A DNA stretch of 64,000 nucleotides from Treponema sp. (lineage in GTDB: Bacteria; Spirochaetota; Spirochaetia; Treponematales; Treponemataceae). The translations under genes were made by a program, and so were the position numbers. Of the stretch, positions 1-64,000 are shown piece after piece (positions within the stretch are counted from its first letter, which is position 1; each line of letters begins with the position of its first letter). The stretch is taken from assembly GCA_017446265.1 (NCBI GenBank), contig JAFSRD010000006.1, positions 26,860 to 90,859 on the forward strand, read 5' to 3'. The notes beneath the pieces are model-generated. The model was not told the DNA's origin, ran no database searches, and worked only from the letters and a program-made list of their open reading frames with translations.

Positions 1-627
1 CCCGCATTGTCGCCCGAAGTGTCGTTTGCGCTTGCAGATGCAGAAAGCGACAGCTATCTCTCTCGGCGCAACATGTATTTTTTTGACAAAGGCGGTCAAT
101 ATCGGCTGTACTATGTGCCGAAACAGTATATTGATGAGGCGCGTACAGCTGTCGCTGTGTTGCAGCGCGAAAATATTGTTGCAGGTATAGACACGCAGAG
201 CATGTATCCAATCCTCATTCCGACAGCATGCATCATTTTTACGCTTGTACTTTGCGTGTTTTCTGCCCACCGTGCTATCTTTTTATGCGCGTCAGTGCCG
301 TTTTGTTTTTTTGCCGCATGCGTTCCGTTTTATCCTGCTGCATCAAGCGCATGCCTTCTGCTATACGCGCTTTTTCTTGTCATGCAGGTGTGGCAACGGC
401 ATGGCGCATTGCAATTTATTTTAACAAATGGTACTATTCTTCTGTTTGCATTGGCAGCATATGTCATATCGTGGGCAACATCTGTGCGGTGCGGCTTGCT
501 TTTTATGCCTGCGCTTTTGGGCTCTGTGGCAACGCTCTATGCGCTTTCGCTTGCGCAGCGCATACACGAGCAGAAATATCATTTTGTCGGCGTGTTCATT
601 CGGCCTGCGCGCGCAATGCCGTTTTGA
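1..627 (+). CDS. Multi-pass membrane protein, 5'-truncated by window edge
   Basis: The frame is open from the first base, so the true start lies outside the window; about 208 codons are visible and the stop is at 625-627. The first ~65 visible residues are soluble and rich in charged and aromatic residues. The rest is made of four to five strongly hydrophobic stretches, so the protein probably has an extracytoplasmic domain followed by a membrane bundle. I do not recognise the family. It reads in the same direction as the rnf cluster, and the next gene starts within 12 bases, which suggests one operon. A frameshift joining it to the next frame cannot be excluded. Confidence 0.6.
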   Translation, partial: PALSPEVSFALADAESDSYLSRRNMYFFDKGGQYRLYYVPKQYIDEARTAVAVLQRENIVAGIDTQSMYPILIPTACIIFTLVLCVFSAHRAIFLCASVPFCFFAACVPFYPAASSACLLLYALFLVMQVWQRHGALQFILTNGTILLFALAAYVISWATSVRCGLLFMPALLGSVATLYALSLAQRIHEQKYHFVGVFIRPARAMPF

Positions 628-638
628 CAAAAAAATCA

Positions 639-1166
639 ATGAGTGCAATGGCTGCGTGCGCTTCAAGCATTGTGTTGCTCATAGCTGTTTCGTTGTTTTC
701 AATTGATTTTTCGTACGCGTCGCCGCGCTTGCCGCGTTTGCAACTTCCGTCTGCGACAAGCGGCAGCATTACGGAAAAATTTCCATCGCTCGACGAATAT
801 GTCGCGTGGTGTTGGAATACAAAGACAATGCCGTACCGTTCGTTGCATGAAGCGGCGGCGCGTACGGCAATGCACCCAAGAGAAGGCGACACTGTTGCCT
901 TTCCGCAGTATGCTGATGGCGAAAACGGCATTGCAGAAACTGTCGCTGTGCTCACATACGACAAGCAGTTTTACGAAACGACTGTTGCTCAAATCGATAA
1001 TCTTTCGTATCCTGCCATAGAAAAACTGCTCAAAGCGCAAGGAACGTCATCGAGCGCAGGGTATTCATTTTTATCTGCAGGGAGCGGTGGCGTGTTGCAT
1101 ATTGCGCTTATGGTCGTTTCGTTGTGCGTTCCATTATTCTTTTATGTGCGGAGTAAAATGCGATGA
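639..1166 (+). CDS. Hypothetical protein with N- and C-terminal membrane anchors
   Basis: 175 residues from ATG 639. An alternative TTG at 624 would overlap the previous stop. The N-terminus is hydrophobic (residues ~4-27) and resembles a signal anchor. A soluble middle of about 120 residues is followed by a C-terminal hydrophobic segment ending in a short basic tail (RSKMR). The topology implies a periplasmic domain held at both ends. The stop overlaps the rnfC start by four bases (ATGA), so it is probably translated together with rnf. No Shine-Dalgarno sequence is visible before ATG 639. The same frame is also open upstream to base 228, within the preceding gene. Function unknown. Confidence 0.6.
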   Translation: MSAMAACASSIVLLIAVSLFSIDFSYASPRLPRLQLPSATSGSITEKFPSLDEYVAWCWNTKTMPYRSLHEAAARTAMHPREGDTVAFPQYADGENGIAETVAVLTYDKQFYETTVAQIDNLSYPAIEKLLKAQGTSSSAGYSFLSAGSGGVLHIALMVVSLCVPLFFYVRSKMR

Positions 1167-2449
1167 GAATCATTCCTGCAATATATACAGGAAGCGGTCA
1201 ACTGGTAAAAACTGCTGTGAACGGATTTTTACAGCGTACCGTTACAATTCCACTTTCTCAAGAAGACGGCAGCCGTTGCACATGTCTTGTCAATAGAGGC
1301 GATGTCGTAAGCGAAGGGCAAGTTATCGCTGAACCTGCCTCTGAAAAATACGGTGCAAAAATTCACGCGAGCGTTCCCGGCATCGTAGAAGATATTGTCT
1401 CATGTACCTGTCCTGACGGAACGCAGGAAGATGCGGTAAAAATACGCTTGTCGGGGGCGTTTTCATTTCTCGGAAAAAAACTCCGCGCTGAAGATTGGCA
1501 GACATTTCCACCACGTATAATCGTGCAAAAGATTGCAGATGCAGGAATAGTCAACACGTTTAAAACAGCCGCTCCTGTTTCGCTTGCAATGCAGCTTGAT
1601 TCAGTGAAGACGCGCGGCAACAGGCTCCTTGTCGTGCGCCTGTATGACGACGACCCATGGAGAATGACAGACTCTATTCTTTCGTCAGCGTTTGCAGACG
1701 ACGTACGAACAGGCGCACTCATCACTGCGAGAGCGTTTGATGCAGACGGCATTGTGTTTGCGTGCGATGCCAAATCTCCTGTACCTGAAAAAGATGAAAC
1801 AATACGGCTTCCACTATGCTTTGTGCAGATTGACATAGCGCAGTATCCATCGGGCTTTAAAGAAGAAATTATGCTCGCAGTAAAGGAGGCTGCAAAAGAA
1901 GCTCCTTTCATCGATATTTCGGAAGAAAGCATTTTTACTGACGCGACAACAATGCTCTCGGTATGCAATGCTGTCAAATACGGCGTGCCTGCTATAGAGC
2001 AGTATGTGTATGTTTCAGGCGAATGCATTCCTGCCATAGCTTTCATCAAAGTGCGTACTGGCACGACTATGGAATATCTTGCCATGCAGTGCGGCGGTTT
2101 TGAAAAAACGCCTGCTGCTGTCGTGGTGAATGGATTCATGCTTGGCAGTGCGGTAGGAAACCTTGACACGCCAATAACAAAATACGTAAAGTCAATTTCG
2201 TTTATTTCGCGGTCGCACGTGCCTCATCAACGGCAGTTGCCGTGCATGAGGTGTGGATGTTGCCGTGTTGTTTGTCCGAGAAATCTTTCTCCCGATATAT
2301 TGTACCGTTCTGCTGCAGGTGGCGCAAAGACGAGCAAAGCGTATGTACGCTCATCGTTGCTGTGCATAGATTGTGGCTTGTGCAATTCAGTTTGCCCGTC
2401 GCGGCTTCCTATATGTCAGGCAGTAAAGCTGCTTCAAAAAGAGGTGTAA
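1163..2449 (+). CDS. rnfC: Rnf electron-transport complex subunit C (divergent)
   Basis: 428 residues. RnfC is the peripheral subunit that in classical Rnf complexes takes electrons from NADH and passes them through two [4Fe-4S] clusters. Both ferredoxin-type motifs are clear at the C-terminus: C361-x2-C364-x2-C367-x3-C371 and C401-x2-C404-x2-C407-x3-C411. The N-terminal barrel-sandwich domain (…LVNRGDVVSEGQVIAEP…) is also recognisable. The glycine-rich flavin/nucleotide motif expected near residue 130 (GLGGAxFPT in canonical RnfC) is replaced by AGIVNTFKTAAPV, so NADH oxidation is doubtful. Starts with a 4-base overlap with the preceding gene and is followed by rnfD after one base. Confidence 0.88.
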   Translation: MRIIPAIYTGSGQLVKTAVNGFLQRTVTIPLSQEDGSRCTCLVNRGDVVSEGQVIAEPASEKYGAKIHASVPGIVEDIVSCTCPDGTQEDAVKIRLSGAFSFLGKKLRAEDWQTFPPRIIVQKIADAGIVNTFKTAAPVSLAMQLDSVKTRGNRLLVVRLYDDDPWRMTDSILSSAFADDVRTGALITARAFDADGIVFACDAKSPVPEKDETIRLPLCFVQIDIAQYPSGFKEEIMLAVKEAAKEAPFIDISEESIFTDATTMLSVCNAVKYGVPAIEQYVYVSGECIPAIAFIKVRTGTTMEYLAMQCGGFEKTPAAVVVNGFMLGSAVGNLDTPITKYVKSISFISRSHVPHQRQLPCMRCGCCRVVCPRNLSPDILYRSAAGGAKTSKAYVRSSLLCIDCGLCNSVCPSRLPICQAVKLLQKEV

Positions 2450-2450
2450 T

Positions 2451-3515
2451 GTGAACGAACCCATGCACAAAAAAATAATTATACGCCCGTTTATCTATAA
2501 CGCCGCTTCTGCAGGCGATGTCTCGCTTGCACTATTGATTCTTCTTTTGTTGCAACTTATCATGCTTGTTGCCACACGCAGTTACAATGCGCTTGCAGTA
2601 ATTGGTGCGTCTCTCATAGGCTCGCTGTGCGCAGACAGCGTAAGCAAAGCATACCGCACCCCCTATCTGTTTTCAGTGCGCATGAGCGCGGTGCAGGGGA
2701 TTACAGCTGCAATGCTGCTGCCCGCAACTTTTCCGCCGGTAACAGTATTTTTTATTGCGTTCTTTACGATGATGCTTGTAAAATATATGGCAGGAGGATT
2801 TGCGTACAACTGGATCAATGCTGCTGTCGTTGTTGCAGCGTTTGCATGGATAGTAGGCATGAGCGCGTTCCCCTCTGTTATGGCAACGCACGATATTCTG
2901 CAAATAAAAAATCCGTCATATATCCTCATTCAAAGCGGCGCGTTTCCTATTTTGAGATTTGACCCTCCTATTACCGAAGCGTTCAACAGCATGATATTCA
3001 ATTTCATAAACATATCTATTCCCGAAGGCTACATCTCTCTTTTATGGGACACGAACGCGATTATTCCTGCATTCAGATTCAACATGCTGACGCTGCTTTC
3101 TTCTATTGTGCTTTTTTCAACAGGGATGCTCAGCATGATAATACCGTCGTGCTTTGTCGTCGTGTACGCGTTGCTTGTACGCTTTGCAGGTCCGCTTTTT
3201 TGCGGCGGCATTCCCGGACAAGGCGACATGATTTTGGCGCTGCTGACAGGCGGCACGCTTTTTTGCGCTGTATTTGTCGTGCAATGGTACGGAACCGTGC
3301 CGCTTACTGCATGGGGCAAAGCTGTATACGGAGTATTGTGCGGCATACTCGCATTCTTTATTGCAGGTTGCGGTACTTCACCCATAGGCATGGTTTTTAC
3401 TGTGCTATGTGCGAATATTTTTTCACCACTCATACAAATTTCTGAAGACAAAAAGAATAAAAAGAAGCTTGATGCGCTGCTTGCACGCCATTTTATTGAA
3501 CAGGAAGCAGAATGA
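2451..3515 (+). CDS. rnfD: Rnf/Nqr membrane subunit D-like protein
   Basis: 354 residues, about ten hydrophobic segments. GTG start 2451 has AGAGG six bases upstream; ATG 2463 is an in-frame alternative. Position directly after rnfC, length and membrane pattern fit RnfD, the integral membrane flavoprotein of ion-pumping Rnf. In the family a threonine in a (S/T)GAT-like motif binds FMN covalently. The corresponding stretch here reads DPPITEAFNSMIF and the usual GSxGETS loop is not visible, so covalent FMN attachment is not supported by sequence. Assignment rests mostly on synteny. It overlaps the following gene by four bases. Confidence 0.75.
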   Translation: MNEPMHKKIIIRPFIYNAASAGDVSLALLILLLLQLIMLVATRSYNALAVIGASLIGSLCADSVSKAYRTPYLFSVRMSAVQGITAAMLLPATFPPVTVFFIAFFTMMLVKYMAGGFAYNWINAAVVVAAFAWIVGMSAFPSVMATHDILQIKNPSYILIQSGAFPILRFDPPITEAFNSMIFNFINISIPEGYISLLWDTNAIIPAFRFNMLTLLSSIVLFSTGMLSMIIPSCFVVVYALLVRFAGPLFCGGIPGQGDMILALLTGGTLFCAVFVVQWYGTVPLTAWGKAVYGVLCGILAFFIAGCGTSPIGMVFTVLCANIFSPLIQISEDKKNKKKLDALLARHFIEQEAE

Positions 3516-3988
3516 TGGAAACAGAACGCTCTTGGGGATTGCTTGTACGCGAATATGGCATTTGTGTCGGTTGCATGCTCGCCGCTTGCGCGCTTCTTGT
3601 TGTGACAATTGTTTTTTCGAGAAACAGCCAGCGCGCATCACTCAAAGCGGATGTTGTCGCCGTGCTTGAAGAAAAAGTACCAGACGTATGGGAAGTAGGG
3701 GAGTATGTGCCGCTCGATTCTCCGATTGAATTGAGCGCGTCGTGCTTTGCCGCGTCTACTGCCGCTGAATCTGGATATGTGCTTATCATGCGCATTGAAA
3801 CGCTCTATGGTCCGTTTCCTGCGGTGTTCACATACACAGAGCGGGAAGGTACGCAGTTTGTCGGCATTGCGACGCTTCACGGGCGGATAGCGACGCTCAT
3901 GGAAAACGGCTCGCAAAGCAAGCAGCTCCAGTATTGGAAGGCGCGCGTTCCTTTGCTCATTGCAAACATACAGGAGAAAAGACGATGA
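3512..3988 (+). CDS. RnfG-position small membrane-anchored protein
   Basis: 158 residues with one N-terminal transmembrane helix (~residues 15-35) and a periplasmic remainder, the topology of RnfG. It lies between rnfD and the rnfE/rnfA pair, exactly where rnfG is expected. Canonical RnfG is about 200 residues and carries covalent FMN on the threonine of an SGATxTS motif. No such motif is present, and the C-terminal part is short. It is either a strongly degenerated RnfG or an unrelated subunit that has taken its place. Four-base overlaps on both sides show tight translational coupling. Confidence 0.55.
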   Translation: MMETERSWGLLVREYGICVGCMLAACALLVVTIVFSRNSQRASLKADVVAVLEEKVPDVWEVGEYVPLDSPIELSASCFAASTAAESGYVLIMRIETLYGPFPAVFTYTEREGTQFVGIATLHGRIATLMENGSQSKQLQYWKARVPLLIANIQEKRR

Positions 3989-4602
3989 ATAAAAAATCAA
4001 TTTATATTTATATCTCTGCAACGCTTGCAATGCTTGTTCCCGCGCCGGGACGCTTTGCGTGCGGCATTATCCTTGTGTTTGAACTGTGCGCGCTCATGTT
4101 TTTTGGTACGATTTTGCGCGAGGCTATCAAGCGTCTCAATATAACGCATACGGGCACTATGCTGCTCATTGTGCTGCTCGTCTCGCTTACGATGCTCATG
4201 CGGCAGCTCGTTGCGTTTGCAGTTCCCGTTGCAGCTTTGCAACTCGGATTTGTCATGTATTTGCCGACGGTGTCTGCGTTTCTTATCGGCTACCTGTTCA
4301 GTGACGAGCAACTTGCGTTTTCGCAAGCGATAATGCGGAATATGAAGCATGTTGTTTTATATTCGCTCTTTGCGCTCTTTTTCTTTTTGTTCAGAGATAT
4401 TGCAGGATTCGGCACTATTACATTGATACATGGCCGTCATATTGTTGAAAAAGTTATTTTCGATTCAGAACGAATTACCCTTATGACATTTTTTGCAACT
4501 ATTCCAGGCTCGCTTATCTGCACGGCTGTTATTCTCATGCTGTATGTGCATGTTGTTTCAAACGTAAAGATTGTAAAGAACGCGGAGCAGCAACATGATT
4601 GA
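3985..4602 (+). CDS. rnfE: Rnf membrane subunit E-like protein (RnfA/E-Nqr D/E family)
   Basis: 205 residues from ATG 3985, which overlaps the previous stop and has AGGAGA 8 bases upstream. An ATG 51 bases further up is inside rnfG and unlikely to be used. Six hydrophobic segments fit the RnfA/RnfE fold; in classical Rnf the pair holds a [2Fe-2S] cluster in the membrane via cysteines in GLCP- and NCA-type motifs. Here the first helix has C26 and C35 in a different setting (FACGIILVFELC), and the fourth-helix NCA motif is replaced (LPTVSAFLIG). Function in this variant complex is therefore uncertain. Confidence 0.72.
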   Translation: MNKKSIYIYISATLAMLVPAPGRFACGIILVFELCALMFFGTILREAIKRLNITHTGTMLLIVLLVSLTMLMRQLVAFAVPVAALQLGFVMYLPTVSAFLIGYLFSDEQLAFSQAIMRNMKHVVLYSLFALFFFLFRDIAGFGTITLIHGRHIVEKVIFDSERITLMTFFATIPGSLICTAVILMLYVHVVSNVKIVKNAEQQHD

Positions 4603-5155
4603 CGTAGCTTTTTATTATATTTTCTATTGTTCCGCAGTGCTTTTTTACGGCATAGGAATGAATCGAGAGGCTATTTTTAGTGCATCGCTTGACAAGAACC
4701 TTTGCAATTTGATTATCAAATGCTGCATTTCTACAGTCTGTTCCGTTACGTTGACATGGATTGTCATCATGAATGTGCTTATTCCCATGCATCTTGTAGA
4801 ACTTTTTCCGCTCGTTGCGCTACTCGTGTTCATAATAATCACTGTATTCGTGGAAATGATTACGCACATTACGACAAGCTCTAAAACAGCTGAATTTGCC
4901 GTGTCATATCTTATTGCGCTGCTTGCGCTCAACGAGGCGGCGGGCATTGTCGAAGCCATGGTAATTGCAGCAAGTTGCATGATTTCATTCGTAATCATTT
5001 TGCCGATTTTATATGCGCTTCGCAAGCGGATTGATATTGCTCGTCCAAGAAACGATAGAATAAATAGAAAAACGCTCATCATGCTTGCAATGGCTATGCT
5101 CATTCTTTGCTTTTCGGTATGGAATGTTTCATGGCTTTCGGAGGTTCGGCGGTGA
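4595..5155 (+). CDS. rnfA: Rnf membrane subunit A-like protein (RnfA/E-Nqr D/E family)
   Basis: 186 residues, six hydrophobic segments, overlapping the rnfE-like gene by eight bases. It is the second member of the RnfA/E pair, which form an inverted-topology dimer in the membrane. The canonical INCAVLG cysteine motif is not present (the region reads LFPLVALLVFIII), although cysteines occur at C12, C37, C43 and C44. This is the last gene of the cluster: no rnfB follows, the next gene being a glycoside-hydrolase-like protein. The complete set here is C-D-G-E-A. Confidence 0.72.
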   Translation: MIDVAFYYIFYCSAVLFYGIGMNREAIFSASLDKNLCNLIIKCCISTVCSVTLTWIVIMNVLIPMHLVELFPLVALLVFIIITVFVEMITHITTSSKTAEFAVSYLIALLALNEAAGIVEAMVIAASCMISFVIILPILYALRKRIDIARPRNDRINRKTLIMLAMAMLILCFSVWNVSWLSEVRR

Positions 5156-5236
5156 TTGTTTCGATAGTTCTCATCATATTGATTTTTTGTTTCTTGCATT
5201 TATTACTTGAATTGCCAAAAAGGAGTCAAACAAAAG

Positions 5237-7249
5237 GTGGATAGAGTTTGTATTTGTTTCGGCCTAGAATCGCTTTCTGACAGTGCGTTGCTTTTAGATA
5301 ATGAAAAAGAGTATCAGGACGTATACCGCCCAACTGCAAAATTTTTATATGCTCACCCTGAATTTAGCATGACGTTTTCTTTTAGCGGAAATGAGTTGCA
5401 GTTCCTTAAAAAAAAACACCCTGAATTTTTAGAGCTTGTTCAGCAGCTTGTGAATCGCAAGCAGATAGAAGTGCTCGGCGGCGGGTTTTACCAGCCTGTC
5501 TTTCCTATGTTGTATGCAAAAGACAGGACTGACCAAGTGGAGCTTTTGTCAGTGGAACTTCGTCAGACAGTTGGCAAACGCCCGCGTGGCATGACGCTGT
5601 ACGCAGACGGATGGGATGCATCGCTTGTTACAAGTTTTCAAACATGTGGCATGGAATATGTGTTGCTCGATTCATCTCTTATCCGTCCATCAAAGCTTTC
5701 ATATCTTCCGCTTATCATGTCTGATAAGGGAAAAAATATCATCGTTGTTCCTGTATATCGGAAACATAAGCCGGGAATTGCCACCGCAGAAGAATACCTT
5801 GCATCACTGTTTTCGTTTATAAAACGAAGCGTACGTGGCGACGCATATGATGTAGAAGCAGATGAGCGAATTGTGTGCGTGCAACTTTCGCACGGCGAAT
5901 TCCGTGCATTGTTACAGTCAGAATTTTTTCTGCAATTATTACATGTTGCAAACGAAAAATTTAGCGAGACAATACGCTTTGCCTTTCCTGCAGCATATTT
6001 AAAAATGCAGCAAGCACGCGTTCCTGCGTTTATAACCGCAGGATTAAATGCTGAAATTGCGCAGTGGGCAAAAACACCGTATACGCCGGCAATGCTAAAG
6101 AACGACGGCTATCCTGTGACGATTTATGATTTTTTACAGACGTATCCGCAGAGTCAGGCGCTATGCAGCAGAATGCTGTATGTGAGCATGCTTATCAATC
6201 AATGCCACGGCGACAAAGCACGCAAAAAAGCGGCACGCGAAAAACTGTGGGCATCGCAGAGCGGGGAAGCGTTTGTGTGCACGGCTAACGGCGCTTTTCC
6301 AAACGCGCTGTATCGGCAAAATGCATATGCAAAATTGAACGAAGCTGAAAAGATTGTGCGTGATTGTGGCAACTTTGAAGAGTCCACTGTCCGCTTTGAT
6401 TACAACGGCGACGGCAAAGACGAATACATATTCCGTATGGGCGCCTATACTGCATGCATCACAAAGAATGCAGGAGCGTTATGCGAGTTCAATGTGTTGC
6501 AAAGTTTTGCAAACTATGCAGATAATTTGAGCCGCATTGAATCATTTGACGGGTGCAATGACAATTACTACCGCGGGCTGTTTGTTGACCACGTATTTAC
6601 TGACAGAGACATAAAAAATTACGTACAGGGAAAGCCAGCAGGAAGCGGCATATTTTCTGAAGTACCGTACAGCGAGCAGCGATTTTCAGCGCAACATAAA
6701 GAAGTCATTCTTGCCGCTTCAGCAGAATTTGGCGAAAAAAGACAGCTGTTGCGTTTGCGCAAAAAATATGTCGCTGCGGCTGCATCAGTTTCTGTGCAAT
6801 ATATACTCAAAAATGAAAGTGCAGAGCCGCTGTCAGCCTATTTTGCAGCAGAGTTAAACTTTTTGCAGGCAAATTTCGGTGCGGCAGATTTTGTGCCGTA
6901 CAGCGTAGAAATAGTTTCGGGTAACGAAAAAAAGGTTGTAGATACAACTACGTCATCGTGCAGTATTGAGCAGACGGGCCGCATGACAGATGTTGCTGCT
7001 GTCCAGCTGTCAGACAGCAATAATATGGTCTCATTTGTAGTTGAGCCGAATGAAGCGTGCGAGTTTTGTTTTATGCCGATTATATTTAAACGTCCCGATT
7101 GCTCGGGAGAAAAAAACGTGCCTGCCGCAATGACGTTTTCTGCTGCGTTCATTTGGAACGTACAGCTTGAGCCTGGCATGGAGATGGAAAAGACAGTCAA
7201 TTTGAGCATTATCAGCACAAAGCGCAAACGCGCAAAACAAAAAAGATAG
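5237..7249 (+). CDS. GH57/DUF1926-type 4-alpha-glucanotransferase-like protein, probably altered active site
   Basis: 670 residues from GTG 5237 (AAAGGAG eleven bases upstream); a TTG at 5207 is an in-frame alternative. The length and domain order match GH57 4-alpha-glucanotransferases of about 660 residues: an N-terminal (beta/alpha)7 region, then a C-terminal beta domain that opens with the DUF1926-like phrase YNGDGKDEYIFR around residue 405. The family nucleophile glutamate lies in a W-L-x-E-R-x-W motif; the matching segment here is LYADGWDAS, with Asp in place of Glu. The acid/base motif (DGEKFG-like) reads SHGEFRAL. It may be a non-catalytic carbohydrate-binding relative. It follows the rnf cluster but is probably expressed on its own. 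Confidence 0.7.
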   Translation: MDRVCICFGLESLSDSALLLDNEKEYQDVYRPTAKFLYAHPEFSMTFSFSGNELQFLKKKHPEFLELVQQLVNRKQIEVLGGGFYQPVFPMLYAKDRTDQVELLSVELRQTVGKRPRGMTLYADGWDASLVTSFQTCGMEYVLLDSSLIRPSKLSYLPLIMSDKGKNIIVVPVYRKHKPGIATAEEYLASLFSFIKRSVRGDAYDVEADERIVCVQLSHGEFRALLQSEFFLQLLHVANEKFSETIRFAFPAAYLKMQQARVPAFITAGLNAEIAQWAKTPYTPAMLKNDGYPVTIYDFLQTYPQSQALCSRMLYVSMLINQCHGDKARKKAAREKLWASQSGEAFVCTANGAFPNALYRQNAYAKLNEAEKIVRDCGNFEESTVRFDYNGDGKDEYIFRMGAYTACITKNAGALCEFNVLQSFANYADNLSRIESFDGCNDNYYRGLFVDHVFTDRDIKNYVQGKPAGSGIFSEVPYSEQRFSAQHKEVILAASAEFGEKRQLLRLRKKYVAAAASVSVQYILKNESAEPLSAYFAAELNFLQANFGAADFVPYSVEIVSGNEKKVVDTTTSSCSIEQTGRMTDVAAVQLSDSNNMVSFVVEPNEACEFCFMPIIFKRPDCSGEKNVPAAMTFSAAFIWNVQLEPGMEMEKTVNLSIISTKRKRAKQKR

Positions 7250-7274
7250 CTGGCAAACCGCATGTGATTCTTTT

Positions 7275-7283
7275 GGACAGCCC
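7275..7283. repeat. Half copy of GGACAGCCC repeat
   Basis: GGACAGCCC preceded by TTTT, identical to one arm of the hairpin repeats at 46548, 49806 and 54299. No matching GGGCTGTCC arm is nearby, so this is a half site between the GH57-like gene and metG. Confidence 0.4.
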
Positions 7284-7354
7284 ATCCTTGCAACCTGTTT
7301 AACAAAGGTATGAAACAAGTCTAGCGTTTGCAGCAGTTTTTTGCTTGCCTCCGA

Positions 7355-7383
7355 TTGCCTAATTCTTCAAAAAAAATTATAAT
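7355..7383 (+). promoter_or_regulatory. metG promoter, apparently leaderless
   Basis: TTGCCT (7355-7360), 17-bp spacer, TATAAT (7378-7383). The predicted transcription start falls at about 7389-7391, on the metG ATG at 7390. No Shine-Dalgarno sequence precedes that ATG, which agrees with a leaderless messenger. Confidence 0.6.
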
Positions 7384-7389
7384 CACGCT

Positions 7390-9693
7390 ATGAATAGAAA
7401 ACTCATCACTTCAGCACTGCCATATGTCAACAATGTTCCGCATCTTGGAAACCTTATTCAAATGCTTTCCGCAGATGTGTTTGCACGCTTTTGCAGAAGT
7501 CGCGGCTACGATACGCTCTACATTTGCGGCACGGACGAGTATGGCACTGCTACAGAGACGAAAGCGCTCGAAGAACATACAAGCCCGCGAAAATTGTGCG
7601 ACCATTATTACAAACTCCACACGGAAATTTACGACTGGTTTCACATTTCGTGCGACAAATTCGGCCGCACGTCAAACAAAGAAATCACAGAAATAACGCA
7701 AGAGATTTTTGCAAATCTTGATGCAAATGGATTTATCAAAGAGCACGAAACAGAGCAGCTCTTTTGCCCGTCGTGCAATATGTTTCTTGCAGACCGCTAT
7801 GTGCGCGGCACATGTCCGAAATGCGGCTATGAAGATGCGCGAGGCGACCAGTGCGACAAATGCGGCTCGCTTTTAGACCCAACAGATTTAGTTAAGCCCA
7901 CATGCCACACATGCGGCGCTACACCACATGTTCGAAAGACAAAGCACTTGTATATAGATTTGCCTGCAATAGCGCCGCAGCTTGAGTCGTGGATGCAAAC
8001 GGCAAGCGCAGAAGGGAAGTGGAGCGCGAATGCAATCCAAATGACTAAAGCGTGGATTCGAGACGGCTTGAATGAACGAGCTATTACGCGCGACTTACAA
8101 TGGGGCATTCCCGTGCCAAAGCCCGGCTATGAAGACAAAGTGTTTTACGTGTGGTTTGACGCTCCAATTGGCTACATTTCCATAACGGCGCAGCTTGCAA
8201 ATGAACTTGCCGCAAGCGGCAAAAAATCGTTCGACTACAAAAGCTGGTGGCTGCCGTCGGAATCAAATGAAGCAAAAGATAAAGCGCCTGTAGAGCTTTT
8301 TCAGTTCATCGGCAAAGACAACATTCCGTTCCACACCGTTGTCTTTCCGTGCAGTTTGCTTGGAAGCGGGCGCGACTGGACGAAGCTTTTTCATATGAGT
8401 TCGACAGAATTTTTAAATTATGAAGACGGCAAGTTCAGCAAGTCAAAAGGTGTTGGCGTATTTGGCACAGACGCAAAGGAAAGCGGCATTCCTGCGGACG
8501 CGTGGCGGTTCTACATTTTTTACAATCGCCCGGAAAAATCAGACTATCAATTCACCTGGAAAGATTTTCAGGAAAAATACAACGCAGAACTCATCGGAAA
8601 TCTTGGGAATCTGGTGAACCGCACGCTGCTTTTTGTGAACAAATACTATGGCGGAAAAATTCCTGCCGCTCCCGTAGACGAGGCGTTATGGACGCAGGTA
8701 AAAGCAAAAGAGCAAAAAATCACCGAGTTGCTTGAATGGGCAAATTTAAAAGATGCGTTCCATGAAATTTTTGCCATAACCGACATGGGCAACAAAGCAT
8801 TCCAAGCGGCAGAACCGTGGAAGACGAGAAGCACGGAGCCAGAAAAAGCTGCCAAGCTCATCTACAATTTATGCTACGTCATCAAAGACGTGATGATTAT
8901 GATTTTTCCATTTTTGCCGCAATATGCGCAAAAAGTCATGTCGTTTTTTGGCAAGACGATTTTTGACAGCCGCGTGGACAAGCCGTGCGATGAAAACAGC
9001 CTTTCATGGAACGATTTAGGAAAACTTGAAGGCCTTTCTGACATAGGGGAGACGAGCGTATACTTTACGCCTATGGACAATAAAACGATGCTTTCTTTTC
9101 GTGAAAAATTTTCGGGCAGTCAAAAATTGCGCACGCACGATGAGAAAGCAAAAAAGCAAAGTGCAAAAAAAGAACGCCTTCCGCTTGCAGAAAATATGGC
9201 AGAGCATTTTAACAAATACGTTTCGCTCAAAGTTGCAAAAATCATTTCAGTCGAGCGCAATCCTGAATCAGATAAGTTGTACATAGAGCGCCTTGACGAC
9301 GGAAGTGGAAATGAGCGCGTCATTCAAAGCGGACTCGTGCCGTATTTAAAAGAAGACGAGCTGCTTGGAAAGCATATTATTCTTGTAGAAAACTTGGCGC
9401 CACGAAAAATGCGCGGTGTTGAAAGCCGCGGCATGCTTCTTGCGGCAGATTACACAGAAAATGGAGAAGAGCGCGTGGAGCTTATTACTGCACCGTGGGC
9501 AGAACCAGGCACGAGCGTTATCCTTGAAGGTGCAGACGAAAATGCTGCAAAAGCAAACGAGATAAGCGCGGACGTATTTTTTCAGATAGAAATAAAAGTA
9601 AGAAATCACGCGGTGACTATTGCAGATAAAAAACTGCTCGTACTCGGAAAAGCGCTTGTAACAGAAAAAACAGAAAACGGCGAGGTGCATTAA
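7390..9693 (+). CDS. metG: Methionyl-tRNA synthetase
   Basis: 767 residues. Charges tRNA-Met with methionine in the cytoplasm. The class I signature HIGH appears as H18-L-G-N. A zinc-binding region with four CxxC-type knuckles lies at ~125-180 (CPSC, CPKC, CDKC, CHTC). The KMSKS loop is K348-FSKSKG. The C-terminal ~110 residues form the EMAPII/Trbp111-like tRNA-binding domain (…VAKIISVERNPESDKLYIE…) linked by a lysine-rich segment, as in other long bacterial MetG proteins. Translation appears to begin at the very 5' end of the transcript. The next gene starts five bases after the stop. Confidence 0.97.
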   Translation: MNRKLITSALPYVNNVPHLGNLIQMLSADVFARFCRSRGYDTLYICGTDEYGTATETKALEEHTSPRKLCDHYYKLHTEIYDWFHISCDKFGRTSNKEITEITQEIFANLDANGFIKEHETEQLFCPSCNMFLADRYVRGTCPKCGYEDARGDQCDKCGSLLDPTDLVKPTCHTCGATPHVRKTKHLYIDLPAIAPQLESWMQTASAEGKWSANAIQMTKAWIRDGLNERAITRDLQWGIPVPKPGYEDKVFYVWFDAPIGYISITAQLANELAASGKKSFDYKSWWLPSESNEAKDKAPVELFQFIGKDNIPFHTVVFPCSLLGSGRDWTKLFHMSSTEFLNYEDGKFSKSKGVGVFGTDAKESGIPADAWRFYIFYNRPEKSDYQFTWKDFQEKYNAELIGNLGNLVNRTLLFVNKYYGGKIPAAPVDEALWTQVKAKEQKITELLEWANLKDAFHEIFAITDMGNKAFQAAEPWKTRSTEPEKAAKLIYNLCYVIKDVMIMIFPFLPQYAQKVMSFFGKTIFDSRVDKPCDENSLSWNDLGKLEGLSDIGETSVYFTPMDNKTMLSFREKFSGSQKLRTHDEKAKKQSAKKERLPLAENMAEHFNKYVSLKVAKIISVERNPESDKLYIERLDDGSGNERVIQSGLVPYLKEDELLGKHIILVENLAPRKMRGVESRGMLLAADYTENGEERVELITAPWAEPGTSVILEGADENAAKANEISADVFFQIEIKVRNHAVTIADKKLLVLGKALVTEKTENGEVH

Positions 9694-9697
9694 GTTT

Positions 9698-10936
9698 GTG
9701 TTTTCTTTTACGATAACTCCGTGCGCACTGCACGATGATGAGCGCGCGCCTTTTTTGCAGTCGTCGTTTTGGGCTTCGTTTAAATCGCGACACGGCTGGA
9801 GCGCGCTTTGCTTTGACGTACAAGCGCATGCGCAGACGAGCAGTTGCATGGCTTTTACCTGCTCTGTGCTCACACGAAAAATTGCAAAACGCTTTTCGCT
9901 TGCCTACATTCCCATGATGCCGCCATTTTTTAAGGAAGGCGGGCAAAGGGAGGCAACTGACGGGCAGATAAGCGACTATACGCACTTTCTCATTGAGTTT
10001 GCACATGCGCTAAAACCCTTTCTCCCGCATAACACATTGTGCGTGCGCTACGATGTGCCGCTTGACTTTACTTCTTGCAGCGAGCGCGATTTTTTTGTAG
10101 ACGCTGTAAAGACGCTTGCGTTTGCAGACAGATTGAACATTGTAAAACCTCGCGTAGACATTCAGCCGCCCGACACGGTGCTGCTTGATTTGCAAAAGAG
10201 CGAGGATGAGCTGCTCAACGCAATGAAAAGCAAGTGGCGCTACAACATTCGTTTGGCAGAAAAAAAAGGCGTTGTCATAACGGCATACAGGGCAAACGAC
10301 ATTCATAGTGGTGCAGGCAGTGAATCAAACGGCAACATTGATGACGCACTCACCGTTTTTTACGACTTATACAAAACAACAGCGAGCCGCGACGGCATTG
10401 CAATTCACGCAAAACGCTATTATGAAGATATAGTGCATGCAAGCGCGCAAAGCTGTTCACACAACACGAGCGAACAGCATGCAGGCGCACCACAAGGAAG
10501 CGCAAGCGCGCAGCAAGCAAAACCCGCAGGCACCGCGCCGCTTATAAGTGTGTATGTTGCTTCTCACGAGGGCGAGCCGTTGGCTGCAATCATCACGCTG
10601 TTTTCAAAGCACGAAGCGGTGTATCTTTACGGCGCGTCTTCAAACGTTAAGCGCAATTTTATGAGCACATATCTTTTGCAATGGAGCGCAATTAAAGACG
10701 CAAAAGCATACGGCAGCAGCGTATACGATTTTTACGGCATGCCGCCAACTGACGACAAAAATCATCCCATGCACGGACTCTATCTTTTTAAAACAGGATT
10801 CGGAGGCGCCATTGTGCATCGACCGGGTAGTTTTGACGTGCCGCTTTCAGTGTGGTACAAACTGTACGCGCTTGCGGAAAATGTCAGGGCATTCTATCAT
10901 AAGCGGATAAAAAAAATACTGGCAGGCAGAACATGA
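9698..10936 (+). CDS. FemAB/FemX-type peptidoglycan bridge aminoacyltransferase
   Basis: 412 residues, GTG start 9698. FemAB-family enzymes add amino acids from aminoacyl-tRNA to the stem peptide of lipid II; treponemal peptidoglycan is known for ornithine-glycine type peptides. The two-GNAT architecture is visible: the LLDLQKSEDELLNAMKSKWR motif near 165-185, then RYNIRLAEKKGV, and the C-terminal GASS…LQWSAIKDAKAYGS and YDFYGMPPTDD block. Residues ~247-280 are a low-complexity Ser/Ala/Gln/His insertion that interrupts the fold between strands. The stop overlaps the rnz start, so the two are co-translated. Confidence 0.85.
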   Translation: MFSFTITPCALHDDERAPFLQSSFWASFKSRHGWSALCFDVQAHAQTSSCMAFTCSVLTRKIAKRFSLAYIPMMPPFFKEGGQREATDGQISDYTHFLIEFAHALKPFLPHNTLCVRYDVPLDFTSCSERDFFVDAVKTLAFADRLNIVKPRVDIQPPDTVLLDLQKSEDELLNAMKSKWRYNIRLAEKKGVVITAYRANDIHSGAGSESNGNIDDALTVFYDLYKTTASRDGIAIHAKRYYEDIVHASAQSCSHNTSEQHAGAPQGSASAQQAKPAGTAPLISVYVASHEGEPLAAIITLFSKHEAVYLYGASSNVKRNFMSTYLLQWSAIKDAKAYGSSVYDFYGMPPTDDKNHPMHGLYLFKTGFGGAIVHRPGSFDVPLSVWYKLYALAENVRAFYHKRIKKILAGRT

Positions 10937-11859
10937 ACATGGAAGCATTTATATTGGGGTGCGGCGGCATGATGCCGTTGCCATATCGTCATCTTACTTC
11001 AGTGCTTTTACGGCGCGAAGGCGAGTTGTTTTTGTTTGATGGAGGTGAGGGCACGCAAGTTTCTCTTCGGAGGCTCAACCTCAAGTGGAAAAAAATCAAC
11101 GCTATTTTTGTGTCGCACACGCACGCAGACCACGTAACAGGTCTTCCCGGCATCATGATGCTTTCTTCACAAGTTGACCGCACTGAGCCGCTCTACATTT
11201 ACGGACCGCCAAAAATTGCGGAATATATTGAGACAAGCCGCAAAGTGCTCGACATGTACATAAACTATCCTGTCATTGTAAAAGAGATAACAGCTCCATG
11301 CATTGTGCATGGAGGAGACGGATTTTACATACGCGCGTTTCCGCTTGTGCATACAAAAACATGCGTGGGCTATACGCTCGAAGAACTTGACAGACCTGGC
11401 GAGTTCAGCCCTGAAAAAGCAGAAGAATTGCATGTTGCGCGCGGACCGCTTTGGGGAAAATTGCAAAAAGGCGAGAGCGTCACTGCAATGGACGGAAAAA
11501 TTATTAATCCTAGCCAAGTGCTCGGTCCTGCCAGAAGCGGCAGAAAATTCAGCTATGTGACAGACACGCTTTACAAGCCTTCCATTGCGCAAGAAGTGCG
11601 CGGCTCCGACTTGCTCATCTGCGAGGGCATGTTTGAAGATGCGCTCATTGATCAGGCACGCGAAAAAAAGCACATGACAGCAAAACAAGCGGCAACTGTT
11701 GCGCGCGATGCAAACGTAAAACGCATGGCGCTCATTCACTACAGCCCGCGCTACACAGACAGGGAGCTTTCAGTGCTGCTTGATGAAGCGCGCACAATTT
11801 TCCCTCTCGCAGAACTTACTAAAGATAGAATGCACTTTGACATTCCGTATGTTGATTGA
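10933..11859 (+). CDS. rnz: Ribonuclease Z (tRNA 3' processing)
   Basis: 308 residues. A metallo-beta-lactamase-fold endonuclease that removes 3' trailers from tRNA precursors. The zinc motif H62-T-H64-A-D66-H67 is intact, and further metal ligands lie in the FPLVHTKTCVGY region, in SYVTDT and in LIHYSPRY. Length matches the short bacterial RNase Z. This activity suits the tRNA genes in the window: tRNA-Leu is followed by GCA rather than an encoded CCA. Starts within the end of the femAB-like gene (ATGA). Confidence 0.93.
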   Translation: MNMEAFILGCGGMMPLPYRHLTSVLLRREGELFLFDGGEGTQVSLRRLNLKWKKINAIFVSHTHADHVTGLPGIMMLSSQVDRTEPLYIYGPPKIAEYIETSRKVLDMYINYPVIVKEITAPCIVHGGDGFYIRAFPLVHTKTCVGYTLEELDRPGEFSPEKAEELHVARGPLWGKLQKGESVTAMDGKIINPSQVLGPARSGRKFSYVTDTLYKPSIAQEVRGSDLLICEGMFEDALIDQAREKKHMTAKQAATVARDANVKRMALIHYSPRYTDRELSVLLDEARTIFPLAELTKDRMHFDIPYVD

Positions 11860-11872
11860 TGTTGGCACACTT

Positions 11873-12008
11873 CCTAGAAACACTCTTATTATGTATACAA
11901 TGATGCACAGCTCCTTGATTGCCGCCTAGAAACATCCTTATTGCGTGCACAATCGTATACAGCATGCGCGGCATATTACCTAGAAATGTTCTTATTATGT
12001 GCATAATT
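11873..12008. repeat. Three-copy intergenic repeat, period 52-54 bp
   Basis: A 30-base unit beginning CCTAGAAA and continuing YRYYCTTATTRYGTRYAYAAT occurs at 11873-11902, 11925-11954 and 11979-12008. Copies are similar but not identical, and the intervening ~22-24 bases differ. It fills the gap between rnz and the convergent protease gene. A minus-strand frame of 70 codons (11819-12031) runs across it, but the frame shifts between copies, so it is not a convincing gene. Confidence 0.65.
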
Positions 12009-12065
12009 TTACACACATTCTTTGTTGGCATCGAGAAACAGTCTTGCCATCTCTATAAACAAGCG

Positions 12066-12719
12066 TTACAGCACAGAAAATAGTGCAACCGAAACGATAT
12101 TATACGCAAAATGCGCTGTAAAACTTGTCCACACAGTTCTGCTTTTTTTGCACGCCGCCCTCAACACTATGCCTGCAACAAGCGCATTGACAACAGATGC
12201 AGTTCCAAGATAGCGGTGGGCGAGTGCAAAGAGCAGGACGCTTGCAGTTTCAGAAACGAGTGTAGCGGTACGACATCCGCGTTCTGTAGTGCATATGCGC
12301 TGCAAAATCACCTGCATTGTTTCTGGCATGTAAAGGCGGTAGAGCGCTTCCTCGTAAAACGACGCGCACGCAAAATTGACAATGCAGTACGCTGCTTCCT
12401 TTGCCGACGACGGAAGCGCAACAGTGAGAAACTGCGCGCTTCCAAACAGATGAACGCCACGTTCTATGAGAACAGCTGTCAGGCACAGACAGCAGAACGC
12501 ACCGAGCGCATAGCACAATTTTGTCATGAGCGATTTATGTCCATTCGCTTGCACATGTTGCGCGCACAAAAACCGATAGACAAAAGACGCGAGCAATGCA
12601 TAGAGCAATGGCAAAACAGGAAATGTCCAGGAGGTAAAAAGCGCTGTTGCCGCGCTCTTTGTAAAAATTGGCGGTATGATGAAGAGGCTGAAAATTGCTA
12701 TAAAGAAAAGCTCTTGCAT
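12066..12719 (-). CDS. CPBP-family intramembrane metalloprotease
   Basis: 217 residues with about six hydrophobic helices. The three CPBP (CAAX protease and bacteriocin-processing) motifs are visible: E-E-x3-R in FYEEALYRLY (~residues 119-128), the FALAH motif (~164-168) and the C-terminal FTAHFAYN (~199-206). The glutamates and histidines form the intramembrane zinc site. Substrate unknown; family members process proteins or protect against bacteriocins. It is read convergently to rnz and divergently from the PilZ gene that starts 70 bases beyond its own start. Confidence 0.85.
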   Translation of the reverse strand: MQELFFIAIFSLFIIPPIFTKSAATALFTSWTFPVLPLLYALLASFVYRFLCAQHVQANGHKSLMTKLCYALGAFCCLCLTAVLIERGVHLFGSAQFLTVALPSSAKEAAYCIVNFACASFYEEALYRLYMPETMQVILQRICTTERGCRTATLVSETASVLLFALAHRYLGTASVVNALVAGIVLRAACKKSRTVWTSFTAHFAYNIVSVALFSVL

Positions 12720-12788
12720 AGGTGCTCCTCAAAAAAACTATTTTCAAACGACGCGTTTTATGCTACAATTGCATCAGATTATATAGCA

Positions 12789-13979
12789 ATGAGGGGAAGC
12801 GTGTATATTGTTGGAATCGCGATTGCTGCCGTAGTTGTTGCGAGCGGCATAAAATTGTATCAAAAATATCGCGAAAAGATAAATTTTTTTATTACCGGTC
12901 TTGATTCCAAATTTTCCTTTCCAGAGCTTGCCCTTTTGTGGCGTACTGCAAAAGTATGCCGTCTTCAAGAACCGCTGTCGCTTTTTTGGTCGCTTGCATC
13001 GTTGACGCGGTGCATCTCTGAGATAAAGTCAAGCGTAGACAAGACGAACAACGCAAGCAACCAAAGCATGATGAAATTGCTTACAAAGTTGTACGAATAC
13101 AGAACGCATATTGACAACGAAGCTGACAAAAAGCGTGGACTTGAGTCAACACATTCGCTCGACAACAACCAGCGCCTTAGAATCATCTTGCCAGGAAAAG
13201 GCGTTTTTGCTTCAAAAATTGTGAACAACGCGCGTGAGCTTACTATAAGCGTGCCAACTCAAAATGGGCTTATTCCCATAGAGGGCAAAGACTGGATTGG
13301 CAAATCTATAAGCGTATACTTGTGGCGTACAGGCGATGCGCGCTACGTGTTCGATACGACAGTACTCGGCGACGGACTTTTTCTTGGTCACCCTGCGCTT
13401 TTTCTCAAACATTCGCAAAAACTGTTGCGCACGCAAAAACGCAAAGCGATACGCGCAAAATGCAGCATATACGCAAGCTTGTTTATTATCAAAGAACGAG
13501 TCATAGATTACAATGCGGTAGAAACAAAACAGGGATACCGGTGCCTCATCGAAGACATATCAGAATCTGGCGCAATGATTAGAATTGGCGGAAAAGGCGT
13601 TGCAAACATTCAACTTAAGATACAGTTTACGCTTGAAGGAAAATTAATAATTATGTTTGGCGTTGTGCGCACTGTTGAATATAATCAGGAGATTCATCAG
13701 TCGCGCTTGCATTTTGAGTGCATGCATGTCGATCCTGTTATGCGCAACGAGATTTTAAGTTTTGTGTACAATATTTTGCCGACGGAAGAGAAAGAGATAT
13801 TTGACGCGATTTCGCTAACAGGCGAAGACGAGCAAGAAGAACATGAGCGCACTATTGCGCTTGAAGATTTGACTGAAGACAACGACAATATGCTTGAAAA
13901 CAGCGTATTTGCCTCAGGAGAATCAAAAATTCCTGATACGACAGATATGCTTCTTAAAGAGAAATCAAGCGGCGAGTGA
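12789..13979 (+). CDS. PilZ-domain protein with N-terminal membrane anchor
   Basis: 396 residues from ATG 12789; the same frame is open far upstream, but that part lies antisense to the protease gene. A transmembrane helix at ~3-20 is followed by a cytoplasmic region of about 210 residues, then a PilZ domain. The c-di-GMP binding elements are present: R-K-A-I-R (RxxxR) just before the domain and D-I-S-E-S-G (DxSxxG) about 35 residues later. The C-terminal 60 residues are acidic. The N-terminal region resembles the YcgR-like barrel that often precedes PilZ. A role in c-di-GMP control of motility or envelope is likely. Confidence 0.85.
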   Translation: MRGSVYIVGIAIAAVVVASGIKLYQKYREKINFFITGLDSKFSFPELALLWRTAKVCRLQEPLSLFWSLASLTRCISEIKSSVDKTNNASNQSMMKLLTKLYEYRTHIDNEADKKRGLESTHSLDNNQRLRIILPGKGVFASKIVNNARELTISVPTQNGLIPIEGKDWIGKSISVYLWRTGDARYVFDTTVLGDGLFLGHPALFLKHSQKLLRTQKRKAIRAKCSIYASLFIIKERVIDYNAVETKQGYRCLIEDISESGAMIRIGGKGVANIQLKIQFTLEGKLIIMFGVVRTVEYNQEIHQSRLHFECMHVDPVMRNEILSFVYNILPTEEKEIFDAISLTGEDEQEEHERTIALEDLTEDNDNMLENSVFASGESKIPDTTDMLLKEKSSGE

Positions 13980-14021
13980 AACAATATATGCAGCTCGTTG
14001 TTGTAATATAGGGTAGCAAGT

Positions 14022-15182
14022 ATGACAAAAATGATACAAGCGGGCGCATGCCTTGCAATAGCATTCGTTTTGTGCACAACAGCATTTTCGCAATCATCTG
14101 ATGCACGGAAAAAATTTATCAGAGGCAGCATTGCAGACAAAACAGCTGCGGTGCGCGAAAGTTCTGAGCCATCGCTTGCCCGCGATGCGCTTAATTTTGC
14201 GCTTGCATATAAAACAGAGCTTGGCAATGACCGCGACTTGGACGCGCTCGCTGTTGCAGGCGTGCTTGCGCTTTCTGCAGACGGACTTGATTATGCAAGC
14301 AAAAAAGAGATGATAGAAATGCTTTCGCAATTGTTTGCACTGTTTCCGAGCGACACAGTGCGCGTGGCTGTACTCAATAAAGTTGTCATGCTCAAAAATG
14401 TCGTTCCTGTCGAGCAGTTTGCTGAGCAGCTTGAATCGTTTTTAGCCGCAGAGCAAAGCGAGAGCATTATGGTAAAAGCTGCAATTCAGACGCTCGGCGA
14501 AATAGGTGCGGGCAATTCGTTTGTTGCCATCTACAATGGCAACAGGCAGCAAAAATGGCAGCACTATAAGGCGGAAGTAGATAACGCGCTCGCAAGCCTT
14601 GCAGATAAGTCGCTGCCGCACATTCTTGCAATTATCCAGGAAGGGAATGTCAAAGACGGCATTCGCCCGCTGTTCGATTTGTTTGCAAAAAGTGAAAAAA
14701 TTTCTGCATCTTTCAAGTCTGAGATCGCCGAAAATGTGCTTTCACAGACAATATATATAGCGAATAATTCTTCCGCAGTTACACGGGAAACCGTAAGCTT
14801 GCAGATTGATGCGCTCGCTGTAATCGTTTCAAACAGATGGACGCGCGCCGCTCAGTCTGTGCTTGCTTTTTTTGAGCTTGCAGAGCGCGAGTACCGCGCG
14901 GGCGTTATGACAGGCGATGAATTTGTTAAAGTGGTAAATGGCGTTGCATCTGTCGCTCCTGTTGACGCTTCCTCACGTCTTTCCTCGTACCTTGCGGAAC
15001 TGAACAAGCAGACTGAATCAGGCTCTAAAGCGCCTGAAAAAGTTGTGCTTGCAGTAATTGATGCGCTCGGGAACATAGGCGACAAATCATCGTTTGACAC
15101 GCTGCTGTACGTGACGTATGTGAAGTATCCTGATACGGTGGTTGCCGCCGCCCGCGACGCGCTCGCGAGGCTTAAATGGTAA
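14022..15182 (+). CDS. Secreted HEAT-repeat protein
   Basis: 386 residues with a signal peptide (hydrophobic ~7-22, cleavage probably after TTAFS). The mature protein consists of alpha-helical repeats resembling HEAT repeats, for example AAIQTLGEIGAGNSFVAIY and the closing VVLAVIDALGNIGDKSSFDTL. HEAT arrays are protein-protein scaffolds; no catalytic motif is seen. Likely periplasmic. The stop overlaps the comEC start by seven bases, so the two share a transcript, though no functional tie is obvious. Confidence 0.7.
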   Translation: MTKMIQAGACLAIAFVLCTTAFSQSSDARKKFIRGSIADKTAAVRESSEPSLARDALNFALAYKTELGNDRDLDALAVAGVLALSADGLDYASKKEMIEMLSQLFALFPSDTVRVAVLNKVVMLKNVVPVEQFAEQLESFLAAEQSESIMVKAAIQTLGEIGAGNSFVAIYNGNRQQKWQHYKAEVDNALASLADKSLPHILAIIQEGNVKDGIRPLFDLFAKSEKISASFKSEIAENVLSQTIYIANNSSAVTRETVSLQIDALAVIVSNRWTRAAQSVLAFFELAEREYRAGVMTGDEFVKVVNGVASVAPVDASSRLSSYLAELNKQTESGSKAPEKVVLAVIDALGNIGDKSSFDTLLYVTYVKYPDTVVAAARDALARLKW

Positions 15183-16432
15183 TTGACAAAAGATTCAAAA
15201 ATCCTCTTGTGTGCGCCGCACTTGTATGCGCAGCGCTCGTGTATTCTGGTGCAGTAAAAGTTAAAGACCGTCACCAGTTTGTTTCGCTCGTAGAAAAGCA
15301 CGACATCATTTTGTTGCATGGAAAAATCGTCTCAAATCCTGCAAAGCTTTCTTCGCGCGCGTCATACTCGTGCGCATTTGAAGTTCATGCTGCTGTCTCA
15401 AAAAGCGGCGTGACAAGCTCATGCAACGGACGCGTAACAGCATTTATAGACGAGGCTATTGTGGAAGCTCATTTTCCAGGCAAATTGTACTCATCATCTA
15501 AAGGAAAAGGTGCATTCATGTGCGAGAAAGGCGCGCTTGCTGTACTGTCAGGCTCGTTTAAAGGCGACATATTTTTTGTCAAAAGCGTGCAGAATGCACG
15601 TTGGGAACATGACGTGTCTGGACGCATTGCGCATGTTCGCGCGCTCTCACGTCTCCAGTTCCGCCGCCTCATGTACGCGTGGGGAGATGCAGGAGGGCTT
15701 TTGCTTGCGCTGCTTTCGGGAAGCAGAGAATACACGGAGCATGCTGTTTCAGATGCATTTAGAGAAGCAGGGCTTTCGCATATCCTTGCGCTTTCAGGAA
15801 TGCATCTTTCTCTCGTGTCGGGCATTGCGCTTTTTGCAGGAACACGCATGCTTGGAAAAAAACGAGCGTATCTGTTGCAGTTTTGTGCAGTCGTGCTCTT
15901 TGTGTGGTTTGCAGGATTTTCTCCGTCGCTTGTGCGTGCATTTTTGTGCAGCGTGCTCCTGCTGCTCTTTTCGCTGTGTTCAGTCCACGGTGCAGATATG
16001 TTTGTCGTTCTGTGCATCTCGTTTTTGTGCCACGCATTCATTGCACCGTCTCATTTGCTCAATGCCGCGTTCATGCTTTCGTATGGCGCGCTTGCCGGCA
16101 TTTTGCTGTTTGCTGAAAAAATCACCGTGCCGCTTGTACGCGCGTTGCCCAAGCCGTTTGCGTCTTCGCTTGCAGCGTCAACTGGTGCACAGGTGTTTAC
16201 CGCTCCCATCTCGCTTGCACTGTTCGGCGCATTTATGCCTGTAGGCATTGTTGCCGCTGTTGCAGTGTCACCGCTTGTTACGCTGTTTATCTACGGTGGC
16301 CTTGCTTGCATGGCCCTATGCCTTACGTGTCCGTTTTTTGTTGGAGCGGCAGGATTTGCCATGAACGCCTTGTATAATGCAATAAAGCTGCTCGTCGTGT
16401 TTTTTGCTCATTTTCCAGCAATTCATCTGTAG
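15176..16432 (+). CDS. comEC: ComEC/Rec2-family DNA-uptake channel protein
   Basis: 418 residues. ComEC forms the inner-membrane channel that brings single-stranded DNA into the cell. An N-terminal anchor (~11-27) and OB-fold-like periplasmic domain (~40-155) lead into the competence domain with eight or so helices. The hallmark LSHILALSGMHLSLVSG is at ~200-217. The C-terminal metallo-beta-lactamase domain of long ComEC proteins is absent, so this is the short form. No other competence genes are in view, so natural transformation is not demonstrated. Confidence 0.85.
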   Translation: MVIDKRFKNPLVCAALVCAALVYSGAVKVKDRHQFVSLVEKHDIILLHGKIVSNPAKLSSRASYSCAFEVHAAVSKSGVTSSCNGRVTAFIDEAIVEAHFPGKLYSSSKGKGAFMCEKGALAVLSGSFKGDIFFVKSVQNARWEHDVSGRIAHVRALSRLQFRRLMYAWGDAGGLLLALLSGSREYTEHAVSDAFREAGLSHILALSGMHLSLVSGIALFAGTRMLGKKRAYLLQFCAVVLFVWFAGFSPSLVRAFLCSVLLLLFSLCSVHGADMFVVLCISFLCHAFIAPSHLLNAAFMLSYGALAGILLFAEKITVPLVRALPKPFASSLAASTGAQVFTAPISLALFGAFMPVGIVAAVAVSPLVTLFIYGGLACMALCLTCPFFVGAAGFAMNALYNAIKLLVVFFAHFPAIHL

Positions 16433-16443
16433 GAGGTTCCACT

Positions 16444-17319
16444 GTGCAAACGCCTGACTACAATTCGCCTGCCGCGCTGAATTCACTGCTTGCTGCCCAC
16501 GGATTTTCAATGCAGAAAAAATTTGGGCAGAACTTTTTGCTGAATGGAGCACTGCGTGCACGTCTTGTCGAGGCGCTTGACATTGCACGCGGCATGAGCG
16601 TATGGGAAATAGGTCCCGGACTGGGAAGCATGACAAAGCTGCTGCTTGAAAAAGGCGCGGCAGTAACAGCATTTGAAATTGATAGAGGATTCATACAGCT
16701 GCTCGAAAATTTTTTTGCAGATGAAATAGCTGCCCGCACGCTTGCACTCATTTCTGGCGACGTGCTTAAAACATGGCGCGCTGTTTTGCATGACAGCGAG
16801 GCACATGTGCCAGAGCGATTTTTTGGCAATTTGCCGTACAACATTGCAGCGGCACTCATTGCAGACACTATTGAAAGCGGCATGCGGTTTGACAAAGCTG
16901 TTGTCACTGTGCAAAAAGAAGTTGCCGCGCGCATGTGCGCAAAAGAGAACACGAGCGACTATTCGTCATTCTCCATACTGTGCCAGTGGGCATACGATGT
17001 CAAAATGATTTTCGATATTGGTGCAGGCAATTTTTGGCCGCGCCCGCATGTCGCTTCGTGTGCCGTTTCGCTTGCAAAAAAAACTGATTTTCCGCGCTGC
17101 AAAAATCCTGCGCTGTTTCTCAAGATGATGCGCGCGCTTTTCATGTCGCGCCGTAAAAATATCCGCAACAACTTAACAGCGTTTTTAGGTGACGGTGAAA
17201 AAGCGTTGTGCGCGCTCAAATGCGTCGGCATATCGCCTGCTTCTCGCGCAGAGTCGCTTTCCATTGCAACGCTCCTCCAGTTGTCTGACGCGCTCAATGC
17301 CAGTATAATGCACATATGA
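16444..17319 (+). CDS. rsmA: 16S rRNA dimethyladenosine transferase (KsgA)
   Basis: 291 residues, GTG start 16444 with AGGAGGT just upstream. Dimethylates two adjacent adenines in helix 45 of 16S rRNA during small-subunit assembly. Motifs: KKFGQNFLLN (25-34), SAM motif I WEIGPGLG (54-61), acidic motif II FEID (77-80), and the catalytic N129-L-P-Y-N133. The C-terminal helical domain contains FMSRRKNIRNNL. Overlaps the next start by four bases. Confidence 0.96.
   Translation: MQTPDYNSPAALNSLLAAHGFSMQKKFGQNFLLNGALRARLVEALDIARGMSVWEIGPGLGSMTKLLLEKGAAVTAFEIDRGFIQLLENFFADEIAARTLALISGDVLKTWRAVLHDSEAHVPERFFGNLPYNIAAALIADTIESGMRFDKAVVTVQKEVAARMCAKENTSDYSSFSILCQWAYDVKMIFDIGAGNFWPRPHVASCAVSLAKKTDFPRCKNPALFLKMMRALFMSRRKNIRNNLTAFLGDGEKALCALKCVGISPASRAESLSIATLLQLSDALNASIMHI
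17281..17309 (+). promoter_or_regulatory. Internal promoter for the YggS-family gene, apparently leaderless
   Basis: TTGTCT (17281-17286), 17-bp spacer, TATAAT (17304-17309), all inside the 3' end of rsmA. The predicted start point coincides with ATG 17316. It would allow expression independent of rsmA. Confidence 0.5.
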
Positions 17320-18017
17320 GCAGCATACAAGTTAATCTTGAAACGATTGCAGCGTTAATACGAGATGCAGAAGCAAAGGCGGGCAGAAAAGAGGGCAGCG
17401 TCACGCTCCTTGCGGTGAGCAAATTTCATCCACGCGAATCAGTGCTTGACGCGATTGCAGCAGGACAGATGAGCTTTGGTGAAAACCGCGTGCAAGAAGC
17501 GTTTGAAAAATTCAGCGGCATGACGGCGCTTCATCCTCATGTTGCGCTCCACATCATAGGCACGCTCCAGCGCAACAAAGCGGCAAAAGCGGTGAGCGTC
17601 GCTTCGTGCATTGAGTCGATAGACAGGTTGGAAATCTTGAGCGAGCTTGAAAAACAATGCGCAAAAATTAATAAATTGATGAAGATTTTTTTTGAATACC
17701 ACACGGGCGAAGCGACAAAGTCCGGTTTTAAAACATACGATGAGTTGTGCAAAGCGGTGCAGTTTTGCGCAGACGGAAATGCGCCCCACCTTGTACCATC
17801 AGGATTTATGACCATGGCGCCGTTTACAGACGATGAAAAAAAAGTGCGCGCCTCGTTTATTATGCTGCGAGAAACTGCGCAAAAACTCCGCGCTCAATTT
17901 CCGTCGCTTCCGCTTTCAGAGCTTTCTATGGGCATGTCGGGCGACTACAGAATTGCAATTGAAGAGGGCTCTACGCAAGTGCGCATAGGTACTGCTATAT
18001 TTGGAGCGCGTGCATGA
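17316..18017 (+). CDS. YggS/PROSC-family PLP homeostasis protein
   Basis: 233 residues, single-domain alanine-racemase-like barrel. The PLP-binding lysine is K36 in LLAVSKFHP; FGENRVQEA, HIIGTLQRNKA and the C-terminal LSMGMSGDYRIAIEEGSTQVRIG motifs are all family signatures. These proteins buffer pyridoxal phosphate and influence amino- and keto-acid pools rather than catalysing a known reaction. The gene sits between rsmA and an uncharacterised spirochaetal gene, with four-base overlaps on both sides. Confidence 0.93.
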   Translation: MSSIQVNLETIAALIRDAEAKAGRKEGSVTLLAVSKFHPRESVLDAIAAGQMSFGENRVQEAFEKFSGMTALHPHVALHIIGTLQRNKAAKAVSVASCIESIDRLEILSELEKQCAKINKLMKIFFEYHTGEATKSGFKTYDELCKAVQFCADGNAPHLVPSGFMTMAPFTDDEKKVRASFIMLRETAQKLRAQFPSLPLSELSMGMSGDYRIAIEEGSTQVRIGTAIFGARA

Positions 18018-18649
18018 GGCAGTTTTCAAAAGCAGTGTGCGCGCTGCTCATTGCAAGTTTAGTACAGTTTCCTGTTGCCTCGCAAACCGATTCAACTGCC
18101 GACACAACTCCTGAACCGTATGGCGAAGACGAGTTTCCGCAGTTTATGAAAGACATCCGCCGAGCAGAAATAATCTCTTTTGGCGCGCTGCCGTTTGTGA
18201 CGCTCACTTCTACACTCGTCTATTCGGGCATACGGTGGGGTAGACATAGTTTTGACACAAACTATTTTCCTAATCCGTTTGCAAAATCTTCAGATTCAAA
18301 CGGTTTTTCGCAACAGGAGCAGATAGGCATTTTGCTCACGTCTGTAGGCATAAGCGTAGGCATAGGCCTGACAGATTTGATTGTCAATGTTGTAAAGCGC
18401 AAGGCTGAAAAAAAGAGGCGGCTCCGCGAAGAAGCGGAAAACGCGCCTGTTGTCATTACGCCTATCGATGAAGATGAAAGCGCGGTAAAAATTGCGCTTC
18501 CAGAAAAAAAAGATGGCGATACGAACGAAAACGGTGCAGCGCACGATGACGATGATGTGCAAGCAGAAACACAGGAAAACGATGACGGGCAAGTGCAGCG
18601 CAGCGAGCAAACAGCAGTGCAGGAAAGTGGAACAGCTTTCGGAGAATAG
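18014..18649 (+). CDS. Signal-peptide protein with acidic C-terminal tail, unknown function
   Basis: 211 residues. Hydrophobic leader ~7-22 (probable cleavage after PVAS), two further hydrophobic segments (~57-75 and ~107-125), then a basic stretch (KRKAEKKRR) and a long Asp/Glu/Gln-rich tail from ~150. The arrangement suggests a membrane protein with a cytoplasmic or periplasmic disordered tail. No family recognised beyond resemblance to spirochaete-specific hypothetical proteins. Coupled to the YggS gene by overlap and followed two bases later by an RluD-type gene. Confidence 0.65.
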   Translation: MRQFSKAVCALLIASLVQFPVASQTDSTADTTPEPYGEDEFPQFMKDIRRAEIISFGALPFVTLTSTLVYSGIRWGRHSFDTNYFPNPFAKSSDSNGFSQQEQIGILLTSVGISVGIGLTDLIVNVVKRKAEKKRRLREEAENAPVVITPIDEDESAVKIALPEKKDGDTNENGAAHDDDDVQAETQENDDGQVQRSEQTAVQESGTAFGE

Positions 18650-18651
18650 TC

Positions 18652-19650
18652 GTGGCGTTTTTGCATGTAAAGCTTCCAGAGTCGTGTACTGCTCCACTGA
18701 GGCTCGACAAATACATAGCATCGCTTCAAGACGGCATGAACCGCTCAAAACTGAAAGCAGGCGTTCACGAGATTTTAATAAACGGCAAGCATGGAAAGCT
18801 TTCTTCAAAAGTTGCAGCAGGAGATGAAATAGACATTGAATGGGAAGACAACATTCCCGACAACATTGCGCCTGAAAATATCGCGCTCCGCATCGTCTAT
18901 GAAGATGACGATGTGATCGTCATTGATAAAACGCAGGGCATGGTGACGCATCCTGCATGTGGAAACTGGAGCGGCACGCTTGTAAATGCGCTTTTATATC
19001 ACTTGCATGCAGATGCAATCCCGCTTGAAAAACATGCGACGCAATCTGAAATGCTCGCGTCGAGAAGGCCTGGCATTGTACACCGTCTTGACAAAGACAC
19101 ATCTGGCGTGATAATTGCAGCAAAGTGCCGCGATGCTGAAACATGGCTCTGCGCGCAATTTAAAGAGCGGTGCGTACAAAAAGAGTACATTGCTATTGTG
19201 CAGGGAAAGCCGCCCGCACTCGCAGGCGACATACGCACGCAGATTATCCGCGACCCAAAAAACAGAAAGCGTTTTAAAGCGGCAACGCAGACAGATGACG
19301 GAAAATGTGCGCGTACGCTATACCACTGCATTGCAAGTTATGGAAATTATTCGCTTATGCGCCTGCGTTTGAAAACGGGACGCACACATCAAATACGCGT
19401 GCACATGAAGTACATAGGCTGCCCCGTGCTTGGCGATGTGATATACGGAATGCGCGATAAGCTTTTTCCAGATGCAACGCTCATGCTTCATGCGCAAAAG
19501 CTCGTGCTGCGTCTGCCGAATCAAACAGCGTTCACGACATTTCGCTCGCACACGCCTGCGCGCTTTAAAGCGATAATAAAAGAGCTGCGCAAAAGATATG
19601 AGCGCATCGTGATGACATGGGGAAAAAATCATGCAAAGAAAAAACGATGA
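18652..19650 (+). CDS. RluD-type 23S rRNA pseudouridine synthase with S4 domain
   Basis: 332 residues, GTG start 18652. Isomerises uridines in large-subunit rRNA. An N-terminal S4 RNA-binding domain (RLDKYIASL…) is followed by the catalytic domain; the signature H144-R-L-D147-K-D-T-S-G holds the catalytic Asp147. The GRTHQIRVHM motif lies near 243-252. Of the two synthases here this is the canonical one. Overlaps the following paralogue by 20 bases. Confidence 0.92.
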   Translation: MAFLHVKLPESCTAPLRLDKYIASLQDGMNRSKLKAGVHEILINGKHGKLSSKVAAGDEIDIEWEDNIPDNIAPENIALRIVYEDDDVIVIDKTQGMVTHPACGNWSGTLVNALLYHLHADAIPLEKHATQSEMLASRRPGIVHRLDKDTSGVIIAAKCRDAETWLCAQFKERCVQKEYIAIVQGKPPALAGDIRTQIIRDPKNRKRFKAATQTDDGKCARTLYHCIASYGNYSLMRLRLKTGRTHQIRVHMKYIGCPVLGDVIYGMRDKLFPDATLMLHAQKLVLRLPNQTAFTTFRSHTPARFKAIIKELRKRYERIVMTWGKNHAKKKR

Positions 19651-20392
19651 CATGTATGTTGTCCGCAAGCCGAGCGAACGCGACCCATTTTTACTGCTGT
19701 GGAAAGCGCGCGGCGTGCCGTCTGTGCCGCACGCGAACAACGAAAAGGGCAACTCATGCGGCGAAGAAGTTTCAGCAGTCTCGTTTGCAAAAAAACTTTT
19801 TCCAGAATTGCGCTTTGTAAACACACGTCGCGCTGGCGAATGCGGGCTGCTGCATCGACTCGACACAGACGCGTGCGGGCTGCTGCTTTTTGCGACAACG
19901 CAGACGAGCTACGACATACTTTTTGCAGCGCAACGAAACGGAAAATGCCTCAAAACATATGAGGCTCTGTGCACGCCGAACAATGATAACGCTGCGCTTT
20001 TAGGCGGATTTCCGCCTCAAACATTACGTACGCTTCAATCACCTGACTCGTTTGTCATTTCATCACAGTTCCGCGCATATGGCACAGGACGCAGGGAGGT
20101 GCGTCCCGTTGCAGCAAACTCTCACACTGCTGCGCGCAAAAAAAGCGGCACGCAACAGTATACGACGCGCGTACAGATTGTTGAAGACGCTGAAAACGGC
20201 GTTCTAACGCGCTGCTCAATTGCAAATGGGTTTAGACATCAAGTGCGCTGCCATCTTGCGTGGAAAGGGCTTCCTGTGCGTGGAGACAAGCTCTATAACG
20301 CGCAGTACGACGGCAGTGCGCTGCAATTTGAATGCGTTGCACTCTCATTTCCACATCCACTCACTGATACGACAGTATGCATTGCAGTGTAA
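19631..20392 (+). CDS. RluA-family pseudouridine synthase lacking an S4 domain
   Basis: 253 residues. The catalytic domain starts almost at the N-terminus without an S4 module, as in RluA/RluC-short or TruC-like enzymes. The active-site motif is H75-R-L-D78-T-D-A-C-G: the catalytic Asp is kept but the usual T-S-G is A-C-G. FRHQVRCHLAW is the counterpart of the RTHQIRVH motif. The target uridine cannot be predicted. Start ATG 19631 lies inside the upstream synthase; a second ATG is at 19652. Confidence 0.82.
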   Translation: MQRKNDDMYVVRKPSERDPFLLLWKARGVPSVPHANNEKGNSCGEEVSAVSFAKKLFPELRFVNTRRAGECGLLHRLDTDACGLLLFATTQTSYDILFAAQRNGKCLKTYEALCTPNNDNAALLGGFPPQTLRTLQSPDSFVISSQFRAYGTGRREVRPVAANSHTAARKKSGTQQYTTRVQIVEDAENGVLTRCSIANGFRHQVRCHLAWKGLPVRGDKLYNAQYDGSALQFECVALSFPHPLTDTTVCIAV

Positions 20393-20688
20393 AGCGCGTT
20401 ATATTTTTTAAATATAAATAATCATCAACCTCGCTGCAAGCGGCGACAGCAAACTCACCGCACGAATAATTTTTGTATCTTTCCTCGTATTTTCCTTGTC
20501 ATTGCAACTATACATATGACTAGTATTCATAATATAATTTTTTGTAATATAGTTTTTACATAATTAAAATAGATTAGGAAGCGGTTTTACAGCACAGTTT
20601 CTGCAAACTGACGGCGCAAGAGGGGAAAACGGCAGTCTTCATTAACGCCTGTGCTTAAACTGAATTCCGTGAACTCACGAGGATTTCT
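20393..20688 (+). other. Intergenic leader of chemotaxis gene with potential RNA structure
   Basis: 296 bases without a gene. Near the start an AT palindrome (TTATATTT…AAATATAA, ~20399-20417) could end the upstream transcript. Between 20585 and 20660 the strand can pair as CAGTTT-CTGC-AAACTG, and AGCACAG can pair with CTGTGCT at larger distance, so a folded 5' leader is possible. The stretch 20653-20671 resembles the inverted ends of the element at 46207-46483. I could not match it to a known riboswitch. Confidence 0.4.
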
Positions 20689-22773
20689 ATGAATCGAAAA
20701 CGATTTTCTATCCGCATCAAGCTTATTATCATTTTTGGCATTTTAATTGTAGTGATAGGGGGCAGCTCTTTTATCGCGTCAGTGAAATTTTCAAAAGATG
20801 CAGTAATCGAGCAAGTAGAAGCTCATCTTGTAGATAAAGCTGTCGATACTGCGGAAATTATTGAGGGCAGAATTACTGCATTTATTCAATATCTTGAAGG
20901 GTTTGCACGAATGCCCGTTCTACAAAATGCAACGCTCACCGCACAGGAAAAAGCGGTGTATTTGGCCGATCACATATCTATAGACAAGTTTTTAGATGGA
21001 GTGTCTTTTGGCGACATAGACGGCATGTTATATACAAAAGGGAAACGCGCCATTAGCATCATTACAGAGGACGCATATAACGTGACCATGCAAGGGAAAA
21101 ACTACATATCGGAGCCTTTCGTCTCGAAAATATCAAAGAATTTGATTATAGTATTTGCCGTGCCGATATTTGATGCATATCGCAACATCATAGGAATAGT
21201 AAATGTTTCAGTGGACTATTTATGGTTGTCTGAAATAATACAAGACATTGTGATAGGCGAAACAGGCTACTGCTATATACTTGGCGCAAACGGCTCTACA
21301 ATTGCGAAAAAAGATTTAAACCAAATTGAAAATATACCAGAGATGGCACAGACAGATAATTCATTGAAGTCTCTTGCAGCATTTGAAAAGATGGCGATGG
21401 AAAATGACGGCACCATAGGATTTTATGAATATAAAGATGTGTATAAAATAGCTTCATTTGCGCCCATAGGAACGACAAACTGGACAGTCATTGTTTCTGC
21501 TCCATTTGAAGAGTTTATGGGCGCTTTACGGAGCATGCAGCGGATATTGACTGTAGCAGGCATTATCGTCCTCGCGTTTACACTTTCAATCATTTTCTTT
21601 ACCGCTCGTGCAATGGTAGTGCCTATTGCAAAAGTCGCTTGCTCGCTCAAGGATATTGCGCAGGGAGAAGGCGATCTGACAGTGCGCCTTCCTGTGCTCG
21701 GAAATGACGAAGTGACTGACCTTTCAGAATATTTTAATCAGACAATTTTAAAAATCGGAAACTCAATTAAAACTGTCAGCGGCAGCGTTTCGGATATGCA
21801 GCGTATTGGCTCTGAACTTTCGAGCAACATGACAGAAACGGCGAGTGCCATTCACCAAATCAGTGCAAACATAGACGGCGTAAAGCAACAGGCTGTTACA
21901 CAGGCTGCAAGCATCAACGACACAGCAACTACGATTGAAGATATTATCCGCACGATTAAGCAACTCAATGAGAACATTGAATCACAGGTTGCAAGCGTAG
22001 AAGAAGTATCTTCATCAATAGAACAGATGATTGCTAACGTGAATGTAGTAGCGGCGATGCTTGCAAAAAACAATCAACTGATTAAAGAGGTGCACGAGCA
22101 GTCTATGAACGGCAAAAACGGCGCACGAATGGCAAATGAATCAGTAGAAGCTCTTGCAGAAAAATCAGATTCACTTTTTGAGGCAAGCAAAGTGATTCAA
22201 AACATAGCGAGTCAAACAAACTTGCTTGCTATGAATGCGGCAATTGAAGCAGCTCATGCAGGAGAAAGCGGCAAAGGGTTCGCTGTTGTTGCAGATGAAA
22301 TCAGGAAACTTGCAGAAGAGTCAAACATGCAGGGCAAGCAAATTGGTGGCGTCATAAACGAGTCGCTGCAAGTCATCAGGCAGATGACAGATGCAGGCGG
22401 TAAAGCTGAACAGACATTCGTCCATGTACACGAACTCATAGATCAAGTGTCTGTGCAGGAGAAAAAAATATATGAGGCAATGCAAGCGCAGGAACTTGGC
22501 AGCAAAGAGGTGCTCTTGGCTATCAAAGAAATAAATGAAGTGACAACGCACGTGCGCGATGAGTCTGCAAAGATGCTCAACGGAAGCGAAAATGTCGCTA
22601 CACAGATGCGCCAACTTGACGAGCTTACCTGCATCATTACTGACAGCATGAATGAAATGGCAACGGGGGCAGTGCAGATAGATAATGCAGTGCAGGAAGT
22701 GAATGAAATTACGCAGAAAAACAAATGGAATATTGAAAACCTTGCAGAAGAAGTAAAGAAGTTCAAAATTTAA
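20689..22773 (+). CDS. Methyl-accepting chemotaxis protein
   Basis: 694 residues. Membrane receptor that signals to CheA. Transmembrane helix 1 at ~9-28, a periplasmic double-Cache-type sensor to ~283, transmembrane helix 2 at ~284-306, a HAMP linker (…[19 protein letters not shown]…), then the coiled-coil signalling domain. The hairpin tip [21 protein letters not shown] is fully conserved. Ligand unknown. It stands alone with its own long leader and is followed by the convergent tRNA-Leu. Confidence 0.95.
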
Positions 22774-22843
22774 ATTAGATTAAAGTCAGTTGCTTCGAAA
22801 ACGTATATTTACATGTCATGATTAAGAAATTAAAAAAATATGC

Positions 22844-22927
22844 TGCCCGGAACAAGACTTGAACTTGCATGAGCTTGCACTCACTAGGACCTGAACCTAG
22901 CGTGTCTACCAATTCCACCATCCGGGC
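22844..22927 (-). tRNA. tRNA-Leu(CAG)
   Basis: 84 nt. Acceptor stem GCCCGGA/TCCGGGC with discriminator A. The D-arm has the leucine-type GGTGGAATTGGTAGACACG, the anticodon stem-loop is CTAGG-TTCAGGT-CCTAG (anticodon CAG), and there is a long variable arm and the T-arm GTTCAAGTC. CCA is not encoded (GCA follows). A T-rich run (ATTTTTTT) directly downstream is a likely terminator. Confidence 0.95.
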
Positions 22928-22942
22928 AATCAAAACAGGTCT

Positions 22943-22972
22943 ATTATAGCAGAACATGCTGCCTAACGTCAA
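22943..22972 (-). promoter_or_regulatory. tRNA-Leu promoter
   Basis: On the minus strand TTGACG (22967-22972), 18-bp spacer and a perfect TATAAT (22943-22948), 15 bases before the mature tRNA 5' end. Confidence 0.75.
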
Positions 22973-23012
22973 CGATGTGACACGACGCGATGCGATGTGA
23001 CACGACGCGATG
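22973..23012. repeat. Perfect 20-bp tandem duplication upstream of tRNA-Leu promoter
   Basis: CGATGTGACACGACGCGATG occurs at 22973-22992 and again at 22993-23012 without mismatch, directly abutting the -35 hexamer of the tRNA-Leu promoter. Part of each unit is itself internally repetitive (CGATG…CGATG). Confidence 0.85.
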
Positions 23013-23036
23013 CGTAAAAGCGGTTGCTGTTTGTCT

Positions 23037-23447
23037 TTACGAGCGCCTTAGCAACAGCACGAGGGCTGCAATTACGCTGCCAAGCACCACAATTGTCACT
23101 GCATAAATCCACAGTGGCAGCGTGCCATCTCCTTGCATTTTGTCTGTTTTTTTTGTTGTATTGTGAGAAGCGAATGCTGCCTTCAGGTTCTTTTTTTCTG
23201 CACGACTCATGCGGCGTTTTTGATTTTCATGCAATAGAGATGACGGCATTCCGTTCAATTCATCGCTGCTCATCGCGTAGCCGCATACGGGGCATCCTTT
23301 TTCAAATTTTGAGACAGTGCCTGTTGCGCCACACTGCGGGCAACGCACTGCCGAAAAAAAACGTCCGCAGTGTTTGCACATGCGTGCATTTGAAGGCACT
23401 TCCGCGCCACAGTTTTCGCAGTAGAACTTGGCGTTTGTTTTTTTCAT
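23037..23447 (-). CDS. Zinc-ribbon protein with C-terminal membrane anchor
   Basis: 136 residues from ATG 23447, which overlaps the previous stop. Two tandem zinc ribbons at the N-terminus: CENC…CKHC and CPQC…CPVC (~residues 10-57). A lysine-rich linker leads to one transmembrane helix near the C-terminus (~110-132) followed by RRS. This is a cytoplasmic zinc-ribbon domain tethered to the membrane; binding partner unknown. Co-translated with the degenerate receiver protein upstream. Confidence 0.72.
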   Translation of the reverse strand: MKKTNAKFYCENCGAEVPSNARMCKHCGRFFSAVRCPQCGATGTVSKFEKGCPVCGYAMSSDELNGMPSSLLHENQKRRMSRAEKKNLKAAFASHNTTKKTDKMQGDGTLPLWIYAVTIVVLGSVIAALVLLLRRS

Positions 23448-24130
23448 GCCGCTTCGCTGCTGAGCTTTAATAAAATTGTCAATCCAGAGCTGACGACTTC
23501 TGCCGTGCTGTACGCACATTCGCCGTTGCACTTGTATGAAAACTCATCTATGCAGTCGCCTGAAGAAAGCCCAGATGCAAGCGATGGCACATCTGGTGCA
23601 AACTCTACCATGTTGTCGTTTTGAAACGAAACGCTGCCGGTAACAAATGCGCTTGTATTAGGATGCGTAAAGATTGCAGCATTTTTTGCGTGCGGAGCGC
23701 TGGCAGCAAATAATTGTGCTGCATCATCTTCTCGCTCTGCTTGCCCGCTGTCTGACATTTGTCTGGTTTCATCGGCACCGAGCGCTGCTCGAAGCGTCTG
23801 CAATCCTTCGTCATCACACGAATGAAAAACGCCTGCAACTCCAAGCGCATCTGCTTTTTTTTGCTCTTCGTCAACAAGATGTTCAGGCGCATGCAAAATT
23901 ACGCGCAGTGTTTTTTCGGGCATGCTGCTCTTTGCATGCTGCACGAAGGTTTTCCAGTGGCGCGGATAGTCGCACGCGTTTATGACTATGACATCAGGCG
24001 CTATCTCTTCAATGTTGTCGAGTGCTTTTAAAAGCCAGCGGTAGATGATAGTATCGTATCCTGCGTCAACAAGACATGCGTCGATTTTTTTAATTGCGTT
24101 TTCGTCATCTGAAATGATAATCGCTTTCAT
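23444..24130 (-). CDS. Receiver-like regulatory protein without the phosphoacceptor aspartate
   Basis: 228 residues. The first ~120 residues resemble a CheY-like receiver: hydrophobic strand ending in the acidic pair D8-D9 (IISDDENA), then a strand DVIVIN where the phosphorylated Asp normally sits. Here Asn replaces it (VINACDYP), so normal phosphorylation is unlikely. The C-terminal ~80 residues after a Ser/Glu-rich linker (…FVTGSVSFQNDNMVEFAP…) could be a degenerate PilZ-like barrel, though the arginine motif is missing. Four-base overlaps with both neighbours place it in a three-gene operon. Confidence 0.55.
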   Translation of the reverse strand: MKAIIISDDENAIKKIDACLVDAGYDTIIYRWLLKALDNIEEIAPDVIVINACDYPRHWKTFVQHAKSSMPEKTLRVILHAPEHLVDEEQKKADALGVAGVFHSCDDEGLQTLRAALGADETRQMSDSGQAEREDDAAQLFAASAPHAKNAAIFTHPNTSAFVTGSVSFQNDNMVEFAPDVPSLASGLSSGDCIDEFSYKCNGECAYSTAEVVSSGLTILLKLSSEAA

Positions 24131-25095
24131 TCTGTCCCCAGATTAACAACTGTGTAGTCATAAATTTGCCAAATGCCTTCACGCAGGCGGAGGCGGTATG
24201 TATAGCTCTTGCGCTCGTAGAATGTGCGGTTGTTGAACCACTCTGTTACGACGACAGTGCCTTCTGTTCGCGAGTACACGGTGCGCTCTATTTGAAACCG
24301 CTCTGGAATGGCAACAATGTCGCCGTCTATGCGCGCCTGCATTAAATCTGCTTTGTATTCGTTTATCATGCGCTCGCGCTCGTCCGCAGAGACTGCGCGG
24401 TATTTGCGTTTTGCGCTCGGCGTGCGCTCAAGCAGAGACTCTACGTCCATGTACAAAAAGTACTGGTCCCACAACGATTTTTGACGCGCTATGATTGTCT
24501 GCTCCACAACTTTGTCAGGCGGTATTTCTTCCGGTTGCAAAATTGTCGCAGTGTCAGCTTGCACGGGAATTGATGAAGACGATGCGGCAGATGGGGAAGG
24601 GCGCACTTCAAGCGTGAGACGATTAGATGTAAGGCGCGTGTTGCGCGAGCGATACAATTCAGGATAAAACGTCAGCTCAAGGTAGTAGACTGACGGCGTT
24701 GGCACAGTCAGATACTCTTTGAGGTTTTCCACAAAAGAATATTCCTCGCCTGTTTCAAGCGCAATTTCGCGAAAGTAGACCGTTTGATTTGTCGTGCGCT
24801 TTCGTATGAGCGTTTCTGTCTGCGCAAGACGGCTGTTTTTTATTGTGTATGCATTGAAATCAATCGAAAACATCCTGTCATCTGCAAGCTTGAAACGCAG
24901 CGTGTCTGCACCGTTGTTGCGCACTGTGACGTGAATGAACACGGGATTCAAATCTGCGTCGCCAGGATGGTACATCGTCTTGTCGTAAAACTTTATGGAA
25001 ACAGATGCGTTTGCAAAATTGCTCTGCTCCTGCGCGCTTGCCATCTGTCCAAACAAAACGAAACATGCTATGATACTAAAAATTGAGTGTTTCAA
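24127..25095 (-). CDS. Exported protein with beta-rich domain, unknown function
   Basis: 322 residues with a typical signal peptide (hydrophobic ~5-20, cleavage probably after MASA). The first half after the signal has immunoglobulin-like character (VFIHVTVRNNGADTLRFKL…), similar to DUF-type domains that sense or bind in the periplasm. The C-terminal ~100 residues look like an NTF2/SnoaL-like fold (…GTVVVTEWFNNRTFYE…). It begins the operon that continues with the receiver-like and zinc-ribbon proteins, divergent from mfd. Confidence 0.6.
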   Translation of the reverse strand: MKHSIFSIIACFVLFGQMASAQEQSNFANASVSIKFYDKTMYHPGDADLNPVFIHVTVRNNGADTLRFKLADDRMFSIDFNAYTIKNSRLAQTETLIRKRTTNQTVYFREIALETGEEYSFVENLKEYLTVPTPSVYYLELTFYPELYRSRNTRLTSNRLTLEVRPSPSAASSSSIPVQADTATILQPEEIPPDKVVEQTIIARQKSLWDQYFLYMDVESLLERTPSAKRKYRAVSADERERMINEYKADLMQARIDGDIVAIPERFQIERTVYSRTEGTVVVTEWFNNRTFYERKSYTYRLRLREGIWQIYDYTVVNLGTE

Positions 25096-25167
25096 TAAGA
25101 GCCTCCCACAAAGGCGTGTACATGCGTTGAAAGCAACACACTTTCATATAAATATCGGAAAGTTTGA

Positions 25168-28100
25168 ATGAATACATTATCGAGAAATTTTGTTAAAGAC
25201 GCAATACATTCGTGGCGCAACATGCGCGAGGCGCTTTCCCGCCTGCATGATGATTCGTGCGCATTTCCCGTTTCTGTGCGTGGCTTGCACGGTGCGCTGT
25301 ACAGCTATTTTACAAATGAATACTGCTCTGCACACGCAGTTACGTCATTGCAGCATGCAGGCGGCGTTTCGGTTGATTCAAGCGTTCTCGACACAGTGAT
25401 TGTTGTGCCTGGCGAGCGGGAAGCGTTCGACGTGCGCACCGATTTGTCAACATCATTTCCAGAAGCTGAAGTTGTTTTCATTCCGTGGTGGGGCGCCATT
25501 CCCTACCGACCTGCTGCAAAAGGCGCTGCTGTGTTTGGAGAGCGCGCAGCAGCATTGGCAAAGCTTGCAGTTAAATCAAGAAATGCGCTTTCAAAAACGC
25601 CGCGCATTTTTATTATGACGCAACGCACGTTCCAGTCGCCGCTGCCTCCACCAGAGATTATTAAAAGTCACACGTTTGCGATTTCCAAAACGCAAAAGAT
25701 AGACACAGTGAAAACTGCCAAGACGCTTTCTCTGCTTGGCTACACGCGCGTGCCACGTGTGTATGTGCCTGGCGAGTTTAGCGTGCGTGGAGAAGTGCTC
25801 GACGTTTTTGTGCCGGGAAACGACGAGCCTGTGCGAATCATGCTTGACTTTGACACAGTTGCACACATAAAGACATTTGACGCAGACAGCCAGATGACGA
25901 CGCGCACGCTTGAAGCAGCGCTGATTGCTCCGATGAAAGAAGTGATTTGGGATGACGCGCTCGTTTCTTGTTTGCGCGAAAAGCTTGATGCGTATGAAAA
26001 AACTGCGCTTTCAGCACAGAACGTTACGGATGATGCACAAGTTGAACAACAACATGTGCATTTGCCATTTACTGAAAACGCAAAGGCGCATGTTGAGCGC
26101 ATCATCGCAGAGCTTGCTGCAAGCGGCGCGAGTGAAGGCGAGGAGCTGCTGTATCCTGTGCTGTGGAACGGCGCGTATACATTGCGCGACTATATTGGCA
26201 AGAATGCGAGCGTGCTTTTTTTTGATTTTGACAGGCTTATAAATGCAGAAGGCAACATGATGCGCGAATACGAGGGCATGTACCGAAAAGCGCGGCTTGA
26301 TTTTCCTGCACTTTCGCCGTCATACATGCTCCATGATCTTGCATCACTCCTCGAAACATTCTCAAGATGTCTGCTTTTTCATACACTTTCACATGCAGGA
26401 GAGCTTGCAGACGATGAAAGCGCATTGCACAATGATGCAGTTGCTGACACTAGCACGCGCAGCAAAACGAGCGGCATTCTGTTTTCGTGCGAGCCGTCAA
26501 GAAGTTTTTTTGGAAACATCACTTTTTTAAAAGAAGAGTTGACGCGACTGCATGACGACGGTTGGAAAATCGCTGTATTTGCTGACGGAGAAAATCAGCG
26601 GCGGCGCGTGGCAGAACTTTTGCGCGACATTCCTGACGTTGTCGTTTTCCCTGAAGCTATATCGCACGGGTTTTCAATTCCCGACATCAAGTTGCTTGTC
26701 ATTCAGGAAAATGAGCTGTTCGGGCGCAGAAAAGCAGTGCCAAAATCGCTCAAAAGGGCAAAGAGTGCGGCACTTGACACATTCATAGAGTTGAATCCGG
26801 GAGATTACGTCGTACATGTGCAGTACGGCATAGGCATTTTTAGAGGAATTGAGCGCGTAAAGACTGCGGGCAACGAGCGCGACTACATCAAACTTGTATA
26901 TGCAGACGAAGAATTTGCGTTCGTGCCGATTGAGCAGGTGAACATGGTGCAGCGTTACATAGGCAGCGAAGGCGAAAAACCGCGCGTTGACAAAATCGGC
27001 AGCAAAGCGTGGGAGAACCGCAAAAACCGCGTGCAGCAGGCTGTAGAAGACGTGGCAAAAAAATTGATTGATTTGTATTCACGGCGCAAAGCGTCGAGCG
27101 GCTTTCCCTTTCCGAAAGACACTGAATGGCAGACGTCGTTTGAAGCTGCGTTTCCGTATGAAGACACGCCTGACCAAATGACTGTGAGCGAAGAAGTAAA
27201 GCGCGACATGGAAAAGCCTGTACCTATGGACCGACTCATCTGCGGCGATGTAGGATACGGCAAAACAGAGATTGCGATGCGCGCTGCTTTTAAAGCGGTA
27301 ATGGGCGGAAAGCAAGTTGTGTTCCTTGCACCGACAACGATTCTTGCAGAGCGGCACTACGAAACATGCATTGAACGCTTTGCGCATTTTCCAGTGACTG
27401 TCGCAATGTTGTCGCGCTTTGTGAGCCACGCCGAACAAAAAAAGATACTGGAAAAACTTGCACGCGGCGACATTGACATGCTCATAGGCACGCACCGCGT
27501 CATTCAAAAAGATGTTGCGTTTAAAAATCTTGGATTGATGATAATAGACGAAGAGCAGCGGTTCGGCGTAAAAGACAAGGAAAAGCTTAAAGAACTTAAA
27601 GCGAACATAGATGCGCTTTCCCTTTCCGCAACGCCTATCCCGCGCACGCTTCATATGAGCTTGTTGAAAATACGCGACATGAGCTTGCTCACAACGCCGC
27701 CGCAAAACAGGCAGGAAATTGAAACAGTGATTGAACCGTACAGCGATGCGCGTGTTGCTGCTGCAATCCGCAGGGAAGTGGAGCGGGGCGGGCAGGTGTT
27801 TTTCTTGCACAACAGGGTAGAGTCGCTTTTAGAAACGCGTAGGCAAATTGAACAGCTTGTGCCTGAAATGATTGTTGACATAGCGCATGGACAAATGACT
27901 GCCGTGGAGCTTGAAGACATCTTCCGACGTTTTAAACTCGGCGGCTTTCACGTGCTCGTCTCCACGACTATAATCGAAAACGGCATTGACATTCCAAATG
28001 TAAACACAATTGTCATAGACAGGGCTGACATGTACGGCGTATCGCAGTTATATCAGCTTCGCGGCAGAGTAGGGCGCAGCGACAGAAAAGCGTATGCATT

Positions 28101-28788
28101 TCTGTTCTATCCAAAAAATGCGTCGCTTTCAGAAGTTGCAATGAAGCGCCTGCAAGTGATAAGCGATTTTACCGAGCTTGGAAGCGGCTTTAAAATCGCT
28201 ATGAAAGACATGGAGATTCGCGGAGCAGGAAATTTGCTTGGAAAAGATCAGTCGGGCGACGTGTATGCAGTTGGATTTGATTTGTATTTAAAATTACTGA
28301 ACGAAGCAGTTGAGCGGCTCACAGCAGCAGAAAACTACAAGACGCAGAGCGATGTGCTCATGGAGTTTGAATACACAGGCTTTATTCCTGACAGCTATGT
28401 GCAAACGCCGCAGACAAAGATGGAAATATACAAAAAAATCGCTTCAGTACAGAGCAATGAAGATCTTATCGCGGTGATGAATGAAATTGAAGACCGCTTC
28501 GGTCCTGTGCCCGATGAAGTGGCAAGCTTGCTTTCGCTTGCCGAGATACGCATTTTGTGCAAGCGGCTCTCTATCAGCTCAATAAAGGAGCGGAACGGAG
28601 TAGTGCACGTTACGTTTGCACGCGTGAGCGACATCAACATTGATAATGTGCTGCGCCTTATAAAAGACAGCGCAGGCAGCGTTAAACTTGATGCCGCAAA
28701 GCCCAACATGTTGTTTTTGCAACTCGGCGCAATAGGTTTGAAAGAAAAGAGCGAATATATACGCGAGCATCTTGAGCGGCTTGCATAA
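25168..28788 (+). CDS. mfd: Transcription-repair coupling factor
   Basis: 1206 residues. Removes RNA polymerase stalled at lesions and recruits UvrA. The N-terminal UvrB-like region, the RNA-polymerase-interaction domain around LNPGDYVVHVQYGIGIFRG (~540-560) and the RecG-like motor are all present. Walker A is G-D-V-G-Y-G-K-T at ~693-700 and the DEAD-box equivalent D-E-E-Q is at ~794-797. The TRCF C-terminal domain closes the protein. A stretch near 425-440 (Asn/Asp/Thr/Ser-rich) is poorly conserved filler. Divergent from the minus-strand trio. Confidence 0.97.
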   Translation: MNTLSRNFVKDAIHSWRNMREALSRLHDDSCAFPVSVRGLHGALYSYFTNEYCSAHAVTSLQHAGGVSVDSSVLDTVIVVPGEREAFDVRTDLSTSFPEAEVVFIPWWGAIPYRPAAKGAAVFGERAAALAKLAVKSRNALSKTPRIFIMTQRTFQSPLPPPEIIKSHTFAISKTQKIDTVKTAKTLSLLGYTRVPRVYVPGEFSVRGEVLDVFVPGNDEPVRIMLDFDTVAHIKTFDADSQMTTRTLEAALIAPMKEVIWDDALVSCLREKLDAYEKTALSAQNVTDDAQVEQQHVHLPFTENAKAHVERIIAELAASGASEGEELLYPVLWNGAYTLRDYIGKNASVLFFDFDRLINAEGNMMREYEGMYRKARLDFPALSPSYMLHDLASLLETFSRCLLFHTLSHAGELADDESALHNDAVADTSTRSKTSGILFSCEPSRSFFGNITFLKEELTRLHDDGWKIAVFADGENQRRRVAELLRDIPDVVVFPEAISHGFSIPDIKLLVIQENELFGRRKAVPKSLKRAKSAALDTFIELNPGDYVVHVQYGIGIFRGIERVKTAGNERDYIKLVYADEEFAFVPIEQVNMVQRYIGSEGEKPRVDKIGSKAWENRKNRVQQAVEDVAKKLIDLYSRRKASSGFPFPKDTEWQTSFEAAFPYEDTPDQMTVSEEVKRDMEKPVPMDRLICGDVGYGKTEIAMRAAFKAVMGGKQVVFLAPTTILAERHYETCIERFAHFPVTVAMLSRFVSHAEQKKILEKLARGDIDMLIGTHRVIQKDVAFKNLGLMIIDEEQRFGVKDKEKLKELKANIDALSLSATPIPRTLHMSLLKIRDMSLLTTPPQNRQEIETVIEPYSDARVAAAIRREVERGGQVFFLHNRVESLLETRRQIEQLVPEMIVDIAHGQMTAVELEDIFRRFKLGGFHVLVSTTIIENGIDIPNVNTIVIDRADMYGVSQLYQLRGRVGRSDRKAYAFLFYPKNASLSEVAMKRLQVISDFTELGSGFKIAMKDMEIRGAGNLLGKDQSGDVYAVGFDLYLKLLNEAVERLTAAENYKTQSDVLMEFEYTGFIPDSYVQTPQTKMEIYKKIASVQSNEDLIAVMNEIEDRFGPVPDEVASLLSLAEIRILCKRLSISSIKERNGVVHVTFARVSDINIDNVLRLIKDSAGSVKLDAAKPNMLFLQLGAIGLKEKSEYIREHLERLA

Positions 28789-28824
28789 ATGTGATATAGT
28801 GCTGCGAGTAAGGAGAATTAGCGT

Positions 28825-29088
28825 ATGATTCTTTTTGGTAAAAAAGTCGAAGTGTATGAAAGCCGTGACGAAAAGCAATTCAAAGCGGTAAAGAAAAAGC
28901 TCAAAACAAATCGCATCACGTATGGCACGAGCTGGACTCAAAACGAAGTGACAGGTGGCTGTGGCTGCAAAATCAACGTGAAGCAAGTGGCAAACCCTCA
29001 TTACAGTCCGTTTGTGTGGTATGTGTTTGTGCGTCCTGAAGACGAGCAGCGAGCGCGCAGTATTGTCAGCGAGGTAATGAACAGTTGA
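28825..29088 (+). CDS. Small conserved-looking protein with GGCGCK motif
   Basis: 87 residues with AAGGAG upstream. Mixed alpha/beta composition; a distinctive G-G-C-G-C-K at ~44-49 could bind metal. The N-terminus (FGKKVEVYESRDEKQFKAVKKKL) and the C-terminus (VRPEDEQRARSIVSEVM) are like a small ferredoxin-fold or DUF2007-type signal-transducing domain, which has a similar layout. The call is tentative. It follows mfd with a 36-base gap containing its own possible -10 (TATAGT). Confidence 0.65.
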   Translation: MILFGKKVEVYESRDEKQFKAVKKKLKTNRITYGTSWTQNEVTGGCGCKINVKQVANPHYSPFVWYVFVRPEDEQRARSIVSEVMNS

Positions 29089-29247
29089 CAAGTCAAGGAG
29101 AGAGGCAATTTATTGTGCGGAGCGTGAGGTCTGCTGTGCTGGTGGGCGCGATGTTTTTTTCGGACGCATTAATTGGTAGACAGAATATGCATTATGGTAA
29201 GTGTGATGCATAATTTATGAGGCGCTAGAAAAAGTGGCAGTTCTTTT

Positions 29248-31365
29248 TTATATATTAAATACATTCATGCTATCAAGAACACTTGTTATGCTTTCTCTGT
29301 TGACGCTAATGCTGTCGCTTGTTTTTTCGGTCATTGTTGCAATATGCGCACTTTGATTAGAAATATCAGACACGCTGCTTGCAACTGTTGTAGCGAACAT
29401 TTCAAGCTTCTCAATTTCAACTGAAACATGATGAGCGTTTTCAATTACATTTTGAATATCATCTTTTACATTCACCGTAATGTCGTTAATATGTTTTATT
29501 GCATCAAGCACTTCCTTTCCTGCATTGTTCTGCTCAATCATTGAACCTGCAATAACTTCTTCTTGCTCTGTAATCTCTTGTGAAAGCGAAGAAATAACAG
29601 CAAAGCTTTCTTCAACCAACATACTTTGCCGAGTAATTTCATCAATCGACGTTTTCACCTCTTGCAATGCCTGCTGGATTTTAGTTCCCTGCGTGTTTGA
29701 CTCTTCAGCAAGTTTTCTAATTTCATCTGCAACCACTGCAAAACCTTTTCCTGCATTTCCTGCATGTGCAGCTTCTATTGCGGCATTCATAGCGAGCAAG
29801 TTTGTCTGCGTTGCAATGTTCTGAATAATGTTTGAAGCATCAACTAAAACTTGCGATTGCTCAAATACTTCTTTTGACAGCTTGACTGTGTTGCTTACTA
29901 AATCATAGCTTGTTTTTGCATGTGTTTGCAAATCGGTAATTGAATTTTTGTTAAACTCAATTATTTTATGCACATTGTTTACACCGTTTGACATTTCCTC
30001 GCTCGCTGAAAGAGACTGCATGACGCTTGACGCTTGACCTTCAATACTTTTAGAAAGTTCATCAATCCATTTTACAATTACATCAATAGCCTGTTTTACA
30101 CTATTAACGCTAGCAATGTGATTATTCATTTGCTCATTTGCAACATAGATTGCCTCAGTGATATTTTTGATTGCAACATTGTTGTCTTTTACATTAGTCA
30201 ATACAATGTCATTTACTTCAGACATTTTTACACATTCTGTTTTTGTTTTGCTTATGTTGCCTGAAATTTTTTCAATAAATTTATTTATATATGTATACAT
30301 GTCTCCTATTTCATCGTGCTGATTGCTAGAAAGGCGAACCCGTAAATCACCTGTACCTTCACTTAAATTTTGAAAAACATGTATGCTTTGTGTCAAGCGT
30401 CTAGTTACAAAGCTTATTGCTATGCTGACAAAACAAATTACAACAATAATAAACACAATAAAAGCAAAAGCTAACTTAGTTATTGCAGCATGAGCTTCTT
30501 GCACAACTATTGCATAGGGTGTTTTTGAAAACAAAAACCATTTATCGCTTTCAGTGTTGCCAACAATAACTGGCACAAGTGTTACCAACTGATCTGCGAG
30601 ATGAAACGAAACAACTTGATTTTCAGGAATTTGCAAAATGTTGTCTCGTGTCATAGTTTCAGTAAATAAAGCGCTTATTGAGGCAGGAATGGCATCGTCA
30701 GAAGCTATGACAACATTTCCATCATTTGTCGTCAAGTGGCTGATTGTATTATTAGAAATATTCCTCATGTCAATAAATTGAACTAAATAAGGTAGTGGCA
30801 CATCGATACCACAAAGACCTGAAGTTTTATCACCATCGCGTATTATAGAAAATAGACTTGTTATGAGAATATCCTCGCCAGCTATAGTATATGCCATTGG
30901 CTTGTCTACTTCTCGCACTCCTGCTATAGCATCTGCATACCATTCACTGTCTAAGTCGTACATAACATCTTCGACAACTTGGTTGTTGCTGCGCGAATAC
31001 ACGATTGATAGTTTTTCATTTGCAATCTCACCGCTTTCCCACACTGCCCAAACAGATAAAAACTCATTTTGTGTTGCATGATTTTTGATTATGGCAGCTA
31101 GATTGTCATAGCGACTAGTTGGAGGAAAGGACTTGTAACTAGAAAGGCTTGCCCCTAGTGATTGTGCTGAAGAAAGAACCATACGAAGCTGCTTTTCAAT
31201 ATTTTGAGCGTTCCGTTCGACAGTTCTCTCAATAATAGTGGTAAAATTTTTAGCAGCTTTGTCGTATTCAACTTTACCAATCACTCCAACTATTATAAGT
31301 GATAAAAAAAACATACATGCACTTATAATGAGGATCAATCTAGTTCGTATTGAGATTTTTTTCAT
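29248..31365 (-). CDS. Methyl-accepting chemotaxis protein
   Basis: 705 residues. Transmembrane helix 1 (~9-28), double-Cache sensor of about 270 residues (…[18 protein letters not shown]…, …[19 protein letters not shown]…), transmembrane helix 2 (~297-318), HAMP, and the signalling coiled coil with tip [26 protein letters not shown] nine bases before the start. It is a second receptor of the same architecture as that at 20689, but its sensor is clearly different, so it probably detects another ligand. Confidence 0.95.
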
Positions 31366-31390
31366 ATTTTATTATCTCCACAAGCAATAG

Positions 31391-31427
31391 ACCTGTTCTG
31401 AAACTGATGTTTCCAAACAAAACAGGT
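31391..31427 (-). promoter_or_regulatory. Hairpin in the leader of the chemotaxis gene
   Basis: ACCTGTT (31391-31397) pairs perfectly with AACAGGT (31421-31427), and GAAAC/GTTTC pairs inside it. The hairpin lies 26 bases before the start codon, in an otherwise AT-rich 218-base intergenic region. Confidence 0.4.
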
Positions 31428-31583
31428 TTAATATAAAAAAAGTTATATTTTATATACACTATATTTTATACATTGTCTACCAGCTGCTCACTAATTTATA
31501 CATGATTCAACATAAAAAATTTTATTCGTGCGGAGGGTTTAATGTATCAAAATCTATGCGAACGCGCGGTTATTGGCAAATTG

Positions 31584-32909
31584 CTATTCGCCCAGACCGT
31601 AACCGTATTTATGAGCGTTGATGCTCATTAGGATGCCTATGCAAAGCATTGCCGTCCATAACGACGAGCCGCCGTACGACAAAAACAGCAGCGGTATGCC
31701 GGTAATAGGCATTATGCCTATCACCATGCCTATATTGATAAAAAAATGAAAAAAGAACATGCCAAGTATGCCACTTGCAATGTAGCAGCCATAGCCAGTT
31801 GCATTACGTATGCTTCGCAGCATACGTAAAAAAATGATGCCGTACAGTATGAACACGAACAGTCCGCCGAGAAAACCTATCTCTTCGGCTAGAATGCTGA
31901 AGATAAAATCAGTGCTCTGCTGCGGCAAAAATCGATAGTGGCTTTGCGTGCCATGCAAAAATGAGCGTCCTGTAACGCCGCCTGCGCCTATTGCTATTTT
32001 TGATTGGATGATGTTCCAGCCTGCACCATGCGGGTCAGTTGACGGATCAAGGAACACGATGAGACGGCTTATCTGATAGTCTTTGAGCACTTTGCCAGCC
32101 CCATATGAAAGTACGAGCGAGAAAGTTACAATGAGCATGTAGTACGCAATCCAGTAAAAATATTTTTGTCCGTGGAAATAGCGGCGTGTGATTACTGCTA
32201 TAAGCATTATGAGCAATGCGGTGAGCGTGAGCAAGAGGCGCAGCTGTATGTTGTTGGCAAGCGTGCTTATTGCAGCAATGCTTTGCTTTGCGATAACGAC
32301 GTTCCATATGGGCAGGACAGTAAGAAAGACTGTGCCAAGTCCGACAAAGAGTACAAAAAAAATGTAGCGTAGCGGAATGTCAGCCATAAAACAGACGACA
32401 AGAAATATGGGTATGTATACGCTCGCAGTGCCCAAGTCAGGCTGCGCAAGCACGAGCAGCGTTGGAACGGCAAAAATCACACCTGCCTTTACAAAGCGCT
32501 TGAACGGTACTTCATTCGTGCTATTTGCAAGATATTTTGAAAGGCACATGATGAAAATGACTTTACCGAATTCAGATGGCTGTATTCCGAATGCACCTAT
32601 GCCTATCCAACTGCGTGCACCGTTCACATATCTGCCGAAAAGACGCGTGTATATGAGAACTGCAAGCAGCACATAGTAAAATATATTTACGTATCGTTCT
32701 GTGCGCCGATAGTCGTACAGAGCAACGAGCACCATGAGCACCACGCCAAATGAAGCCCAAATAATCTGCTTTATGTATTCATTGGTAGTAAGAACGCCGT
32801 CTGAATTGATACCCGACGAATAGATGAACGCGATGCCTATAGAAATAAGAATGATGACGCATGCAAGTAGAAGGTAGTCGAGCATTTTTAAAAAAAATTT
32901 TATCCGCAT
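31584..32909 (-). CDS. rodA: SEDS peptidoglycan polymerase RodA
   Basis: 441 residues, about ten to twelve membrane helices. RodA polymerises glycan strands for side-wall elongation together with the class B PBP encoded just upstream. The SEDS signature is present: GAGGVTGRSFLHG and QQSTDFIFSILAEEIGFLGG, which contains the catalytic Asp. It is longer than typical RodA (~370) because of an extra segment near 190-260 that includes two additional hydrophobic stretches (IQLRLLLTLTALLIMLIAV). Last gene of the mre-pbp2-rodA operon, seven bases after pbp2. Confidence 0.95.
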   Translation of the reverse strand: MRIKFFLKMLDYLLLACVIILISIGIAFIYSSGINSDGVLTTNEYIKQIIWASFGVVLMVLVALYDYRRTERYVNIFYYVLLAVLIYTRLFGRYVNGARSWIGIGAFGIQPSEFGKVIFIMCLSKYLANSTNEVPFKRFVKAGVIFAVPTLLVLAQPDLGTASVYIPIFLVVCFMADIPLRYIFFVLFVGLGTVFLTVLPIWNVVIAKQSIAAISTLANNIQLRLLLTLTALLIMLIAVITRRYFHGQKYFYWIAYYMLIVTFSLVLSYGAGKVLKDYQISRLIVFLDPSTDPHGAGWNIIQSKIAIGAGGVTGRSFLHGTQSHYRFLPQQSTDFIFSILAEEIGFLGGLFVFILYGIIFLRMLRSIRNATGYGCYIASGILGMFFFHFFINIGMVIGIMPITGIPLLFLSYGGSSLWTAMLCIGILMSINAHKYGYGLGE

Positions 32910-32915
32910 GATTCC

Positions 32916-34802
32916 CTACTCCATTCTGCGCTTGTTTTGCGTCAAGTGGTTAAAACCGAGCGCGCTTACAGACTCTTCATACGTTTGATTTGCAAATATG
33001 CCTTGTATGATGATGTTCGTTGCATATGGCGCCCACCATTCCCACTCGTTTACTGCTTCAACGAGCGTCGCTACGACAACCTGCTCTTCTACAGGCGCAT
33101 CATACGGTGCGTATGCAACCATCCATGAGTGCCAGCTGTCTTTATATTGTGCAACTTCGGAAGTGCCTGTTTTTCCCGCGCTCTGCACGAGCCTGTTGCG
33201 CATAGGATACTCTGGGGTACCGCTCGTAATCGTGTAGCGGCAGTATTCCTGCACTGTCTTCCATACATCTGGAAGCATGTCTGAACGAAAAAGCACTTGG
33301 GGTTGCACTTCTTCAATTACGTCATTTGTAACAGGATCGCGCACTTCTTTTAAAAGATGCGGTTTGTAGACAATGCCGCTGTTGCACACCATCGCCATCA
33401 TGTTTGCAACTTGCAGCGGCGTTGCAAGGACATATCCCTGCCCAATAGACGCAGACATGGTGTCTCCACCGAGCCACCGCTCGTGATACCGTCGCTCTTT
33501 CCACTCTGCTGTAGGCATGAATCCACGCGACTGGCTCGGCAGATCTATGGCGGCATTTTTTCCTATGCCAAATAGCGTTGCGTATTTTGCAATTTTATCA
33601 ATGCCAAGATAGTCGCGTCCGAGCGTCCAAAAATAGACGTCGCATGACTGGGCAAGCCCGTTTTTTAAGTCGAGCCAGCCGTGTCCCGGCTCGTGAATGT
33701 GGCAGTGGAATATCCTGTCGCCATAGTCAAGCTTTCCTGCGCATTCAATTTTTTCAAATGGTGAAAGCGTTTTTTCATTGAGCATTGCAGCTGCCATTAT
33801 TATTTTAAATGTGGAACCGGGCGGATATGATGCTGCCACTGCCCTGTTCAAAAGCGGATTGTCGGGATTTTCTACAAGCTTAAGGTATTCAGATGAGACA
33901 TCGGCGGTGCTGAAAATGTTCGGGTCATAGTATGGGTACGACACGAGCGCAAGAATTTCACCTGTAGCCGGACGCAACACGACGACTGCCCCTATCCGCT
34001 CACCGAGTGTTTTTTCTGCAAGCGTCTGTATTCTTGTGTCTATAGTGAGCACAAGATTTTTTCCCATCTGCGGCGGCGTTATGAGCGGTGCATCGGATAT
34101 GATGCGACCGTACACATCTACGGTGCGGCTCTCATTTCCAGGTACGCCTTGCAACAACGCATCATACTGTTTTTCTATGCCTGCTTTGCCGACAATGCTT
34201 CCACGTGTATATCCTTGATTGTACATGACATTGATTTCTTCCTGCGTAATTTCTCCAACGTAGCCTATTATGTGTGAGAGCGAACCTGTTTCAATGTAGT
34301 TGCGTATGGGGCGTGAACTCCATGACACGCCGGGCAAATCTGTGCAGTTTTCGGCAATGTTCGCAATCGTTTCAAACGGCACATTCGTCTTTACGGCGAT
34401 TGCCGTATACGATTTTCTCCGTTCACTTGGAATGCGCGCGTCTATGTCAAATTTTGAGATGCCAAGATACTGCGAAAGCCGTGTCGCCACTGTGTCGTAG
34501 TAACCTGCGGGAATTTCTGCAGGTGTTATTTCAACAATAAACGTGTTTGCATTTATGACTATGGGCGATATGGCGTTTCTGTCAAATATTTCGCCACGCT
34601 GTGCAGAAATGCGTGACGTTTGACTTGAAATGGTGCGCGACTGCGCGCGATAGAAGTCTCCTTGCACCACTTGTATCGAAAAAAGACGGTGTATATATAT
34701 GACAAACGACGTGGCAATAATGAACGCAAGCGCAATGATTCGCTTGTTTTTGTCAATAAAAGAAGTGTCCGCGCCATGCTCTTTTCTAAAGCTACTGTAC
34801 AT
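32916..34802 (-). CDS. mrdA: Class B penicillin-binding protein 2
   Basis: 628 residues. Transpeptidase of the elongation machinery. One N-terminal membrane helix (~24-43), a dimerisation/pedestal domain (QRGEIFDRN…), then the penicillin-binding domain with S330-T-F-K333, an S-C-D version of the SxN motif, and K544-T-G. It follows mreD with a three-base gap and precedes rodA, its SEDS partner. Confidence 0.95.
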   Translation of the reverse strand: MYSSFRKEHGADTSFIDKNKRIIALAFIIATSFVIYIHRLFSIQVVQGDFYRAQSRTISSQTSRISAQRGEIFDRNAISPIVINANTFIVEITPAEIPAGYYDTVATRLSQYLGISKFDIDARIPSERRKSYTAIAVKTNVPFETIANIAENCTDLPGVSWSSRPIRNYIETGSLSHIIGYVGEITQEEINVMYNQGYTRGSIVGKAGIEKQYDALLQGVPGNESRTVDVYGRIISDAPLITPPQMGKNLVLTIDTRIQTLAEKTLGERIGAVVVLRPATGEILALVSYPYYDPNIFSTADVSSEYLKLVENPDNPLLNRAVAASYPPGSTFKIIMAAAMLNEKTLSPFEKIECAGKLDYGDRIFHCHIHEPGHGWLDLKNGLAQSCDVYFWTLGRDYLGIDKIAKYATLFGIGKNAAIDLPSQSRGFMPTAEWKERRYHERWLGGDTMSASIGQGYVLATPLQVANMMAMVCNSGIVYKPHLLKEVRDPVTNDVIEEVQPQVLFRSDMLPDVWKTVQEYCRYTITSGTPEYPMRNRLVQSAGKTGTSEVAQYKDSWHSWMVAYAPYDAPVEEQVVVATLVEAVNEWEWWAPYATNIIIQGIFANQTYEESVSALGFNHLTQNKRRME

Positions 34803-34805
34803 GTG

Positions 34806-35312
34806 CTACACCTCTTTTTGCGCTGGAACAAGCTGTGCTTTGAATATGCTTAATAATTTGAATACGAGCGGAGCAAGCAACGCATTGCATGCAAGCTCAA
34901 AGAAAAATGGAACTGTCGCTATGTGGTACACAGTAGAAACACTCGGAAACGAAATCGATATAATCCACATAAAAAGTGATTTTGTTGCTGTTGCAAATAG
35001 CCCAAACAATGCAGGTATAAAAAAACCATAAAAATTAAATGTCGTACCGATGATTCCTGCAATGTAGCCTATGAGCGTACGATACAGACAGTTGAATCCA
35101 AACGGAACGCCAGAGAGAAAGTCGAGGAATATACCCGAAATAAAACCGTTTATCTCGCCGGACAACTTGCCACCTTGCAGTGCAAAGTAGAGCGTACACA
35201 AAAGCAGCAAATCGGGAACAGAGGGCAGAATGGCAATATTTGAAAGAATGGCAGTCTCGATGAGCACAGCGCAAAAGAGTATGACAGCTGAAAGAATATA
35301 CGGCTTTATCAT
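34806..35312 (-). CDS. mreD: Rod-shape protein MreD
   Basis: 168 residues, five to six hydrophobic helices (…ILPSVPDLLLLCTLYFALQGG…, FISGIFLDFLSGVPFGFN). MreD is an inner-membrane component of the elongasome linking MreC and the synthases. Sequence conservation of the family is low; the assignment rests on motif PDLLLL/GFxxGxxxDxxSGxxxG and position. Overlaps the mreC stop by four bases. Confidence 0.9.
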   Translation of the reverse strand: MIKPYILSAVILFCAVLIETAILSNIAILPSVPDLLLLCTLYFALQGGKLSGEINGFISGIFLDFLSGVPFGFNCLYRTLIGYIAGIIGTTFNFYGFFIPALFGLFATATKSLFMWIISISFPSVSTVYHIATVPFFFELACNALLAPLVFKLLSIFKAQLVPAQKEV

Positions 35313-36172
35313 TCTTCTACTGCCTTGCTCTTTTGGTCAACAACGATGACAGTTTCAAGCCGTGAAAAATCTATGATGGGAGCTATGGTTATATCAAGCG
35401 AAGAGTCGTAGTCTATTGTGCGTATTTCTGAAATTGTGCCTATTGGCATGTTGCGCATGTAATTGCCGTTTTCTCCTGATGTAACGATGACATCTCCATA
35501 GTGCAGTTCATCAAGGACGCGCTTTTTAATGTACTTCATTGAAAGGATTTGATTATTGCCGCCAAGCCCGGATACAAGTCCTATGTCGCGCGTGTTCTGT
35601 ATGCGCGCAGAGATGATGCAGTCAATATTGTAAATCGGCATGACAGTGCTCGTAAACTTTCCTACTTCAACAATTTTTCCGACAAGCCCAATATCGCCAT
35701 TTTGATATGCAATGACAGGCATGTTTTTGTTTATGCCGTTCACGCTGCCTCTGTCAATTGTAAGCAGTGCATGCGGTTTGTCAATGTCGCGCGAGATGAT
35801 ATTTGCAGGAAAACTTTCCTGCTCTACTGTCTCTATAAAGCCAAGTTGTTCTTTGAGCTGTTCGTTTTCTTTGCGTATCTCTGCATTTGTGCGGCGCATC
35901 TGCTCGTAGTTTTCAAGTTTTTTTGCAAGCTCGTCGTAATCTCGTTTTAATGCAGTAAGTTCACGCACCGCGCCGACAGTATTTTGCACAGAGCTGACAA
36001 CGATGTACACGCCCTTTTGCGCAACTGAAAGAATTGAAAATCCTATTTTCTTAAAGTTGATGATAAAACTGCCTGAAGTACATGCGAGAAACACACCCGA
36101 AATGAGCATAAATATGACGAGTAGAAATTCAGGAAGCCTGAATTTTAAAGATGATATGTTGCGTACTTTCAT
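35309..36172 (-). CDS. mreC: Rod-shape protein MreC
   Basis: 287 residues. A bitopic periplasmic scaffold: membrane helix ~14-36, coiled coil ~65-112 (ELTALKRDYDELAKKLENYE…), then two beta-barrel domains with ITIDRGSVNGINKNMPV and VTSGENGNYMRNMPIG. It activates PBP2-RodA. Sits between mreB and mreD as in most rod- or helix-shaped bacteria. Confidence 0.94.
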   Translation of the reverse strand: MKVRNISSLKFRLPEFLLVIFMLISGVFLACTSGSFIINFKKIGFSILSVAQKGVYIVVSSVQNTVGAVRELTALKRDYDELAKKLENYEQMRRTNAEIRKENEQLKEQLGFIETVEQESFPANIISRDIDKPHALLTIDRGSVNGINKNMPVIAYQNGDIGLVGKIVEVGKFTSTVMPIYNIDCIISARIQNTRDIGLVSGLGGNNQILSMKYIKKRVLDELHYGDVIVTSGENGNYMRNMPIGTISEIRTIDYDSSLDITIAPIIDFSRLETVIVVDQKSKAVEE

Positions 36173-36178
36173 AACACC

Positions 36179-37204
36179 CTATTCGTCAAGATTTTCATAA
36201 CCTGCTCTATTTTTGAACAGCTCAAACGCCTCCCCCGCCCCTATTGCAACGCATTCAAGCGGATGCTCTACAAGGATGACGGGAACGCCTGTCTCTTTTG
36301 AAATAAGTTTCGGCAAACCTTTGAGCATTGAGCCGCCGCCTGTCATAACAATGCCGCGCTCCACAATGTCTGCCGCAAGCTCCGGCGGCGTATGGCCGAG
36401 CGTGCTCTTTATCTCGTCAACGATTCGCGTAACTGGGTCTTTAAGCGCTTCGCGCACTTCAACGCTGTCAATTTCAAGGCGGCGTGGAAGCCCCGTGATT
36501 GCATCCGTTCCCTTGAGTTCCATCTTTTCAATATTTTTGTCGGGGGTTGCGTTGCCAATTTGAATTTTAAGCCGTTCCGCAGTTTGCCTGCCAATTATTA
36601 AATTGTGAACATTTTTTACGTGTTTCACAATTGCCTCGTCAAATTTGTCGCCGCCAATTCTTATTGCACTTGTGATAACCATGTTGCCAAGCGAAATGAC
36701 GCTCACTTCTGTAGTGCCGCCGCCTATGTCGCATACCATGTGGCCGGCAGGTTCAAAAATAGGAATTTTTGCACCGATTGCGGCAGCTCGAGACTCAGTA
36801 ATCGTCTTTACTTCTTTTGCACCTGAGCGCAACGCAGCTTCTTTTACTGCACGTTTTTCAACATCAGTGATGCATGATGGAATTCCTATCATCATGCGTG
36901 TGGGTCTGAAAAGTTGTCCACGCGGAGTAATCTTTGAAATAAAATATTTTATCATCTTTTCGGTGCTGTCTATATCAGCAATTACACCGTCAGAAAGCGG
37001 ACGAATTGCGATTATGTTGCTTGGCGTTTTGTCGAGCATGCTTTTTGCTTCAGAACCAACAGCAAAAATTTGCTTTGTGCCTTTTTCCACCGCGACGACA
37101 GACGGCTCGTCAATGACTATGCCTTTGCCGCGCACATAGATAAGCGTGTTGCATGTGCCGAGATCAATTCCTATGTCATTCGAAAAATTATTAAAAAGTC
37201 TCAT
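36179..37204 (-). CDS. mreB: Actin-like shape protein MreB
   Basis: 341 residues. Cytoplasmic actin homologue that positions the elongasome. The phosphate loops IGIDLGTCNTLIYVRG (~13-28) and VCDIGGGTTEVSVISLG (~160-176) and the adenosine motif GIVMTGGGSMLKGL (~285-298) are intact. GGGAGGA lies upstream of ATG 37204. First gene of the shape operon; a TPR protein precedes it by 24 bases. Confidence 0.97.
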   Translation of the reverse strand: MRLFNNFSNDIGIDLGTCNTLIYVRGKGIVIDEPSVVAVEKGTKQIFAVGSEAKSMLDKTPSNIIAIRPLSDGVIADIDSTEKMIKYFISKITPRGQLFRPTRMMIGIPSCITDVEKRAVKEAALRSGAKEVKTITESRAAAIGAKIPIFEPAGHMVCDIGGGTTEVSVISLGNMVITSAIRIGGDKFDEAIVKHVKNVHNLIIGRQTAERLKIQIGNATPDKNIEKMELKGTDAITGLPRRLEIDSVEVREALKDPVTRIVDEIKSTLGHTPPELAADIVERGIVMTGGGSMLKGLPKLISKETGVPVILVEHPLECVAIGAGEAFELFKNRAGYENLDE

Positions 37205-37228
37205 TATGCAGTAATCCTCCCAGAAAAA

Positions 37229-38176
37229 TTATTCACTCATTTTTTTGAGCGCACCTTGATGATTCACTTGAATGCGTAACGCTCTCCGCCATTCAGCTCG
37301 CGCTTTTACCATGTCGCCCTGTTTTTCGTGCAATAGACCAAGCTTAAAATACGCATCTGCCGAATTTTCATCTTCTTCTAGTATCGTCCTAAATTCTGTT
37401 TCAGCTTCTTCATATTTTTCTTCGTCTATGTAGATAGTACCGAGTAACATGCGGCTTTGCAAGACCAGACTCTTGTCATCGCAGTCATTGATAATGCGGA
37501 AAAGGTACTGCGTTGCGGCAGTTGTCTGTCCTGCTTTGCAATACTGCTCTGCAATAGAGAGCAACAGCGAGGCGGATTCACGCACTAATAGCGCCTCAGT
37601 AAATGCGGAAATGCTATCCATTGTCATGTCAAGCGAAGCGTAACTTAATCCGAGATATTCTGGAATATCGGGCGCATTGTATCCGTGCGCTTTTGCCTGC
37701 TCAAGATATTTTACTGCCAGATCTGAATAGTAATACGATGACAGCGTGTTCTTGAAAAAATACGCTTTTCCGAGCATGTATTCGAGTTGCGGCATGAGCG
37801 ATTTTTTTGCGCTTATCATTGCAATGCGCAAGCTGTTTATAGATTCATCAAGATAGCTCTGTGCATTTGATGTATCGAGCGAAGAGACGCCGAGATAAAA
37901 AGCAGCATACCCGTGATATGTACGCGCAACATTGTTGAATGGGTCAGTTTCGAGCAGCCGCCTGCTCGTTTCATATACACTGCTGTAATCGTATGATTTC
38001 CACTGTAGGCGGACAAGGTAAAGCGATGGCCTGCCGTACAGTTGGTTGTGTATAAATCGATAGGCGAAAAAAGAAGCAGCGACGAGTACAGCGCATATGC
38101 ACACTGCAAGCATGCTGTTGCGCATGAAGCGATTTTTTCGGCGGTAGCTATCTGTATTTCCTATGCTGTACTTCAT
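37229..38176 (-). CDS. Membrane-anchored TPR protein
   Basis: 315 residues when started at ATG 38176; the open frame continues 16 codons further, but that part lies in the RNase P RNA terminus. One membrane helix (~20-42) is followed by tetratricopeptide-type helical pairs, clearest at the C-terminus (YEEAETEFRTILEEDENSAD, AYFKLGLLHEKQGD). TPR arrays mount protein complexes. Adjacent to mreB in the same direction, so it may act with the cell-wall machinery. Confidence 0.75.
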   Translation of the reverse strand: MKYSIGNTDSYRRKNRFMRNSMLAVCICAVLVAASFFAYRFIHNQLYGRPSLYLVRLQWKSYDYSSVYETSRRLLETDPFNNVARTYHGYAAFYLGVSSLDTSNAQSYLDESINSLRIAMISAKKSLMPQLEYMLGKAYFFKNTLSSYYYSDLAVKYLEQAKAHGYNAPDIPEYLGLSYASLDMTMDSISAFTEALLVRESASLLLSIAEQYCKAGQTTAATQYLFRIINDCDDKSLVLQSRMLLGTIYIDEEKYEEAETEFRTILEEDENSADAYFKLGLLHEKQGDMVKARAEWRRALRIQVNHQGALKKMSE

Positions 38177-38193
38177 ATTAAATTTCACAAAAA

Positions 38194-38578
38194 GCAGATG
38201 GAACAGTAAGCCGGGTTCTGACACCGATTGCTCGGCATGACCATCTATCTTGAATGCAGATTGCCCTGCACTTCAAGCAACCTACCTGCAGTAAAAGTCG
38301 GAAACTACCTGCTGCTTGGTTTTGCTCCAAATGAGGTTTGCACTGCCGCATCAGTTGCCTGATGCGCGGTGGTCTCTTGCACCGCCTTTTCACCCTTATC
38401 TGCCTTGTGGCAGACGGTATGTTTTCTGTTGCACTTTCTGTCAGACAAAGGCTTTGCAAAATACAGTTCCTTTATCTGCCCGGTGATTAGCCGGCATTTT
38501 TTCCGAAGGAGCCCGGACTTTGTCTCACTGCTGCACGCTTGTCATTAAACAACAGCAGCGCGGCCATATCCCATCTGC
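38194..38578 (-). ncRNA. rnpB: RNase P RNA (type A)
   Basis: About 385 nt. The conserved 5' segment AAAGTCCGGGCTCC and the conserved 3' segment CAGAACCCGGCTTA are both present, as is the P4-region partner. Terminal helix P1 closes perfectly: GCAGATGG at the 5' end pairs with CCATCTGC at the 3' end. T-runs after the 3' end (TTTTTGTG) suggest termination. The RNA is the catalytic subunit that trims tRNA 5' leaders. It lies between the TPR protein and a zinc-ribbon gene on the same strand. Confidence 0.95.
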
Positions 38579-38603
38579 AAAATTACTAAATAATTAAAGG
38601 CAT

Positions 38604-38635
38604 CGCTAAAAACTATGTTTAAATTGTTTTTAGCG
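38604..38635 (-). terminator. Hairpin after the zinc-ribbon gene
   Basis: CGCTAAAAAC (38604-38613) and GTTTTTAGCG (38626-38635) form a perfect 10-bp stem with a 12-base loop, seven bases past the stop of the zinc-ribbon gene and 26 bases before rnpB. It has no long T-run, so it is only a probable terminator or processing site. Confidence 0.5.
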
Positions 38636-38641
38636 GTTTTC

Positions 38642-39550
38642 TTAAGACTCTTCGTCTTCGTCGCGCTCGTCATCATCTTCTTCGTCTTCAATGTCATCCG
38701 ATTCGTCAAGGTTTTCGTCTTCGTCAGAAGCGATTTCATCTTTTTCCTCGTCGTCGCTTTCGTCATCGTAGTCTTCATCATCCAAATCTGCAAGGCTGCC
38801 TGCATCTTCAAGTTTAAAGAAACTTTCCTGCTCGTCTTCAGTTGCTTCTTCATAAAAGAGAATGCGGCTGCAATACGGGCAGAACAAAACGCTTTCGCCT
38901 TTGTGCACTTCGTTTGCAAACTGCGCAGGCAGAATCATGTGGCAACCGGTGCACACGCCGTTTCGCACAGCGACAATGCCTTCAGTGTTGCGCTGGATAA
39001 TGCGCTGAAACTTGAACAAAATCTCCTGGTCGAGCGACGGCGCAATTTTGCTCTCTTTTTTCTGAAGGCCTGCAACTTCCGTTTTGTATACGGCGAGCTC
39101 TTTGTCGAGTGTTGCACGCCCTGCGTTCAGTTCAGCTTCTTGCGATTTTATCATCGTTTCGTATGATTTTAAACTGTCGTTCAAATCTGCAAGCGTTTTT
39201 TCTTCTTTTTGCAAATCTTTGCGGATGTCCTGCTCACGAAGCGATGCTTCTGAAATCTGGCGGTCGAGCGCCTCGTATTCGCGATGCGTCGTTATGTTGT
39301 CCATGCTTTTTTCGCCTGATTCGCGCGATTTCACCGCTTCTTCAAGCTCGCCGCGAAGTTGCGTCACTTTTGCTTTTACTGTTTCATAGTCGGCGTTCTT
39401 TCCGATGAACTCTTTTTTCATGCGATCAAGCAACTCGTCCTGCGATGTAAGCTGTTTTGGCGCTTCATCTATTTTTTTCTCAAGCTCATATTTTTTTACA
39501 AGTATGTCTTGAAGACTTTTCAATTTATCAAAAATTTTAGTCGTTACCAT
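38642..39550 (-). CDS. Coiled-coil C4 zinc-ribbon protein with acidic tail
   Basis: 302 residues. Long antiparallel coiled coil (~1-190) followed by a C4 zinc ribbon, CTGC…CPYC (~200-222), the layout of the CT398/zf-RING_7 family of proposed nucleic-acid or envelope-associated proteins. From ~232 onward the sequence is almost entirely Asp and Glu, a highly acidic disordered tail of about 70 residues. Directly downstream of rpoD on the same strand. Role unknown; family members have been linked to transcription and secretion factors. Confidence 0.8.
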   Translation of the reverse strand: MVTTKIFDKLKSLQDILVKKYELEKKIDEAPKQLTSQDELLDRMKKEFIGKNADYETVKAKVTQLRGELEEAVKSRESGEKSMDNITTHREYEALDRQISEASLREQDIRKDLQKEEKTLADLNDSLKSYETMIKSQEAELNAGRATLDKELAVYKTEVAGLQKKESKIAPSLDQEILFKFQRIIQRNTEGIVAVRNGVCTGCHMILPAQFANEVHKGESVLFCPYCSRILFYEEATEDEQESFFKLEDAGSLADLDDEDYDDESDDEEKDEIASDEDENLDESDDIEDEEDDDERDEDEES

Positions 39551-39617
39551 GTCGATAATCCTTGCATGTTAATATTCTATTATTGTATACAAAAAGAGCT
39601 GTTGTGTCTACAATGTG

Positions 39618-41474
39618 CTACGACTGCCCTATCTCAATGTAATCGCGCAGTCCATTTGCGCGTCTTGGATGGCGCAAGCGGCGCAGCGCCTTTGCCTCTA
39701 TCTGCCTAATTCGTTCGCGCGTCACGTTAAAGTACAAGCCCACTTCTTCAAGCGTGAGCGAATAGCCGTCGTCAAGTCCAAAGCGCATTTTTAAAACCTC
39801 CTGCTCGCGCGGTGGAAGCGTGTCGAGCACAGAGCGAATCTGCTCGCGCAGCAGCTGGTCGGCAGTCTGCGCTGCAGGATTCTCAACTTCTTTGTCTTCA
39901 ATAAAGTCGCCGAGCAGAGAGTCTTCTTCTTCGCCTATTGGCGTTTCAAGCGAAATAGGCTCACGCGCAACATTTTTTACCTGCTTTACGCGCGTCACCG
40001 GCCAGCCAAGCTGCTGCGCTATCTCGTCGTCGCTTGGCTCTCGTCCAAGTTTTTGCATGAGCTGTCGCGATTCGCGCACCACTTTGTTTATCTGCTCTAT
40101 CATATGCACAGGCACGCGGATTGTGCGCGCTTGGTCTGAAATAGAGCGCGTAATTGCCTGACGAATCCACCAGGTGGCGTATGTGGAAAACTTAAAGCCC
40201 TTGCGGTATTCAAATTTTTCAACCGCTTTGATAAGGCCAATATTTCCTTCCTGCACCAAATCGAAAAACTGCAAGCCGCGATTCGTATATTTTTTTGCGA
40301 TTGAAACGACAAGACGAAGATTCGCATTTATCAATTTATTTTTTGCTTGTTCCATCATGAGCGAGCCGCGCTCAATCTCTTTTCCCATGGCAAGGATTTC
40401 TTCAACACTGTTTTCAAATTCGTATTCAAGTTTGTGTAGTTTTCTATCAATTTTTTGAATCTGCGTGTAAATGTCGCGAATGTCGTCAGTTGTCATGTTG
40501 AGCTCTTTTTCAAGCTTTGCTGACTCAGAGCGAATTGCAATGCGCTTGCCTAAACTGCGCAAATCAGACGCGTTGACAACACGCAACTCTTTCATCTTTT
40601 TTTCCTGTTTTTGGTGATAGTCTTCTATGCGCTGTATTGCCTCGCGAAATTTAAGTGTAAATTTGTCAAGCTCTTCTGACTGAATGTCACTTTTTTGCAA
40701 CTGCGGCTGAATTTTTTTACGTAGCGAAGCAAGCGGCGGAGTGTCGAAAATCTTTGCAGTCTGGTCATTTTCAAACAGCTGCTTTTTTATAGTCATGTAC
40801 TGCTTCATCTCTTGTAAAACAGGCTTAATATAATCGCTGTATGCGCTTTTGAGTCGGCGTTTTTCAGCCATCTCCTCATTGATTTCTTTGCGCAGCCTGC
40901 CCGGCTCGTGGATGTCTATTCGCGTGAACGCCTTTTGCGCTACGGTAAAAAATTCTGGAATCATAATGCCTGAATTTTTGATGACATCTTTAATGATGTT
41001 TTTGCCGTTTTCCATTTTCTTTGAGAGAATCACTTCTTGCTCTGCGGTCAACAGATTCTCTTTGCCTATTTCGCGCAGGTACAACCGTATGGGGTCGTCT
41101 ATGCTCGTCTCTCTATCACTGTTTACAAGTTTATTTTTAAAATTGTCAACAATTCGCGCAGGATCGGTAACATCTACAGAAACATCTTCATCAATGCTGT
41201 CTGTTTCTCCGTCAGCTTCCGACTCCTCGTCTTCTTCAGGTTCTTCAGGCTCGCTGTCAGTCAAGTCGTCCTGCTCAATGAGCTGTACATTCGCTTCTGT
41301 AAAAAGTTGCAGCACGCTTTCCATCTTCGAGGAGTTGACGAAATCCTGTCCGAGCATGTCTGTTACTTCGTCCCACGTTACAATTACTTTCTTTTTTGCA
41401 TATGCAAAAAGTTTTTCAATGTTGGCATCTATATGCTGGTCTTTTTGATCGTTTTGATCTATCACTTTTGACAC
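39618..41474 (-). CDS. rpoD: Primary sigma factor RpoD (sigma-70)
   Basis: 618 residues. Region 1.1 at the N-terminus, an acidic linker (~70-90), region 1.2 ([22 protein letters not shown]), a long non-conserved region, then regions 2.1-2.4 (…[19 protein letters not shown]…, [13 protein letters not shown]), 3 and 4.2 ([20 protein letters not shown]). Directs RNA polymerase to housekeeping promoters such as the TTGACA/TATAAT pairs found in this window. Downstream of dnaG by eight bases, a macromolecular-synthesis type operon without rpsU. Confidence 0.97.
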
Positions 41475-41481
41475 CTGCTCT

Positions 41482-43257
41482 TTACTGTTTGAGGGCGCTG
41501 TCTAAATCCATTTTTTCTTTGAGCATCTTTTCGAGCTGTTCCTGATCGCTTGGCGTTGCGCCATGAAAGAGTCTGATTCTATTCATAAGCGCAGTACGCT
41601 TTCTCTCCAATGCATTTCGTTTAATAAGCTTTATGCAGTCTTGAACAATGAGGCCGCTCTGTTGCGAAAATTCGCCTGACGAGATAACACTTGTTATCAG
41701 TCGTCCTGTCTCTTCATCGTCCGCACGGTTCAAAATGCTGCCTATCGATACAGTATTTTCTCGAAAACACTCTTCAAGAATGATGAATAATTTTTTTGCA
41801 AAGGGATTTTCAAAGTCGCTCGAAGTAAGCTCAGCACGCATGACTTTATATTGGTCAAGGTCGGCAATAACTGCAAGCACAGCGCGCACTTCAGCGTTTA
41901 GCAGTATTTCTGAATTGTGGTCGGCTGCTGGCTGCCGGATTTGTAAACGTTTGCGAGCTCCATCGCGATTTTGGAAATCTCTCTTGACAGCCTCCGGCTT
42001 TAAATTAAATGCTTGACACAGTTCGTCAAGACACGACTCTTTTTGTATATCCGACTGGAGTGCATCAATGTAGTGAAAATATTCAAGTGACGCTTTGAGC
42101 TTCCCTTCCGACGTTTCGACAGGGTAATTTTCCCCCAGTATAGATAACAAATACGCACTATCTAATATAGCGTTTTTTACGTCATTTGTCAAGGTTTCTC
42201 TACCGTATTTGCTCATAATTTCCGCAGGGTCTTTGCCGACTGAAAGCCTGATTATCTTTACGGTAAAATTGTTTTTTCGGCACAAGTAGATTGCGCGTTT
42301 TGTCGCCTCCTGTCCTGCTTTGTCGCTGTCGAATGAAAGCAAGATTGTATCTGCGAAACCGCGCACTATGCGCAGCTGTTCTTCTGTTAAAGCAGTACCG
42401 AGCGGTGCAACTGCATACGTAATGCCGCACTGATGATACGCTATGCAGTCCATGTAGCCTTCGCAAAAAATCACTTTTTTTTCTTCTCGTATGGCGCTCT
42501 TTGCAAAGTTGAATGCATAAAGCGTTTCGCCTTTTTTGTATTGAATCAAATCTCCTGAATTCAAGTATTTTGGGCCATCGCCGTTTAAAAGCCTGCCGCC
42601 GAATGCAACGCACTTCCCCACTCTGTTGAATATGGGAAACATGAGGCGGTCAGAAAAAAAAGATGTGTCAGGATAATTTTTGCTGAACAGTCCCGACTTT
42701 TCGAGAAAACTGTCGCTATAATTTTTTGCACGTAAGAACGACTTGAGCCATCTTCTGTCGGCGGGCGCGTAGCCGAGCTTGAATTTTTCAATTGTTTCAA
42801 TCATTATGTTGCGCCCCGTAATATATGCAAGTGCAGATTTTCCGCCGTCTGACTGCGTGAGCAAATAATGGAACATGCCTGCTGTGCGCTCGTACAAGTC
42901 TATCAATTCATCTTTGAGCCCATCGTCTTCTGATTTTTTCGGAAGCTGTCCGCCCGAATACGTCACTTCAATGCCTGCTCGTTTTGCAAGCAAGCGGATT
43001 GCATCTGCATAAGAAAGCTTTTCAATCTCCATGACAAATTTTATGACATCACCGCTTGCATGGCAGCCGAAGCAATAGTAAAATTTTTTGTCGCCGTCCA
43101 CATGAAACGAAGCTGTTTTTTCGTTATGAAACGGACAGCAACCCCACCAGTCGTTGCCTGCACGCTTTGTTAATTTTGTGTACTCGCCGACAAGCGAAAC
43201 AATGTCTGATGTGGCGAGGACTGCTTCAATTGTCTCCTGCGATATAAAACCTGCCAT
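41482..43257 (-). CDS. dnaG: DNA primase
   Basis: 591 residues. Synthesises RNA primers at the fork. CHC2-type zinc finger with C41, H44, C62, C65; the Toprim domain contains [16 protein letters not shown] (catalytic Glu) and [13 protein letters not shown] (acidic pair). The C-terminal ~150 residues form the helicase-interaction region. Located between mltG and rpoD. Confidence 0.97.
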
Positions 43258-43266
43258 GGGCGCCGC

Positions 43267-44328
43267 CTATTTTTTTGTCGCATACGTTTCGCCTTCTTTG
43301 ATGTGGTCGCTGAAATCTTCAGAAAACGCATGCGTACCTGTCGCTTCATCTATGAGACGAAAATAGTAATACGCTGTTGTCGGCGTGTCCGCGCAAGCAG
43401 AAAGCGCAGTCATGCCTGGATTTGAGATAGGCGTTGGCGGAAGCGCCGCCCACTTGTACGTGTTGTACGGGCTATCTATTTTCAAGTCATCGTACGTAAT
43501 TATCTCAGGATGCGGTTTGCCTTGTATTTCCGTGATGATGTATTCAATCGTAGCGCATGAATATAATCCCATATGCTGCCGCATCCTGTTTTTGAAAACG
43601 CTTGCTATAAGCGGCGCTTCGTCTGCCCTTCGGTATTCACGCTCAACGATTGACGCAAGCACGAGCATTGTTTTAAATTGCTCACTTGAAGCGTCGAGTG
43701 CCGCAAGAGCTGGAATGCGCTGTATGTGTGCAAAAAAATTTTCTACCATCATTTCGGCAACCGCTTCTGCATTCATCGCAGGCGTAAAGAAATACGTGTC
43801 GGGAAAAAGATAGCCTTCGAGCGTTTCGCTTGCAACAGCATATTTTTCGATGAGTGTTTTGCTTCGTGCGCTAACTTTAAAATCATCTGCAGTGCATACG
43901 CCTGCATTTTCAAGACGCTCAGCAATTTTTGAAATAGTGAGCCCTTCAGGAAGCGAAACGCGCAGATACTCCTGCCTTCCTGTAGAGACGAGTTCAAAAA
44001 TTTCTGCAACGCTCATGCTGCTTCTTATGCTGTACACGCCGCTTGCAAGCGTGAGCTGCGGACAACCTGCAATTTTTCCGAGCAACTTGTACCGTGCAGC
44101 GAGGTAAAACGCATCTTTATTTTTTATTAATTTTTTTGATTCAAGTTCATATGCAAGCGCGCGGACAGTCATGCCGTGCGGCACTTCAATGCGTTCTGTT
44201 GTTTCAGTTGCAGCAGATGAAGCGGGGCGCATGTTGAATATGAAGACGATATAGCTTGCTGCAGCAACCGAACAAAGCGCAAGCAAAAAAGCAAGAACAA
44301 ACAGTAATGTCGTTTCTTTTTTTTTCAT
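43267..44328 (-). CDS. mltG: Endolytic peptidoglycan transglycosylase MltG
   Basis: 353 residues. N-terminal membrane helix (~8-32), LysM-like module (EVPHGMTVRALAYELESKKLI), then the YceG catalytic domain with the catalytic Glu in VLASIVEREYRR and the closing motif SPYNTYKWAALPPTPISNPG. Cleaves nascent glycan and releases it from the synthases. Nine bases upstream of dnaG; overlaps the small gene before it. Confidence 0.94.
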   Translation of the reverse strand: MKKKETTLLFVLAFLLALCSVAAASYIVFIFNMRPASSAATETTERIEVPHGMTVRALAYELESKKLIKNKDAFYLAARYKLLGKIAGCPQLTLASGVYSIRSSMSVAEIFELVSTGRQEYLRVSLPEGLTISKIAERLENAGVCTADDFKVSARSKTLIEKYAVASETLEGYLFPDTYFFTPAMNAEAVAEMMVENFFAHIQRIPALAALDASSEQFKTMLVLASIVEREYRRADEAPLIASVFKNRMRQHMGLYSCATIEYIITEIQGKPHPEIITYDDLKIDSPYNTYKWAALPPTPISNPGMTALSACADTPTTAYYYFRLIDEATGTHAFSEDFSDHIKEGETYATKK

Positions 44329-44519
44329 GAATAAAATTTCTCCGCATCGTTTATGGACATTGAACTGTACATGGCTTTTTCAACCGTATATGCAAAATCT
44401 GCAAGCCCTTCGGGAATATCTTCTTGTTTTTCTCTGAAAAAATGGGCAAGAAGCGCGGTCTCGCGCGGAGAAAAATTGTATGAGAACGAAAGCGATGAAG
44501 CGTGTGCATCACAAGTCAT
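44325..44519 (-). CDS. Small protein, unknown function
   Basis: 64 residues, mainly helical (LADFAYTVEKAMYSSMSINDAEKFY). Four-base overlaps with the genes on both sides make it a credible translated gene. It contains no recognisable motif. The length and helical ending are compatible with a small regulatory or DUF-type protein. Confidence 0.55.
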   Translation of the reverse strand: MTCDAHASSLSFSYNFSPRETALLAHFFREKQEDIPEGLADFAYTVEKAMYSSMSINDAEKFYS

Positions 44520-45454
44520 AACGATATTACCATGTTTTCCGTTGCAAGATAAATCTGAATTTCAGGGTGCTCAATATACTCTGCGTACCATCGCGCAGAA
44601 AGCAAAATTGAATTGAGTTTTTTGTCGTCGTATGTAGGCTCGTGGTGAAAAAGATATATTGTCTTGATGTTCCAATGGACAGCAAAATCGACTGCATAGC
44701 AAAAAGCTGAATGACCCCAATTCTCTTTTTGATGTGCTTCTGCGACAGTATACTGTGAGTCGAGCACGATGATATCTGCATTTTTGAAAACGTTTGTGCG
44801 TGCAGCAGTTCGCTCAAAATCTTTTTGCGAAAGCTCAACGTCTGTTGCGTACACGAATTTCTTTCCGTTCTCAGTAACAGCATACGAATACGAGTTGCCA
44901 GGATGAGACATCTTGCAGCAGCATATTTCATGTCCGTCTACAAGAAACGGCTTGCCCTGTTCTATTGTGTGAAAGCGAAAATTTTTAGTGCATGCATCAA
45001 ATGTGACAGGATAGTACGGGCGCAGCATTTGCGCGCGTATGAGCCGTTCCGCTGCAGGGAATGTCGAATACAAATCAATTGACACATCGGGATTGTACAC
45101 AGCATCAAAAAACGGAAACCCCTGTAAGTGATCCCAGTGAAAATGCGACAAAAAAATGTTGTAGTGGTTGTCGGCAGGTTTTGCGCCTTTTTTGCCCATG
45201 ACGCGAATGCCGCTTCCTGCATCAAACACAAGTTCTGCGCCGCTGTCAGTTTTCACTTCAACACATGGCGTGTTGCCGCCAGTGGTGCCATACAGCCATG
45301 AAGGAAGCGATGCAACAAATCTCTCGCGCGCATCTTCAGATGCAATATCTTTTGGCGTAATGCGCTGGACTGCCGCAGTGATTTTTGCTTGAACTTGTTC
45401 TGGAGTAAGCGGCGTCGGGATAGAGCCCCTCACGCCCCAGAAAATTATCTGCAT
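44516..45454 (-). CDS. Metallo-beta-lactamase-fold hydrolase
   Basis: 312 residues. Motif L-S-H-F-H-W-D-H (~100-107) and downstream His/Asp ligands (KMSHPGNSYSY, FVYATDVELS, IVLDSQY, LFHHEP) define a two-metal MBL-fold phosphodiesterase-like enzyme. The N-terminus IIFWGVRGSIPTPLTPE is typical of a cyclic-nucleotide-phosphodiesterase-like or PhnP-related group seen in many bacteria. Natural substrate not predictable. Overlaps both neighbours, so it belongs to the ykgJ-like/mltG/dnaG/rpoD operon. Confidence 0.85.
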   Translation of the reverse strand: MQIIFWGVRGSIPTPLTPEQVQAKITAAVQRITPKDIASEDARERFVASLPSWLYGTTGGNTPCVEVKTDSGAELVFDAGSGIRVMGKKGAKPADNHYNIFLSHFHWDHLQGFPFFDAVYNPDVSIDLYSTFPAAERLIRAQMLRPYYPVTFDACTKNFRFHTIEQGKPFLVDGHEICCCKMSHPGNSYSYAVTENGKKFVYATDVELSQKDFERTAARTNVFKNADIIVLDSQYTVAEAHQKENWGHSAFCYAVDFAVHWNIKTIYLFHHEPTYDDKKLNSILLSARWYAEYIEHPEIQIYLATENMVISL

Positions 45455-45903
45455 AGTTCTCCTTCGCGCTTGCAGTGAAGCAGTTTATTTTTTTCATATG
45501 CGTCTCGTGCTGCGCATATTTCTTCTTTTGACCATAGCTTGCCGCTGTTTATGCCAGGACACGATGCGCCTGCCTCTTGCCATGACTGCGCGCTCTGCAA
45601 AAAGCCAGACCAAAACGGATATGTCGAGCACTGCACGGGACGCGCGCCATATGCAGTACAGCCATTGTGCCACAGAATGCAGTCGTAGCTGGGAGTTTCT
45701 TTTAGGCACAGCACGTGTTCGCTTTCATACAGCGGCACAAACCTGCAGTACACATCAATAAACTCCACTTCTGTAAGATTAAACCAACGGCATAAATTTG
45801 TCAAATCAGTTTGCGAAAGAAATACAAAGCCAGGCTCTCCTCTACAGCAGCGCGAGCACCGTTTGCATGTAAACTGAAGACCGTTTTCAAAAAAACACGA
45901 CAT
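45445..45903 (-). CDS. YkgJ-family cysteine-cluster protein
   Basis: 152 residues from ATG 45903; a further 12 codons upstream are open but lack support. The family motif is F-x-C-K-R-C-S-R-C-C at ~11-20, and further cysteines (CLKE, CILWHNGC, RPVQCSTYPFW) complete a probable metal- or Fe-S-binding set. Function in the family is not established; some members are proposed zinc- or iron-chelating proteins. First gene of the operon leading to rpoD. Confidence 0.82.
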   Translation of the reverse strand: MSCFFENGLQFTCKRCSRCCRGEPGFVFLSQTDLTNLCRWFNLTEVEFIDVYCRFVPLYESEHVLCLKETPSYDCILWHNGCTAYGARPVQCSTYPFWSGFLQSAQSWQEAGASCPGINSGKLWSKEEICAARDAYEKNKLLHCKREGELCR

Positions 45904-45919
45904 GTCATCAGTATAAAGG

Positions 45920-45948
45920 AAAAGCCCGCACCAGCGCAACGGGCTTTT
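45920..45948 (-). terminator. Intrinsic terminator of the tRNA-Thr/tRNA-Tyr unit
   Basis: AAAAGCCCG (45920-45928) and CGGGCTTTT (45940-45948): 9-bp stem, 11-base loop, ending in TTTT on the minus strand. It sits 36 bases past the 3' end of tRNA-Tyr and before the next gene. Confidence 0.75.
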
Positions 45949-45984
45949 GCGCTCAAATAAACATTAGCGCAACGACTTTCTATA

Positions 45985-46066
45985 TGGGGAGTGAAGGATT
46001 CGAACCTCCGAAGGCGTAGCCAGCAGATTTACAGTCTGTCCCCTTTGACCACTCGGGAAACTCCCC
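45985..46066 (-). tRNA. tRNA-Tyr(GTA)
   Basis: 82 nt class II tRNA. Acceptor stem GGGGAGT/ACTCCCC with discriminator A, D-arm CCCGAGTGGTCAAAGGGG, anticodon loop CTGTAAA (anticodon GTA), long variable arm GGCTACGCC, T-arm GGTTCGAATCC. CCA not encoded. Confidence 0.95.
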
Positions 46067-46070
46067 AAAG

Positions 46071-46143
46071 AGCTGCCTGTAGGATTTGAACCCACGACCC
46101 CGAGATTACAAATCACGTGCTCTACCGACTGAGCTAAGGCAGC
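46071..46143 (-). tRNA. tRNA-Thr(TGT)
   Basis: 73 nt. Acceptor stem GCTGCCT/AGGCAGC with discriminator U, D-arm GCTCAGTCGGTAGAGC, anticodon arm CGTGA-TTTGTAA-TCTCG (anticodon TGT), T-arm GTGGGTTCAAATCCTAC. The third anticodon-stem pair (positions 29 and 41) is a T-T mismatch. It is co-transcribed with tRNA-Tyr four bases downstream. Confidence 0.93.
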
Positions 46144-46159
46144 ATCGGAGGTATCATTT

Positions 46160-46188
46160 ATAATATACAATTGCATAATTTATGTCAA
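46160..46188 (-). promoter_or_regulatory. Promoter of the tRNA-Thr/tRNA-Tyr unit
   Basis: TTGACA (46183-46188) with a 17-bp spacer to TATTAT (46160-46165) on the minus strand, 17 bases before mature tRNA-Thr. Confidence 0.75.
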
Positions 46189-46197
46189 GGCTCTGCA

Positions 46198-46492
46198 TCT
46201 GAAAAACACGGAAATCAGTTTTTAAGCACTGGCGTAAATGAAAACAGCAGTACGTACGAGCTGCACGTCTGGATAAAGCCCGCGCTGACATTTTTTTGAG
46301 CGCAAAAGCCCATTGCATGCACTTTTGCGTCCTATGGCATTCGCCAAAAAGTATCACAGCGGTTTTACCAGCCGTTTTGCTCTTTCTCACTGTTATTTCT
46401 CAGAAGCTGTGCGACTAAAACTGCTTTCCCTGCCTTTTCCAGCACGAATAAACATGCTCATTCGCTTAAAACTGATTTCCGTGTCTGAAGAA
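46198..46492. mobile_element. MITE-like element with inverted ends and 9-bp flanking duplication
   Basis: Inverted termini lie at 46207-46227 (starting CACGGAAATCAG) and 46464-46483 (ending CTGATTTCCGTG). They match over 20 bases except for one extra T. Outside them, directly abutting, are TCTGAAAAA (46198-46206) and TCTGAAGAA (46484-46492), identical in eight of nine positions, as expected for a target-site duplication. The 277-bp interior carries no gene; it holds a hairpin CGCAAAAG…CTTTTGCG near 46300-46328. It lies ten bases upstream of the tRNA-Thr -35 hexamer. Confidence 0.65.
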
Positions 46493-46547
46493 TCACAAAA
46501 AAAAGTGCCCCGAAAAATCAGGACGCTTTCACAAACCACATAAAGCA

Positions 46548-46571
46548 GGCTGCCCGTTTGTTTGGACAGCC
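46548..46571. repeat. GGCTGYCC…GGACAGCC hairpin repeat
   Basis: Arms GGCTGCCC (46548-46555 region) and GGACAGCC (46564-46571), one mismatch, located just past the stop of the 153-residue gene. It belongs to the same family as the copies at 49806 and 54299. Confidence 0.55.
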
Positions 46572-46585
46572 CAAAAACGAAAATC

Positions 46586-47047
46586 TTACTTTAAGACTTG
46601 CACGACTTTGGTAAATTGTTTTAATCTAAATAACTTGTAAAGCCTAAAGCAAGGTCTTACATAAGGCCAGAGAGATTCTGGAATGTCATCTAAATCTTCA
46701 GGAGATACGACCTTACCATATTGATCCATTTTTTTTGCAGCGATTGCTTCTTTTACCATTGGAAAGAAATTTTCAGGCATCTTAGCAAGTTTTTCGTCAG
46801 GGAAATCTATTCTGGCTTTTTGAATAAACCCCAAAACAGGAAGCGAATAATCATTTATGTCCGCTCCTTTTGGAACAGTAAAGCTGTCGGTTAATTTTCC
46901 TGCAAGGTACGCACTTCTGATGTAGGGCAAAAGCCATGGGGGAAAGTCTTTTTCGCTGCCTTTTTCTGGAAGCAGATTTTTGCCGGTAAGACGCTTTTGC
47001 AATTCTTTAGTTGTAATTTTTGCAGTTTTCTTTATATATTTTGCCAT
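46586..47047 (-). CDS. Unknown protein with internal duplication
   Basis: 153 residues, soluble, Lys/Pro-rich. Two related segments are visible: DFPPWLLPYIRSAYLAGKL (~35-53) and DIPESLWPYVRPCFRLYKL (~121-139), each with a W-x-x-x-PY-(I/V)-R core; a third, weaker match is FPDEKLAKMPENFFPMVKEA. No family recognised. SD-like GGAGATAA upstream. It follows the large repeat lipoprotein by 25 bases, so both may be expressed together. Confidence 0.6.
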   Translation of the reverse strand: MAKYIKKTAKITTKELQKRLTGKNLLPEKGSEKDFPPWLLPYIRSAYLAGKLTDSFTVPKGADINDYSLPVLGFIQKARIDFPDEKLAKMPENFFPMVKEAIAAKKMDQYGKVVSPEDLDDIPESLWPYVRPCFRLYKLFRLKQFTKVVQVLK

Positions 47048-47072
47048 GTTTTATCTCCTTGTGGGTGGTTGG

Positions 47073-49775
47073 TTATTTAACCGAAAAGACTCCGTTATCT
47101 GAACAGTTTGCACGGGTAATATCATCTATATTAGTTGTAAAATAATTACGAAGCTCAACACAAAGGTTAAACATCTTGTCGCTTTCAAAATCATTTTTTG
47201 AGTTTCCACTTTCAGTAAGCCAATCCTTTTGATATGATCTCTCATAGATATTTTTAAGGCTTATACAATAAGAAAACATATAAGAACAGGCTATAAGTCG
47301 TCGTTCAGTCTTACTCCAGCTTGACATATTTAAGGCAGGAAAATCTATTTCTTCAATACTAGAACAATTTTCAAACATTCCGGTCATATTTGAAACTCTC
47401 CATTTATTTGCTAGAAAATACGTAGTATTTTCAGGTCGAGAGCATCTAACTTCTTTTAAGCGTGTGCATCCTTTGAACATATTATTTGTAGTAGTTAACT
47501 TGCTTAAACCAAATCCTTGCAGATCAATTATTTTTAATCTTTCAAGATTTTGAAATATACCGACATCTACATAATCTATTTTATCTCTAGAAGTAGTATT
47601 AGATTCCCTTGAGTTTGTATTAACATCAATTCCGATAAGAACATCTCTTGAAAGCACATACGAAAGATTTCTTTCTCCACTTATTGAACCTGTGTATATA
47701 TTTCCTTCACGGCTAACACAATAATAATAGTCGTTTGTACCGTTTTTATTGTATACATTAATGCTATAGTAGTCAGAATTACTGCTTAGAGATGCCTTAT
47801 ATGTATATTGAGCAGGCGCAAGCACCATATCCCGAGTTGCATAATACAGGTTCCAGGTAGTATTCGCTGCCTTATGTGCGTCATCAATATTTTTTAACTT
47901 GGTAAAAAATATACCTGAAGATGCTTGTTGAGGGGTTTTTCTAAATATTTCATAAGTCTCAATATATTCTGGGTATAAAGTTACCGGTGCTGTTATTTTA
48001 TAGTTTTGTGTGTTTATAAATGGGGCAGAAGGAGAGTTTTCAGCTTTAAGACCTTTTAGTAATTTACTAATGCCATTCAAGTTTGGACTAGCAACTTCCC
48101 CTTTTTGCAAAATAATATCCCAAATACATTTAGTTGAATCAGCAGAAGAAGTTCTTTTTACATAGTGTATACTTTCACCATCTCTTGCATATACATTAAA
48201 AGTTCCTATAGTTACCTCATGATATTTAGCAGCCCACTTCGCATAAAGTGTTGTATCTTTCTCTAATAACATTGAGTTAATTTGATCTCCACTTCCATCC
48301 TTAGCAGCATACCAGCCCTTAAATTCCCAGCCTGTAGGATCAGTTGGAGAGGAGGAGACACTCTCCCTCGTATGCCATTTTCCAGTTATCGCCTCAGGTG
48401 CTGTTCCAGGCTTGCCGTTCATATCAAAGGTAACAGTTACAGGGTCATGATACCACCCGGTAAGTGTAATATCTTCCTTAACCGTTCCGCTTGTAAACTC
48501 TTTGCCATCCTTTTTCCAGCCGCCAAATGCATATTTTTCAACGTCATCTAATTTTTTTAAGTTACTTACAGCTGTTCCCCATTTTACTTTTTGCGAATCT
48601 GTTTTTTTCTCTGGAATACCTGGCTCTGTCCATTCATAATTTATTGTACACATGCCATGCCAGGCGGCATAAAGCGTCATACTCTTTGAAAACTTTGTAG
48701 CAGCAACAAAAACATTTTGTCCATTCGAGTCAGTGCACCAGCTGCCGAATACAAACGTTTCTGACCCAACTATTGCATCTTGTACATTAGATATGCTTAA
48801 AGCAGAAAGTGCTACCCCATCTCCTATTTTTACTTTTTTTGTATACGAATCAACTTCTTCCCATGTATATGAGTTAGAAACAGTTGGGAATTTTCCCTTG
48901 CCTTGTAAATTAAATGTAATTATATATGAACCTTGCCACTTGGCATAAAGCGTCATATTATTTTCAACTGTGTCGCTAGTAAAATTCCATTTATTTTTGA
49001 AATCTTTTTCTTTATACCAGCCTTCAATTTCTGCATCTTCTACTGGTGGATCAGCAGGTTTTGCGACTGTTCCACTTTTTTTTACTTTTTCAGGAGCAAT
49101 TTGCGCTCCCTTGCCGTTCATGTCAAATGAAACGGTAAGCGCCTGAACCCAGTTCGCAGTAATTGTTATATCGCCAGCCTTTGTAATTTTTCCTGTTGCA
49201 GCATCGTAGCCATCACCTTGCCACGTGTCTACAACATAATCGTTTCCAGAAATTGTAATGTCGTAATCAGAAAGGACAATCGCTTCATCTTTTAGCATCT
49301 GGATTGTATAGGAAGCAATGCCCGTAGATTTTCCCTCATAGCTGCTTGCATCTACTGTAACTGTTGCAAGGTCACCCTCTCTGGAACTGTCTACTGTCCA
49401 TTTTGCGTAAAGCGTAATATCTCGTGTAAGCGGAGATTTAAAATTAAATTTTGCTTTAGCGTCATCAAATCCAGGATTTGTATATGCTTCTGTAAACCAG
49501 CCGCCAAAAGTCCAATCGGCAACATCTGCCGGTTGAACAGCGTCTTCTTTCAACATATTCCCAAAAGATACTGTAGCCTTTGGAATTTGAGCGCCGTGCC
49601 CCATCATATTAAACGTAACTGTTACAGAGCGCGAAATGCCTCCTCCCTTTCCGCCGCCGCCTGTTGGCTGCTTGCACGAGGCAAATACTACGAATAAGAA
49701 TGAAAAAAACAGAAGTAAATACTTGATTGATTGATTGGCAACTGCACTGCCAATGCTTCGCTTACCTTTCAACAT
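47073..49775 (-). CDS. Surface lipoprotein with InlB-type repeats and DUF285-like C-terminus
   Basis: 900 residues. N-terminal signal with lipobox F-A-S-C (Cys ~34) followed by a glycine-rich linker. About six InlB B-type repeats of ~70 residues follow, each ending in a LYAKW-like motif (for example DITLYAKW, NMTLYAKW, SMTLYAAW, DTTLYAKW) with FGGW/FKGWY-type cores. The C-terminal ~180 residues contain DUF285/BspA-like 25-residue repeats (MTGMFENCSSIEEIDFPALNM). This combination is typical of adhesive surface lipoproteins in oral and gut bacteria. AAGGAGGAG precedes the start. Confidence 0.85.
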   Translation of the reverse strand: MLKGKRSIGSAVANQSIKYLLLFFSFLFVVFASCKQPTGGGGKGGGISRSVTVTFNMMGHGAQIPKATVSFGNMLKEDAVQPADVADWTFGGWFTEAYTNPGFDDAKAKFNFKSPLTRDITLYAKWTVDSSREGDLATVTVDASSYEGKSTGIASYTIQMLKDEAIVLSDYDITISGNDYVVDTWQGDGYDAATGKITKAGDITITANWVQALTVSFDMNGKGAQIAPEKVKKSGTVAKPADPPVEDAEIEGWYKEKDFKNKWNFTSDTVENNMTLYAKWQGSYIITFNLQGKGKFPTVSNSYTWEEVDSYTKKVKIGDGVALSALSISNVQDAIVGSETFVFGSWCTDSNGQNVFVAATKFSKSMTLYAAWHGMCTINYEWTEPGIPEKKTDSQKVKWGTAVSNLKKLDDVEKYAFGGWKKDGKEFTSGTVKEDITLTGWYHDPVTVTFDMNGKPGTAPEAITGKWHTRESVSSSPTDPTGWEFKGWYAAKDGSGDQINSMLLEKDTTLYAKWAAKYHEVTIGTFNVYARDGESIHYVKRTSSADSTKCIWDIILQKGEVASPNLNGISKLLKGLKAENSPSAPFINTQNYKITAPVTLYPEYIETYEIFRKTPQQASSGIFFTKLKNIDDAHKAANTTWNLYYATRDMVLAPAQYTYKASLSSNSDYYSINVYNKNGTNDYYYCVSREGNIYTGSISGERNLSYVLSRDVLIGIDVNTNSRESNTTSRDKIDYVDVGIFQNLERLKIIDLQGFGLSKLTTTNNMFKGCTRLKEVRCSRPENTTYFLANKWRVSNMTGMFENCSSIEEIDFPALNMSSWSKTERRLIACSYMFSYCISLKNIYERSYQKDWLTESGNSKNDFESDKMFNLCVELRNYFTTNIDDITRANCSDNGVFSVK

Positions 49776-49805
49776 AACTCCTCCTTAAAATATATGACAT
49801 CTACC

Positions 49806-49832
49806 GGGCTGTCCAAAAAGAAAGGACAGCCC
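49806..49832. repeat. GGGCTGTCC…GGACAGCCC hairpin repeat
   Basis: Perfect 9-bp arms at 49806-49814 and 49824-49832 around AAAAAGAAA. It sits between the outer-membrane protein stop and the lipoprotein start, with no T-run behind it, so it is better read as a member of a dispersed palindrome family than as a simple terminator. Confidence 0.7.
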
Positions 49833-49856
49833 CATTTTCCCATGCTTTTTTTTACA

Positions 49857-51266
49857 TTACAATTTAACTGCAATCAGGAAAGACAAATCATGGAAGAACA
49901 ATTTGTTCATGTTGCCCCAGAAACCATCTGAAGTTTCATAATTGTTAATTTTTCCTTTAGTTGTGAAGTTTTTGAAAATCCCGTTTATAATTTCCCAGTT
50001 AACATCAAATTGCACTTTCTTTGCAATGTTCCAGGTAAATCCTGACCCCCAGGTAATGTCTCCTATAGTACCCGTATGATTAAACAAGAATGTTGTTGTT
50101 GTATTTTTATTTCTATCTGCGTCAACAGCTTGTGCAATTTTCCAGCCAAATGGATTTAGCCCAGCAGTAAAACCAAGGTTAATGCGGAATTTTTCAGGCT
50201 TTACCCAGAATTCAGCGCCAACACCAAGTATTGGGGTAAGTGTGAAATAATTTTCTACATTGTACGCAATAGCTGTGCCATCTTGAGTTTTTGCCCCATT
50301 TTTAAACTTTATTCCAAGCGGAAGCGCTGCTCTAAAGCCAAGTGCCACTTTTTCTGTTGGAGCGTATGTTACTTTGTAAGCAAGGTCAATTTTAAGGTCA
50401 GAGTCTACAGCGCCTTTTGAAATTACTTTTGTGCTGCCTGTAACGCTCTTTGAAGGAAGAATGCCTCCGCGCAGTCCAAGGCCAACGTCAAACCTTTGAT
50501 TAACATTGTCTTTTGGAGCAAGTTCAATGCCTGTTCCGAGTGCAAGAACAAGATTATAGGCGGTATTATAGACGGCAGTGCCAATAGTAACGCTATTACT
50601 TAATATTGTAAGCTCCCCGTCTACTTCAGTTGAGCTTTTTGCAACGTTTGCCTGAAGACCAAGTCTTGCCCATGGACTTAATGTAAGGCTTCCTGCTTCC
50701 GCGTTAAAGCCGAACGCAAGTTCCGGGAAAACAGTATATACTTCCTCCTTTGTAACAGTTCTTACACCACCAGAGGTCTCATCCTTGTTATCAACAGAAA
50801 CTGGTGCATAGTTAAGCCCTGCACGGAATCCAAAAATCCCAAAGCCAAACAATGATTGAAGTACGAATGTGTTGGTTGCATCAACCGTCAATTCCGTACT
50901 TTTACTGCCAGCTACAGCATTGTTTATGCTGACAGATTGCAATTTACCGAGTGTTCCGTCAAAACTCAAGCCCCAGTAAAATGGAGCAAACTGTTTTGCA
51001 AACCCTATGTCAATGCCACCGAGTCCCATATCGTATCCGACATAGCCGAAGAATTTTTCAGGCTTTACAGTAGACCAGCCGTTTACATTCATGAAGTCGT
51101 CTACCTCTGTGCCAAAAATACCGCCAGTTGTAGCAGTTGTAAACGAATAAGGCTGTCGCAACGAAGGAACATCTGCCTTCGTCATCGTCATTTGGGCAAA
51201 TAATGTTCCCCCAACAATTGTCAAAATGCTGCAAATCAGCATTATCTTAACGTTTTTCATATTCAT
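49857..51266 (-). CDS. Predicted outer-membrane beta-barrel protein
   Basis: 469 residues with a signal peptide (hydrophobic ~6-24, cleavage probably after LFAQ). The mature part is rich in alternating amphipathic strands with Gly and aromatic residues (KFFGYVGYDMGLGGIDIGF, FGIFGFRAGLNYAPV, VALGFRAALPLGIKF) and ends with a strand DLSFLIAVKL, as in outer-membrane barrels. Function could be pore or structural; no specific family identified. A strong promoter and GGGGGA ribosome site precede it, suggesting high expression. Confidence 0.75.
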   Translation of the reverse strand: MNMKNVKIMLICSILTIVGGTLFAQMTMTKADVPSLRQPYSFTTATTGGIFGTEVDDFMNVNGWSTVKPEKFFGYVGYDMGLGGIDIGFAKQFAPFYWGLSFDGTLGKLQSVSINNAVAGSKSTELTVDATNTFVLQSLFGFGIFGFRAGLNYAPVSVDNKDETSGGVRTVTKEEVYTVFPELAFGFNAEAGSLTLSPWARLGLQANVAKSSTEVDGELTILSNSVTIGTAVYNTAYNLVLALGTGIELAPKDNVNQRFDVGLGLRGGILPSKSVTGSTKVISKGAVDSDLKIDLAYKVTYAPTEKVALGFRAALPLGIKFKNGAKTQDGTAIAYNVENYFTLTPILGVGAEFWVKPEKFRINLGFTAGLNPFGWKIAQAVDADRNKNTTTTFLFNHTGTIGDITWGSGFTWNIAKKVQFDVNWEIINGIFKNFTTKGKINNYETSDGFWGNMNKLFFHDLSFLIAVKL

Positions 51267-51297
51267 TTTTCCCCCAGTAGATTAAGTTTCTGCTATA

Positions 51298-51325
51298 ATT
51301 ATATAACAATATTTGATTCTGTCAA
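51298..51325 (-). promoter_or_regulatory. Promoter of the outer-membrane protein gene
   Basis: TTGACA (51320-51325), 16-bp spacer, TATAAT (51298-51303), both perfect hexamers on the minus strand. Confidence 0.8.
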
Positions 51326-51431
51326 GGTAGCAAATGATTGCAACAGATTTATGGTATGGCTTTGCCTGCCACAGGAGAGACTTATTGTAGCAGGCAGATC
51401 TCATGCAATGCTTTTGACATTGCATAGATAT

Positions 51432-52226
51432 TCATTCAAGCACACGAATAGGCGTTACGTTATTATACCGTTTGCACTCAAATTCAAACTCATTGATGTG
51501 CACCTGCACGTTGAACGATTTTTTCATGTTCGTCTCGTCAACAATTGCGCATGTGTTTCCAAAGCAGCTTGTGCCATCTCGGTTTAAAATGAGCGCATTC
51601 GTTCCTATTTTGAGCGCGTGCTGTGGATAATGTGTATTGATTATAGATGAAATGCCGTGCTCGTTTGCAAGGTGCTGAATAATCTCTAGCACCATGAGCT
51701 GATTTTTAAAATCAAGATTTGATTCTGGCTCATCGAGTACGAGCAGTTCTGGATTCACTGTAAGCGCACGCGCAATGAGCACCATCTGCAGCTCTCCGCC
51801 GATTATCTGCGTACACAGTTTGTCTTTAAGGTGCACAATGCCTACTTCTTCCATCGCTTGAAGCGAAAGCTCCTCATCTTTTTTTGACGGTTGCTCAAAC
51901 GTGCCCAAGTGTGCAGAGCGCCCCAACATCACCATGTCAAACACGGTAAACGCAAATGCAGAGCCTTTTGACTGCGGCACATATGCAATGCGCTGCCAGA
52001 ATTTTTTGTGTGGAATATCTGTTGCGCACACATCGTCAACATATGTTGCACCTGTTTGCCAAGCCAGCAATCCCATCATGCATTTTAAAAGCGTTGTCTT
52101 GCCAACGCCATTGGAACCAAGAATGCAAAGTACCTCGCCGCTGTGTATGTCAAATGAAATATTGTTGAGAATTAAATTTTTATGGTAGCCAAAGCAGCCG
52201 TTTTTTACAGAAAAATGCATTACCAC
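51432..52226 (-). CDS. ABC transporter ATPase (FecE/BtuD-type metal-chelate importer)
   Basis: 264 residues. Walker A L-G-S-N-G-V-G-K-T-T (~33-42), Q-loop FVPQ-like YVPQSKG, an atypical signature IIGGELQ in place of LSGGQ, Walker B LLVLDEPESNLD, and a switch His in IINTHYPQHA. It powers the permease whose stop codon it overlaps. The C-terminal ~40 residues extend beyond the usual end. Last gene of the nitrogenase-like operon; importers of this type carry iron-siderophores, haem or corrinoids. Confidence 0.92.
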   Translation of the reverse strand: MVMHFSVKNGCFGYHKNLILNNISFDIHSGEVLCILGSNGVGKTTLLKCMMGLLAWQTGATYVDDVCATDIPHKKFWQRIAYVPQSKGSAFAFTVFDMVMLGRSAHLGTFEQPSKKDEELSLQAMEEVGIVHLKDKLCTQIIGGELQMVLIARALTVNPELLVLDEPESNLDFKNQLMVLEIIQHLANEHGISSIINTHYPQHALKIGTNALILNRDGTSCFGNTCAIVDETNMKKSFNVQVHINEFEFECKRYNNVTPIRVLE

Positions 52227-53227
52227 ACGCCTCCTGTTTTTCGAAGCAGCACAATAAAAAACGGCGCACCAATTACTGCCGTCAAAATTGAAAGGGGAAT
52301 CTCTGCGCTTGTAGCTGCTCGTGCAACGGTGTCCATTATGAGCATGAACACAGCGCCAAATGAAATGCTCACAGGTACCACCGTCTTGTTATTGCTTCCC
52401 GTCAGCATGCGCGAAATGTGCGGAATTAAAAGTCCGACCCAGCCTATTTGCCCACACATGGAAACAGCAGAAGCGGTAATGAGCGAAGATGCAACAATCA
52501 CTGTCAGCTGCATAGCTTTTAGATTGATGCCCATAGAGCGCGATTCGTCTTCGTTGAGCGAAAGCACATTGAGCCTCCATCTGAGCACAAAGATGATTGC
52601 GATGCCTGCAAGGATGAACGGAACGCCGAGCGCAATAGTTTTATACGACGCGCTTGTCATACTGCCCATGAGCCAGTACGTAATTGACGGCAAATCATCT
52701 TCGGGGTCTGCAACATATTTTACAAGCGATACAAACGCCTGAAACAGCGCGGAAATCACCATGCCGGCAAGCACAATCATCACAATAGATGATTTGCCTT
52801 TTATGCGCCCAAGGTTATATGTTATCCAGCAGGCAAGCAGCCCAAACGCAAGCGCAGAAAGCTGAATAAAAATCAAGTTCACATGGAACAGCATTGCAAG
52901 CGCTGCTCCGAAAGATGCTGCGCTTGCAACGCCAAGCGTATCGGGAGTTGCAAGCGGATTCGTGAATAAACTTTGAAATGCTGCCCCTGAACACGCAAGA
53001 CCAGCTCCTACAAAAATTGAAAGGATAATGCGCGGAAGGCGCACATTGAATATGACAGAGTATGCCATAGGGTCTACATAGCGTCCTGTCAATCCATTGA
53101 CGAGCACAATAAGAGACTCAATTGGAGAAAGCGCAAACCGCCCAAAGCCAAGACAGCACAACGCTGCAACAATCGGCAATATAATGAGGAGCGGCGCAAA
53201 CAGTTTAAATCGTTTTTCGTTTGTCAT
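52220..53227 (-). CDS. FecCD-family ABC permease
   Basis: 335 residues, nine to ten membrane helices. Family signatures include VRLPRIILSIFVGAGLACSGAAFQSLFTNPLATPDTLG-type sequence near 65-100, IVMIVLAGMVISALFQA, and the C-terminal coupling region GWVGLLIPHISRML. FecCD permeases form homodimers that import metal chelates. Four-base overlap with the binding-protein gene upstream and seven-base overlap with the ATPase gene downstream. Confidence 0.93.
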   Translation of the reverse strand: MTNEKRFKLFAPLLIILPIVAALCCLGFGRFALSPIESLIVLVNGLTGRYVDPMAYSVIFNVRLPRIILSIFVGAGLACSGAAFQSLFTNPLATPDTLGVASAASFGAALAMLFHVNLIFIQLSALAFGLLACWITYNLGRIKGKSSIVMIVLAGMVISALFQAFVSLVKYVADPEDDLPSITYWLMGSMTSASYKTIALGVPFILAGIAIIFVLRWRLNVLSLNEDESRSMGINLKAMQLTVIVASSLITASAVSMCGQIGWVGLLIPHISRMLTGSNNKTVVPVSISFGAVFMLIMDTVARAATSAEIPLSILTAVIGAPFFIVLLRKTGGVW

Positions 53228-54342
53228 TTGTTTTTTATACCACCGCTTGCCTCGCGCACAGGATTATAAATCATATTTAACTCTGCATCAGAAAGATTCA
53301 TGCCGTAAAATGTTTGATAAAACTCACGCATATATGCATTCAAGTCAATATCTGCAAACACTTCAGGTTGATTTTGCTTTGCCATCCACAAAAGCATCAT
53401 AGGAGAATCTGAGCACGTAACATACCAGCGATACATGCCAAGCGGCACTTTGCACACCGCCTTGTTTTTTATTGCGTCCACTGTCGAAAAATCAAATGCA
53501 TGGAATGTACTGTTATATAAATCATACGGAAGCGCATCGTTGAAATTCGTGATATAGATTTTTTGTGGATTCCATTGATAAATTTGCTCCATAGTGACTG
53601 TCGGCGTGCCGCTCACACTTGCCGCTGCATTGCGTCCACCGGAAGCAGTTATCCAGTAATCTGCCCACGTTTTTAATCCAGGAATTCCTACTCCTGTTTC
53701 TGTATATCGATGGATGAACATGCATAAGGGCTTTTCATTTTCAGGAATATTTTTTACACGCGACGCGACAAGTTCCTGAATTTTATTGCCGTATGCAATG
53801 TAGTTGTTGTCGCGTATGTCTTTTCCCATAACTTCGCCGAGCAACGAAACCCAGCTGTTTATTGTTTCTACTGCGTTAAAATCTTTTACGTCCAGACTGA
53901 AGCCAACTGCGGGAATGCCTGCCGTGCGTGCCGCATCTCTATCTGCCATAATGCCCGAAGAATACAAAACGACATCTGGCTTGAGCGCAATCAACTCCTC
54001 AACGTTGAGCACGCCATTTTTGCTAAACGATGACGGCTTGTTAGACAAGTCGGGATATTTTTTAATAAGCATAGAATTTTCTGCTGCACTGATGATGGCA
54101 GGGTCAAGCCCGACAATTGAGTCAGTGCCGAACGCAAGGCAGTATACAGATGCAAGCGGCCATACAGATGCAATCACAACGCGCTCAACGTTTTGCGGAA
54201 GTACAACAGTGTCGCCAATCTGGTCAACGACAGTGCGCGTATTCTGGATGCCGTTGTCTTTAACGCCAAACGCAAAAAGCGAGCAAACAAACAATGGTGC
54301 TGTCCAAAAAAAATGGACAGCCGCTACAATATTTTTTTTCAT
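53224..54342 (-). CDS. Metal-chelate substrate-binding protein, paralogue A
   Basis: 372 residues. Signal peptide ~1-25 followed by a helical-backbone (FecB/TroA-like, Peripla_BP_2) binding protein: DQIGDTVVLPQNVERVVIASVWPLASV, LKPDVVLYSSG, AGIPAVGFSLD, and the C-terminal NPVREASGG. TGAGG lies eight bases before ATG 54342. Codons 8-15 are formed by a palindromic repeat (54299-54321), so the signal peptide has acquired the segment AAVHFFWTA. The body is otherwise normal. It ends in overlap with the permease gene, making it the most tightly coupled of the three binding proteins. Confidence 0.88.
   Translation of the reverse strand: MKKNIVAAVHFFWTAPLFVCSLFAFGVKDNGIQNTRTVVDQIGDTVVLPQNVERVVIASVWPLASVYCLAFGTDSIVGLDPAIISAAENSMLIKKYPDLSNKPSSFSKNGVLNVEELIALKPDVVLYSSGIMADRDAARTAGIPAVGFSLDVKDFNAVETINSWVSLLGEVMGKDIRDNNYIAYGNKIQELVASRVKNIPENEKPLCMFIHRYTETGVGIPGLKTWADYWITASGGRNAAASVSGTPTVTMEQIYQWNPQKIYITNFNDALPYDLYNSTFHAFDFSTVDAIKNKAVCKVPLGMYRWYVTCSDSPMMLLWMAKQNQPEVFADIDLNAYMREFYQTFYGMNLSDAELNMIYNPVREASGGIKNK
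54299..54321. repeat. Palindromic repeat inside a signal-peptide coding region
   Basis: GCTGTCCA (54299-54306) and TGGACAGC (54314-54321) form a perfect 8-bp stem around seven A's. It is the same sequence family as 49806-49832 and 46548-46571, but here it is inside the open frame of binding protein A and encodes residues 8-15. Confidence 0.75.
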
Positions 54343-54398
54343 AACAATTACCTCATTAATAATGTTGATATGCGCATGTGCTGATTTTTCGCGCTACG

Positions 54399-55502
54399 TT
54401 ATTTCCCGCTAGCTTCACGCGCGGGATTGTAAATTGCTTGCAAATCATCATCTTTTAAATCAACGCCATAAAATCGTTTGTAGTAGTCTTTGATTTCTTT
54501 GTCCATGTCGATGTCGGAAAAAAGTTCTGGTTGAATTTTTGTTGCAAGCCACTGCAACACAAGCGGTGTGTCAGAAGCAGGCGGGAACCAGCGATACATG
54601 CCGAGTGGAAATTTGTACACTTTTTTTTCTTTCACCGCTTTTACATGCGACCAGTCCGCACCATCAATCATGTTGGTAAGTAAATCCTCTGCGAGGCGCG
54701 GACTAAAATTTGTGATAAAAATCATATCAGGATTCCACTGGTAAACTTGCTCCATGTTGATTTTTAGTTGCCCTTTTGCATCAACAACGTTGTTGCCTCC
54801 TGGCGTTTCAATCCAGTATTTGCTGAAAAAATGATGCCCTGCAGCGGTCATATTCGATTCGTCATAATTGAACAAAATCATTACATTCGGTTTTTGACTG
54901 TCAGAAAGATTTGCAACTCTGTCTTTTATCTTTCTTTCAATAGCATAGCCGTAATCGATGATTTCTTTTGCGCGAGCAGTTTTCAAATCTTCGTTAAAAA
55001 TCTGACTGAGCAAATCAATCCAATCTGCATACGTGTCTATGCAATGCCATTCTTTTCGCGTTGTCGAAAAACCGATAGCAGGAATTCCTGCGTTTTCGTA
55101 AACCGCTTTTTCTTCATCATTAGCGGCTGCATAAAAAACAACGTCGGGATTCAATTTAAGCAACTCTTCAATATTTACTGCGCCGTTTTGCACAAACCTT
55201 GAATCGACATTTGCCACGTCTGGAAACACTTTTACAAGATACGAATTCTTTGCAGCTGCCATAGACGACGGATGCATCCCCACGAGTTTTTCAGAACTGC
55301 CCATATACATGCAGTACACAGAAGCAAGCGGCAGGATTGAGCCAATAACAACGCGATTTATTTGTGCAGGAATGACAATGTGCGCGCCTGTATGGTCAAC
55401 GATTGTTCGTGCAGCAAGCGATTCCGTCTTCCTCGCCTTTGTGCATCCGAGCAAACTCATCACAACTAGCAAGCCGCAAAACACTTTGATAATTTTTTTC
55501 AT
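54399..55502 (-). CDS. Metal-chelate substrate-binding lipoprotein, paralogue B
   Basis: 367 residues from ATG 55502, which has TAGGAG eight bases upstream; the open frame continues far further but inside paralogue C. Signal with lipobox L-L-G-C. Same fold and motifs as its neighbours: DHTGAHIVIPAQINRVVIG, LVGMHPSS, LNPDVVFYAAAND, AGIPAIGFSTT, NPDMIFITNF, FPLGMYRWFPPASDTP, and the terminal NPAREASGK. Likely hands an as yet unknown chelate to the permease encoded downstream. The three paralogues suggest three ligands or affinities. Confidence 0.88.
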   Translation of the reverse strand: MKKIIKVFCGLLVVMSLLGCTKARKTESLAARTIVDHTGAHIVIPAQINRVVIGSILPLASVYCMYMGSSEKLVGMHPSSMAAAKNSYLVKVFPDVANVDSRFVQNGAVNIEELLKLNPDVVFYAAANDEEKAVYENAGIPAIGFSTTRKEWHCIDTYADWIDLLSQIFNEDLKTARAKEIIDYGYAIERKIKDRVANLSDSQKPNVMILFNYDESNMTAAGHHFFSKYWIETPGGNNVVDAKGQLKINMEQVYQWNPDMIFITNFSPRLAEDLLTNMIDGADWSHVKAVKEKKVYKFPLGMYRWFPPASDTPLVLQWLATKIQPELFSDIDMDKEIKDYYKRFYGVDLKDDDLQAIYNPAREASGK

Positions 55503-55512
55503 TTTTTTTCTC

Positions 55513-56622
55513 CTATTTTCCACTTGCTTCACGGCGAGGATTGTAAATCGCCTGCAAATCGCTCTTTGCAAGTTCAACGCCGTAAAATTTTTTGAAGTAC
55601 GAAATAATTTCTTTATCCATGTCAATGTCAGAAAAAAGCTCGGGCTGCATTTGCTTTGCAAACCACTGCAGCGCGAGCGGCGTGTCGGAACTCGGAGGCG
55701 CCCATCGATACATGCCGAGTGGATTTTTATACACCTTTTTGTTTTTAATCGCTTTAATCGAAGACCAATCGTAAATGCCGATTGCATTTGTATACAAATC
55801 TTCTGGCAGCGCGGGCGTAAAGTTAGTTAAAAAAATCATGTCGGGATTCCAGTTGTAGATTTGCTCCATGTTCAACGAATTGTTGCCTTTTAACTCGTAT
55901 GATGCATTTTTGCCGCCACATGTTTCGCACCAATATTGATTGAACATATTGCCGCCGTATGTGGTGATAGAATTTTCTTCGCACGAATAGAGATACAGGC
56001 AAATAGGTTTTTGCTCGTCCGTAAGTTTTGAAGTGCGCTCCTTCACCATTTTTTCAACACTTCTTCCGTATTCAATAATTTCGTTTGAACGTCCTGTGTC
56101 GCCAAAAATCTCACCGAGCAGTGCAATCCAAGACGCATATGTCTCAATCGTGTTGTACCCAGCAATCGTTGTTGAAAATCCAACGCATGGAATTCCTGCA
56201 GCGGCAAACATTTCTTTTTCCACCGTGTTTGATGCATTGTATAAAACCAAATCAGGGTTTAATTCCAAAAGCTGCTCGACATTTACAACGTTATTCTTTA
56301 CAAAACTTGAATCAATATCGTTGATACTGGGGTAGAATTTTGCCAGATACGAATTTTTTCCCGCAGCCTTTGAAGATGGATGCATCCCGACAAGTTTATG
56401 AGGTCCGCCAAGGTACAGGCAATAAACTGAAGGAAGCGGCAAAAGCGATGAAATGACTACTCGTTCAGGTTTTTCTGGAATCACAATTACATTTCCTGTA
56501 TGGTCGATAACTTCTTTTGTTTTACTTTGCGCATTTTGCTCTTTGCTTCCCAATGCGAATGAGTAAAAAGAAATCGAAAATAGCATGCATGCACATATGG
56601 TGCGAACAATTATTTTTTTCAT
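55513..56622 (-). CDS. Metal-chelate substrate-binding protein, paralogue C
   Basis: 369 residues. Signal peptide ~1-23 (…SFYSFA), then DHTGNVIVIPEKPERVVIS, LVGMHPSSKAAGKNSY, LNPDLVLYNASN, AGIPCVGFSTT, WNPDMIFLTNF, NPLGMYRWAPPSSDTP and terminal NPRREASGK. Clearly closest to paralogue B. GGAGG precedes ATG 56622. It lies 40 bases after the nitrogenase-like K subunit gene and ten bases before paralogue B, without a visible terminator, so enzyme and importer genes are one transcription unit. Confidence 0.88.
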   Translation of the reverse strand: MKKIIVRTICACMLFSISFYSFALGSKEQNAQSKTKEVIDHTGNVIVIPEKPERVVISSLLPLPSVYCLYLGGPHKLVGMHPSSKAAGKNSYLAKFYPSINDIDSSFVKNNVVNVEQLLELNPDLVLYNASNTVEKEMFAAAGIPCVGFSTTIAGYNTIETYASWIALLGEIFGDTGRSNEIIEYGRSVEKMVKERTSKLTDEQKPICLYLYSCEENSITTYGGNMFNQYWCETCGGKNASYELKGNNSLNMEQIYNWNPDMIFLTNFTPALPEDLYTNAIGIYDWSSIKAIKNKKVYKNPLGMYRWAPPSSDTPLALQWFAKQMQPELFSDIDMDKEIISYFKKFYGVELAKSDLQAIYNPRREASGK

Positions 56623-56662
56623 ACGATTACCTCCATTGTATGATGATAGTAAAGTGATACTG

Positions 56663-57898
56663 CTATGCCCAACCTATCACCTTATTAAGTACATTTTCAA
56701 ATTCACGCGACATAAAGCGCGGGCACATGTTCCATGATATGCGCCCTGAAACTCCTGAATGATATACTGGCACGCACTTTGTTCCTTGCGTTTTCACAAG
56801 CTGCAACACAAGTGGGTCAGCAATGACTGCTGCAAAATGTTCATCACGCAAAATAGTGCGAAGCTGCTTTTCGTGTTTTATTGCATAATCACTGCTTTCA
56901 AGCAAAAACGGCGTTGTATCAAAAAGAGAGGCGACGCGCACATCCGCGTTACAACCTTTTTCGCGAAAATAATTCCGTATAGAAAGCGAAATAACTTGGT
57001 CACCCGCTATGAGGATTTTTTTTCCCGTGTCCGCGCTTTCTTTTATAGGAAACGGCACAAATCCATTTTGCTCATGCGCAATTTTTCCGCACAAAAAACG
57101 CTGCACATGAAAAAGCAGCGCATGCGCATCTGCAACTGGCGTTTGCACTGTAAACGGAATGCCGTACTCGCGGTACATGAACAATGCTGTTTCAACACCG
57201 CTTTGCGATACAACAACGTTCAACTGCGCACTTGATGAATGTGCAACGTCATCAAGCGACAGCCCCATGCAAAAATTGGCAATGACGGGAATGCCGTTCG
57301 ATGCAAACAGATTTTTAAAATCTTCATCGTTGTGTTCAAGTGAAAAATCTATAGGCGTAACACCAAGTATATTTACGCCGCGATGTGCTGCATTATTCTT
57401 CTCGTGTTTGCCCTGCACCACGCTGCTATCGCTTTGCATTTTGTCTTCAACTTTCATTGCAAGCCGTTTTACAAGCGGAATAATCGCCTGATTAAAACCT
57501 GTTCCGTAATAATGCAAGCCATTTGTCGCAACGCCAAAGCACGGAATTCCCGTCCTGCTTTCAATATCTTTCGCAAGCCCTTTGAAATCAGTTCCAATAA
57601 TCATGGGCACAGGGCTTCCGAGTATTGCAATGAACCTTGGCTTGAGCGAATCTGCTGCCGCAAGAATCCTTTCAACAAACACATCGTCAGTGCCGAGTAT
57701 TGCGTCCATGTGGCGAAGCCCAGAACAAAACACAGGCGTTTTTGCATTAAACCAGCGCGGCTCTTCATAGCCGACATAATTTCCCGTGCAGCCAGATGCG
57801 TCATGAATTACAATCATGCCGCCCAAATCAAACAGCGATGAAGCTGCTCCCGAATAATCTGGTGCAAGCGGCGGCAGCGTAATGCTCAATTTGCTCAT
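56663..57898 (-). CDS. Nitrogenase component-1-like protein, subunit 2 (K-like)
   Basis: 411 residues of the NifD/K/E/N, ChlN/B and CfbD superfamily (Oxidored_nitro). N-terminal LAPDYSGAASSLFDLGG leads to the cluster region: C37 in ASGCTGN and C58 in VFCSG. The third P-cluster position is Ser95 (LGSPVPMIIGTDF), where nitrogenases have Cys. The cofactor-site segment reads AQLNVVVSQSGVETA (224-238) without the Cys that holds FeMo-co in NifD. GIPCFGVATNGLHYYGTGF is the usual switch region. Overlaps the subunit-1 gene by four bases, so a stoichiometric complex is expected. Confidence 0.85.
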   Translation of the reverse strand: MSKLSITLPPLAPDYSGAASSLFDLGGMIVIHDASGCTGNYVGYEEPRWFNAKTPVFCSGLRHMDAILGTDDVFVERILAAADSLKPRFIAILGSPVPMIIGTDFKGLAKDIESRTGIPCFGVATNGLHYYGTGFNQAIIPLVKRLAMKVEDKMQSDSSVVQGKHEKNNAAHRGVNILGVTPIDFSLEHNDEDFKNLFASNGIPVIANFCMGLSLDDVAHSSSAQLNVVVSQSGVETALFMYREYGIPFTVQTPVADAHALLFHVQRFLCGKIAHEQNGFVPFPIKESADTGKKILIAGDQVISLSIRNYFREKGCNADVRVASLFDTTPFLLESSDYAIKHEKQLRTILRDEHFAAVIADPLVLQLVKTQGTKCVPVYHSGVSGRISWNMCPRFMSREFENVLNKVIGWA

Positions 57899-59151
57899 AT
57901 GATTAACCCCGCATTTGCAATAAGTTTGTGCACGTTTGATTCTTTTTCCATTGCGTGAATAAGTTCGTCCATCATTTTTTTGATGCCATCAAAACCGAAC
58001 AACGCATCATCATCCATGAGCGGAGAAACATGTACAGAACCAGTTAAATAACCTGCGTCAAAACCGATGCACAAAAAATCGTTGCCACGCAACTGATATT
58101 TTATTTGGTTGTAATGCATTGCGTTCACAATTTGCACATGCGGGCAATGCGCTTCTATCCATAGTTTATGTTCTACATCCACCGCAAGACATTCTTTTGC
58201 CACGATGAGCTGTACATTGAAGCCGTATTCAACAAGTGCGTGCGCCAAGCTGAATGGCAACAGCACCGCCTGATAATCGACTGCAATCGGTGTATCGTCG
58301 AGAACACGTTTTGCTTCTACGATTTTTTGCTGCGCATGCACACGGTATTGCGTATAATCAAACTGCCCGATGTCGAGCTTTTGTGAAAGCGCATCGTAAA
58401 ACGCGCACACTTCATCAATGTGATAGGTAACGAACGACTGCATCACAGGAATGCCGAGCATGTCTGCCATGCGTTTGCACGCTTTTTTTGCAACAGGGCG
58501 CAATAAAAGATTAAGGCACGCGCTTCCAAGCGCTTGGAATTCTCCAAACGTTGCACATTCACTAATTTGGCAAACGTCATAATCATGTTTTTTGAGCAAC
58601 GCAAAAAGTTCGCACGATCGCGCAATGGCGGCGTTGTTGCCAATAAGATTTACCTGTTTTTCCTTTTGCTGCTTTGGAAGCAAGCTGTACATTGCATCAA
58701 GCAACGTTACGCCAGGCGGATTAGGCGTGTCCATAGACATAGGATTCATGTGACATGTGCGGAACGCAACATCGGGATGTCGTGATGAAAGTTCTGCAAT
58801 AATTGCATCATTATCTGTACCGAGCAAATCATCAATGCATGACACAAATACAAAAAGCACTTTCGGCTTTGCATCAAGAAAATCAAAGAGCTCTTTAACT
58901 GAATCAAGAATGAGGTTCTCATAGTTGCCCGAAACAATGTCACTTTCATCGATATATAAATATGAAATGCGCTCTTTTATGCCAGCCTCAATGCCGCCAA
59001 GCGCACCGTGCCTGCCGCATGCAGAGGGGGCAACAAACAGCAAGTGGCTTTCTGGCACTAATGCAGCGACGCGGATAACGCCCCACCCTCCGTGAGACGG
59101 AGAAACATATTGCAATGTTTTTGAAAAATCTGTGCAGCAGCATCCGCTCAT
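57895..59151 (-). CDS. Nitrogenase component-1-like protein, subunit 1 (D-like)
   Basis: 418 residues from ATG 59151, which overlaps the nifH-like stop by four bases; the frame is open 17 codons further. Cluster-type cysteines: C4-C5-C6 at the very N-terminus, C45 in SACGRHG and C105 in VSCIDDLLGTD, an arrangement resembling the three P-cluster cysteines of NifD. The segment matching the FeMo-co cysteine region is ACLNLLLRPVAKKA (211-224) and lacks the ligand. It therefore groups by motif with the tetrapyrrole- or other substrate-reducing members rather than with true nitrogenase. Substrate unknown. Confidence 0.85.
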   Translation of the reverse strand: MSGCCCTDFSKTLQYVSPSHGGWGVIRVAALVPESHLLFVAPSACGRHGALGGIEAGIKERISYLYIDESDIVSGNYENLILDSVKELFDFLDAKPKVLFVFVSCIDDLLGTDNDAIIAELSSRHPDVAFRTCHMNPMSMDTPNPPGVTLLDAMYSLLPKQQKEKQVNLIGNNAAIARSCELFALLKKHDYDVCQISECATFGEFQALGSACLNLLLRPVAKKACKRMADMLGIPVMQSFVTYHIDEVCAFYDALSQKLDIGQFDYTQYRVHAQQKIVEAKRVLDDTPIAVDYQAVLLPFSLAHALVEYGFNVQLIVAKECLAVDVEHKLWIEAHCPHVQIVNAMHYNQIKYQLRGNDFLCIGFDAGYLTGSVHVSPLMDDDALFGFDGIKKMMDELIHAMEKESNVHKLIANAGLII

Positions 59152-59951
59152 TTTTGCACCTCGCATATTTGCATGACTTTTTTTGCAAGCTCCACATAGC
59201 ATTGCGCCTGCTCAGATTCAGGATACGCTTCTACAACAGTCTTGCCTTGGTTTTCTGCAAGCTGCACTGTATCGCTTCTGGGAATGACGGACACAATTGA
59301 GCCGCCAATTTCTTTAAGCGCCGTTTCAACAACAGCAACCTCGTCTTTTACATTGCGCGAATTGAGGATAACGCCTGCATAAGAAGCGTATCCGCGCGAT
59401 CCAAAATTTTTTACTGCGCTTACAATGTTGCTTGCCGCATACAATGCCATCATCTCACCTGATGTGACGACAAACACATTATCTGCGTAACCGTTTCTAA
59501 TCGGCATAGCAAAACCGCCGCACACAACATCGCCAAGCACATCGTACAGCACAATATCGGGCTTGTAAAAATCGTATGCGCCAAGCTCTTCAAGCTTTTC
59601 AAACGCGGTGATGATTCCTCGTCCCGCGCAGCCGAGTCCCGGAGTTGGACCGCCTGCTTCTACGCACAGCACGCCGCCATACCCTTTAAAAACAATATCG
59701 TCGAGCGTTATGCCTTCTGATGTGGCGCCTTCCCACTTTGAAACGCCCGCGTTTTTTGCAGACTGCTCACGCAATAAGTCGAGAACTGTTGGAATCTTTT
59801 TTCCGCCCATAAGATTTTTCACTGAATCAGATTTAGGGTCACAACCAATCTGCATCACCGTAAAACCAAGCGAACTCAATCCCGCAGAGAGATTTGATGT
59901 CGTTGTTGATTTCCCGATTCCACCCTTGCCGTATATAGCTATTTTTTTCAC
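59148..59951 (-). CDS. NifH-like nitrogenase reductase (iron protein)
   Basis: 267 residues from GTG 59951, chosen because AGGAG lies five bases upstream; an ATG seven codons earlier (59972) has no ribosome site. NifH-like proteins are dimeric ATPases that send single electrons to a component-1 partner. P-loop GKGGIGKSTT (9-18), cluster ligands C108 in GCAGRG and C144 in GDVVCGGFAMP, and the switch regions are all intact, including Arg111 at the ADP-ribosylation position of NifH. First gene of an operon with two component-1 genes and a complete ABC importer; no nifB, nifE/N or molybdenum genes are near. Confidence 0.93.
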   Translation of the reverse strand: MKKIAIYGKGGIGKSTTTSNLSAGLSSLGFTVMQIGCDPKSDSVKNLMGGKKIPTVLDLLREQSAKNAGVSKWEGATSEGITLDDIVFKGYGGVLCVEAGGPTPGLGCAGRGIITAFEKLEELGAYDFYKPDIVLYDVLGDVVCGGFAMPIRNGYADNVFVVTSGEMMALYAASNIVSAVKNFGSRGYASYAGVILNSRNVKDEVAVVETALKEIGGSIVSVIPRSDTVQLAENQGKTVVEAYPESEQAQCYVELAKKVMQICEVQK

Positions 59952-59984
59952 ATATGCTCCTACTGCTGCCATTCATTGGCTGTT

Positions 59985-60000
59985 GATAATCATAATAATG
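59985..60000 (-). promoter_or_regulatory. Fur-box-like AT motif before the nifH-like gene
   Basis: GATAATCATAATAATG resembles two of the three GATAAT hexamers of a Fur-type box. It falls in the untranslated leader of the operon. Weak evidence on its own. Confidence 0.3.
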
Positions 60001-60047
60001 CGTAAATAACAAATTCTGCATCTGTGCTGGAAATATTAGTTATCTAT

Positions 60048-60065
60048 TGCTAATTATTATTAGCA
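60048..60065 (-). promoter_or_regulatory. Putative operator of the nitrogenase-like operon
   Basis: Perfect inverted repeat TGCTAAT (60048-60054), 4-base spacer, ATTAGCA (60059-60065), located ~10 bases downstream of the -10 hexamer, on the predicted transcription start. The placement fits a repressor site, possibly for a metal-responsive regulator. Confidence 0.55.
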
Positions 60066-60074
60066 GTAGACAAT

Positions 60075-60103
60075 TTTATAAATGATTTGTCATATATTGT
60101 CAA
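60075..60103 (-). promoter_or_regulatory. Promoter of the nitrogenase-like operon
   Basis: TTGACA (60098-60103), 17-bp spacer, TATAAA (60075-60080) on the minus strand, about 120 bases before the nifH-like start. Confidence 0.75.
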
Positions 60104-60199
60104 GTAGTTTGGTAGCTATTTTTTGAATGAGGCAATGCCCTCTACGCGCAGGACATTCCACACTTGCAATGCGTCGCACCATTCGCTACCATAATCACT

Positions 60200-60964
60200 A
60201 TGACAGGAATTATTGATTATAACGCTGGAAACATACGGAGCGTTGAACGAGCGCTCAACGCAATCGGCGCACCGTATGTCGCTTCAAAAAATCCGCACGA
60301 ACTTGTCAATTGCAACAGGCTCATTTTTCCTGGCGATGGAGATGCTGCGTACGCGATGTTGCAGCTTAAACGCACGGGCATTGACTCGTTTCTTGCAGAT
60401 TGGGTTGCTTCCCAAAAGCAGCTGCTCGGCATTTGCGTAGGCTCGCAAGTGATTTTTGAATACAGTGAAGAAGGAGATGTGCAGTGTCTTGGCTTTGCAA
60501 AAGGCGCAATCCGTCATTTTTCATCACTGTGGAACGAAAAGGCAGCGCGCAAAGTGCCGCACATGGGCTGGAACGATTTGACGTATGCAAATGGAAGTTC
60601 ACCGCTTTTTGATGGCGTTACAGAACATACAAACGTGTATTTTGTGCACTCATATGTGATACAGCCTGAAGATGAAATGATTGTCAAAGCATATGCTGAT
60701 TACGGCGTGCACGTGCCTGCGTGCGTTTCATTTGGGAGCGTTACAGCGTTTCAGTTTCATCCTGAAAAATCAGGGAGCGCGGGACTGCGCATGCTGCAAA
60801 ACTTTTGCAAGGATGATTTTGCATGTTGTGCGGCAAGTGAAAAAAACGCGGCGCGAAGTGCGAACGCACCGCACAGTGTAAACGCATTAAATGACTCAGA
60901 CGCATGTGGCATCAGCACGCACAGCGCAGATTTACACAGTAACGAGGGAGGCAGAAATTGCTAA
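60200..60964 (+). CDS. hisH: Imidazole glycerol phosphate synthase glutaminase subunit HisH
   Basis: 254 residues from ATG 60200; the frame is open 12 codons further. HisH releases ammonia from glutamine for HisF. Catalytic C79 is in LGICVGSQ (family GICLGMQ) and the His-Glu pair is in FQFHPEKSG. The oxyanion-region motif is FPGDGDA instead of the usual LPGVGA. The last ~45 residues are a low-complexity Ala/Ser/Asn/His-rich tail not found in typical ~200-residue HisH. It overlaps hisF by seven bases. No other histidine genes are in the window. Confidence 0.88.
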   Translation: MTGIIDYNAGNIRSVERALNAIGAPYVASKNPHELVNCNRLIFPGDGDAAYAMLQLKRTGIDSFLADWVASQKQLLGICVGSQVIFEYSEEGDVQCLGFAKGAIRHFSSLWNEKAARKVPHMGWNDLTYANGSSPLFDGVTEHTNVYFVHSYVIQPEDEMIVKAYADYGVHVPACVSFGSVTAFQFHPEKSGSAGLRMLQNFCKDDFACCAASEKNAARSANAPHSVNALNDSDACGISTHSADLHSNEGGRNC

Positions 60965-61722
60965 AAAAGCGAATCATTGTCTGTCTCGACGTAAAAGACG
61001 GGCGCACTACAAAAGGCGTGCAGTTTCAAAACAATCGCGACATAGGCGACCCTGTTGCAATGGCACGCGAATATTACCGTCAGGGCGTTGACGAACTCGT
61101 ATTTTACGACATCATGGCGTCAGCACGTGGACGCGCGCCAATCCTTGCACTTATAGAAAATGTAGCTCAACAAGTGTTCATTCCGTTTTGTGTAGGCGGA
61201 GGCATTGCAAGCGTTGACGACATTCGTGCAATAATTCTTGCAGGAGCAGAAAAAGTGAGCCTTAACTCGCAAGCGGTAAAAAATCCTGATTTAATAAAAG
61301 AAGGTGCGCGCATTTTTGGGAATCAATGCATTGTACTCGGCATGGATGCTGCGTACGACAATGCAATGCCGAGTGGCTACCGCGTGTTCATAAATGGCGG
61401 GCGCACAAAGACAGATTTCGATGCAAAAGAATGGGCGCAAAAAGCAGTATCGCTTGGAGCTGGCGAAATAGTGCTTAACGCGATTGACACAGACGGCGTG
61501 CAGACAGGCTATGAGCTTACGCTTACACGTATGATTTCAGAAAGCGTAGATGTTCCTGTCGTAGCGTCGGGAGGAGCAGGTACACCGCAGCACATTGCAG
61601 AGGCGTTTACAAGCGGCAAAGCAGATGCCGCGCTCATCGCCACTATGGTGCATTCAGGCGAATACACTGTCGGTGTCATAAAACAAGCGCTTTCTGCATG
61701 TGGCATTCCTGTGAGGTTATAA
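60958..61722 (+). CDS. hisF: Imidazole glycerol phosphate synthase cyclase subunit HisF
   Basis: 254 residues, TTG start 60958 overlapping hisH. Forms the imidazole ring in histidine synthesis, giving AICAR as by-product. Catalytic D11 (CLDVKDG) and D130 (VLGMDA) are in place; phosphate loops FCVGGGI and VASGGAGT are intact. The (beta/alpha)8 barrel is complete and matches true HisF rather than the sugar-amidation homologues. Confidence 0.95.
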
Positions 61723-61723
61723 C

Positions 61724-61879
61724 ATGGCGATTTATCTCTGCCCCGCTTGTCTGCGTTGGATGCGCGGAAACAGGAAGAATTTTCTGTCTTCATGCTTCAA
61801 TTACTTCAAACGGAACGAATACTTCAAACGGAACGAAAGCCGATATAACAGCAGATGCTGCAAGCCTTATAAAATATAG
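61724..61879 (+). CDS. Possible 51-residue ORF with internal 18-bp duplication
   Basis: ATG 61724 to TAG 61877-61879, directly after the hisF stop. Contains a C-P-A-C pair and the repeated hexapeptide YFKRNE, encoded by a perfect 18-bp tandem duplication (61802-61819, 61820-61837). Only a weak ribosome site. It could equally be non-coding decay at the border of the accessory region. Confidence 0.25.
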   Translation: MAIYLCPACLRWMRGNRKNFLSSCFNYFKRNEYFKRNESRYNSRCCKPYKI

Positions 61880-61915
61880 CACCCGTTGCATCTATGAAAT
61901 GATGCACACTGCCTC

Positions 61916-62325
61916 TTATAATTCATCTGCAAGGATGCATTCTATTTCCGTTACCTGTTTGAGCTGTTTGTCATTTGTAAGAAAAATATCACACTTATTT
62001 TGAGTTGCGCTTGCGAGTCGCAATGCGTCCATGCTTTTCAATCCAGAATACTTTGCCCGCAACTGTGCTGCAATCTTCGCTATTTCTTTTGTCAATGGAA
62101 CAATCGAAATATCTGCATCGGTCAAAAACATTTCAAAACTCTTGATTTTCTCAATATTGTTCTGACGATACGGAACAACGCAATATTCAGTAAGTGTGTT
62201 GCAGTGTCGTACTTTGAAAAGTCAAGCGGCTTCCGCCCTGCAGATAACGACGAAGAATTTTTATAGACAAGGAAGTCAAGGTACGACTCCAAATTTTCTT
62301 GTTGGTGAACGGAAAGGGAACTCAC
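61916..62325 (-). pseudogene. Degenerate PIN-toxin/antitoxin remnant (vapBC-like)
   Basis: The part 61916-62190 reads as the C-terminal two-thirds of a PIN-domain toxin: TEYCVVPYRQNN…IVPLTKEIAKIAAQLRAKYSGLKSMDALRLASA…CDIFLTND, with the later acidic residues present. The N-terminal strand with the first catalytic Asp is missing. Upstream, in another frame (62122-62325), a segment HQQENLESYLDFLVYKNSS looks like an antitoxin of the DUF2281 type that runs out of frame. Deletion plus frameshift suggests a dead toxin-antitoxin pair. Confidence 0.6.
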
Positions 62326-62375
62326 TTTTTTTCAAGAACAGCTATATCCGTCTCTTGCCTCCTTCCTCACCATGT

Positions 62376-62689
62376 CGGCAAGCCCGTGCCGCGCCCGCAT
62401 TGCATGCGGGTCGCTACCGAGTTTTTGCCACAGGCAAAAACTCGCTCCTCATTGAGTAGATGAGCTACTGTGTTTTAATTCGGACGATGCTACTGGAAGA
62501 GCCCGCTTTCCGCACTTCCGCTTCTCGCTTCATTCCTCCCTTTCGCTCGGAACTGCTTCGCAGGTGCTCCAATACGGAGTAAACTCCGTTTACTGATAGG
62601 AAATTATTTTACCCGTCGCTTTCGCGACTGGCGTATCGGGCGTAGGCGGGTGGTAGAGGATACGAGCAAGCAGAGATTGCAGCCACCCG
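62376..62689. repeat. Chain of short hairpins in non-coding DNA
   Basis: Six inverted repeats follow one another: CGGCA/TGCCG (62376-62391), CCCGCAT/ATGCGGG (62394-62410), a perfect 12-bp CGAGTTTTTGCC/GGCAAAAACTCG (62418-62444), ACGGAGT/ACTCCGT (62574-62589), GTCGC/GCGAC (62615-62628) and CGGGTGG/CCACCCG (62647-62689). No gene is present from 62326 to 62731. The stretch could encode a structured RNA or be the scar of a mobile element. Confidence 0.55.
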
Positions 62690-62731
62690 TACGTACTGTG
62701 CAAAGACCGCATCTTGTGCTATACTGTACTT

Positions 62732-63172
62732 ATGAAAGTTTACCTTGACAACTGCTGCTACAATCGCCCCTATGATGACCAGAGCGACTTACGCATTTCA
62801 CTTGAAACCCAAGCTAAATTATTCATACAATATTTAATTCAAGAAAAAAAACTAGAATTAGTAACCTCTTATGTTCTCTATTATGAGAATAGTAAAAATC
62901 CCCATACGAGCCGTAGCGAAACTATATTCGATTTTTTTAAGAATGCAACAAGTTATGTTGGAATTGATAAAAATAATCATATATTAGACCTTGCAACAAA
63001 AATTCAGATAACAGGTATAAAAACGGCAGATGCATGCCATATAGCCTGTGCAGAATTTTCCAAATGCGACTTTTTCGTAACAACAGATGATAGGATTTTA
63101 AAATATAAGTCAGAAACAACAAAAATAATAAATCCTATTCAATTCGTCCAACTATTTTTTAAGGAGAACTAA
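62732..63172 (+). CDS. PIN-domain ribonuclease toxin (VapC-like)
   Basis: 146 residues from ATG 62732. N-terminal MKVYLDNCCYNRP places the first catalytic Asp at residue 6; further acidic residues in the helix KTADACHIACAE and in FFVTTDDRIL complete a PIN active site. Such proteins cleave RNA and are held by an antitoxin. A TATACT -10 preceded by TG ends six bases before the ATG, so the messenger is probably leaderless. The partner gene follows one base later, the reverse of the usual antitoxin-first order. Confidence 0.82.
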   Translation: MKVYLDNCCYNRPYDDQSDLRISLETQAKLFIQYLIQEKKLELVTSYVLYYENSKNPHTSRSETIFDFFKNATSYVGIDKNNHILDLATKIQITGIKTADACHIACAEFSKCDFFVTTDDRILKYKSETTKIINPIQFVQLFFKEN

Positions 63173-63173
63173 A

Positions 63174-63407
63174 GTGAGCGACTTGTACTATGCCCCTACA
63201 ACGACGGCAGAACTAATGTCTCGCGGAATGGATTGCCTAGTAAAAAATATGGGTGTCATTGAAGCAGAATCTTTTATAGCCGCAATTCAGCGAGAACGGT
63301 TTGACTATACCAAATGGCATCAACAGTATTTTGCACAAGATGAAAGTATTGAAACTTTTTTACAACAAGCAACCGATTATGCAAAAAGCAACGTTTTTAC
63401 ATCATAG
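63174..63407 (+). CDS. Probable antitoxin partner of the PIN protein
   Basis: 77 residues, GTG 63174 with AAGGAG upstream inside the toxin end. Acidic helical protein (TTTAELMSRGMDCLVKNMGVIEAESFI…QQATDYAKSN) typical in size for antitoxins of PIN ribonucleases. Assigned by position and composition only; no DNA-binding motif is obvious. Confidence 0.6.
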   Translation: MSDLYYAPTTTAELMSRGMDCLVKNMGVIEAESFIAAIQRERFDYTKWHQQYFAQDESIETFLQQATDYAKSNVFTS

Positions 63408-63824
63408 TTATAAATGAATATTCCCGTTTTTCGTTTTATGTTCTTCATCTCTACTCTTGAATATATACGGGTAATCGTAATCCCCTCATACCCTTATTCC
63501 GTTGATTCAGGAGCGTTGATAAGAATTATTGGATAAAAAATCAAATACCAACTGGTTTTCTAATTGTTGCATATTCTGAACTAGTAATAAGTTTTGATTG
63601 CATCTTTTCATATATTTACTGTATTTACTGGCGCGCCTCCGTGTACCGCACTCGCCTTTCCAATCGGGCGTAGGCTCATGCAGCAACACTCAAAATAACA
63701 ATATTTTATACGAATTCTCTTCCGCTTTTTGACACTTCTCTGCAAATATATATAGTGGGGAGCTCGCCTTGCCGGTATGGCAGGTACTTAACAATCTTAT
63801 TCTCAAACTATGGAGGTATTTATT
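63408..63824. other. Intergenic region without recognisable gene
   Basis: 417 bases. It includes the right-hand 13-bp direct repeat (63663-63675) and a small hairpin TGCC-GGTA-TGGCA near 63770-63782. No coding frame with ribosome site and no RNA gene are seen. Confidence 0.5.
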
Positions 63825-64000
63825 ATGGAATACACAATTTTGCAAAGGGCAAATCCGCTCAATAGAACCGAAGCAAAAAAGTTTTTCGCTTCTCCCATTT
63901 GGAGCACTGTAATCACAATAAGGGCTCTTGCAAATGAAATCAGCAAATCGTGCACTTTAACAGCAACAGATGTCGTTGCCGTCCTTGAAGCTTTCCTGCA
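63825..64000 (+). CDS. HU-like DNA-binding protein, 3'-truncated by window edge
   Basis: ATG 63825 preceded by TGGAGG eight bases upstream; 58 codons visible to the edge. MEYTILQRANPLNRTEAKKFF resembles the N-terminal extension of HU-HIG/HU-family proteins common in Bacteroidetes and treponemes, followed by the HU helix-turn region TVITIRALANEISKSCTLTATDVVAVLEAFL. These proteins bind and bend DNA. The C-terminal beta arms are beyond the window. Confidence 0.65.
   Translation, partial: MEYTILQRANPLNRTEAKKFFASPIWSTVITIRALANEISKSCTLTATDVVAVLEAFL

Follow-up and report, generated by a model that had tools for sequence, protein, structure and literature searches.

Few reactions of the nitrogenase superfamily are known, those on N2, chlorophyll precursors, F430, methylthio-alkanes and isethionate, and its Fe protein, as is established for NifH and BchL, hydrolyses ATP to drive the transfer of low-potential electrons. 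Release of iron from ferric siderophores in the cytoplasm is the task of other reductases and esterases, namely FhuF, SIP and Fes, and we know of none among these three that is a nitrogenase-type, ATP-driven enzyme. The locus described here, part of a 64,000-nucleotide stretch of Treponema sp. DNA (the window), joins a NifH-type Fe protein (H) and two component-1 subunits (D and K; together HDK) to an ABC importer. The closest described loci are those of Dos Santos et al. (2012, PMC3464626), in which, according to the accessible part of that paper, a NifH-like gene and two component-1 genes of Clostridium and Methanocorpusculum adjoin genes for ABC transporters; D/E of these clades conserves two cysteines and K/N a single one, and no function had been assigned at that time. 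The window has a like gene set and the same 2+1 cysteines, whereas that part of the account reports neither regulation nor a count of co-conservation, and names no spirochaete with this arrangement. What was already known is the co-location of nitrogenase-like genes with ABC transporters and, from the same part of the paper, a guess of metal-cofactor assembly.

Other systems are comparable in part. MarHDK and IsrHDK (methylthio-alkane and isethionate reductases) are likewise substrate-using nitrogenase-like reductases, and Isr operates with the importer SsuCAB, a likeness to the present pairing of reductase and importer; in the available excerpts, Mar and Isr are each accompanied by a radical SAM protein, while no radical SAM partner gene was found among our eight operon genes. 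In DPOR (BchLNB), BchN provides three Cys and BchB an Asp (PMC11423573, in the portion available), unlike the present HDK group, which has two Cys in D, plus a His in 40/43 loci, and one Cys in K. CfbCD supplies the model nearest to H, but CfbD is a single subunit where two are present here, and FhuF, SIP and Fes would perform the same job as we propose for HDK, the release of iron in the cytoplasm. Among the matches listed by a literature search, thin on subscription papers, there was no study of a nitrogenase-like enzyme in iron or chelate metabolism and no function for the HDK group.

Our reading, to which we give a probability of about 0.42, is that HDK is an ATP-driven reductase that strips an imported chelate of its metal, iron being the likeliest. 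We favor it because the reductase is joined to an importer and is apparently co-regulated with other metal transporters. New in this work are the figures for how often reductase and importer are conserved together, the switching between transporter families, a shared palindrome with metal-transport targets, a testable mechanism and, in addition, the finding that Hyp and [NiFe] hydrogenase genes are missing from the importer-type genomes tested. If the reading is true, metal acquisition joins the list of nitrogenase-superfamily functions, and it could be explained how anaerobes free iron from chelates that lie beyond NAD(P)H reduction. The earlier note had seen the novelty in the presence of a substrate-importing reductase in a spirochaete, a claim that finds no support, given that D and the binding protein both have close homologues outside spirochaetes, in Lachnospiraceae (both in Lachnospiraceae bacterium 54-53), and that ABC co-location was published in 2012 (PMC3464626, accessible part). 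A search of genome contigs gave one locus only.

Layout of the operon

Eight adjacent minus-strand genes (51432-59972) encode, in order, HDK, three FecB-type binding proteins, a FecCD permease and an ATPase (PF00142; PF00148 twice; PF01497 three times; PF01032; PF00005). The features are as follows:

60075..60103, minus strand: promoter TTGACA-17-TATAAA before H, read from sequence
60048..60065, no strand assigned: palindrome TGCTAATAATAATTAGCA, predicted operator, 8/12 match to TGTTAG-N6-CTAACA
59148..59972, minus strand: H, NifH-type Fe protein (ATP-dependent reductase), PF00142 307 bits
57895..59151, minus strand: D, first component-1 subunit, PF00148
56663..57898, minus strand: K, second component-1 subunit, PF00148
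55513..56622, minus strand: binding protein 1 (FecB type), PF01497
54399..55502, minus strand: binding protein 2 (FecB type), PF01497, N-terminal lipobox-like LLGC
53224..54342, minus strand: binding protein 3 (FecB type), PF01497
52220..53227, minus strand: FecCD-type permease, PF01032 278 bits
51432..52226, minus strand: importer ATPase, PF00005

From H to the ATPase the intergenic gaps are -4, -4, 40, 10, 56, -4 and -7 bases. The start of D is most likely 59151 (residue 18 of the open reading frame) because its homologues begin there, which yields the 4-base overlap with H; the start of binding protein 2 was corrected from 55787 to 55502, and a GTG at 59951 may well be the start of H. The -35 box TTGACA (60103-60098) is separated by 17 bases from the -10 box TATAAA (60080-60075), a promoter that the consensus scan did not list because it requires the final base to be T. 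TGCTAATAATAATTAGCA, a perfect 18-base palindrome within a 28-base inverted repeat (60043-60070), follows shortly after the -10 box. Coordinates, Pfam families, gaps of -7 to 56 bases and this promoter thus bear out the earlier note's description of eight same-strand genes in this order, with overlaps or short gaps, behind one promoter, and the eight genes likely form one metal-regulated operon transcribed as a unit. All eight minus-strand terminator-like sites listed fall inside genes (17 sites in all, against 11.3 in shuffles, sd 3.4). An internal transcription start may exist in the gap between K and binding protein 1, since a weak promoter-like site (56671-56643) spans it, one of 13 promoter-like sites in all, against 18.6 in shuffles.

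The importer belongs to Type II (FecBCD/BtuFCD), as its three PF01497, one PF01032 and one PF00005 matches lie over their cut-offs. Its binding proteins are paralogues (55% identity for 1 and 2, 43% for 1 and 3, 42% for 2 and 3), and the permease is presumably a homodimer, because the operon has one permease gene.

Family placement of the HDK proteins

Cysteines at the NifH cluster positions (C115 and C151) were present in H of 43/43 loci, and the P-loop GKGGIGKST in 27/27. D was accompanied by K in 42 of 43 loci; in the remaining one the extracted stretch stops after D. By alignment, D keeps two P-cluster cysteine positions in 43/43 loci and K keeps one, C37, in all 42 loci that reach that position, that is, three of the six positions for D and K together, nitrogenase having three in each. 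None of the NCBIfam cut-offs for NifHDK/EN, DPOR, COR and CfbCD was reached by H, D or K. The closest model for H was CfbC (329 bits, cut-off 402); H scored 326 against NifH (cut-off 394), 195 against BchL (cut-off 345) and 194 against BchX (cut-off 331). D scored 25 bits to NifE (cut-off 505) and 26 to BchN (cut-off 420), with no match to CfbD; K scored 52 to NifE, 21 to NifD (cut-off 654), 34 to BchB (cut-off 490) and 25 to CfbD (cut-off 268). In the H tree, the clade is separate from the references (support 95.6/90), a rough placement, as the only outside references were a NifH, a BchL and a Mar-like sequence, with no CfbC. D and K are 14% and 18% identical to the Mar-like pair used for comparison, which itself scores 422 and 369 bits to the 9fmg/9d9u chains. 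By their scores below the cut-offs and, for H, by this three-reference tree, the proteins fall outside the characterised groups of the superfamily; within these limits, the placement inside such a group that the earlier note named as refuting its proposal was not observed.

These features bear on what the importer might bring in. A molybdate or tungstate importer of the MolABC type, supplying HDK with Mo or W, is a very improbable alternative. MolA is the second-best PDB match, but several ligand types share this fold; moreover, half of the P-cluster cysteine positions and all of the nitrogenase cut-offs are missed, as given above, and MoeA is missing from 28/35 HDK genomes, the source genome included, so that Mo use is rare. 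Around the FeMo-co ligands alpha-Cys275 and alpha-His442 the alignment is weak (16% identity).

That HDK reduces an imported haem or corrinoid, as DPOR, COR and CfbCD reduce their tetrapyrroles, we consider unlikely, although it is a rival of equal weight, as tetrapyrroles are the substrates of DPOR and CfbCD and iron regulation would be expected of haem use too. Haem would be the foremost substrate, its ring opened or dearomatised and its iron freed without oxygen. The accessible part of one account (PMC12552129) states that DPOR and CfbCD hold only [4Fe-4S] clusters, and H is marginally closer to CfbC than to NifH (329 vs 326 bits). The best NCBIfam matches are BtuC for the permease (209 bits, cut-off 461) and IsdE for binding protein 2 (53, cut-off 299); those of the ATPase are haem, corrinoid and siderophore importer ATPases, all below their cut-offs. 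The corrinoid version finds no backing in RNA elements: a cobalamin riboswitch is missing from the source genome, which led us to reject cobalamin regulation, an Rfam search of 18 related loci gave no match, and the Rfam-type RNAs of the window are RNase P and three tRNAs only, none near the operon.

Conservation of the reductase with an importer

With a threshold of E up to 1e-20, D was found in 29/274 genomes of the window's family, 26 of the window type and three of a sister type. All 26 window-type loci were read. Sequence continues for 5 kb or more past K in 22 of them, and in 22/22 a binding protein, permease and ATPase follow directly downstream of HDK; the other four end sooner, each showing a binding-protein gene. 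The locus that T. saccharophilum carries on its plasmid pTS1 was left out of this count, being apparently the same species as another locus. Recurrence of the gene order in 22/22 family genomes is more than chance. The importer genes of this family are of the FecBCD kind only, and in the 22 complete loci the stretch from H to the ATPase consists of HDK and transporter genes only, binding protein 3 being often found in relatives upstream of H, on either strand.

In a second family D was present in 16/195 genomes, and in 14 of the 15 loci read an importer adjoins HDK; the exception lies on a short contig with less than 600 bases of flank on either side. The conservation of reductase and importer together, which the earlier note had expected, therefore extends beyond the window's family. 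The adjoining genes are FecCD in 8/15 loci, Opp/Nik-like in 7/15 (one of them a weak partial match only) and CbiM-CbiQ-CbiO in 1/15, two loci having two kinds. FecCD and Cbi families transport metals or metal chelates, and Opp-type importers also peptides. HDK's partner thus switches transporter family, yet most loci have what resembles an importer of metals or metal chelates. In the sister locus of Sporomusa termitida, a TonB siderophore receptor (over its cut-off), a FecBCCD-type importer, HDK and a PF00756 esterase occur together.

It is unlikely that the importers bring nickel or cobalt, as ion or chelate, for HDK to release, insert or reduce. Where second-family Opp-type operons were read further, genes for a NicO-like protein, a MinD-type ATPase and a binding protein of family 5 come after the importer; because these operons carry nickel-type genes, the nickel or cobalt reading is strengthened and that of iron release weakened. 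However, the Opp permease (254 bits, cut-off 350) and binding protein (95, cut-off 393) are both under the nickel cut-offs, the window's family has FecBCD genes only, a palindrome shared with HDK precedes five FTR1 iron permeases (see below), and [NiFe] hydrogenase (PF00374) was found in 0/35 genomes.

Rather improbable, in our estimate, is a NifEN-like scaffold in which HDK builds the imported metal into a metallocofactor for another enzyme, the 2012 idea of metal transport coupled to cofactor assembly (PMC3464626, accessible part). A sister HDK subfamily does adjoin HypF, HypD and HypE-like genes, but HypD was detected in 0/32 importer-type genomes tested as opposed to 3/3 Hyp-type genomes, and the same hydrogenase result and the gene content of the 22 complete loci also speak against a scaffold. 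The HypD and PF00374 counts led us to reject a role in [NiFe] hydrogenase maturation.

A shared palindrome and the proposed mechanism

Upstream of HDK in relatives the palindrome TGTTAG-N6-CTAACA recurs, with 55 sites of at least 10/12 matches in 30 of 41 loci (47 minus Sporomusa, four sister-type loci and one lacking upstream sequence). Other spacings from 0 to 12 gave 0 to 9 sites each against 55 at spacing 6, 200 shuffles of the upstream regions gave a mean of 0.97 and a maximum of 4, and the density is 2.9 per kb upstream vs 0.036 per kb elsewhere in these loci; as the motif was derived from these same regions and the loci are related, these figures do not constitute an independent test. 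The window is among the eleven loci with no site at this level and carries the variant TGCTAATAATAATTAGCA. This site is the single match of TGYTARNNNNNNYTARCA in the source genome, where a control pattern has two.

Exact sites number 28 in 32 genomes, against 12 for the reversed pattern, and the surroundings of 26 were read. Nineteen of these lie at HDK (5), FTR1 iron permeases (5; two assigned by Pfam, three by 71-94% identity), FecCD loci (2), Trep_Strep ECF (3), exporter-fold ABC (2), ZIP (1) and MntP (1). One of the FecCD sites has a TonB receptor gene on one side and, on the other, genes encoding a lipoprotein, a Fur-family protein and two permeases, and the MntP site is 262 bases off, a MATE-like gene being nearer on the other side (by eye). 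The TTAG-N6-CTAA core resembles DtxR-family boxes, and DtxR-family domain matches occur in 35/35 genomes. Judged by these targets, the palindrome would mark a predicted metal regulon, iron likeliest, nickel or manganese possible. Of the readings that the earlier note offered, the corrinoid loses ground: the shared palindrome and its other targets favor a metal regulon, iron first, and the riboswitch and Rfam searches came back empty.

Returning to iron release by HDK, the binding proteins would capture a ferric chelate, probably siderophore-like, that the FecCD permease and ATPase would carry into the cytoplasm, and HDK would, we infer, act on this imported substrate itself. H, hydrolysing ATP, would feed electrons into a [4Fe-4S] cluster between D and K, with C45, C105 and perhaps H20 of D and C37 of K as putative ligands; in the structure model of D, residues 1-7 and 9-22, a stretch that includes H20, have pLDDT below 50. 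The cluster would then reduce the bound Fe(III) chelate, from which Fe(II) would depart, and a metal-dependent repressor, as the palindromes suggest, would switch the operon on under iron scarcity. For ferric siderophores the Fe(III)/Fe(II) couple lies at -350 to -750 mV vs about -320 mV for NAD(P)H (PMC9727729, in the portion available), so that a ferric chelate can have too low a potential for NAD(P)H; HDK would supply ATP-driven electrons of low potential. More tentatively, reductase and importer may be one pathway, in which the whole ferric siderophore is imported and then stripped by ATP-powered reduction at potentials beyond NAD(P)H, and it would serve distantly related anaerobes, treponemes as well as Lachnospiraceae.

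Two known operators were rejected. The T. denticola TroR oligonucleotide is a different palindrome, and, with few exceptions among the loci, the best match to the classical Fur box was equalled or beaten by at least 5/100 shuffles; the window scored 13/19, which 4/100 shuffles reached. The remaining 7/26 exact sites lie, by eye, near an enolase, two short-chain dehydrogenases and others with no clear assignment. In one genome (G231), the palindrome is found at HDK and also at a FecBCD operon on another contig, whose binding protein shares 46% identity with binding protein 2 of the window and whose permease shares 64% with the permease there.

A sister reductase subfamily with Hyp genes

A sister subfamily of the nitrogenase-like HDK genes, the D protein of which shows 26-31% identity, occurs in three Treponema genomes (related loci L123:5888-13825, L125:2941-13308 and L126), each of which carries two HDK sets. 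It is accompanied by HypF, HypD and HypE-like genes, as identified by Pfam run on L123, and a genome search located HypD in the genomes of L125 and L126 too, these three being the only ones among 35 to have it. A [NiFe] hydrogenase large subunit was found in none of the 35 genomes searched, and the presence of HypDEF without such a hydrogenase may point to a new cyanide-bearing iron cofactor.

Other genes beside HDK in related genomes

The following genes lie near HDK in related loci:

L052:122-4305 and L052:8523-11833, Mar-like and importer-linked HDK of one genome
L060:6743-7624, L130:3420-4286 and L134:5385-6299, [FeFe] hydrogenase catalytic-domain-like protein (PF02906)
L053:8998-9771, methyltransferase gene, between D and K

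The Mar-like set, about 4 kb from the importer-linked one, scored 422 bits against 9fmg chain A. In two genomes the PF02906 gene, whose product is a possible electron partner, separates K from the FecCD permease, and in the third it adjoins the Opp-type operon.

Predicted metal transport and its regulation

In the second family of HDK loci, an Opp-type operon runs divergently from HDK (L133:3-5433, L134:6323-12001 and L135:3-2851) and extends to a NicO-like gene. At two of these three loci it also includes a family-5 binding protein and a MinD-type ATPase that is CooC-like, as judged by eye. We predict that this is a nickel-type operon. Because the operons of Trep_Strep (PF09605), an uncharacterised ECF transporter, share the palindrome TGTTAG-N6-CTAACA in L155, L158 and L170, we suggest that this transporter is metal-regulated.

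In the window's own genome (locus L177, contig C32), a TonB system was found:

L177:4088-7961, tonB, an exbB-like gene and a single gene for a TonB-dependent receptor

The receptor, the sole plug-domain match in this genome, may let the chelate through the outer membrane.

Other features of the window

51298-51325, minus strand, promoter-like TTGACA-16-TATAAT, a perfect match, upstream of a 469-residue ORF (49857-51266)
38190-38578, minus strand, bacterial RNase P RNA
22844-22927, 45985-46066 and 46071-46143, three tRNAs
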